Below, in pieces: positions 1 to 36,171 of a stretch of 36,171 nucleotides of DNA. The DNA comes from Patescibacteria group bacterium (GTDB taxonomy: Bacteria; Patescibacteriota; Patescibacteriia; SCPX01). The stretch spans positions 1 to 36,171 of the forward strand of contig SCPX01000050.1 of assembly GCA_004298615.1 (NCBI GenBank). Direction: 5' to 3'. Below the pieces are notes generated by a model. It saw only the letters and a list, made by a program, of their open reading frames with translations, ran no database searches and was not told the DNA's origin. Position numbers and translations under genes: made by a program. Positions within the stretch are counted from its first letter, which is position 1. Every line of letters begins with the position of its first letter.

Positions 1-2
1 GC

Positions 3-233
3 AAAAGAGTTAAAAGAATACAGAGGTGGATTGATAAAAACGATGGAAAATACGGTTGTCTTGTTGTGCTGTGGCATAACTCATCTTATGGCCCGTATGA
101 TGTTAAGAGCAAAGAATCCCTTATTCTTATGGAAGACGGCGCATCGTTTTGTCTGTTCTCGCCAATAGCTAAAGAGACAATTGATTCATACACAATTGAT
201 TATCACTTGAAGCAATTGAGAAAACGCAGATAG
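3..233 (+). CDS. 3' end of a hypothetical protein truncated by the left window edge (...KRVKRIQRWIDKNDGKYGCLVVLWHNSSYGPYDVKSKESLILMEDGASFCLFSPIAKETIDSYTIDYHLKQLRKRR*)
   Basis: Frame 3 is open from the window start to TAG at 231-233; the other two frames are interrupted. Confidence 0.6.
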   Translation, partial: KRVKRIQRWIDKNDGKYGCLVVLWHNSSYGPYDVKSKESLILMEDGASFCLFSPIAKETIDSYTIDYHLKQLRKRR

Positions 234-274
234 TGTTGCACTCAATTTAACCTTAACCGGCCAAAGGCCAGAAA

Positions 275-302
275 GTCCGCCTATGCCAAGGCTTCGGCGG
301 AC
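275..302. other. GTCCGCC...GGCGGAC hairpin immediately upstream of the Shine-Dalgarno of the next gene
   Basis: 7-bp perfect inverted repeat directly followed by AAAGGAGG. Confidence 0.6.
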
Positions 303-317
303 AAAGGAGGTAGTAAA

Positions 318-677
318 ATGAAAAGTCTAAGGATTTTAGCAGTAGCAGTGGTTTTAGCTTTTTTCGCAGTACCAGTTCTTGCGGAAGAGGGACCGAACAC
401 GCTTTTGGGCGCCGGCTTTGAAGAAGTCGGTAAGTACCAGCGTGAAGTGGAATTTCGGAAGGGGTCTGGGTTGCACGGGGAAGAGGCAATCGCATTTCGC
501 GATGCGTTTCTTGAAATCAAGGAACGACTTCCAGAAAAGTCGTATTTTGAGATCGCCCGTTTCCCAGAAGTGTCTCGCTATCATGTGAGGTTTTCGGATG
601 GCCACATATATGTGGCGGCGGGTTCCGGCTCCACCGTTGAGGCCGCATTAAACGACTTGGTCGCCAAGTTTAAATAA
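318..677 (+). CDS. Small exported protein of unknown function (N-terminal signal peptide ending VLA)
   Basis: ORF with AAAGGAGG upstream; hydrophobic N-terminus MKSLRILAVAVVLAFFAVPVLAEEG. Confidence 0.75.
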   Translation: MKSLRILAVAVVLAFFAVPVLAEEGPNTLLGAGFEEVGKYQREVEFRKGSGLHGEEAIAFRDAFLEIKERLPEKSYFEIARFPEVSRYHVRFSDGHIYVAAGSGSTVEAALNDLVAKFK

Positions 678-691
678 GGAGGCTATTTCGC

Positions 692-728
692 ATAGGGAGA
701 GCTGATGTTTACGCTCTCCCTATTTTTA
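692..728 (+). terminator. Rho-independent terminator
   Basis: ATAGGGAGAG / CTCTCCCTAT stem followed by T run. Confidence 0.75.
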
Positions 729-750
729 AAAAAGAAGGGAGGGATACCGA

Positions 751-1008
751 GTGAAATGGATATGGCTTGGCTCATTGCTTGGTTGGGCTATGATTTGTCT
801 GGCGATTTCGCTATATATAGCAAAGTTAGTATCAACAAGCAAGGAAGATGTTTATATCTCGCTGCTTTTTGGAATTGTTTTATTCCTTGCTCCGCTTTGG
901 TATCTGGTAAAGTATTTTTATCAGCGGCGGGAATCCAGAGAAATTAAAAAATATGTGGAATCAATCAGAAATAAAGGCAGTGTTGATGACAACCAAACAA
1001 AGCAATGA
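751..1008 (+). CDS. Small two-TM membrane protein, unknown function
   Basis: GTG start after AAGGGAGGG; two hydrophobic segments. Confidence 0.6.
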   Translation: MKWIWLGSLLGWAMICLAISLYIAKLVSTSKEDVYISLLFGIVLFLAPLWYLVKYFYQRRESREIKKYVESIRNKGSVDDNQTKQ

Positions 1009-1021
1009 AAGGAGAAGACTG

Positions 1022-1231
1022 ATGGAGTGTCCCAAATGTAAAGGCTTAATGGTCCGCGAGAAATTCAGCGATGATAGCTCTTATTCTTTTATCGGGTGGA
1101 GATGCATATCGTGCGGAACGATAAAGGACGAGACTATTGATAAAAATAGAGTAAGTCCGCCGCCTGCAGGGCGTTTTAAATTCAAGCGCCAGCTAAGGAG
1201 GCGTCCTTCCAAGCTTCTCACGGAAGCCTAG
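1022..1231 (+). CDS. Small zinc-ribbon-like protein (CPKC...CISC)
   Basis: ATG at 1022 preceded by AAAGGAGA; two CxxC knuckles. The longer ORF start at 953 overlaps the upstream gene. Confidence 0.6.
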   Translation: MECPKCKGLMVREKFSDDSSYSFIGWRCISCGTIKDETIDKNRVSPPPAGRFKFKRQLRRRPSKLLTEA

Positions 1232-1250
1232 GAATAGCAGATCAACTGAC

Positions 1251-1285
1251 GGGCTTTAGGTAAAACCTAAAGCCCTTTTTATTTT
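1251..1285 (+). terminator. Rho-independent terminator
   Basis: GGGCTTTAGG-TAAA-ACCTAAAGCCC stem plus T-rich tail. Confidence 0.85.
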
Positions 1286-1317
1286 GATTTTTTGTTATTT
1301 TATGGTAGTATATTTAA

Positions 1318-3606
1318 ATGGCAAAACGAAAAAATAAAGAAATAAAGGCCGAAGAAAACAAGCCGCGCCGCGCCCTAGGCAATTCAGCGAACTGGCTTCA
1401 TGACATACCTGAAAAAACCAAGCGGGCGGTTTTGGGCATTTTTTTGGCCGCCTTGGGCCTTATTATCTTAATTTTATTTTTCATCCCTCAAGGATTTTTG
1501 GGGTCTTTTTTGGTAAATGTTTTAAAAACATTTTTCGGGTGGGGCAAGATTTTTCTACCCATACTCCTTTTTATTTTAAGCGGATTTGTGCTGATGCAGC
1601 CGTCTTCGGAAGAAGGGAAAAAATCTGTGTTGGCTAAAAGCCAATGGATCGGATTCGCGGTTTTCTTGTTTTCTTTTTTCGGTTTGGTTCATTTGTTCGT
1701 TCCGGCTGAATCAGCGGCCAATGCCTGGGGAGCGGAAGTGGGCGGAGGCTGGATCGGTTTTTTATTGTCTTTTCCTTTGCGCAAGTTGATTGGATTTTGG
1801 GGAGCATTCGTGATTTTGCTGGCTCTGGCGCTTTCGTCCGGCTTAGTGGTCTTTCACGCGTCTTTGAGCGAAGTTAAAGAATTTTTCAATAAAATAATTA
1901 AAAAACCGAAATCGGACGGATTGGAAGAAGCGGCCGATGAAAACGGAAATGAAGAAGAAATGGATGAGGTGGAAGTATTTGTCACTCAAGATATGGACGA
2001 AGAAGAAAAAGAAGACCGGGAAGACGAAGCAATTTCAAATAAAGCATTAAAAAGCGATTTTATCAAAAAGCCGAAAGTCCAACCGGCAATGTTGCCGAGA
2101 AGAATCGGCATTCGGCGCGAGGTTTTATTTCCGACTGATTTACTGTCTACGACTGCCAATACGGCTTCGGGCGGAGATATTGAAGGTTATAAATTGCGCA
2201 TTCAAAAAACTTTGGAAAATTTCGGCATTCAAGTTGAGATGGGCGATGCCAATGTGGGTCCGCGCGTGACTCAATATACGCTAAAGCCCGCCGAAGGAGT
2301 AAAGCTCGCCCAAATTACCGCCTTGTCAAATGATTTGGCGCTAGCTCTAGCCGCACATCCGATCCGCATTGAAGCGCCCATTCCCGGTAAATCTTTAGCC
2401 GGAATTGAAGTACCCAATCACGCCCAAGCGACCGTGAGTCTGCGGGAAATTCTGGAATCAGAATCTTTTAAAAAAAGAAAATCAAATTTGACTATTGCTT
2501 TAGGCAAGGATGTGATGGGCAATCCGTATCTGGCTGATCTGGAAAAAATGCCGCATATGCTGATTGCCGGAGCGACCGGTTCTGGGAAAAGCGTTTGTCT
2601 GAATACTTTGCTTTTATCTTTGATCGCGCAAAATACGCCCGCCGAGTGCCAGCTTCTTTTGGTTGACCCGAAAAGAGTGGAGCTTGTTTCATACAACGGT
2701 ATTCCCCATTTGATAACGCCGGTAATTACCGATGTGCAAAAAACCATCCACGCTTTGCGCTGGGTAGTGGGGGAAATGGATCGCCGATTTGAAACTTTTT
2801 CTCAAAATCAAAGCCGCAATATACAGTCATTTAATGATAATCATCCGGATCAGGCCATACCGTATCTGGTGGTGGCGATTGATGAATTGGCTGATCTGAT
2901 GTCCGTGGCGGCCAAGGAAGTGGAGGGATTGATCGTCCGCTTGGCGCAAATGGCCAGGGCCACGGGCATTCATTTGGTTTTAGCGACACAAAGGCCTTCG
3001 GTGGATGTCTTGACCGGTCTAATCAAAGCCAATATTACCTCCCGCGTCGCTTTCAATGTCGCGTCCGGCACTGATTCGCGCACGATTTTGGATACTTCCG
3101 GAGCGGAAAAACTTCTTGGCAAAGGCGATATGCTTTTCGTGTCAGCCGACCTTTCCAAGCCGAAGAGGCTTCAAGGAGTGTTTGTTTCCGATGAGGACAT
3201 TAACAAAGTAATGCTCCATACGCGCCAAAGCGGCGCGCCGCAGTATCAAAGCGAAGTGGTGGAGGGCCCGGCCAAGTCAACGGCTGAATTTGATTTAGGA
3301 AGTGATGATACGCTTTTGGCGGAAGCGCAGGAAACAGTAGTGCGGGCCGGCAAAGCTTCAGCCTCGCTTTTACAGCGGCGGCTGCGCGTGGGTTATGCCC
3401 GAGCCGCCCGTTTGCTTGATCTTTTGGAAGACAAAGGTATAATCGGCCCGGGAGACGGAGCCAAACCGCGGGAAGTTTTGGTAAGCGCCGAGCAATTTAA
3501 ACATGAAAAACAGGCGGACAAGATATTGGAGGATGACGAGTTTTTGAACGGAAATAATAATGACGATAACATGGAAAGAAAAGATGAGCATGGCGAATTA
3601 AATTGA
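1318..3606 (+). CDS. ftsK: DNA translocase FtsK/SpoIIIE
   Basis: Multiple N-terminal TM segments, Walker A GATGSGKSV, LLVDPKRVEL, C-terminal winged-helix gamma-like domain. Confidence 0.97.
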   Translation: MAKRKNKEIKAEENKPRRALGNSANWLHDIPEKTKRAVLGIFLAALGLIILILFFIPQGFLGSFLVNVLKTFFGWGKIFLPILLFILSGFVLMQPSSEEGKKSVLAKSQWIGFAVFLFSFFGLVHLFVPAESAANAWGAEVGGGWIGFLLSFPLRKLIGFWGAFVILLALALSSGLVVFHASLSEVKEFFNKIIKKPKSDGLEEAADENGNEEEMDEVEVFVTQDMDEEEKEDREDEAISNKALKSDFIKKPKVQPAMLPRRIGIRREVLFPTDLLSTTANTASGGDIEGYKLRIQKTLENFGIQVEMGDANVGPRVTQYTLKPAEGVKLAQITALSNDLALALAAHPIRIEAPIPGKSLAGIEVPNHAQATVSLREILESESFKKRKSNLTIALGKDVMGNPYLADLEKMPHMLIAGATGSGKSVCLNTLLLSLIAQNTPAECQLLLVDPKRVELVSYNGIPHLITPVITDVQKTIHALRWVVGEMDRRFETFSQNQSRNIQSFNDNHPDQAIPYLVVAIDELADLMSVAAKEVEGLIVRLAQMARATGIHLVLATQRPSVDVLTGLIKANITSRVAFNVASGTDSRTILDTSGAEKLLGKGDMLFVSADLSKPKRLQGVFVSDEDINKVMLHTRQSGAPQYQSEVVEGPAKSTAEFDLGSDDTLLAEAQETVVRAGKASASLLQRRLRVGYARAARLLDLLEDKGIIGPGDGAKPREVLVSAEQFKHEKQADKILEDDEFLNGNNNDDNMERKDEHGELN

Positions 3607-3608
3607 TT

Positions 3609-4259
3609 ATGCCTTTCAAACGCCAGTCCATCAGCCATTCCGAGCTTGGTTCTTATTTAAAAGAATTGCGCGAAGTAAAAAATGTTTCATTGGAAGCGGC
3701 CGTCCGTTCTACTGGCATTTCTTTGAAATATATAAAAGCGCTTGAGGCGGAGGATTTTGAAAAGCTTCCCGGATTGGTATACGCAAAAAACTTTTTAAAA
3801 AACTATTTGATTTTTTTGGGCGGCGATATTGAAAAAGGAATGGAAATGCTGAATCCGGCCAAAGCCGCGGCCGATTCCAAAAACAAAAAAAATAAAAGCA
3901 TTGCTCCGAAAGTGATTTTTACGCCGCGGCGCATTGAATTGGGAATCGCTTTGCTGGTGGTACTCGGTTTATTCGGCTATTTTTTTTATGAAGCCAGATT
4001 TTTGTCAGCTTCGCCGAAATTGGAGATTTTCTATCCGTCCGACAATGAGCAGACAGCGGCCCGGACCATTACCGTGGACGGACGCGCCGGAGGCGAGGCT
4101 AAAGTCTTCATAAACCGAGAGGCGGTCTTTGTAAACGCCGACGGAATATTCAAAGAAACCGTGGACTTGCAAAAAGGTTTGAATTTAATTACAATTCAAG
4201 CAGTCAATAAAAAAGGAAAAACCACAATTCTTGAGCGGAGAATATTGGTTCAAGAGTAA
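3609..4259 (+). CDS. RodZ-like protein: N-terminal HTH_25/XRE-type domain, one TM, extracellular Ig/glucodextranase-B-like domain
   Basis: [54 protein letters not shown] is typical of RodZ-type [20 protein letters not shown]. Confidence 0.85.
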
Positions 4260-4299
4260 TTATTATTTTATAGAATTATTAGGAAATTATTTTTATTTT

Positions 4300-5322
4300 A
4301 TGGCAAAAGAACAAAGCAAAACGCAAATTACCAGCAAGCAAAAAGCCGCGGAATTGGCTATGGCCCAGATTCAGGATCGTTTCGGCGAAGGGTCCATAAT
4401 GAAATTGGGCATTGGCGTAAAAACCATGAATGTGGAGACGGTCTCCACCGGCTGTCTTTCTTTGGATTTGGCGCTCGGGGCCGGCGGACTGCCGCGCGGG
4501 AGGATTACCGAAATATACGGCCCGGAATCGTCCGGAAAAACCACTTTGGCGCTGCATGCCGTCGCGGAAGTGCAAAAGCTTGGCGGGATTGCCGCTTTTG
4601 TGGATGCGGAGCACGCGATGGATCCTGAATATGCCAAAAAAATCGGAGTAAAAGTGGAGGATCTTTTGATTTCCCAGCCGGATACGGGCGAGCAAGCTTT
4701 GGAAATAGTGGAGACTTTGGTGCGCTCCGGCGCAATTGATGTAATCGTGATTGATTCGGTGGCGGCTCTCACCCCGAAATCGGAAATAGAGGGAGAGATG
4801 GGAGCAAGCCAAATGGGTGTGCAGGCCAGGCTGATGAGTCATGCTCTTAGAAAGCTCACCGGCATTGTTTCCAAATCCAAAACCATCATTATTTTTATCA
4901 ATCAAATCAGAATGAAAATTGGCGTGATGTTCGGCAATCCGGAAACGACCACGGGCGGCAATGCTTTGAAATTTTACTCTTCTGTCCGGTTGGATATCAG
5001 GCGGAGCGAGCAGCTGAAAAACGGCGATCAGGTAATCGGCAATAAAACAAAGGTGAAAGTGGTGAAAAATAAGATCGCGGCTCCTTTTAGGACATGCGAA
5101 TTTGAGATTATGTATAATGAAGGAATTTCCAAATCCGCGGACATTCTTGACACTGGCACGAATACGGGTATAATACAAAAAAGCGGAAATTCCTACGCGT
5201 TGGACGGAGTAAAAATCGGGGTGGGCCGGGAATCGGCCAAGCAATTTTTGAAAGAACATCCTGAAATGATGAATCAAGTGCGGGAAAAATTGTTGGCGAA
5301 GATGAATGAAGCGAGAGGATAA
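4300..5322 (+). CDS. recA: Recombinase RecA
   Basis: [20 protein letters not shown] Walker A and full-length RecA similarity; ATG at 4300 (MAKEQSKTQ) fits better than the ORF-track start at 4231. Confidence 0.98.
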
Positions 5323-5420
5323 TTTAAAATTAAAAGTCCAAAATGCAAAATTGCAGTTTAAAATTTAAAGTTTTTGATAAACTTTGAATTTTGCATTTTG
5401 AATTTTGAACTTGGAAAATT
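5321..5420. repeat. Heptad-periodic AT-rich dispersed repeat, copy A, with hairpin core AAAGTTTTTGATAAACTTT (5367-5385)
   Basis: Period-7 units flank a central hairpin; reverse complement matches copy B at 31241-31352. Confidence 0.75.
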
Positions 5421-5455
5421 TATTATTTCAATTAAAAGTTTAAATTTTCTAATGT

Positions 5456-5731
5456 ATGGATGTAGAACTCAATGAATTATTCGCCGCGGCGCGCGATAAA
5501 ATGGAAACGCAAGGCCTTTTTTCGCGCGAAGCTTATTTTGAATCCATAGACGAAGTTTTGGAAGAATTCCAAAACGACGGCCTGATCACGGACGATGACA
5601 ACACGCCCGAAGTGCGCGAGCAATTGCGCCGCAAATGGGCGGAGCTTGACCAGGACGAAGACATCGCGGTCAAGGAAAAGCTTTCCAAGGACGACGAGGA
5701 GCTTTTGGATCAATATTTGAGCGAAGAATAA
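5456..5731 (+). CDS. Small acidic protein of unknown function
   Basis: ORF of 91 aa downstream of recA with a terminator after it. Confidence 0.7.
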   Translation: MDVELNELFAAARDKMETQGLFSREAYFESIDEVLEEFQNDGLITDDDNTPEVREQLRRKWAELDQDEDIAVKEKLSKDDEELLDQYLSEE

Positions 5732-5783
5732 ACTGCTGGATTACTCGGAAAATTTTAAACGAAAAAAATTATCAGAAAATCAG

Positions 5784-5812
5784 AACAGCCGGCTTATAAG
5801 CCGGCTGTTTAT
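5784..5812. terminator. Bidirectional terminator between convergent genes
   Basis: AACAGCCGGCT-TATA-AGCCGGCTGTT perfect 11-bp stem. Confidence 0.85.
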
Positions 5813-5847
5813 AATATTTTGCGCTGATTTGAGCGGAGTTTTGCGAT

Positions 5848-6432
5848 TTACTTGTTGTTTTGATTGTTAACTTCAATTGGCGTTTCGTTTTCCAAAACAA
5901 AAACCGCGGCGGCCAATACTGTCGTCCAAATGCCGTCCTTGTGGCCTTGGGCCGATTGGGTGATATTGGAGGTGGTGATGAATTTGCCGCTCGCCTTGTA
6001 AAGCTTTTCCCGCTCATCCCAGGCCTGGTTTGAATCAAATTCAATGCCTAAAGTGGTGGCGAGCATGGTGGCGGCCAAATCCTCGGCGTATTCTCCGGCG
6101 CGTATTTCCGTGTCGCCGAAAGAATGATGTTCGCTTAGATACCCGTATTGATTACTGTCTTTGGGAATAGCCAAGCCGACCGAAGCGGCGATTAGGCGAT
6201 TCGGCTCATTGGTGGCGTTGCGGCTCATTACGCAAAAGCGGATTGAACCGGCTTTCATGTATTTTACCCCCTCCTCCTTGGAAATTCGTTTGCAGCCCGG
6301 AGGGAATATACTTGAGACCGTCACGAGATTCTGAGTCTCTATGCCGGCATCGCGCAAAGCGAGCTCAAATGATTGCAAATAATCTTTGTGCCGTCCGACT
6401 CCTTTGGTAAAAAATACCTTTTGAGGTATCAT
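5848..6432 (-). CDS. Pyruvoyl-dependent arginine decarboxylase (PvlArgDC)
   Basis: Family-typical [11 protein letters not shown] (self-cleavage region), [39 protein letters not shown]. Confidence 0.92.
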
Positions 6433-6494
6433 ATTAGTTTTTATTTACGATTAATATTATTAATAATACAAAAATAATATCACATATATGTAAA

Positions 6495-6531
6495 AAATAA
6501 AAGCGCTCCGGCATGCAATCGGAACGCTTTT
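6495..6531 (-). terminator. Terminator for the DEAD-box helicase gene
   Basis: AAAAGCG/CGCTTTT plus TCCG/CGGA stem; poly-T on the minus strand. Confidence 0.75.
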
Positions 6532-6559
6532 GGAAGATAGAGTAGTTGGATTTCGGCAA

Positions 6560-7798
6560 TTATCGCATTCTTCTTTTGGGAAAAAAAATTCGATTGCCGA
6601 ATTGGCGCGGCGCTATTTTTCGCGGCCGTTCGGAATATTCCGCCTGCTTTGTTTCCGGGCGATGAGCCGGCAATTCCGGCAGAGGTTTGCGCAAAATCAT
6701 TTTGCGCATCAGCCGCTCAATCTTGCGAATTTCCATTTGTTCAAGAGGCGTCGCAAAAGAAATGGCTTTGCCGCTAATGCCTGCCCGGCCCGTGCGGCCG
6801 ATGCGGTGGATATAGTCTTCCGGATTATCCGGCAGATCAAAATTGACGACCACTTCAATCCCGCTCACATCAATGCCGCGCGCCGCAATATCGGTGGCTA
6901 CCAATACCCGATATTTGCCGGATTTGAATCCTTCCAGCGCTTCGCGCCTTTGAAAAAGGGAACGATTGGAATGGATTTCGGCCGTCGCGTGCCGCATCCC
7001 CCGCAAAGAGCTGCAGATTTTTTTCGCCCCGTGTTTGGTGCGGGAAAATACCAAAACGGAACCGTCGTACTCTTGAAGCAATTTTTCAAGCAGCCGGATT
7101 TTGTCTTCTTTCCTGACGATAAAAATTTCCTGTTCCACCAATTCCGCGGCCGTGCCGGCCGGCGCCACCTCTACCCGAATGGGCATTTGCATATTTTGCG
7201 TGGCTAAAGCCAGAATTTCTCTCGGCATAGTGGCGGAAAAAAGCATTGTCTGGCGATTTTTCGGCACAGTTTTTAAAATTTCTTTTACTTGAGGGGCAAA
7301 GCCCATATCAAACATCCGATCCGCTTCATCAAGCACTAAAATTTTTATATTGTTCAATTGTACGATTTTTTGCTTAAGATGGTCTATGAGCCGTCCCGGA
7401 GTGGCGATTATGATGTGCGGATGGCGGCGGATGCGCTGGATCTGCAGATTCATTGAAGCGCCGCCGATCAATACGGCCGTGCGCAGGCCGAAACTTCGCC
7501 CAATTTTTTGAAATGTTTCATCGGCCTGGAGAGCCAATTCCCTGGTGGGCGCGAGGATGAGTCCTTGCCCGGTACCACTCATCAAGCGCTGGATCATCGG
7601 AATGCCGAAAGCCAGAGTCTTCCCCGTGCCGGTTTGCGCGATGCCGATAATGTCTTTTCCTTCAATTCCTGCCGGAATGGATTGATGCTGGATCGGCGTA
7701 GGCGAAGTAAACCGCATGTGTTTTAAGATTTCCAAAATCTTCGGACTGATTCCCAGACCGTCAAATGTCATCGTTTGTTTCTGATGCGTATTATTCAT
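6560..7798 (-). CDS. DEAD-box ATP-dependent RNA helicase (RhlE-like)
   Basis: Q motif, AQTGTGKT, PTRELA, VLDEADRM, SAT, HRIGRTGRAG motifs. Confidence 0.97.
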   Translation of the reverse strand: MNNTHQKQTMTFDGLGISPKILEILKHMRFTSPTPIQHQSIPAGIEGKDIIGIAQTGTGKTLAFGIPMIQRLMSGTGQGLILAPTRELALQADETFQKIGRSFGLRTAVLIGGASMNLQIQRIRRHPHIIIATPGRLIDHLKQKIVQLNNIKILVLDEADRMFDMGFAPQVKEILKTVPKNRQTMLFSATMPREILALATQNMQMPIRVEVAPAGTAAELVEQEIFIVRKEDKIRLLEKLLQEYDGSVLVFSRTKHGAKKICSSLRGMRHATAEIHSNRSLFQRREALEGFKSGKYRVLVATDIAARGIDVSGIEVVVNFDLPDNPEDYIHRIGRTGRAGISGKAISFATPLEQMEIRKIERLMRKMILRKPLPELPAHRPETKQAEYSERPRKIAPRQFGNRIFFPKRRMR

Positions 7799-7885
7799 AA
7801 TGATGTTTTTTTAAAATTAACTTAACTAAATTATAACCTATGCCGTGCAAATAAGCTACAATACTACCAAAATTATCCGATAATG

Positions 7886-9133
7886 TCAAGCATTGCTCCC
7901 GGCGACATGGCCGGTGGTCCAGCAAAGCTGCAGGGAATATCCGCCGGACGGACGATTAATATTGAGCAAATCGCCGGTAATATAGAGATTGCGATAAAGC
8001 TTGGAGCGCATAGTTTTCGCATCCACTTCCTGAAGGGACAGTCCGCCATCAACCACAATGGCTTTGTCGTATCCCATCAGCCCGGAAATGCCGATTAACA
8101 GAGCTTTCAAAAGGCGCGCCATTTCCATTCGCTCTTCCTTGGTGACGCTGTGCACTTTCTTTTCCGGATCAATGTTTTTTAAAAGAGGCAGGATCGCCTT
8201 GGCCGTACCCTCCGGGGCGATGATTGCGAAAACATTTTTTATCGCTTTATTTTTATTAGCGTCAAATATTTCAGTGATTCGTTTATCAAGCATCCCCAAA
8301 TCAATATTCGGAAAAGCGTCTATGGCGGCCATCACGGCTCCTTCCTGAAGCATATCGGAAATTTTTTTTGAGGCGTTTAAAATCAAAGGGCCGGAAAGAC
8401 CGAAATGCGTAAACAATATTTTTCCTTTGAGCGATAGTTTTTTTTGGTTATTGGTGAAAAAAGTTATTTTTGCGTCCGAAAGAGTTATTCCTGACAATTC
8501 CTTGACCCAAGAGTCTTTTACCGCGATCGGCACAAGATCGGGTGTTGGCTTTTGAACCGTATGGCCGATTGCTTCAAGCCACCGGAATCCGTCTCCGGTT
8601 GACCCGGTCTCGGGATGGGAAAGACCGCCGGTGGAAAGAATAAACGAAGAAGCGGCTAATTCTTCTTTGCTAACGATCACTTTTTGAATAATATTATTGT
8701 CCGTCAAAAATCCTGAAACCGCCGCCTCCGTCCGGATTTCCGCATTTTTTTCTTTCAAATTTTCAATAAATGCGCGCACCACATCAGCCGCTTTTTCAGT
8801 TTTTGGAAAAACGCGCTTTTCTTCCTCAACCGCCAGCGGCAAACCTCTTTTTTCAAAAAAAGAAAAAGTGTCTTTGACGCCGAATTGCGAAAAAGGGGAA
8901 TAAAGCCAACGCGCGGCTTTGCCAAAGCGGGAGAGAAAAATATGCTCGGATTCTTCCGCGTTGGTGATATTGCAGCGCCCGCCGCCGGTTATTTTCAGTT
9001 TTTCCCCGAGATTTTTATTTTTTTCCAAAAGAAGAACGCGCTTGCCTCTTTCGGCCGCCCGTCCGGCCGCCATCATTCCCGAAGCCCCGCCGCCGATCAC
9101 GATCACATCGTATTGATTTTTCATAAAATTCAC
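7886..9133 (-). CDS. NAD(P)/FAD-dependent oxidoreductase, HI0933/BaiN-like family
   Basis: DVIVIGGGASGMMAAGRAAERGKRVLLLEKN, GRCNITNAE, GGYSLQLCWTTGHVAG. Confidence 0.93.
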   Translation of the reverse strand: MNFMKNQYDVIVIGGGASGMMAAGRAAERGKRVLLLEKNKNLGEKLKITGGGRCNITNAEESEHIFLSRFGKAARWLYSPFSQFGVKDTFSFFEKRGLPLAVEEEKRVFPKTEKAADVVRAFIENLKEKNAEIRTEAAVSGFLTDNNIIQKVIVSKEELAASSFILSTGGLSHPETGSTGDGFRWLEAIGHTVQKPTPDLVPIAVKDSWVKELSGITLSDAKITFFTNNQKKLSLKGKILFTHFGLSGPLILNASKKISDMLQEGAVMAAIDAFPNIDLGMLDKRITEIFDANKNKAIKNVFAIIAPEGTAKAILPLLKNIDPEKKVHSVTKEERMEMARLLKALLIGISGLMGYDKAIVVDGGLSLQEVDAKTMRSKLYRNLYITGDLLNINRPSGGYSLQLCWTTGHVAGSNA

Positions 9134-10596
9134 AGAGCGTCCAAATCAATCGTTTCATCAATTCGAATCTGCGATACAAAGTCCGGAATATGGGAAACCA
9201 TTACCATAGCGCCCTTGTATTGATCCAGAGCTTGGGCGATGATCGGCAAATGGCGAAAATTAATATGATTCGTCGGTTCGTCCAAGATAAGCAATCCCGG
9301 ACGCAAAAGTGTCAGCCGGCAAAAAGATAAAAGGCCTTTTTGCCCTTCTGATAAAGATCGGATATGATTTTTGAGCAGTTTTCCGTCAAGTAAAAATCCG
9401 GCGGCGGTCGATCTTAACAAATGCTCGTCGCTCTCCGCCATCGATTCTTTGAGCGCGTCATAGGCGGTTTGGTCAAAATCCAAATTGCTGAAATCCTGTT
9501 TGTAATAGCCGATCACTGTTTCTTTGGCGATCTCAATATGATTTGATGAACGATTTGCCAATTTCTCCAAAAGGGTGCTTTTGCCAATACCGTTCGGTCC
9601 GGTAATCAGTAAGTGCGTGTTTTTTCGCACTGCCAAATCCAGCTTTTTCTCAACTGGCGCTCCTTTTTTTATAGCCGAGACCGAATGAAAGTGGACGATC
9701 TTTCCGTCAAAATAAGATTGATATTCCTGCGCCGGTATGGTGAAAGGGCGGATCGTCCTGTCTTCCTGCCTTACATCCACGATATTTTCCTCCGCCTCTT
9801 CGGCCGCTTCGCGCATCCTTTTGGCCACGGCGCGCAGCTTGCCACCTTTGTGGGCGAAGACTTCGGCTTGGGCGCGTTTTTCCGTAATTTGTTTTTGCAT
9901 TCGGGCGTTTTGCAGATTTTCGCGCTCCATCCTGTTCTTAATCTCTTCCATCACATCATTGTAATTGCCTGTGTATTGCTCCACTTTTTGAGTGAACGCG
10001 TCCAGATACAAAACACCGTCCGTGAAAGCGTTTAAAAAATTCGCGTCATGGGAAATTACCAGGCATGTTTTTTCATACGACATTAAAAATCCGGTCAAAT
10101 GATCAATGCCATATTGATCTAAATTATTCGTCGGCTCATCCAGCAGAAGAATATCCGGATTTTGGATTAGCGCGTAGGCGAGAAGAAGCCGGGCTTGCTG
10201 TCCGCCGGAAAATTCTCCGATTTTTTTATCAAGCGGCAAATCAAGATGCACGACATCAAAAACATCTTTGATAAATTTATCCAGATTGTATTTTTGTTCG
10301 TCAAAGGCGGCGGCAAAATATTCCCGCACAGAAAGCCCGAGAGATTCTTTTGACATCACCTGGCGGGCCATAGCGATGGTGGCATTGGCGGGCGTACGGA
10401 AAATCTGGCCGCCGGTCGGCGCCAATTCGCCGGCAATCATTTTAAATATGGAGCTTTTGCCCGCGCCGTTTTGCCCCATCAGGGTAATACGGCTGCCCGC
10501 CCGCACGGAAAAGCTCACTTCATCAAGAAGCTTTTTGCCGTGCTCATATTCAAAACTCACTTCGGAAAATCTTAAAACAATACTGTCGTTAGCCAT
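9130..10596 (-). CDS. ABC-F family ATPase (duplicated ATP-binding cassettes, no TM)
   Basis: Two Walker A sites (GQNGAGKSS, GPNGIGKST), LDEPTNNLD and LDEPTNH, internal linker. Confidence 0.93.
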   Translation of the reverse strand: MANDSIVLRFSEVSFEYEHGKKLLDEVSFSVRAGSRITLMGQNGAGKSSIFKMIAGELAPTGGQIFRTPANATIAMARQVMSKESLGLSVREYFAAAFDEQKYNLDKFIKDVFDVVHLDLPLDKKIGEFSGGQQARLLLAYALIQNPDILLLDEPTNNLDQYGIDHLTGFLMSYEKTCLVISHDANFLNAFTDGVLYLDAFTQKVEQYTGNYNDVMEEIKNRMERENLQNARMQKQITEKRAQAEVFAHKGGKLRAVAKRMREAAEEAEENIVDVRQEDRTIRPFTIPAQEYQSYFDGKIVHFHSVSAIKKGAPVEKKLDLAVRKNTHLLITGPNGIGKSTLLEKLANRSSNHIEIAKETVIGYYKQDFSNLDFDQTAYDALKESMAESDEHLLRSTAAGFLLDGKLLKNHIRSLSEGQKGLLSFCRLTLLRPGLLILDEPTNHINFRHLPIIAQALDQYKGAMVMVSHIPDFVSQIRIDETIDLDAL

Positions 10597-10610
10597 AAAA
10601 CAAATACTTG

Positions 10611-11774
10611 TTATGTCCGAATCGCCCGCGCGACTGCTTTGACGGTTTCTTTGGAAAAAACAGAAGGGATGATGTTTTCCGGAGATGGCCTACGGATGAT
10701 GTTGGCGAGATTTTTGGCCGCTTTAATTTTCATATCTTCGGTTATCGCCTTTACGCCGTTATCCAGCGCGCCGCGGAAAATTCCGGGAAAGACCAATACA
10801 TTATTGATTTGATTGGGAAAATCAGAGCGGCCGGTGGCGATGATAAAAGCTCCGCCCTTTTTCGCAACTGCTGGCATGATTTCCGGTATGGGATTAGCCA
10901 TAGCGAAAATAATTGATTTAGGCGCCATGGTTTTTACCATTTGGGAAGTCAGAATGCCGGGCGCTGACACGCCGATAAATACATCAGCTCCTTCTATCAC
11001 TTCCTTCAATCCGCCGATTTCGCATTTGAAATGCTTGTTATTGACGCATCCGACATTGGTGAATTGCGCCAATTGCTGTTTCACTTCGTTTAGATCCGGC
11101 CGATTAAAATACAATGCGCCGCGACTGTCCGTAGTAATAATATTTTTCGCGCCAAAGCGCAGTAAAATATTGGCAATAGCAATGCCGGCCGCACCCGCTC
11201 CGGAAATTACGATTTTTATTTCTGATATTTTTCTATTCGCGACCTTAAGCGCGTTGATCAGGGCGGCCAAAACGGCAATAGCCGTCCCGTGTTGATCATC
11301 GTGCATCACCGGAATATCCAATTCTTTTTTTAGCCGTTCTTCAATTTCAAAACAGCGGGGCGCGGATATGTCTTCCAGATTGATGCCGCCAAAGGTCGGA
11401 GCGATCGCTTTGACGGTTCTGATAATTTCTTCCGTGTCCTGCGTTGACAATACAATCGGTACGGCGTCAATATCGGCGAACTGCTTGAAAAGTATTGCCT
11501 TGCCCTCCATCACGGGAAGAGCCGCTTCCGGACCGATATTTCCCAATCCCAGGACGGCCGAGCCGTCGCTCACCACGGCCACGCTATTGCGTTTGAATGT
11601 AAGAGTATTCGCCAATTTTTTATCGCGGGCAATGGCGGACGACACCGCTCCCACTCCTGGCGTATAAAAAACGCTCAAATCTTTCTTGTTTTTGATGAGC
11701 GATTTGCTTTTGATTTCAATCTTCCCTCCAAGCTTTTTGTGAAGCTCTAATGATTTTTTTGAATAGTCAAGCAT
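10611..11774 (-). CDS. NAD(P)-dependent malic enzyme
   Basis: SVFYTPGVGAVSSAIA, VAVVSDGSAVLGLGNIGPEAALPVMEGKA, FNDDQHGT-like MHDDQHGTAIA. Confidence 0.95.
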   Translation of the reverse strand: MLDYSKKSLELHKKLGGKIEIKSKSLIKNKKDLSVFYTPGVGAVSSAIARDKKLANTLTFKRNSVAVVSDGSAVLGLGNIGPEAALPVMEGKAILFKQFADIDAVPIVLSTQDTEEIIRTVKAIAPTFGGINLEDISAPRCFEIEERLKKELDIPVMHDDQHGTAIAVLAALINALKVANRKISEIKIVISGAGAAGIAIANILLRFGAKNIITTDSRGALYFNRPDLNEVKQQLAQFTNVGCVNNKHFKCEIGGLKEVIEGADVFIGVSAPGILTSQMVKTMAPKSIIFAMANPIPEIMPAVAKKGGAFIIATGRSDFPNQINNVLVFPGIFRGALDNGVKAITEDMKIKAAKNLANIIRRPSPENIIPSVFSKETVKAVARAIRT

Positions 11775-11840
11775 AAGTCAATATTTAGTTAATTCATATT
11801 AATACTTTATCTTAAAATCAAATATTGCACAAGGAGTCTA

Positions 11841-11869
11841 TTGACTAAAAGCGCCAAATATGCTAAAAG
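11841..11869 (+). promoter_or_regulatory. Putative promoter TTGACT-N17-TAAAAG
   Basis: -35/-10-like boxes upstream of the secreted-protein pair. Confidence 0.4.
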
Positions 11870-11994
11870 TATTAGGCTGCAAAATAATTTTTTATGCGGC
11901 AATCAGTCCTTTTACAAGAAAAAATCAAAAGAAAGGAGGCGGAAGTAATAAGAAGTATTTTACAGATACAAACAATAACTAAAGGAGAATTAGA

Positions 11995-12843
11995 ATGAAG
12001 ACAAAGATAAGATTTAGCATTCTGGCAGTTTTAGCATTTGCGGTAATATTGTTTGTTGCCAGCCAGTCTTTCGCCGGGGGCTCGAACTGCAACGATAGTT
12101 GCAGCGAGCCGTTTGATCAGGTGGCCAATGGTTTTGCCGAGGCTAGTGTTAACAAACATGTTGATAATGGCACGGATTTGATCGGGATCAATGGGGACGG
12201 CTATGCCTCGGGTAGTTACGAGACTAAATCCGATTCGGAAGCCGATGGATCGGCAGAAGCTTGGTCTGAATTTTCGTACACTTTGTTTTCAAATGAAAAC
12301 AAAGCGGATATTTCAGCGAAGACCAAGTCAGAAGGGGCAGCCGAGACCAGTCCTGTGAATGGCCCGAGTGTCGTCGGGCAGGAGAGCTACGCTAAGCAGT
12401 CTAATGGAGCGACTATAGTAAAAAATGATGATAATGGTTTTTCGGCAGGAAATATGACATATGCTGAAACCAGCGGAGAGAGGACCGAAGATTGCGGCGA
12501 TGGAATTTCCATTGTCGGAACTTCCGAAGCATCCGGATACACCAAGGGTGAAATGACCTCTGGTGATAATTTCCGGAAAACAACCGTTGAAACCGGTGGC
12601 AGTTCTTCTGCTATTGGTATGAACGGCTATGTTGAAGGAGATGGCAGTTATGGCGGAAATGCCGGAATTGAAAAAAGCGGTGCACAGGCTTACGGCGAAT
12701 TAGGCGGGTCCTGGAAATATTCAGGGACCCAATCGGGAAGCGGCATAGGCACCGGCGGAGTTGAGACTTCTATCACCGAAGGTGAAAACAGCATCAAGGC
12801 GAGAACGCATACGCATTCGTATTCGTCCGCTTCGGGAAACTAA
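11995..12843 (+). CDS. Secreted Gly/Ser/Glu-rich low-complexity protein, unknown function
   Basis: AAAGGAG then ATG; signal peptide; repetitive composition with short recurring Gly/Ser motifs. Confidence 0.8.
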   Translation: MKTKIRFSILAVLAFAVILFVASQSFAGGSNCNDSCSEPFDQVANGFAEASVNKHVDNGTDLIGINGDGYASGSYETKSDSEADGSAEAWSEFSYTLFSNENKADISAKTKSEGAAETSPVNGPSVVGQESYAKQSNGATIVKNDDNGFSAGNMTYAETSGERTEDCGDGISIVGTSEASGYTKGEMTSGDNFRKTTVETGGSSSAIGMNGYVEGDGSYGGNAGIEKSGAQAYGELGGSWKYSGTQSGSGIGTGGVETSITEGENSIKARTHTHSYSSASGN

Positions 12844-12854
12844 CCCAATAAAAG

Positions 12855-12890
12855 CCCGCCTTTGTCCGGAAAATCATGGACTTTGGCGGG
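12855..12890. other. Intercistronic hairpin CCCGCC..GTCC....GGAC..GGCGGG followed by TAAGGAGG
   Basis: Interrupted inverted repeat between the two secreted-protein genes. Confidence 0.6.
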
Positions 12891-12904
12891 TAAGGAGGAA
12901 ATTG

Positions 12905-14173
12905 ATGAACAAATTGCTGGCAATAACGCTGGCGCTGGCGGCGATATTATTCGTTGCCGGCCCGGCAATGGCTGAAATAGACAGCGAATCGGATTCTACA
13001 GCAGAGGCAAATGTCGCGATTAATACTACTACAATAGACAATTCGCGTAATCTGCCGCAGATTATGACGCCAACGAAGCTGGATGGAAGCTTTGTCACAA
13101 CGCCGGCTCTGTATTATGATCCGAAGATCGGAGACTCATTTTCGGAAGACGCTCTGCCTCAAGCCTACCGCATTGAGGGTTGGAAAATATTTTATTCCGC
13201 TCCATACGATAGCGGTGTCAAGGTAAGAAGGATCAAGACCGAAAGAAAATCCTGGATCAAGGATCAGGAATCCCTAACCGGAGAAAGAGTGAATAGCGAC
13301 TCCGAAGCGCTTGGCGACAATGAAGAGCTGATTGCTCTGCCGTATTATCCGGAAAACGCCCGCGAAGTGGCAATTTCAAAGGTGTTTCTGGATAAGGAAA
13401 ATTATATAATCAATCAGGCGGTGAGCGAAGCTTGGTACCACGCGTGGGAGAAATCAATTGGCGCGAAATATTACATCATTCTGTACAATTCCCGCTTGGT
13501 GAGTCAGGCGAGCGTGAGGGCCTTGGGGAGTGCTGTGGTCACCGGATCATCAGTTGATCCGCAATCAGTGAATAACTCCTCCGTTAATGCCCTAAGCGCC
13601 GGAGGCGGAGTGGGATTTGGTTCAGCCCGGGCTCATGTGTACAAAGAGCCGGCTTTTATGGTAATCGCCTTTAGCGATAAGGGTAATGCGCCGCGCAAGC
13701 TTTCCAAAAAACCGGAACCGCCGAAAGAGCTGACTGTAAATGTCAAACCGGAAAAAGAAGAAGCGAAAATCGAAATAAAGGAGGAAGAGATTTTTCCGAT
13801 GGTTGAATTTGAATTTGATAAATTTAAGATAATGACTGAAGAACAGAAAAAACCGATAAGGATGGCAGCAAAAAAGACGGCGGAAAATTGGGATAAGATG
13901 AAAAAGGAGAATATGCAGATATTCATTGTCGGATCGTGCTCTCCCGAGGGTACGGTAAAATACAATGATGTCTTGGGAAGAAAAAGATCCCAGGAAGTCT
14001 ACAATCTATTCGCCTCTATTCTTATTGACGCATACGGAATTCCGGAAAATGAAGTCAAGGAACGGATAAAATTCGTATCAGCCGGAAAAAATAATCCGGA
14101 ATTTGACGAAATCGTGAAGCAAAGGAACGCGGCATTTTTCATTGCTGCAAAACTAAAAACAAAAAAAGAGTGA
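12905..14173 (+). CDS. Exported protein with C-terminal OmpA-like (peptidoglycan-binding-like) domain
   Basis: Signal peptide MNKLLAITLALAAILFVAGPAMA; FPMVEFEFDKF...IFIVGSCSPEGTVKYNDVLGRKRSQEVYNLF matches the OmpA_C pattern; ATG at 12905 after TAAGGAGG. Confidence 0.8.
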   Translation: MNKLLAITLALAAILFVAGPAMAEIDSESDSTAEANVAINTTTIDNSRNLPQIMTPTKLDGSFVTTPALYYDPKIGDSFSEDALPQAYRIEGWKIFYSAPYDSGVKVRRIKTERKSWIKDQESLTGERVNSDSEALGDNEELIALPYYPENAREVAISKVFLDKENYIINQAVSEAWYHAWEKSIGAKYYIILYNSRLVSQASVRALGSAVVTGSSVDPQSVNNSSVNALSAGGGVGFGSARAHVYKEPAFMVIAFSDKGNAPRKLSKKPEPPKELTVNVKPEKEEAKIEIKEEEIFPMVEFEFDKFKIMTEEQKKPIRMAAKKTAENWDKMKKENMQIFIVGSCSPEGTVKYNDVLGRKRSQEVYNLFASILIDAYGIPENEVKERIKFVSAGKNNPEFDEIVKQRNAAFFIAAKLKTKKE

Positions 14174-14210
14174 TTATTTTTTTAAAATCACTCGCGAAAA
14201 TCCTGTTCTT

Positions 14211-14245
14211 TAAGGGAGTTTGACCAGTCAAACTCCCTTTTTTAT
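14211..14245 (+). terminator. Rho-independent terminator
   Basis: AAGGGAGTTTGAC-CA-GTCAAACTCCCTT then TTTTT. Confidence 0.88.
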
Positions 14246-14263
14246 TTTACTATTCAATAATAT

Positions 14264-15067
14264 CTACACGGCCGCGTCGCGGCGGGAAAACCAGATAGCC
14301 GCGAGAATCGTTGTGATGACGGCGACGCTGATAAAGACGATGAATGTTTCCGGTGCGATGGAATTTTTTGACAGCGCATCGGGCGCATTGTAGTAATGAA
14401 AAAAAGAAAAATATTTCAGTTTATCAAGTTTGTCGCTCAGGATGGAGACTATCCTGATTACATACATCCCAATCATAATGCCGCCAGTCGCCATATACAC
14501 CTTGCTTTTATCGGAAAAAATAGCGGAAAAAAGAATGCTTAAGCCGAAGATCGCCCAGCCAAGCAAGAGACCGAGAAGCGACATTGTTAAAAAATGGGAA
14601 ATAACATAATCAATGTTGTACGCTTCGGCCAGAGGAATGATTGACAGCACGGAAGAAACGACAAAAATCAGGAGAGCGGCAATGCCGGCAAGATATTTTC
14701 CAAAAAATATTTTTACGCGCGAAATGGGAAGAGAGAGCAGTATTTCCATCGTGCCTTTTTCAATTTCCCTTGAAATTGAGGTGCCGGCAAAAGAGGCGAT
14801 CAGAAAAATCAGCATAATCGGCCAGACTAAGCCGAAGTGCTCGCTGGACATATAGCTCTCAAATCCCGTGAGCATTTCTTCACCGATCCCGAATGCTTCT
14901 AAAAACGCTTCGGGAAAAGATTTAAGAATTTCCGAATAAGATCCGCTCATTTTGGCGATGGCGGGGAAAAGCGCCGCGTACATCCAGGCCATGCCGATTC
15001 CTCCCAAAACAAACGAGAAAATAAATATTTTTTTGTCTTTGAGGGCGCGCCAGGCAATGGTAAACAT
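14264..15067 (-). CDS. ABC-2 type transporter permease
   Basis: Multiple TM; FAGTSISREIEKGTMEILLSLPISRVKIFFGKYLAG. Confidence 0.88.
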   Translation of the reverse strand: MFTIAWRALKDKKIFIFSFVLGGIGMAWMYAALFPAIAKMSGSYSEILKSFPEAFLEAFGIGEEMLTGFESYMSSEHFGLVWPIMLIFLIASFAGTSISREIEKGTMEILLSLPISRVKIFFGKYLAGIAALLIFVVSSVLSIIPLAEAYNIDYVISHFLTMSLLGLLLGWAIFGLSILFSAIFSDKSKVYMATGGIMIGMYVIRIVSILSDKLDKLKYFSFFHYYNAPDALSKNSIAPETFIVFISVAVITTILAAIWFSRRDAAV

Positions 15068-15070
15068 ATT

Positions 15071-15943
15071 TTATTCTTTGTAAAAAGTTAAAAAGATATC
15101 TTCCAGATTGGCGTGCGTGATTTCAAAATCTTTTACCCGGTATTTTGCCAAAATGTTTAAAAACGGATTGATCGGCCCGCGAATCGTGAAAAAGAATCCG
15201 TTGGCGTTTTCGCCCGTTATCGCAAAACCTTCCGCCAGAAAATCTTTTTTGTCAAAAGCGCCATCAAATGAAATATGTCCGGTATGCATTGATTTGTTTT
15301 TCACGTCTTCAATCCGTTCCACCGCGGCTATTTTTCCTTGGCGGATGATCCCCACCCGTCCGCAGATTCTTTCCACTTCCGGCAGATTATGCGAAGAAAG
15401 AAATACCGTTTTGCCTTCTTTTTGAAAATCCTGCAAGATGGCGTAGATTTCGTTTTGTAATAGGGGATCAAGGCCTCTCGTGGGTTCGTCCAATATCAAA
15501 AGCTTCGGATCGCCCATAAACGCGAGCAGAATATTAAGCTTTTGTTTGTTGCCGGTGGAAAGAGTTTTCACTTTCGCTTTCGGATTAAAATCAAGCCGCT
15601 TGATCAAAGAGTCCAGGCGAGGAGACTTTCCTTTTAAGGACGCGGCAAAATCAATGTGTTCCCGGCCCGTCCATTTGTCGTACAGATAAATATCGGAAGA
15701 CAGATATCCGATATTTTTTTTAAGCTCCACAGAATCTTTTTGCGCGTCAAATCCTAAAATGCCGATCTTGCCTCCGGTCGGGCGAATAAAATCCATCATG
15801 CAGCGGATGGTCGTCGTTTTTCCGGCGCCATTGGGACCGAGAAATCCGAAAATCTCGCCTTTCTCAACGGCGAGCGAAATCCCGTCAACCGCTTTGGTTT
15901 TTCCGAAATATTTTTTTAAATTTTTTATCTCAATCGCGGGCAT
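15071..15943 (-). CDS. ABC transporter ATP-binding protein (ABC-2 exporter partner)
   Basis: GPNGAGKTTTIRCMM, LSTGNKQKLNI, LILDEPTRGLDP; MPAIEIKNLKK start preferred over the track start, which runs into fic. Confidence 0.93.
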   Translation of the reverse strand: MPAIEIKNLKKYFGKTKAVDGISLAVEKGEIFGFLGPNGAGKTTTIRCMMDFIRPTGGKIGILGFDAQKDSVELKKNIGYLSSDIYLYDKWTGREHIDFAASLKGKSPRLDSLIKRLDFNPKAKVKTLSTGNKQKLNILLAFMGDPKLLILDEPTRGLDPLLQNEIYAILQDFQKEGKTVFLSSHNLPEVERICGRVGIIRQGKIAAVERIEDVKNKSMHTGHISFDGAFDKKDFLAEGFAITGENANGFFFTIRGPINPFLNILAKYRVKDFEITHANLEDIFLTFYKE

Positions 15944-15959
15944 AGCGCAAAGAAAAAAA

Positions 15960-17024
15960 TTATATCCCAATCTTTCTATATCTTGAACCGCGGGCTTGCC
16001 CGATTCGTTCAAGTAGTTTGGATTTGACCAATCGGGACAGCGCTTGTTTGATCGTTGATTGCGGCATCTCGCCTTTAAGCAGTTTTTCAATATCCGCCAC
16101 GCTTAAGAATTCACTTTTATCAAACAGGCGGTAAATTTCCAACTGTTTTTCCGAAAGCAGTTTTTCCGGCTGATCTTCATCCATAATTTTTTTGGCTCGT
16201 TTGACTTGCTCGAGAAGCGCGTTAAGAAAATAATTTAACCACGGCGTAATGTCTTGATGATCGGTTTTATGATTTTTCTGCGTAGCTCTTAAGGCAAGAT
16301 AATAATCCGCCTTTGTTTTTTCAATGATTTCATCCAATGAAACATACGGAACATAACTATAGCCCGTTTTAAGAAGCAGCAGGTTAGTCAAGGCGCGGCT
16401 CATTCTGCCGTTGCCGTCTTTGAACGGGTGGATAGCCAAAAATTCAAAAATAAAATTCGCTATAACCAAAAGAGGGTGGACTTCTCCGGTTTCAAATTGT
16501 TTATTCGTCCACGAAAGGATGGCCTCCATTTCCGGCTTTACGAGGTAGGGGGGCGTTGGATCAAATAATACTATTTGCTCTCCCCGCTTGTTAGTCATTA
16601 CTACGGTATTTGACACGCTTTTATAATTTCCTTTATGCGCTTTATCTTTTTCAGAGAAATACATCAAAATGCCGTGGAATTGCAAAATCCAATTTTCCGA
16701 CAATTGAATTGTGCGCCAATTATCAAAAATTCTGCCGATCAAATCAGCGTATCCGGCCACTTCCTGTTCGTCCCGGCTTGCAGGCGCTTTGGCTTTCAGT
16801 CCGCGCAAAAACCGTTCAATTTCTTCGTCAGTCATTTTAGCGCCTTCAATGCGGGTGCTCGCGCCGGTTGATGTGATAATAACCCATTTTTTAAGACGCC
16901 CCAAGATTTGAGGGCTCAAGCGAACACTCCCTTGCCAAAGTCCTTTAAATTCGTCAATTTTGGCAATTATTGCCAAAACGTCTTGGGTAAGTATGATTCG
17001 TTTGTAAAAAGTATTTTCAGTCAT
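15960..17024 (-). CDS. Fic family protein with C-terminal winged helix
   Basis: HPFKDGNGRMSRAL motif; N-terminal STRIEG matches the (S/T)xxxE(G/N) inhibitory motif. Confidence 0.95.
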   Translation of the reverse strand: MTENTFYKRIILTQDVLAIIAKIDEFKGLWQGSVRLSPQILGRLKKWVIITSTGASTRIEGAKMTDEEIERFLRGLKAKAPASRDEQEVAGYADLIGRIFDNWRTIQLSENWILQFHGILMYFSEKDKAHKGNYKSVSNTVVMTNKRGEQIVLFDPTPPYLVKPEMEAILSWTNKQFETGEVHPLLVIANFIFEFLAIHPFKDGNGRMSRALTNLLLLKTGYSYVPYVSLDEIIEKTKADYYLALRATQKNHKTDHQDITPWLNYFLNALLEQVKRAKKIMDEDQPEKLLSEKQLEIYRLFDKSEFLSVADIEKLLKGEMPQSTIKQALSRLVKSKLLERIGQARGSRYRKIGI

Positions 17025-17028
17025 AAAA

Positions 17029-17053
17029 TTGGATATAACTTAACTATATCCAA
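17029..17053. promoter_or_regulatory. Dyad TTGGATATA-N7-TATATCCAA next to the fic start codon
   Basis: 9-bp perfect arms, 5 bp upstream of the ATG. Confidence 0.65.
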
Positions 17054-17343
17054 TAATATACGATAATATACGAAAAATCAAGACGATCTGAATGATAATA
17101 ATCCGCTTTATTTGTAAAACCAAATCTTTTCTTGATTATTCGGATCATCGTTATGGTTTACAGTAATTTCTTCGCCCTTTTTATTGATATGAGCGCAATG
17201 AACATAACTTTATTGTTTTTGCATAATTGCGCGTAATTTAGTAAAATATATTATATTATAAAGGTTATCTCGCTTTCGTGCGATATACAATATGTTTTCG
17301 CATCGGGCGTAAAACGGGAAAAAGTTTGGAAGACAAGACAAAT

Positions 17344-17964
17344 ATGCAAAATAAAATTCAGGTATTTTTTATTCATGGCGGGATGACTTTCAAAAATAGG
17401 AAAGATTATTTGCATTTTTTAAAAACCAGAGAAGTTTCAATTAAGAAAAAAATTTACTGGACCGGTGATTTTTTTGAGAAAAGTCTTGGGAAAAATTTTG
17501 AAATAATTATACCGCGAATGCCTCTGCAGGATAACGCGAAATACGGCGAATGGAAAATTTATTTTGAAAGATTTTTCCCGCAGCTGCGGAATAATATTAT
17601 TATAATCGGCGCGTCGCTGGGCGGAATTTTTCTGGCAAAATATTTGTCTGAAAACAAATTTCCCAAGAAAATATTGTCAACTTATCTGATTTGTCCGCCT
17701 TATGATAATAGTCTGCCGGGCGAAGATTTAGCGGGCGGATTCAGGCTTAAATTGGATTTGTCTTTACTTGAAAAAAATTCCAAAAATCTTTATTTGTTGT
17801 TTTCAAAAGATGACGATGTTGTTCCGTTCGTTCATGCGGAAAAATACGGAAAAAAATTAAAAAACGCCACTTTTATTTTTTACAAAAGCAAAAACGGCCA
17901 CTTTAAAATATCCAAATTCCCGGAAATTGTCAAAATGATCAAAGCGGATGTAAAAGACAATTAA
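17344..17964 (+). CDS. Alpha/beta hydrolase (RBBP9/YdeN-like)
   Basis: FFIHGG...IIIIGASLGGIFLAKYL nucleophile elbow; C-terminal GHF. Confidence 0.75.
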   Translation: MQNKIQVFFIHGGMTFKNRKDYLHFLKTREVSIKKKIYWTGDFFEKSLGKNFEIIIPRMPLQDNAKYGEWKIYFERFFPQLRNNIIIIGASLGGIFLAKYLSENKFPKKILSTYLICPPYDNSLPGEDLAGGFRLKLDLSLLEKNSKNLYLLFSKDDDVVPFVHAEKYGKKLKNATFIFYKSKNGHFKISKFPEIVKMIKADVKDN

Positions 17965-17965
17965 A

Positions 17966-18616
17966 TTATTTCACCGGATATCTGATTACTGTCTTTAGTT
18001 TTTCCGGTTTGACGCGTTTCGGATCGCTGATATAAATTTCGTGATGATGGCCGGTTATTTTTAATCTATTTTCTTTTATATAATTGTGCAGCGATTCAAT
18101 CATCGGCATTTCTTTTCCATAAGGGCCGATGTTTAAGACTTGGATTGAATATCCCTCTTCAAATTCTTCCAGAGATGCTTGGGCGTATGGAATTTCCGGT
18201 TTTTTAAGAGCCGCCATTTTTACCGCCTCGCCGAATAATTTTTCATCAATGAATCGCGGGACCATCAAGTAGGCTTTCCAGCGCAGTATTTTCGAATTTG
18301 AAATATCAAATTCTGCTCCTTTTATGCTCCACCACAGAGTCTCCAGGGCGCCTACTTTGTAATCAAAATATCCTTTTGGTTGGGGGAGTTTTCCGAATTT
18401 TAGCCCCATTTTAAGCGAATAGCCGATGCCGTAAAGGCAGGCGATAGCGGTCTGATATTGTTTGGACGCGGGCGGCTCGTTGCCGGAAACAGATATTATT
18501 TTAACCGGCGGAATTTCCACCTCTTCAATTTTCTGCTTCACGCCCATGTAAAGGTCTTTTAAAAATCCGTCATACTCTTTGCTTGTTTTGATTGATTTGT
18601 AATTCAATGTTTTCAT
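17966..18616 (-). CDS. GyrI-like small-molecule-binding domain protein
   Basis: KYQTAIACLYGIGYSLKM, LETLWWS, HHHEIYISDPKRVKPEKLKTVIRYPV typical of the family. Confidence 0.85.
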   Translation of the reverse strand: MKTLNYKSIKTSKEYDGFLKDLYMGVKQKIEEVEIPPVKIISVSGNEPPASKQYQTAIACLYGIGYSLKMGLKFGKLPQPKGYFDYKVGALETLWWSIKGAEFDISNSKILRWKAYLMVPRFIDEKLFGEAVKMAALKKPEIPYAQASLEEFEEGYSIQVLNIGPYGKEMPMIESLHNYIKENRLKITGHHHEIYISDPKRVKPEKLKTVIRYPVK

Positions 18617-18658
18617 AATGCTGTTGATTATTCGGTTTAATGCGCGCGAATAATTATT

Positions 18659-20065
18659 TTATCGCCAATTTATATCAATGCTGGAAACTCCGGCTTCAAT
18701 ATTGAAATAAACTTTATGATCGGTTGACGAAAAATTATCCGATTCATAAGAACTCTGGTTTATTTGCCGGAAATCAGTGAAGTTTTTTGAAGTAAGGGCG
18801 GAGGCGGAGGAAACTTTCGCTCCAATTTCTTTCGGCAGAGTGATGCGGATGGTGCTGGCGCCGGCGCTGATGGAATAATTCGCGCTTGCCGCTTTGCTTC
18901 CGACGATCAGATCAAGCGATGAAGCGCCGGTATTGATACTTACATCTTCGGCCGCAATGGTTGACAAATCAATATCCATTTTTGATGCGCCCGAATCAAC
19001 TGTCAGGGCAAGCGGCGTCTCATTGGAAAGATTGATGTTCAAATCATTGGTAAGTCGTCCGCCGAAAAATCGCGCGCCATTCGCTGTTTCAATTATGGTA
19101 TCGCTCTTGCCGTTTCTCACTTCGTTTTCTGTTTCCAGGCTGGTGATATTTGATTTGAGATTGCCGGAAACCAGATCGTTTGACCCGCCGCTCACATTGA
19201 GATTGGCCGCTCCAGTTTTGATATGGACATTGGAAAGCGTAACAGCCGAATCTTTTCCGACTTGAAAATCATACTGTTTTATTTCCCGCGAATCAAATTG
19301 CCAGAAAAAAGAAATTAAAATTAAGATTAAAACAACAAGTATTATTAATCCGGAAATCAATCTTCCGAATGCCGAGCCGCGCGAGAGGAGGGAGAGTCCG
19401 GCCAAGATGATGAGGACGGGCCAAAATTGGAATATTTGCCAAAAATCAAAATTTACGGCAATGCCGAAATTTTGCGCCAGCAATCCGATGCCGAAAAAAA
19501 GCAGAATAATTCCGATAGTCAGGCGAAAGAATCCGATTCTCGGATAGTAGCGATTGATTTCTTTGGCTTGCTCTGTGGGCGGTTCGGGAGATTGAACAGA
19601 CGGCTGATTATTTTTCTTGCGAGTCAAAATCGCGATTCCGGCAATAATAATCACCAATGCCCAAAAAAGACCGCCGTTGAAAAAATAAGACGGAAAAATC
19701 TGGTTTAGAAAAAGCATTACGCCGAGAATTATGATCGCGGCGCCGATCCAGTTTGAAGCGGTCCATCTGAATCCTTGCGCTCTTAATTCCGAAACCAGCT
19801 CATCAGCCCGTTCTTTTATATCAATTCGTTCCGGATTCTCCGCGCTGTAAGCGCCATTGGGCGAGAGAGGGATAAGAAACGCCAGTATAAGATACAGCAA
19901 AATACCGGATCCGCCGGCCAGCGTCAGTGCTATGAAAATAATGCGGATTATGAAAGGATCAATCTCGAAATATTCTCCCAATCCGCCACAAACCCCGAAT
20001 ATTACGCGGCTTTTTCTTGAGCGGTATAAATGCTTAGGGTTAGGCGATTTTTGCTCTTGTTCCAT
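18659..20065 (-). CDS. PspC-domain membrane protein with C-terminal toastrack/LiaF-like beta domain
   Basis: LYRSRKSRVIFGVCGGLGEYFEIDPFIIRIIFI; several TM; repetitive beta C-terminus. Confidence 0.88.
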   Translation of the reverse strand: MEQEQKSPNPKHLYRSRKSRVIFGVCGGLGEYFEIDPFIIRIIFIALTLAGGSGILLYLILAFLIPLSPNGAYSAENPERIDIKERADELVSELRAQGFRWTASNWIGAAIIILGVMLFLNQIFPSYFFNGGLFWALVIIIAGIAILTRKKNNQPSVQSPEPPTEQAKEINRYYPRIGFFRLTIGIILLFFGIGLLAQNFGIAVNFDFWQIFQFWPVLIILAGLSLLSRGSAFGRLISGLIILVVLILILISFFWQFDSREIKQYDFQVGKDSAVTLSNVHIKTGAANLNVSGGSNDLVSGNLKSNITSLETENEVRNGKSDTIIETANGARFFGGRLTNDLNINLSNETPLALTVDSGASKMDIDLSTIAAEDVSINTGASSLDLIVGSKAASANYSISAGASTIRITLPKEIGAKVSSASALTSKNFTDFRQINQSSYESDNFSSTDHKVYFNIEAGVSSIDINWR

Positions 20066-20121
20066 AGTATTTTCAGATTAATAATAATCTAATTCCACTA
20101 TGGCATATTCGGGTATTTTCT

Positions 20122-20700
20122 TCAATAGGCCGGTCTGGCGTGTTTTGCCGCGTTGCTTACGATATCGCGGATGCGGCGCAGGCGCGTTTCTTTGTGTTTG
20201 GCGGTTAGAACCCAGCGCACGGCTGTTAGGCGAAACGACGGCGGATAGTTTGTAAAATGTTCCAACGCTTTTGGTTTAACGGAGAACGCTTTTCGCAAGT
20301 CAGGCGGCACGACAATGCGTTTTGATTTTTTTCGCGCCGCGGCAGCCACAGTCGGAGCGGTTTGCGCTTTTAGATCGGCTTGTTTGAAAAGCGATAATCC
20401 ATCTTTGGTCATTTTCCTTTCGCGGATCATTTTTCTGACTCGTTTAATATTTGACGGCGCCCAAATACTTCCCGGCCGGCGGGGAGAAAATCTGATCATA
20501 TGCCGCGCGCTGTCAATGCGCCTAAGTTGCCCGTCGATCCACCCAAAACAAAGCGCTTCCTCAACGGCGTCAGGATACGCAAGCGATTTTTTGTTTAAAT
20601 GTTTTTTGTAAAATATCAGCCAAATTTCTTTTTCGGTTTTATGGTGTTTGCGAAGCCATACCCGCCATTCATTTCTGTTTTTAAATATCTTCGATATCAT
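20122..20700 (-). CDS. YdeI/OmpD-associated family protein
   Basis: WRVWLRKHHKTEKEIWLIFYKK...EALCFGWIDGQLRRID...RFSPRRPGSIWAPSN. Confidence 0.85.
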   Translation of the reverse strand: MISKIFKNRNEWRVWLRKHHKTEKEIWLIFYKKHLNKKSLAYPDAVEEALCFGWIDGQLRRIDSARHMIRFSPRRPGSIWAPSNIKRVRKMIRERKMTKDGLSLFKQADLKAQTAPTVAAAARKKSKRIVVPPDLRKAFSVKPKALEHFTNYPPSFRLTAVRWVLTAKHKETRLRRIRDIVSNAAKHARPAY

Positions 20701-20725
20701 AAAACTACTTTGATTACAGCGGCTT

Positions 20726-21004
20726 TTATTTTTTCTCAATTTTTTTATACGCGATGTAGGAATAAACGACGGTTATAATTGACGCGGCGGCAATCGGAAT
20801 AATGATAGCGAATATGGCGATTTCGTTTCCGAAAGCGGGAATCAAAAATATGCCCCAAAATTTTCCCATATAGCCGTCCACCTCGCCGGCGGCATTCCAA
20901 TGCGACGCGATCCGGTCCGGCAGCTGCGGATACAAAACAATCCCAACCGCCAAACAAATGGCGATTAGAACTAAAAGAATCACATTCGCGGTTTTTGTGG
21001 TCAT
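20726..21004 (-). CDS. DUF1648-domain small membrane protein, possibly internally deleted SdpI-like
   Basis: LPDRIASHWNAAGEVDGYMGKFWGIFLIP matches the DUF1648 signature. Confidence 0.75.
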   Translation of the reverse strand: MTTKTANVILLVLIAICLAVGIVLYPQLPDRIASHWNAAGEVDGYMGKFWGIFLIPAFGNEIAIFAIIIPIAAASIITVVYSYIAYKKIEKK

Positions 21005-21049
21005 ATTGATTATAGCATTAAAAAACCGATTCAGGTTTTTCTTTGGCGG

Positions 21050-21502
21050 CTAATCTTTCAGCAAATTCTGCAAATCTACCAACTGTTCCTTTAAATTTGA
21101 ATTACAAATCTTTGCTGTAATTGGGAAATTATTTTCAACATGACTTTTATTAGTGTGCGCAACGAAATTATGTCTTTGCTCAATGATATATTTTATAATT
21201 TCTTCTGACTTTATCTTTTGATAACCTTGATGAGTTGAAAATAATTTTTCAAACGAAACAACCTCATCATTTCCGCCATTTGCTCTATATTCTGTTCTAT
21301 CAAATAATCCTCCGACCCGAATGATTAAGTAATCTTGAATCATTCTGTTCAGCGCTCCTAAATGATTTACGTCGGCATTGGAGCCGAGGCTCATCCCTGC
21401 AACAAGTTCCTTATTGACTTTACATAATTCGTCGTAGGCAAAGATACAATTTTCGAGAATATAGTTTAGTATAGCTTTTGAAGTCCGAATATCATCGTCC
21501 AT
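21050..21502 (-). CDS. HEPN-like (AbiU2-like) protein
   Basis: All-alpha appearance; RHNFVAH fits a HEPN R-x(4-6)-H motif. Confidence 0.5.
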   Translation of the reverse strand: MDDDIRTSKAILNYILENCIFAYDELCKVNKELVAGMSLGSNADVNHLGALNRMIQDYLIIRVGGLFDRTEYRANGGNDEVVSFEKLFSTHQGYQKIKSEEIIKYIIEQRHNFVAHTNKSHVENNFPITAKICNSNLKEQLVDLQNLLKD

Positions 21503-21515
21503 ACAGTTTGGTTTT

Positions 21516-21962
21516 TTATAGAGAGAAAAATTTCTCTCCCGATAAAACGTAGAAGAAAATTCTTGATATTAAATAGAAAATAATAGCTACAACAACAAAA
21601 GAAAGAACATAGAAACCTATTTTTTCTAAAATGCTGTACTTCTGTGTATATTTTACAAGATTTACAATTTGATCAAAAGTAAGCCCACGATCTTTCATTG
21701 ATTGGAATTGCTCCTGTGTTAATACTTTGTTATTGCCAAATAATTTTTGCCCCACTGCTTCGTTTGAAAGATCGCTATATTCGGGAAATTTTTCTTTTAT
21801 GACACTGCCCGCATGTTCAAAGCTCGTTGGGTCTACCATTTTTTCGTTCGTATAAGTGTAGGTCAAGAAAAAACCAAACGCTTGAACAAGCAAAAACACG
21901 CCAACAAAAATTACCTTGATTGCTCTATACCAAACTTTATTTTGCATGACTTCTCTATTCAT
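21516..21962 (-). CDS. Two-TM membrane protein, unknown function
   Basis: ORF with hydrophobic N- and C-terminal segments. Confidence 0.6.
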   Translation of the reverse strand: MNREVMQNKVWYRAIKVIFVGVFLLVQAFGFFLTYTYTNEKMVDPTSFEHAGSVIKEKFPEYSDLSNEAVGQKLFGNNKVLTQEQFQSMKDRGLTFDQIVNLVKYTQKYSILEKIGFYVLSFVVVAIIFYLISRIFFYVLSGEKFFSL

Positions 21963-21978
21963 AGTTTTGGTAATTTTT

Positions 21979-22065
21979 TTATTTTAATAAATCTTCCGTT
22001 GGAACACCTAGTGCTTTTGTAATATTCACGACTGTCTGCACGCTTGGTTTAATAACTTCGTTTCC
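21979..22065 (-). pseudogene. C-terminal remnant of an XRE-family HTH regulator (GNEVIKPSVQTVVNITKALGVPTEDLLK*)
   Basis: Typical HTH_3 C-terminal half; N-terminal half absent, replaced by GC-rich hairpins. Confidence 0.65.
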
Positions 22066-22066
22066 T

Positions 22067-22130
22067 AACTGGCGGAAGCGGGAGGATTCGACCGCCAGTT
22101 CAGCGGGCGGTCGCCGAGAGTGGCGACCGA
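22067..22130 (-). repeat. Two-hairpin GC-rich element containing a tRNA-3'-end-like sequence TCGAATCCTCCCGCTTCCGCCA
   Basis: AACTGGCGG/CCGCCAGTT and CGGTCGCC/GGCGACCG perfect stems. Confidence 0.6.
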
Positions 22131-22160
22131 ACCAAAACAACAAAGGGGAATTGTTAATTT

Positions 22161-22247
22161 CGGAGGAGGTGAGATTCGAACTCACGAGGGGATTGCTCCC
22201 CTACGGCTTTTCGAGAACCGCGCATTCGTCCACTCTGCCACTCCTCC
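22161..22247 (-). tRNA. tRNA-Ser, anticodon CGA
   Basis: GGAGGAG...CTCCTCC acceptor stem, CGGTT-CTCGAAA-AGCCG anticodon arm, long variable arm, GTGAG-TTCGAAT-CTCAC T arm. Confidence 0.93.
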
Positions 22248-22299
22248 AATGATTTTATCCTACTCTTTTTTAAGATAAATTTCAAGTTGAATTTTGAAT

Positions 22300-22333
22300 A
22301 AAAAAACCAGCCGTTGATGCGATCGCGGGCTGG
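22300..22333 (-). terminator. Terminator of the lipoprotein gene (copy 1 of CCAGCCGTTGATGCGATCGCGGGCTGG)
   Basis: CCAGCC/GGCTGG stem, A run on its left on the plus strand. Confidence 0.75.
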
Positions 22334-22381
22334 TAGAGAGTGGCGGATTTCAGAGTGATGTCAGAAATTATGTTTTAAAAT

Positions 22382-22966
22382 TTAAAACCGTCCCCAATGG
22401 GCTCGTGTGCTTCCCGGTCCGGTAAGAATAGAATATCCGTTTGCTTCAGCCCATTGTTTTCCCCCATCATAAAGTTTTGACGATCCAGAATTAAGATAAT
22501 CCTCAGCCATTTGTTTGTCGCCATGACTCATAAGTGCGTTAACTAATTTTTCTTCCGATCCAGGAATACCGAGCTTTATTCCGAGAAATAAGATTTGCAA
22601 TCTATGTTCGGCTTGGAGAACATTTCTTACCAACGCTTCAACGGCGATATCGTCTTTTCCTTTTTCAATAACATTATAGACTGTTCGCGCCCTACTTTTA
22701 TCAATCCAATTAGCATTTTCATCAAGCAGAAAGGCGCCAGTCATTACAAGCGCGTCTAAAACCTCATGACGTTCAGCGAACGAACTCCCGCGATTTATTA
22801 GTTTGGAAATGTCAGACAAAGCGTCCTCTGGCAGATGTTTTGTGTCTTGATTGAGAGCGATTTGGATTCTTTTCCAAATCTGTTCATCCGTTTCTTTGCT
22901 GAATAGATCGCATCCGTAAAGCGTGGAAGCAAAAACCATAATTAATACCAAAATTTTTGCTTTCAT
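22382..22966 (-). CDS. Small lipoprotein, unknown function
   Basis: MKAKILVLIMVFASTLYGC lipobox-like signal peptide. Confidence 0.75.
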   Translation of the reverse strand: MKAKILVLIMVFASTLYGCDLFSKETDEQIWKRIQIALNQDTKHLPEDALSDISKLINRGSSFAERHEVLDALVMTGAFLLDENANWIDKSRARTVYNVIEKGKDDIAVEALVRNVLQAEHRLQILFLGIKLGIPGSEEKLVNALMSHGDKQMAEDYLNSGSSKLYDGGKQWAEANGYSILTGPGSTRAHWGRF

Positions 22967-22981
22967 TAAAGTTGTTCCATT

Positions 22982-23165
22982 GTACACAGCACACCCCCTT
23001 TGTTGTTTTGCGATAATTCGCTTTCATTTCCCCCATTGCTTTATTTACTTATCCATAAGCACCTCCTTTGTTGAAAATGTTGTTAAATTGTAAAGAGCTT
23101 TGATTCTTCATTTTAGTATAAGCACAGAAAAAGTCAACCCAAAATGATAGTCAATAAAAAAGACC
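22982..23165 (-). repeat. Duplicated promoter/leader region, copy 1
   Basis: Near-identical to 26022-26199 (strongest over 23050-23165). Confidence 0.8.
23110..23137 (-). promoter_or_regulatory. Putative promoter TTGACT-N16-TAAAAT
   Basis: Conserved in both copies of the leader. Confidence 0.5.
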
Positions 23166-23190
23166 AGCCGTTGATGCGATCGCGGGCTGG
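23156..23190 (-). terminator. Terminator, identical 27-bp stem-loop copy 2
   Basis: Exact copy of the stem-loop at 22307-22333. Confidence 0.75.
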
Positions 23191-23213
23191 TATAAAGAGC
23201 AAATACTGTTCGA

Positions 23214-26021
23214 TCACGGTATTATAACTGGACATGAAGTGCCCCGGACAATACTCACTTTTGCTACCGCATTTTCATCTAATGTCGCCGGTAAAGCGGA
23301 TTGGCCACTCATTAACGGGGGAGTATATCCCTCAGGAACAAGAAATGCAGTAATTGTATTCGCTTGTTGGTCATAACCGCCAGTGGTGATATCTGTTACG
23401 AATGTTCCGTCATACCCGATGCTCGTAAGTGGTTTTGTCCAATAAGGTTTTGTCCACCATCCTGACCCGACTCTTATATAGACTACTACTCGGTACTCGA
23501 ATGGATTTATGTGCAACACCTGGCCAACTAGATTTTTATAAGTGTTGTAGCACGGAACGAAAGTATACGCTATGGACGGTATTCCAGGACCACCGATGAT
23601 TTCTTCAGAGTCCCAGTTATTCTCCATTATTGCTCCGGCGAATACTTCATGCATGCCTGGTTTCAGCACCCCGTCTTCTTCCCACAGCCCCCAGCAGGCG
23701 CCTTGCGGACCTTCTGGTGCGGCTTTCCACAATTCGTCAAACGCTTCAAAATAAAATACCATTGGATTATCCGTGTTTGCGATCGACCATGATACTATGT
23801 TTTTGAAATGGAAAGCAGAATTTTCCGGAGAAGGAATCGCCGTGCCGATAGTATTCCCGCAACTCGGCCAACCGGTTTCTGAAACAACCACTTGTTTGCC
23901 ACTGGCCAATTTGACCGTATGCCGATAATAGGCATGAAGCGCTTTAGCAGCCACATTCAGATTGATGCCTTCCCAGTAGGGATAGAAATTGGCAAAAACA
24001 ATATCAACAGCCTCCATAACAACAGGATGATCCCAAAGCACACTATGGATATCTGCAGTTGTTACTGGAATTTCTGCAGGGATTGCAGATTTTACCCGGC
24101 TAATGTAGCTGAGAAGTTGTGCCTCGGTCAGATCGTTTCGTAAGAGAACTTCGCTTCCCACAACAACAATCTCTGGCTTACAGGTATTTGCAATATTTAT
24201 AATGTTGGTAATTTCCCCTTCATTGGCAGTAAGATTTTTTCCCAGCCACGCGCTTGCCACAACTTTGAATCCCATTTCATGCGCGATCTGGCATCCTTTA
24301 TCCAGCCCATCAGCGGTTCCGAAAAATCTTACCCAATTAGTATATAGCTTGACGATTGCAAGCCGATCTCGCATTTGCTGCTCACTAATCAAAGAGCGGC
24401 GATTCGGGTCCTGGCCATTAAGGTATGGGCTGAAGTTTAGAGGGACTTGAGTCTTGACATCGGGCATATAGTTGGCCGTTACTGTTGTGTCTCCGGTAAT
24501 AGTGACCATGCATGGACCAGTTCCGCTGCACGCATCCGACCACCCGTCAAATATAAAGTAAGGATTAACGCTCGTTGACTCAAGATTCACTTCAGTTCCA
24601 TAATTATAAGCCTCTGAACAATCAGGCCAACAGCTGATACCGCTCGGCATTGATGCGATAACTCCCGCGCCCGGCCGCGTGTTCAGAGTAAGGGTGAATG
24701 ACTGCAGCGTAAATGTCGCCGTTACAGTTTTGGCTGTCGCCATCGTCACTTTGCAGGTTATGGCCGTACCCGTGCAGCCTCCGCTCCAATTTGTGAAGTT
24801 TGAGCCGGTGGCAGGAGTAGCGGTAAGCGTAATGGCTGTATTGTAGTCATATTCTTCCGTGCAATCCGAACCGCAGTCTATGCCTGTTGGCAGGGATGAT
24901 ACCAAACCAGATCCATTCCCGGCTTTTACAACTGTAAGAGCATATTTGTTGAGCGTGAAGGTTGCGTTTATGCTTAGCACTTCTATCATAGTGACAGCGC
25001 ATTGACCTGTTCCGGTGCATGGACCTGACCAACCAGTAAAAGATGATCCGGTTGAAGCCGTTGCTGTGAGAGTTATTTTACTATTATAGTCGAAATCCGC
25101 GGAACATGTCGCTCCGCAATTAATGCCGCCCGGGACAGAAATAATCGCGCCGACTCCGGTACCGCTTTTACTCACGGTGAGTTTGAGTTTTTCAAGGGCA
25201 AATGTTGCCGTGACATTTTTAATTGCATTAACACTCACCGTACATGTTAACCCGCTTCCTGCGCATGCTCCGCTCCAGCCGGTAAGTACTGAAAAAGCAT
25301 TAGGAGCGGCGGTAAGCGTAACGGATGTGTTAAATAAATATCCCTCTGAACAATCTGTTCCGCAATTGATACCCGGTAAATCAGAGGAAATGACTCCTGA
25401 CCCATTACCCGTTTTTACAATCGATAAGACATATGATTGCAGACCAAATGTCGCAGCGATGTTTTTTTCATCATACATGGAAAACGAGCATGATGTCTTA
25501 ATTCCGGAACATAATTCCGTCCAACCATCGAAGTATGATCCTGTGGTGGGAACAGCATCGAGCGTTACATATTCCCCGTAATTTATATCGGCGGTACAAG
25601 ACGAACCGTTGCAACCGAGATAACCCGATGATGAATGCAAAGCGAAGGAACCGCTTCCAGAACCGTTTTTTGTGATCGTAAGTTTTCTAGTTTGCAGCTC
25701 AAAATTCGCTGTCACTTTTTGCGCTTCATTCATTTTTACGGAACATGTCGGAGTTGCTCCACTACAAGCGCCAGACCAACTGGTGAAATCCGACCCGCTA
25801 TAAGGGTCTGCCGTGAGAATTACCGTAATATCTTCTTCGTAGTCATAATTACAGACATTTCCACACGAGATTCCCGTAGGTTTTGCAGTAATGTTGCCAA
25901 TCCCATTCCCTGTTTTAGAAACGGTCAGTGTAAAATGTTTTTTATCTGGCTGTCTGCACGAAACAAGAGAACACAGCACAACTAAAGTCATTATTATGAT
26001 ATTGCAAGTTGTTCTAAACAT
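23214..26021 (-). CDS. Lipoprotein with six InlB-like/List_Bact-type repeats and a C-terminal GH17-like glycoside hydrolase domain
   Basis: MFRTTCNIIIMTLVVLCSLVSC lipobox; six ~80-aa repeats (L.V.K.G.G.G.I......I.CG..C...Y.....V.LTA.P..GS.F..W.G.C.G....C.V.M.....V.A.F); VGSEVLLRNDL and VVVSETGWPSCG resemble the GH17 catalytic motifs. Confidence 0.8.
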   Translation of the reverse strand: MFRTTCNIIIMTLVVLCSLVSCRQPDKKHFTLTVSKTGNGIGNITAKPTGISCGNVCNYDYEEDITVILTADPYSGSDFTSWSGACSGATPTCSVKMNEAQKVTANFELQTRKLTITKNGSGSGSFALHSSSGYLGCNGSSCTADINYGEYVTLDAVPTTGSYFDGWTELCSGIKTSCSFSMYDEKNIAATFGLQSYVLSIVKTGNGSGVISSDLPGINCGTDCSEGYLFNTSVTLTAAPNAFSVLTGWSGACAGSGLTCTVSVNAIKNVTATFALEKLKLTVSKSGTGVGAIISVPGGINCGATCSADFDYNSKITLTATASTGSSFTGWSGPCTGTGQCAVTMIEVLSINATFTLNKYALTVVKAGNGSGLVSSLPTGIDCGSDCTEEYDYNTAITLTATPATGSNFTNWSGGCTGTAITCKVTMATAKTVTATFTLQSFTLTLNTRPGAGVIASMPSGISCWPDCSEAYNYGTEVNLESTSVNPYFIFDGWSDACSGTGPCMVTITGDTTVTANYMPDVKTQVPLNFSPYLNGQDPNRRSLISEQQMRDRLAIVKLYTNWVRFFGTADGLDKGCQIAHEMGFKVVASAWLGKNLTANEGEITNIINIANTCKPEIVVVGSEVLLRNDLTEAQLLSYISRVKSAIPAEIPVTTADIHSVLWDHPVVMEAVDIVFANFYPYWEGINLNVAAKALHAYYRHTVKLASGKQVVVSETGWPSCGNTIGTAIPSPENSAFHFKNIVSWSIANTDNPMVFYFEAFDELWKAAPEGPQGACWGLWEEDGVLKPGMHEVFAGAIMENNWDSEEIIGGPGIPSIAYTFVPCYNTYKNLVGQVLHINPFEYRVVVYIRVGSGWWTKPYWTKPLTSIGYDGTFVTDITTGGYDQQANTITAFLVPEGYTPPLMSGQSALPATLDENAVAKVSIVRGTSCPVIIP
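24463..25934 (-). repeat. Six tandem ~80-aa protein repeats within the GH17-like lipoprotein
   Basis: Aligned in translation; most units carry four Cys. Confidence 0.85.
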
Positions 26022-26199
26022 GGCCCACCTCCTTTGTTGATTTGCATAGTTTTCTTTCACTACTTCATTGCCTTACCTACATATCCATAAGCCACCTCCT
26101 TTGTTGAAAATGTTGTTAAATTGTAAAGAACTTTGATTTTTCATTTTAGTATAAGCAAGACAAAAAGTCAACCATAATGATGGTCAATAAAAAAAGACC
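26022..26199 (-). repeat. Duplicated promoter/leader region, copy 2
   Basis: Near-identical to 22982-23165. Confidence 0.8.
26143..26171 (-). promoter_or_regulatory. Putative promoter TTGACT-N17-TAAAAT
   Basis: Conserved with copy 1. Confidence 0.5.
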
Positions 26200-26222
26200 C
26201 TCTGCGGCTATTGCAGAGGGTC
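26190..26222 (-). terminator. Terminator of 26249..26500
   Basis: GACCCTCTGC/GCAGAGGGTC perfect 10-bp stem, poly-T on the minus strand. Confidence 0.85.
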
Positions 26223-26248
26223 AATGGTGATGACTTATGCGCGTCATC

Positions 26249-26500
26249 TTATTTCTTTAATGCCTTTAGGGCTAATTTGCAAACTTGCTCGGGAGTCATT
26301 CTTCTATGAAATTCTGAAAAGAATTCATCTTTCGTAATAGAACTGAAATAATTGGTTATCGCCTCAATTCCAGTCTGACTGCCCGAAAAATCCGGGAGAT
26401 GGTTGATTTGAACGCCGAAATTATTAAACCATTTTTCATTTTCAGTGTTATACCACCATCCCATCGCCAAAGCGATTTTTTCATTCAACTCATTATTCAT
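26249..26500 (-). CDS. Small protein resembling the phage ABA-sandwich (BC1872-like) domain
   Basis: MNNELNEKIALAMGWWYN...W...LPDFS...CKLALKALKK pattern. Confidence 0.5.
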   Translation of the reverse strand: MNNELNEKIALAMGWWYNTENEKWFNNFGVQINHLPDFSGSQTGIEAITNYFSSITKDEFFSEFHRRMTPEQVCKLALKALKK

Positions 26501-26660
26501 GGCTTACCCCCTCCTTTCTATCTCAAGGCAAACTCTCAATCATTTTCAGTTTGCGCGTTAAGATCCCTGATGAAATTCTATGATGAACGCAAAGGACAAA
26601 TTAATATTGAAACCATATTATCATTGGGATTCTTGATTGTCAATAAGCCCAGGCCAAAAT

Positions 26661-26692
26661 AACGAACCCCGCCTATGGCGGGGTTCGTTTAA
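26661..26692. terminator. Bidirectional terminator-like hairpin
   Basis: AACGAACCCCGCC-TAT-GGCGGGGTTCGTT. Confidence 0.85.
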
Positions 26693-26724
26693 TAATTAGA
26701 GATAAGAGATCAGGGATTGCGCGA

Positions 26725-28893
26725 TTATTTATCCACCCTTGTCATAATTGACACTTCCGAACGCCCGAGCCAGATTTCTTTATCGCCGTCTTTGAGTTTG
26801 AAAATTTGTTTGTAAGTGCCCGGAGTCTGCGGGGGAGTGAGTTTCAGAGTGAAGACCGCGTTTTCACCGCTTTTAATGGTAGCGCCTAATTTAGAGGCAG
26901 TGTATCCGTTTTGGGTTTTTGATTTGAAAGCGCCTGGCGTACCTGTTGGATCATAAATTTCCAAGACAGTATTTTTTGACCAAGTCGCGAATCCGGTGTT
27001 TTTGAAAGTCAATTTCATTGTCGGCCGCCAGACTGTCTTTACGGCCGCGCGCAAAGACGAGGAAACAAATTCGCCCTGGTGAGTTTCATCCACGCGCATT
27101 TCTCTGTCAAAGGCCGAGCCGAAAATTTCCGTATTGTCCGTTGTTTTGAAAAGCGCGAATTCGTGTTTGTACATACCGGCGTATTGGGGCGCTAAAAGCG
27201 GCACTTTGAACGAGGCCAATTCTTGCGGCTTCACTTCAGCCTCGGCAAAAGAAAATTTACCGGCCGGATCATTCCATGGGCCGTCTTTGAACAAACTCGG
27301 TTTTCGTCCGTTATCAAAGATGCGTAAATCCACATCGGCTTTGAGCCAAGAGCGCGATCCGGTATTTCTGATTTTAATTTCTCCGCTGTCGGCTTTGCTC
27401 ACATACATCGCGGCCGGCAGAGTGGAAGACTCAAATTTGGCTTCGTATTCGGTGGTTGGATTTATGGCAAGCCGCCTTATTTCTTCAAGTTGGGGATAGA
27501 AATTATCGCCCGGGCAAGAAGTGCGGTCCACATCGCGGTGGGAAATTATGGTCGGCAGTCCGTGAATCACAGCCAAAGGCTTGGCCGGATCGGTGAAGTC
27601 AAAATCAAACGACAGATTTTTGCCGGTCAAAAGCGCACCCGAATCCCTGATCGCGCTCTCCACAATGCCCGGCTCCATTCCATCCGGACTTTTTACTTTG
27701 ATCGGAACATTCCAATCGGCCGTATCATTTGTATTGATTTGAGCGGTTTGGGATTTTAGATTGATCAATTTGGCGATCGCGGCCTTAACTTTTTCATTGG
27801 CAACTTCCGTATTGAAATTTCCCAAAACGGCGATTCCCACCGTACCGGCGTTCATTTGATAGCCGATTTCCACATCGCCTTTGGAAACGCCGCAAGGAGT
27901 TGCGTCCTGGCCGGCCGTACCGATCCGTTTGCAATAAGGGCCGTTAAAAGTATGGCCGGACTGCACGCCGTCTCCGCCAAATCTCCCTTCATAAATATTG
28001 CCTTGCTGGTCAATGATGTAATTGTAGCCGATATCGCCCCAGCCGCCTTCTATGATAATGGCGTGCCATCGGTAAACATTGCGGATCGCTTCTTTAGGAT
28101 CTATTTTATTATGGCTGTCGCCGGCCGTGTGATGGATTATGAATTTTTTAACCGGATAAATTTCGGGCAGCCATTTCGGATCAGGTGATTTGGCGGCGCA
28201 AGTGTCTTTTGAGGCGTCCCAGCTTGTGCAAAATCTCCAATCCTCATTGGCGCCCCATTCGGCGCGGGGGATAATTTTAACATCTGTACCGGCGGTTTGC
28301 GCCAAAGCCTGGATTATTTTAAATTTACCGGCCAGAGAATTTATTATTTTGGCCGTCAAAGGAATTTTTGTTTCCGGAAAAATATTAATAGTTATTTTTT
28401 GAATGGTTATGTCTTTGGGAGCGTGTTCGTCCGGAGCCGCTTTAACTTGGATGTACCGGGATGAAGCCGGGAAAAAAAGAATTTCGCCGTAGCGCGTCTG
28501 ATTATTTTTGTAAAATAAAATCGTCTCGTACCAATCGCTCCAGATTTTTCCGTCATTGGAAGACCGCAAAAATATCGCGGCGTCTCCATTGTCATTGTCT
28601 TGATCCCAAGAAATGGCCGCCGATGCGAAAGAATCGTCAAAAGCGATGGACGGAGAAATGTAATCAACATTATTTGAAACTTTGATCGCTTCTTCAATGA
28701 CAGCGTATTTCGGAGAAACAGTCGTTTGCGCCGCGCCGCTTAAGATTCGGACAAAGGGAAAAAGGATCATCGCCACCAGGGCGATTATCCCAACAAAAGA
28801 TAATAAAAGAAGAATAATAATAACCACGATTTTTTTTCGTGATTTTTTAAGAGACGCGGTCTCTACTTGTTGATTGGTATTTATATTTTGCAT
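26725..28893 (-). CDS. Membrane-anchored PGRP/N-acetylmuramoyl-L-alanine amidase domain protein
   Basis: RAEWGANEDW, KFIIHHTAG, DIGYNYIIDQQGNIYEGRFGG, ISHRDVDRTSCPGDNFY; N-terminal TM; C-terminal Ig-like repeats. Confidence 0.92.
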   Translation of the reverse strand: MQNINTNQQVETASLKKSRKKIVVIIILLLLSFVGIIALVAMILFPFVRILSGAAQTTVSPKYAVIEEAIKVSNNVDYISPSIAFDDSFASAAISWDQDNDNGDAAIFLRSSNDGKIWSDWYETILFYKNNQTRYGEILFFPASSRYIQVKAAPDEHAPKDITIQKITINIFPETKIPLTAKIINSLAGKFKIIQALAQTAGTDVKIIPRAEWGANEDWRFCTSWDASKDTCAAKSPDPKWLPEIYPVKKFIIHHTAGDSHNKIDPKEAIRNVYRWHAIIIEGGWGDIGYNYIIDQQGNIYEGRFGGDGVQSGHTFNGPYCKRIGTAGQDATPCGVSKGDVEIGYQMNAGTVGIAVLGNFNTEVANEKVKAAIAKLINLKSQTAQINTNDTADWNVPIKVKSPDGMEPGIVESAIRDSGALLTGKNLSFDFDFTDPAKPLAVIHGLPTIISHRDVDRTSCPGDNFYPQLEEIRRLAINPTTEYEAKFESSTLPAAMYVSKADSGEIKIRNTGSRSWLKADVDLRIFDNGRKPSLFKDGPWNDPAGKFSFAEAEVKPQELASFKVPLLAPQYAGMYKHEFALFKTTDNTEIFGSAFDREMRVDETHQGEFVSSSLRAAVKTVWRPTMKLTFKNTGFATWSKNTVLEIYDPTGTPGAFKSKTQNGYTASKLGATIKSGENAVFTLKLTPPQTPGTYKQIFKLKDGDKEIWLGRSEVSIMTRVDK

Positions 28894-28931
28894 ATCTGTA
28901 TTATAACAGATTTTTTTGTCTTTTTCAAGCG

Positions 28932-28963
28932 CAAGAAAAAAGCCCCACCAGAATTGATGGGGC
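28932..28963 (-). terminator. Terminator of 28996..29760
   Basis: GCCCCA/TGGGGC stem, poly-T on the minus strand. Confidence 0.75.
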
Positions 28964-28995
28964 CAGAGCGGTTTAATCGTGCACTGCATTGTAAA

Positions 28996-29760
28996 CTATG
29001 CTATGAACGGAGAAGGTATTGGCGTATTTACGGAACGAGAATAAGATTTTTTAGCTTTGAATCTTGCGATGAGCGACCAGGCAGAGACAGCGAGGAATCC
29101 AACTCCCAGCGATAAAAGGAACGGTTTGACAGCGTCGAACGCCTCGGGTGCGGGCAATAGGAAGTAAGAAACTATTAGAAAGAGGGATGCGATAAACAAG
29201 GAAATGGTATGGCGCAGGGGAGCGATGCGCGCGTGCTTTTCATTAAGGTAATGATTCACGAACCATTCCCAGGGCTTTAAGCCATCACCCCAGCGTGCTA
29301 TAAGCCTGCGCAGCTCATTGCCCGTTGATTTGCAGATTGATTTCCCAAACATTATGGGGTCATCGTCGTAGTACGCGACTTCAATGGAGTCAAAGATGCC
29401 AGCTTCTCTATACTCCTTTGCGTCCAAATATGCCTCCACAACCTCGGGCGGCATTGAATGAAAGGAGAATTCCTCCGCCGGTTCGCATTTATTAAATACG
29501 CTGTTCAATACTTCCATCTGATCATTAGAAACCCTGGGATAAGGGACGCCCTTTTTTATGAGCAATATCTTCCTGCGCAAATTTTTCGCTTTTTGCTCGT
29601 AAAGCGAAGCCTGCCCTTGAAGTCCTGCAGTCTTGTAATATTCCTGCCATGTTTTAACAGACTCGACTTCCCGTTGTAAATAGTCCAGCTCTTTTTCAAC
29701 ATTTTCTTTAAACTTTTCCGCAATCATCGCTGATTTCCTGTAAATTTCAACTGTTTCCAT
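28996..29760 (-). CDS. Coiled/helical protein with two C-terminal TM segments, unknown function
   Basis: ORF with GGGGAGG upstream; hydrophobic C-terminus. Confidence 0.65.
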   Translation of the reverse strand: METVEIYRKSAMIAEKFKENVEKELDYLQREVESVKTWQEYYKTAGLQGQASLYEQKAKNLRRKILLIKKGVPYPRVSNDQMEVLNSVFNKCEPAEEFSFHSMPPEVVEAYLDAKEYREAGIFDSIEVAYYDDDPIMFGKSICKSTGNELRRLIARWGDGLKPWEWFVNHYLNEKHARIAPLRHTISLFIASLFLIVSYFLLPAPEAFDAVKPFLLSLGVGFLAVSAWSLIARFKAKKSYSRSVNTPIPSPFIA

Positions 29761-29779
29761 TTTTTATCCTCCCCTTGGT

Positions 29780-29821
29780 TTATTTTACATCCGGTTTTTG
29801 CTGTGGTATTTTTCCGCGCAT
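29780..29821 (-). other. Possible 13-codon leader ORF (MRGKIPQQKPDVK*)
   Basis: AAAGGAGGTAATG on the minus strand; short spacing to the ATG. Confidence 0.35.
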
Positions 29822-29926
29822 TACCTCCTTTCAGTTAAAAGCGTTATTGCCAATACTTATTATTTAAATGAACATATTTATAAACTATATAATTCGGACA
29901 AGAAAGTCAATAGAGCGCGGCTACGA

Positions 29927-31231
29927 TTATTGATTATTTTCCAGAGCGATATGTCGGGTATGAATAATCATCAAAGCGATTATGAGCCAGAAAATTATTG
30001 ACAAATCATTTTTGAAATAAGGCGTGTCCACGAGACCGTGGATTAAAATGGCCGAAAGAGAGGATAGAAGCGCGTATCTTGTATCTTGTAACTTGTATCT
30101 TGCGACACCTATGATTTGAAAAAAGCGGACGATAAGATATATAAAAACAAGAAAGCCGAGAAGACCGGTTTGGGTGAGAAGCGCGAGATAAAGATTGTGA
30201 GGTTGGGCGACCAGCCATTCCAGAGGCGGAAAAGCGACACGAGGGATGTTTTCGCGGTAGGCGGATTCAAAGTTATTTAAGCCCACGCCCAAAATTGGAT
30301 GTTCTTTGAAAATCAAGTACGAAGTTTGCCAAATCTCCAATCGCGCGTGACTGGATGAGCGTTCCTGAAATTCAAAAAGATCTTGGAATTTTTTCGTGGG
30401 AGCGGCGATGATTATAAACGCGATTAGAGTTATTAAAGCGCCAATAATCATTTTTCTTTTTTGATCGCGATTCAGAGTTAAAAATCCGTAAATCACCAAT
30501 CCGCCCAAAACCGCCAAATATCCGCCGTAAGAAAAAGTAAAGATAAGGGCGATAATATTTATCGCGGAAGCAGTGCCTAATAAATATTTCCAAATCCGCG
30601 GAATTTGCGAGGAAAAAATTAATCCGATCAAAAGCACGATAATCGGTCCGACCAGCATCGCGTGATAATTTGCCGGATCAAATACCGAATCCAGCCGCTC
30701 GTCGCCAAGCTGATGCGGAGAAAAAAAGTACTCAAATAGACCGTAAGCGGATAAAACCGCGCTTGATAATCCTAAACTTGCGACAATTTTCCAAATATTT
30801 TTTTGATCAAAAAATTGTATGATTAAAATTAAAACAAGCAGCGGATCAAAGACCCAAGCCTTCCAACCGCCCAGGGCAGTTTGGATATTTTCGGAAAAAA
30901 GAGCGGAGATTAAAGTAATAATTAACCAAGCAGCAATAGGCCAAAGGAGACTTGTTTTTGAATTTTTAATTTTTAATTTCCAATTTTTTAATAAATCCAA
31001 ATTTACAAAATTTAAACCATTTGAAAATAAAATAGATAAAAATGACCCGATGTAAGTTGTATAAATACTCAATTCCAAAACAGTTGTCGGTATTCCGAAA
31101 AGTGAAAGTTTTAATAAATAAGTCGGCAAAATCGCCAAGCACGCCAAAATCGCCCATTGCGGACGCAATAAAGCCAGACAGAAGAGGGGGGAGAGGAAGA
31201 GGTAGATCAACATCGGATCAGGCAAGGTCAT
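29927..31231 (-). CDS. O-antigen ligase/polymerase family membrane protein
   Basis: Many TM; SSHARLEIWQTSYLIFKEHPILGVGLNNFESAY, PHNLYLALLTQTGLLG. Confidence 0.92.
   Translation of the reverse strand: MTLPDPMLIYLFLSPLFCLALLRPQWAILACLAILPTYLLKLSLFGIPTTVLELSIYTTYIGSFLSILFSNGLNFVNLDLLKNWKLKIKNSKTSLLWPIAAWLIITLISALFSENIQTALGGWKAWVFDPLLVLILIIQFFDQKNIWKIVASLGLSSAVLSAYGLFEYFFSPHQLGDERLDSVFDPANYHAMLVGPIIVLLIGLIFSSQIPRIWKYLLGTASAINIIALIFTFSYGGYLAVLGGLVIYGFLTLNRDQKRKMIIGALITLIAFIIIAAPTKKFQDLFEFQERSSSHARLEIWQTSYLIFKEHPILGVGLNNFESAYRENIPRVAFPPLEWLVAQPHNLYLALLTQTGLLGFLVFIYLIVRFFQIIGVARYKLQDTRYALLSSLSAILIHGLVDTPYFKNDLSIIFWLIIALMIIHTRHIALENNQ
30074..30101. repeat. Heptad repeat GTATCTT x4 (one variant unit) inside a ligase-like CDS
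   Basis: GTATCTT GTATCTT GTAACTT GTATCTT. Confidence 0.85.
30960..30987. repeat. Heptad repeat (GAATTTT TAATTTT TAATTTC CAATTTT) inside the same CDS
   Basis: Period-7 units. Confidence 0.65.
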
Positions 31232-31240
31232 AATGACTTA

Positions 31241-31352
31241 GTTTAAAATTCAAAATGCAAAGTTCAAAGTTGCAGTTTATCAGTTCAAAGTTTATCAATA
31301 ACTTTTTATTTTGAATTGTAATTTTGCACTTTGTACTTTGCACTTTTAACTA
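31241..31352. repeat. Heptad-periodic AT-rich dispersed repeat, copy B, core hairpin 31287-31305
   Basis: Reverse complement aligns with copy A; core AAAGTTATTGATAAACTTT vs AAAGTTTTTGATAAACTTT. Confidence 0.75.
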
Positions 31353-32691
31353 TAATTTGAGTTTGTTTATTATGTATCAACACCGCCACCCCAAGCAGTA
31401 TCCATACGATAACAAGCATATGCGGATACAAAAGACTGTTTACAAATTGAGAGTGGACAATAAGGGAGGCTAGGCCGCCGATTATTCCTAAGCCCAAAGC
31501 GGAATTAAACTTATTTTCTTTATTTATAAATAATTTCCAAGAAACGAAAAGGGCTGAAAACCATAACCAGAGAAAAGCGAGAAGGCCGAAAATTCCGGTG
31601 GTGGCGAGAATTGTCAGAAATGAACTGTCCGAGCCGCCGGCCGAATGCTCTTCCGGATTTGTTATTAATCCTTCCTCAAATTGCACATAGCGCAAAGTAT
31701 TAAAGCCCGTTCCAAATAGAGGATTGTCGCGAACTAAAACTAAAACATTGTTCCAAGACTCCACTCTTTTTTGCGCCGTCACATCTATGGTCAAAATTCC
31801 TTCCACTCTTTCCTGGATGCGCGGGGAAGCCAAAAAAGCGATTATTAAAATGCCAATGCCCAGACCTAGCATCCACCACGAGCGTTTGATTGTCATCATT
31901 ATTATAATAAAAAATCCGAAAACAAACGCCACCAAAGAGCTGCGGGAAAAAGTAAGAAGCAAAGCGGTAATAAAAATACATAATGAAGCGATGTGCCAAA
32001 ATTTAATTTTTTCAAAGAGCATTTGAGAGATTATCAAGAGCGCTAAGAATGCAAACAGTCCGCCCAGAAGATTCGGATCAAACCAAGTGGATAGGAGCCG
32101 GCCGATGTGCGGATCCCAGCCTTCGGGTACCATTGAAGAAAAATCAGGAAAAATCATTAATTGAATAAATCCTAAAATACTTAAAACAACGCCCGCGCTT
32201 ATGCTCAAATAAAATATTTGCTTGGCTTGTTTGGCGTTTTTTATTGATGTTTGAACAAAAAATAAAATCATTTGGTAAGCCAAAAATCTGAAAAAATACA
32301 AAGAGCCGCTCACCACTTCGTCGCGCGGTAAAATTACCAGCGCCCAAATAAGCGAAAGCGCCATGATAACATCTAATATTATTAAGGGAAGATTGATGAG
32401 GTTTTTAATGAAAAACAATTCTCGGTTAATCAATTTTTTAAACGCCCAAGCGAAAATCACGGCAAAAAGAATAAGATCGCTTATGACAATCGTTCCGGCG
32501 CCGATCGGAATCCTGATTATTTGCCCGGCGATTATTCCCAAAAGCAAGGCAACGATTCCAACCAAAGGAATTTCCGTCAAAAACCAAAAAATTCCGGCAG
32601 CCAAAATCGCCAAAAGCGCCCACAGCCCCAGCACCGCCGCCGCGGCTGAAGCAAGAAAGATGAGAATAGCGAGACCGAGATAACTTCGCAT
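31306..32691 (-). CDS. O-antigen ligase/polymerase family membrane protein (second, adjacent)
   Basis: Many TM; RVESWNNVLVLVRDNPLFGTGFNTLRY, SSFLTILATTGIFGLL. Confidence 0.9.
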   Translation of the reverse strand: MRSYLGLAILIFLASAAAAVLGLWALLAILAAGIFWFLTEIPLVGIVALLLGIIAGQIIRIPIGAGTIVISDLILFAVIFAWAFKKLINRELFFIKNLINLPLIILDVIMALSLIWALVILPRDEVVSGSLYFFRFLAYQMILFFVQTSIKNAKQAKQIFYLSISAGVVLSILGFIQLMIFPDFSSMVPEGWDPHIGRLLSTWFDPNLLGGLFAFLALLIISQMLFEKIKFWHIASLCIFITALLLTFSRSSLVAFVFGFFIIIMMTIKRSWWMLGLGIGILIIAFLASPRIQERVEGILTIDVTAQKRVESWNNVLVLVRDNPLFGTGFNTLRYVQFEEGLITNPEEHSAGGSDSSFLTILATTGIFGLLAFLWLWFSALFVSWKLFINKENKFNSALGLGIIGGLASLIVHSQFVNSLLYPHMLVIVWILLGVAVLIHNKQTQIIVKSAKYKVQNYNSK

Positions 32692-32694
32692 AAA

Positions 32695-34113
32695 TCAATT
32701 TGGCTTAACCAAAATTTCTTTCAGTGTTAGTATTGTGACAGCTTTGGTGAGTATCAGCATTGAGCCGTAGATGATTGCTCCGGCGGGGATGGCGAGGATA
32801 AGCGGGAGTTTGGCAAGGTGTAAAAATAAACCCATAACGCCGGCGGAAATTATAATTTTTAAAATTCCTTTTAAATTAATGCGCGCGCGGGTATTGGAAA
32901 GCACAATGTAGATTCCTAGACACATCACGATCGTTTCCGAAGCTACGGTAAGGATGCTGGCGGCCCAATACGAATATTTTGGGATAAAATATAGATAAAG
33001 TCCCAAAGAAATTATCGCGACCACAATGTATACCCAGAGCATTTTTTTCTGTTTTCCTATTGCCACCACGGTATTGGCGAATAAGTTGCCGATGAAAATC
33101 GCGGCCGCGGCAAACATCAGAATTTTTAAAATATTTCCGGACTCGGCGAAGTCTTGTCCTCCCACCAAGACCATTATATCTTTACCTAAAAATAACGTTC
33201 CGATTGCCATCGGTATGGCGATCATCGCCATTACTTCCAGAGCTCGGGAAAGGAGCTTTTCAAATCTTTCCGCATTTCCTTCCGCGTAAGTTTTTACAAA
33301 ATGCGGCGTCATCAGTCCGGCAAACATCGCGGGAAAAGTGATTAGCACTTCCAATACTTTATAGGGCGCTCCGTAAAGCCCGACAACGGAAGACGGCCAA
33401 CTCAAAGACAAAATCACCGTGTCCATTTTGTAATAAATCAGATTGAAAAATATGGAAAGCCCGATGGGCCAAGTTTCTTTTAAAATATATTTCCAGTGGG
33501 CGAAATCAAAATTAAGACGAAAAGCGATTTGGCGCGTCATAAAGAAAAAAGCCGTACCGGCATTGACCAAGCTGCCGATGGTCACGGCGGCCAGCATCCC
33601 GTGCAGGCCGGTATTGAGACTGATGCCGGCAAGAACTGATATTAAAAGAATAATCCGGCCAAGAGTCTCCGCTATCACCACTCTCGTCATCGCCATTTTG
33701 TATTGAAAAAACATCGTGAGCATTTGCATTGAGGCGATGCCGATATATGAAATTGCCGTGATGGCCGTGCCGATTTTTACCGCTGCGGAATAGGGAAACA
33801 GCCACACAATAAAAGGCGCGGGCAAAAGAATTAAAATCGCGCTGAAAAGACGCAGGGTAAAGAAACTGGAAAATGTTTTGGCAATATCCGCACCAGGTTT
33901 GGAAATTTCGCGCAGAGCCAAAACATAAAGTCCCATATCCAAAACAATGCCGAAAATCTGAAGATAAGCGGCCACGGTGGAATATTCGCCAAATCCTTCG
34001 GGCTTTAAATAACGCGCCACCATGGCCACGACAGCCAGACCGATGGCGGTGCTGATGACTTTGCCAATTGCGTGAATGGCGGTGTTGGTGAAAATAGATC
34101 GGGCGAGAGACAT
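32695..34113 (-). CDS. Flippase / polysaccharide biosynthesis protein (Wzx/MATE-like)
   Basis: Many TM; NTAIHAIGKVISTAIGLAVVAMVARYLKPEGFGEYSTVAAYLQIF. Confidence 0.92.
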   Translation of the reverse strand: MSLARSIFTNTAIHAIGKVISTAIGLAVVAMVARYLKPEGFGEYSTVAAYLQIFGIVLDMGLYVLALREISKPGADIAKTFSSFFTLRLFSAILILLPAPFIVWLFPYSAAVKIGTAITAISYIGIASMQMLTMFFQYKMAMTRVVIAETLGRIILLISVLAGISLNTGLHGMLAAVTIGSLVNAGTAFFFMTRQIAFRLNFDFAHWKYILKETWPIGLSIFFNLIYYKMDTVILSLSWPSSVVGLYGAPYKVLEVLITFPAMFAGLMTPHFVKTYAEGNAERFEKLLSRALEVMAMIAIPMAIGTLFLGKDIMVLVGGQDFAESGNILKILMFAAAAIFIGNLFANTVVAIGKQKKMLWVYIVVAIISLGLYLYFIPKYSYWAASILTVASETIVMCLGIYIVLSNTRARINLKGILKIIISAGVMGLFLHLAKLPLILAIPAGAIIYGSMLILTKAVTILTLKEILVKPN

Positions 34114-34120
34114 AAAAAAA

Positions 34121-34155
34121 CTTAAAACTCAAAACGCAAATGTTAAAACTAAAAA
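34121..34155. repeat. Heptad repeat in the flippase-tsaD spacer (CTTAAAA CTCAAAA CGCAAAT GTTAAAA CTAAAAA)
   Basis: Period-7 units. Confidence 0.7.
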
Positions 34156-34169
34156 AATATTTTATCGCT

Positions 34170-35243
34170 TCAAAGCTCCCAATTGGCGTCGGCTTCCACT
34201 TTCTCCCAAGATAATTTTTTTAACGATAGTTTTTCGTTTTTCGTTTTTCGTTTTTCGTTTAATTCAAAGTATGCGGCTGCGCCGATCATGGCTGCGTTGT
34301 CCATACAGTATTTTTTTTCCGGTACGAGAAATTGGGAAGCGGGAGTGATTTCTGAAATTTTTTTCTCAAGCGTTTGCCTTAATAAAATATTGGCCGCCAC
34401 TCCGCCGACGAGACAAACAGTCCGCACTTTATATTCTTTAACGGCCCGGACGGTTTTGGAAACCAGCACATCAACCACGGCTTGTTGGAAAGAAGCGCAC
34501 ATATCTTGGATCTTATATCTTGTATCTTGTATCTTGTATCTTTTTTGAACGGTGTACAATACCGCTGTTTTGAGGCCGGAGAAACTGAAATTAAAATCTT
34601 TTGAACTAATCATCGGCCGAGGAAAATTAAAAGCTTTCGGATTTCCATTTCGCGCCATTTTTTCAATTTCCGGTCCGCCCGGATAGGGGAGATTTAAAAT
34701 TTTCGCTACTTTGTCAAAAGCTTCGCCGGCCGCGTCGTCCAAAGTCGCGCCGATTTTTTTAAATTGCAAATTATTTTTTATTAAGATCAATTCCGTATGT
34801 CCACCCGAAACTGCGAGAGCCAGGACGGGAAACTTCCATTTCGGCTGAATATTATTAAGAGGAATAAGCGATGAATATATGTGAGCGGCAATGTGGTTGA
34901 CCGGAATAATCGGTTTATTCCAAAGAAGCGCCAATGTCTTGGCCGTTTCCACGCCCACCAAAAGTGCGGTAATCAGTCCGGGGCCGGAAGCGACCGCAAT
35001 TGCGTCAATCCCCTTACCTGTTTTAAAATAAAATTTAGCAGCCTTGGCACTTTGTTTTATTAAAGGCAAAAGCTTTTCCAAATGAGCCCGGGCCGCCACT
35101 TCCGGCACCACGCCTTTGGTTTTGCGGTGAAGTTTGATTTGCGAGGCTACTATATTATATATAACTTTGATTTTATCACCCTTTCCTTTAATTATTGCGA
35201 CAGAAGTTTCATCGCAAGATGTTTCAATGGCTAAAATTTTCAT
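34170..35243 (-). CDS. tsaD: tRNA N6-adenosine threonylcarbamoyltransferase TsaD
   Basis: ILAIETSCDETSVAII, HIAAHIYS, SGGHTELILI, DDAAGEAFDKVAKILNLPYPGGPEIE, FSFSGLKTAVLY, GGVAANILLR. Confidence 0.98.
   Translation of the reverse strand: MKILAIETSCDETSVAIIKGKGDKIKVIYNIVASQIKLHRKTKGVVPEVAARAHLEKLLPLIKQSAKAAKFYFKTGKGIDAIAVASGPGLITALLVGVETAKTLALLWNKPIIPVNHIAAHIYSSLIPLNNIQPKWKFPVLALAVSGGHTELILIKNNLQFKKIGATLDDAAGEAFDKVAKILNLPYPGGPEIEKMARNGNPKAFNFPRPMISSKDFNFSFSGLKTAVLYTVQKRYKIQDTRYKIQDMCASFQQAVVDVLVSKTVRAVKEYKVRTVCLVGGVAANILLRQTLEKKISEITPASQFLVPEKKYCMDNAAMIGAAAYFELNEKRKTKNEKLSLKKLSWEKVEADANWEL
34229..34260. repeat. Heptad repeat (GTTTTTC)x4 plus partial unit within the tsaD 3' end
   Basis: Perfect period 7. 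Confidence 0.9.
34501..34542. repeat. Heptad repeat, six units (ATATCTT GGATCTT ATATCTT GTATCTT GTATCTT GTATCTT) within tsaD
   Basis: Exactly 42 nt = 14 codons (RYKIQDTRYKIQD region). Confidence 0.9.
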
Positions 35244-35272
35244 AATGTCTATCCATTAGTATATCACAAAGA

Positions 35273-35301
35273 TTGACCTTTTTGACTCTATATGTTAAAA
35301 T
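35273..35301 (+). promoter_or_regulatory. Putative tRNA-Glu promoter TTGACC-N17-TAAAAT with TG extended -10
   Basis: Canonical spacing 20 nt upstream of the tRNA. Confidence 0.6.
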
Positions 35302-35321
35302 CATTTTTGTCAATCAAATAT

Positions 35322-35394
35322 GGCCCCATCGTCTAGAGGCCTAGGACACCAGGTTTTCATCCTGGTAACCCGGGTTCGAATCCCGGTGGGGTCA
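35322..35394 (+). tRNA. tRNA-Glu, anticodon TTC
   Basis: GGCCCCA...TGGGGTC acceptor, CCAGG-TTTTCAT-CCTGG anticodon arm, CCGGG-TTCGAAT-CCCGG T arm. Confidence 0.97.
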
Positions 35395-35398
35395 TTTT

Positions 35399-35509
35399 GA
35401 GCGACTTAAACTGCTTTAAGTCGCGACTAGGGATTCGAAGGGTTTTGAGATATGCCGAAGGCATCGCAAAACCCAGGCGCCGAAGGCGGAATCCCGGTGG
35501 GGTCATTTT
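35399..35509 (+). repeat. Multi-hairpin element downstream of tRNA-Glu ending in a 21-bp copy of the tRNA 3' end (35489-35509 = 35378-35398)
   Basis: GCGACTTAAA/TTTAAGTCGC; GGGATTC/GAATCCC; GGGTTTTG/CAAAACCC; ATGCC-GAA-GGCAT; CGCC-GAA-GGCG. Confidence 0.85.
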
Positions 35510-35541
35510 TTGAAAGATAAAAAATTTAATTTAAAAAAATT

Positions 35542-35570
35542 AAGGAAATGCTTGCGCATTTCCTTTTTTA
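35542..35570 (-). terminator. Terminator, bidirectional-looking
   Basis: AAGGAAATGC-TTGC-GCATTTCCTT, A and T tracts on both sides. Confidence 0.8.
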
Positions 35571-35717
35571 AGTTTGAGCTTCTGCTCCTGATTCAGAGTT
35601 TAAGTTCGTATCCACTTCTTTTATTTCCGGATGGCATTTATCGCACATCCATCTTTTATCAAATCTTTGGACAGTTATTTCTCTACACAACGGACACCAT
35701 TTGTCTTCTCTTTTCAT
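35568..35717 (-). CDS. 49-aa zinc-ribbon-like protein (MKREDKWCPLCREITVQRFDKRWMCDKCHPEIKEVDTNLNSESGAEAQT), absent from the ORF track
   Basis: Minus-strand ATG preceded by TAGGAGG; CPLC...CDKC; terminator at its 3' end. Confidence 0.65.
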   Translation of the reverse strand: MKREDKWCPLCREITVQRFDKRWMCDKCHPEIKEVDTNLNSESGAEAQT

Positions 35718-35804
35718 TTATACACCTCCTATATTAATAAAAGGACTTTATTTTCTAAATTATAATCCTTATTTATCGGCAATGCAAGGGTTTAGTAAAA
35801 AAAG

Positions 35805-35829
35805 AAGAGGCGAATAAATTCCGCCTCTT
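35805..35829 (-). terminator. Terminator of the acyltransferase gene
   Basis: AAGAGGCG/CGCCTCTT stem, poly-T on the minus strand. Confidence 0.75.
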
Positions 35830-35842
35830 TTTAGAATGAGTT

Positions 35843-36171
35843 TCAACTTGCATCCGCGAGTTCAAGTAGCCGATCTTCCAGCCAGCTTATCAAATCGTCT
35901 GTTTTCATATTATCCGGCGCGGCCAGAGGCCGTCCGATAATAACATCCATTCTTTTCCAAAAGCGGGGGAGCGCCCAGTAAAATCCGGTTCCACAGGTTC
36001 TATTCGGGAGGATCTTGTCTCCGCCCTCGGTCCACAGAGGAACAATCATCGGTTTGGCGCGGCGCGCGATGGCCCCGGCTCCGTTTTGAAAGGGCCGGAT
36101 GCGTTTTCCGGAAATTTTGGATTCTTTAAATCCTTCGCCTTTGTAAGTCCGTCCGCCTTCGGCAAACAGTA
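35843..36171 (-). CDS. PlsC-like 1-acyl-glycerol-3-phosphate acyltransferase, C-terminal part, truncated by the right window edge
   Basis: Frame open to the window end: LFAEGGRTYKGEGF... (FPEGTR-like motif) ...NGAGAIARRAKPMIVPLW. Confidence 0.85.
   Translation of the reverse strand, partial: LFAEGGRTYKGEGFKESKISGKRIRPFQNGAGAIARRAKPMIVPLWTEGGDKILPNRTCGTGFYWALPRFWKRMDVIIGRPLAAPDNMKTDDLISWLEDRLLELADAS

Follow-up and report, generated by a model that had tools for sequence, protein, structure and literature searches.

The window, the whole stretch of 36,171 nucleotides from a member of the Patescibacteria that was analysed here, carries an intact tRNA-Glu(UUC) gene followed by a partial copy of itself. 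A 21-bp repeat, GAATCCCGGTGGGGTCATTTT, occurs exactly at 35378-35398 and again at 35489-35509 (start-to-start distance 111), as the first-pass annotation had reported. No other non-tandem direct repeat within 400 nt is as long anywhere in the window; the one longer repeat (25 nt, spacing 7) is a short-period tandem run at 34229. A strongly folding insert of 90 bp separates the two copies. The locus consists of the following features:

35321..35395, + strand: intact tRNA-Glu(UUC) gene, called by ARAGORN and, at 35322-35394, by Rfam (RF00005, 60.4 bits); the functional copy in the model proposed below
35378..35398, + strand: repeat copy 1, comprising the T-loop and T-arm 3' strand, the acceptor 3' strand and a few nt of trailer (from the sequence)
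35399..35429, + strand: linker, including a perfect 10-bp hairpin at 35401-35424 (from the fold and the comparison with the tRNA-Lys(CUU) sister)
35430..35488, + strand: T-arm 5' strand GGGATTCGAA, then two arms at 35440-35474 and 35478-35488 (from the folds)
35489..35509, + strand: repeat copy 2, a 3' tRNA fragment from the T-loop on (from the sequence; as in the type-2 loci below)

All the hairpins named in the first-pass annotation were located, together with the branched fold. The perfect 10-bp hairpin is formed by GCGACTTAAA and TTTAAGTCGC (35401-35410/35415-35424), and the outer stem by GGGATTC and GAATCCC (35430-35436/35489-35495). Within this stem lie an arm of GGGTTTTG and CAAAACCC (35440-35447/35467-35474), which itself holds ATGCC-GAA-GGCAT at 35452-35464, and a second arm, CGCC-GAA-GGCG, at 35478-35488. 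The 111 nt at 35399-35509 fold with -46.3 kcal/mol (z = -4.9 against dinucleotide shuffles, none of 200 being equally stable), and in the minimum-energy fold the 5' acceptor strand of tRNA-Glu pairs with the distal repeat copy. When the insert is laid on a tRNA, the 10-bp hairpin takes the position of the anticodon arm, GGGATTCGAA that of the T-arm 5' strand and loop (it is also the reverse complement of TTCGAATCCC), and GAATCCCGGTGGGGTCA that of the T-arm and acceptor 3' strand. The folds thereby place a branched hairpin junction in the T-loop of the 3' tRNA fragment.

The insert holds no ORF of at least 60 aa, in agreement with the earlier statement that it codes for nothing, and neither an island nor a gene was found in the 90 bp between the repeats. 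The curated covariance models of Rfam, rtT included, gave no match to the insert, and at the related loci only tRNA exceeded its gathering score. An exact pattern derived from the insert had no matches among the GTDB representatives. PF01541 had no match on the window's contig (C58), so the copy found here does not qualify as an autonomous GIY-YIG element. Further downstream, a hairpin followed by a T-run at 35541-35572 (AAGGAAATGCTTGCGCATTTCCTTTTTT) is possibly a terminator after the tRNA-Glu unit, and a small cysteine-rich ORF, recognised by eye, occupies 35569-35717 on the minus strand (MKREDKWCPLCREITVQRFDKRWMCDKCH...); no Pfam family matched the stretch tested.

Related elements and their junctions

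The insert is single-copy in the 1.15-Mb genome, which rules out a multi-copy repeat within it, and a sister element follows tRNA-Lys(CUU). The sister has an arm, the linker and the T-arm junction in common with the Glu insert, the common linker and junction frame being GAGCGAC..GTCGCGA..GGGATTCGAAGGG. The alignment of both elements outscores 500 of 500 shuffles, and the motif GTCGCGAN{1,5}GGATTCGAA occurs genome-wide only at the Glu and Lys sites. Exact copies of at least 14 nt of a tRNA's own 3' half lie downstream of two of the 44 tRNAs (Glu, 21 nt; Gln-CUG, 17 nt), against 2 of 1888 cross-locus comparisons in the null. Partial tRNA-like sequence is also present downstream of Lys-CUU, Gln-CUG, Met-CAU and Val-UAC; the Lys, Met and Val copies are interrupted or diverged and were judged by eye, and the exact-match excess comprises only Glu and Gln. 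The tRNA-Gln(CUG) gene (L056, G000:C1:12407-12587) is followed by a near-complete second Gln-like tRNA with a GCCCCGCCTTTGGCGGGG hairpin in its D-arm region.

For comparison we used 145 genomes of the same class as the window genome, a set with no relatives of the same genus or family. Two kinds of branched junction recur in them, both placed in the T-loop of such tRNA fragments. The type-2 junction starts with GGATTCGAA(C)GGGC, ends with GCCC.GGAC and carries arms between, giving a three-way junction; GATTCGAAC is the left end of most. Its covariance model found members in 38 of the 145 genomes, with at most 10 copies each, and both sides have changed in compensation in 10 of 19 predicted pairs (11 sequences). 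A same-strand tRNA lies just upstream at about 18 of the 30 type-2 loci that were read. At all 17 tRNA-proximal loci examined, the 3' end of the tRNA concerned is present a second time, from the T-arm or T-loop onwards (13 copies exact, 4 slightly changed), and this fragment matches the neighbouring tRNA regardless of its identity; the structure model itself contains no tRNA 3' sequence.

The window insert gave no match to the type-2 covariance model (model R1), and the Lys sister matched it weakly (20 bits, E 0.008). The insert retains GGGATTCGAAGGG, the first arm and CCCAGG of type 2, and judged by layout and not by score it appears to be a reduced form or relative of this junction; what ties it to the family is its T-arm junction, its 3' fragment and the Lys sister.

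The type-1 junction reads GGTTC, then two adjacent hairpins (T..GCC...GGC..A and TCCGCC...GGCGGA), then GA.TCC, and sits in the T-loop of the fragment. Its pattern gave 27 matches in 17 of the 145 genomes, mostly directly downstream of an intact tRNA, and none for the reversed control. A scan of the GTDB representatives returned at least 117 stretches, and the record titles among the matches listed name Patescibacteria, Ignavibacteria, Bacteroidetes, Omnitrophota, Margulisbacteria, Lentisphaerae, Nanoarchaeota and Woesearchaeota; nearly all of these records are metagenome bins, single ones may be misassigned, and a handful of matches in GC-rich genomes look like chance. Among the first 80 loci listed (88 sites), 50 sites have an intact tRNA no more than 350 nt upstream, and 38 of these 50 are followed by 9 or more exact bases from the 3' end of that tRNA. 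Of 127 sites, 115 are complementary at the two free base pairs of the first hairpin. Whole units also stand in tandem, for example three of 105 bp after tRNA-Asn and four sites after tRNA-Pro. In two bins assigned to Nanoarchaeota/Woesearchaeota, type-1 units follow tRNA-Val and tRNA-Glu (L143, L196), which may reflect interdomain transfer or mis-binning.

The bare double hairpin is in addition a dispersed repeat, found in 56 of the 145 genomes and often away from tRNAs. The idea, formed by eye, that double hairpins lie at the centres of inverted repeats genome-wide was dropped after a permutation test (p = 0.098). Two double hairpins (L084:1501, L206:406) stand in an apparent protein-coding region, by eye possibly ftsZ, and the palindromes may thus also enter genes.

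GIY-YIG genes and occupied sites

Several units have a small GIY-YIG ORF inside or beside them. With PF01541, 82 distinct small GIY-YIG ORFs were collected from 13 genomes. A tRNA on the same strand lies no more than 400 nt away from 39 of them (1.6% expected; P about 4e-47), a rate that may not extend to all genomes because the 12 relatives were picked mostly for their hairpin patterns. Tallied by orientation, the neighbouring tRNAs number 60 on the same strand versus 1 on the opposite strand. At 30 of the 39 ORFs, the side facing away from the tRNA holds a matching tRNA fragment that scores above the 95% shuffle level, a few barely so. Where the ORF precedes the tRNA the fragment is a 5' one, mostly beginning at nt 1-2, and where it follows the tRNA the clearest fragments are 3'; the ends of the 5' fragments cluster near tRNA nt 12-17, 34-36 and 54-58. 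At ten UvrC control loci, no tRNA comes closer than 400 nt to the GIY-YIG domain, one ARAGORN call lying about 0.8 kb off. Same-strand tRNA neighbours also occur at 10 of 30 GIY-YIG ORFs in eight genomes of other groups, five times with fragments. The window genome has four small GIY-YIG genes, two of them near tRNAs (Gly, Ser), and no convincing tRNA fragments were found beside them. A GIY-YIG ORF preceded by a hairpin stretch lies between its tRNA-Ser GCU and UGA genes (L260, G000:C4:2519-3036).

The full order, namely 5' tRNA fragment, GIY-YIG ORF, intact tRNA, type-2 junction and 3' tRNA fragment, was found at six loci (L394, L406, L410, L413, L418 and L398). The unit L418 (genome G139) is built on tRNA-Glu(UUC), has GGGATTCGAAGGG... 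and then GAATCCCGGTGGGG after the tRNA, as in the window, and carries a GIY-YIG ORF and a 5' Glu fragment before it. At L394, nt 54 is both the end of the 5' fragment and the start of the 3' fragment, as though a single tRNA-Gln had been broken in its T-loop.

Occupied and empty sites can be compared at the conserved tRNA-Thr(GGU)/tRNA-Tyr(GUA) pair. The two genes are 13 nt apart in the window genome and 49 in G012, 102 in G008, where a mini-element with a copy of the Thr 3' end intervenes, and 350 (G101), 462 (G072) and 595 (G054) where GIY-YIG elements do. This pair, and not the window's own tRNA-Glu site, is the main evidence for what appears to be gain or loss of the element. A similar comparison at tRNA-Glu in G008, G081 and G111 was rejected, since the isoacceptors differ and G008 has no flanks common to the others.

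Among solved structures the GIY-YIG proteins are nearest to UPF0213 and then to SLX1, and no curated NCBIfam family scored above its cut-off. This resemblance raises the possibility that their targets are DNA structures rather than tRNA sequence. Our literature search returned no paper assigning a tRNA-linked role to small GIY-YIG genes of bacteria, and nothing on the hairpin sequences or on tRNAs with palindromes in Patescibacteria.

Origin of the tRNA-Glu insert

The duplication and its folded insert are genuine and represent a recurrent family of tRNA-associated elements that seems not to have been described before. The arrangement, its recurrence, the association with GIY-YIG genes, the occupied and empty sites and the conservation of the junction structure are all read directly from the assembled sequences. 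The insert is probably the right-hand end of a homing-type mobile element that splits a tRNA gene and restores it. In its fullest form such an element runs from a 5' tRNA fragment, often with hairpins in its loops, through a GIY-YIG ORF of about 80-130 aa, the intact tRNA, a short linker and the branched junction within the T-arm to a 3' fragment of that tRNA, which begins at the T-loop and extends slightly beyond the tRNA's end. The window copy has neither the endonuclease gene nor the left half and is best regarded as a decayed relic or non-autonomous derivative, which would descend from a GIY-YIG-bearing form. The first-pass annotation had considered a tiny mobile element which uses the 3' end of a tRNA and then restores it, and it appears to have had the kind right, given that the same architecture recurs at many tRNAs and genomes with sites both occupied and empty; the insert is not self-sufficient, since its fuller relatives add a GIY-YIG gene and a 5' fragment and the window holds the right half.

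We infer the following course of events. The small GIY-YIG endonuclease would cut tRNA genes in a loop, chiefly the T-loop, and repair of the break would insert the element or duplicate the locus, so that a single unbroken tRNA gene remains next to the severed piece or pieces. The unit could have arrived from elsewhere by homing or have arisen by local duplication at the break. The branched hairpins sit at the cut position within the fragments and would block recutting. Several observations count against this account: many junction hairpins lie away from any tRNA, the window locus is without a GIY-YIG gene and a 5' fragment, its insert gave no match to the type-2 model, the tRNA-adjacent GIY-YIG genes of the window genome have no convincing fragments beside them, and the likeness of the proteins to UPF0213/SLX1 may point to DNA structures as targets.

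A broader version, which we put forward tentatively, would make this a class of mobile DNA spanning phyla, in which a UPF0213-like GIY-YIG gene, a whole replacement tRNA and the three-way junction form one cassette homing into the loops of nearly any tRNA. ORF-less derivatives such as the window's might then be mobilised in trans, and the junction may be a new structured nucleic-acid family that marks and protects the cut site.

The insert might instead be a functional structured RNA, which we consider unlikely. The primary tRNA transcript would then end in a domain resembling the 3' part of a tRNA, with a hairpin like an anticodon arm, a T-arm whose loop is branched and an acceptor 3' strand. 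This domain would vie with the true 3' end for pairing with the 5' acceptor strand, or serve as a decoy in processing or as a regulator. The pairing of the 5' acceptor strand with the distal copy suits this idea, as do the near-complete tRNAs that some copies resemble, the E. coli tyrT trailer repeats as a precedent, and the compensatory changes in relatives, frequent in both junction types (10 of 19 pairs in type 2; complementarity at 115 of 127 sites in type 1). The first-pass annotation had named a lack of structure-preserving substitutions as an argument against a functional RNA; the changes seen leave room for a role of the structure as RNA or as DNA, but the decoy that it proposed found no direct support. 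DNA that is recognised in the form of a folded strand would be expected to conserve its structure just as well. At an orthologous tRNA pair, moreover, some genomes have the element and others do not, tRNAs of any identity can be the target, fragments occur on either side of the tRNA, and the units contain GIY-YIG genes.

Degenerate tandem duplication of tRNA genes, with REP- or MITE-like palindromes later entering the pseudo-tRNA loops and no dedicated element involved, is also improbable. The wide dispersal of the double hairpin, often off tRNAs, would fit it, and so would L352, where the insert stands between two copies of the tRNA 3' end, each with about 60 bp of flank. Two findings speak against such a history: the fragments repeatedly start at the T-loop with the same junction at the same nucleotide in many phyla, and there is the association with GIY-YIG genes. 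That the repeats are remnant att sites of an ordinary tyrosine-integrase island at tRNA-Glu is very improbable, for although att sites are classically marked by direct repeats of tRNA 3' ends, only 90 bp lie between the copies, elements of this kind follow tRNAs of about 16 identities with the own 3' end each time, and structured junctions and GIY-YIG genes fill the interval.

Comparison with known systems

The preferred reading, a tRNA-splitting and tRNA-restoring element, has its nearest parallel in SegB, the subject of a study reportedly by Brok-Volchanskaya in 2008. SegB of T-even phages is described as a free-standing GIY-YIG homing endonuclease that cuts within tRNA genes with the preferred motif RAWTSGAAC, and that is needed for tandem amplification of the tRNA plus its own gene (PMC13096335). 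By our own reading the reverse complement of this motif, GTTCSAWTY, appears to fit the T-loop. The likeness lies in a small GIY-YIG gene beside tRNA genes of many isotypes and in a motif compatible with the T-loop. By analogy, a loop cut followed by repair could yield the split fragments, the restored tRNA, the tandem arrays and the duplicated tRNA end and flank at L352. SegB differs in belonging to phage genomes, and the available part of the source describes no split tRNA fragments or branched junctions (PMC13096335); the bacterial proteins here also differ in being nearest to UPF0213/SLX1 among solved structures.

The fungal mitochondrial mORFs carry a replacement 3' end of the gene they enter, as in atp6 of Allomyces and atp9 of Glomus (PMC3630166). 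They likewise place an endonuclease ORF in an essential gene, whose function is restored by the copied end while the displaced native end lies downstream (PMC3630166). They concern protein genes of organelles, whereas the present elements belong to bacterial tRNA genes, whose fragments may come from one end or the other, contain hairpin junctions and also occur in ORF-less forms. REP and BIME sequences are also short GC-rich stem-loops dispersed in genomes; the hairpins described here differ in lying also inside the loops of tRNA fragments and in forming a double hairpin of fixed layout.

Patescibacteria and several other groups have small GIY-YIG genes in large numbers, and the arrangement proposes a tRNA-linked role for them and names a target. 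The proposed element would account for pseudo-tRNA fragments beside real tRNAs, which annotation ignores, and would add a bacterial case of a mobile endonuclease gene that breaks an essential gene and supplies its repair. The type-2 junction would be a new structured family, present in 38 of 145 genomes, whose role as RNA or DNA is testable.

In E. coli, the tyrT trailer repeats with their rtT RNA lie downstream of a tRNA and each contains that tRNA's 3' end. This is the likeness to the present loci, which differ in giving no rtT match; we know of no GIY-YIG gene and no T-loop hairpin insert at tyrT. The tandem arrays at L106 and L108 (both in G067), L165 and L208 are reminiscent of such trailer repeats.
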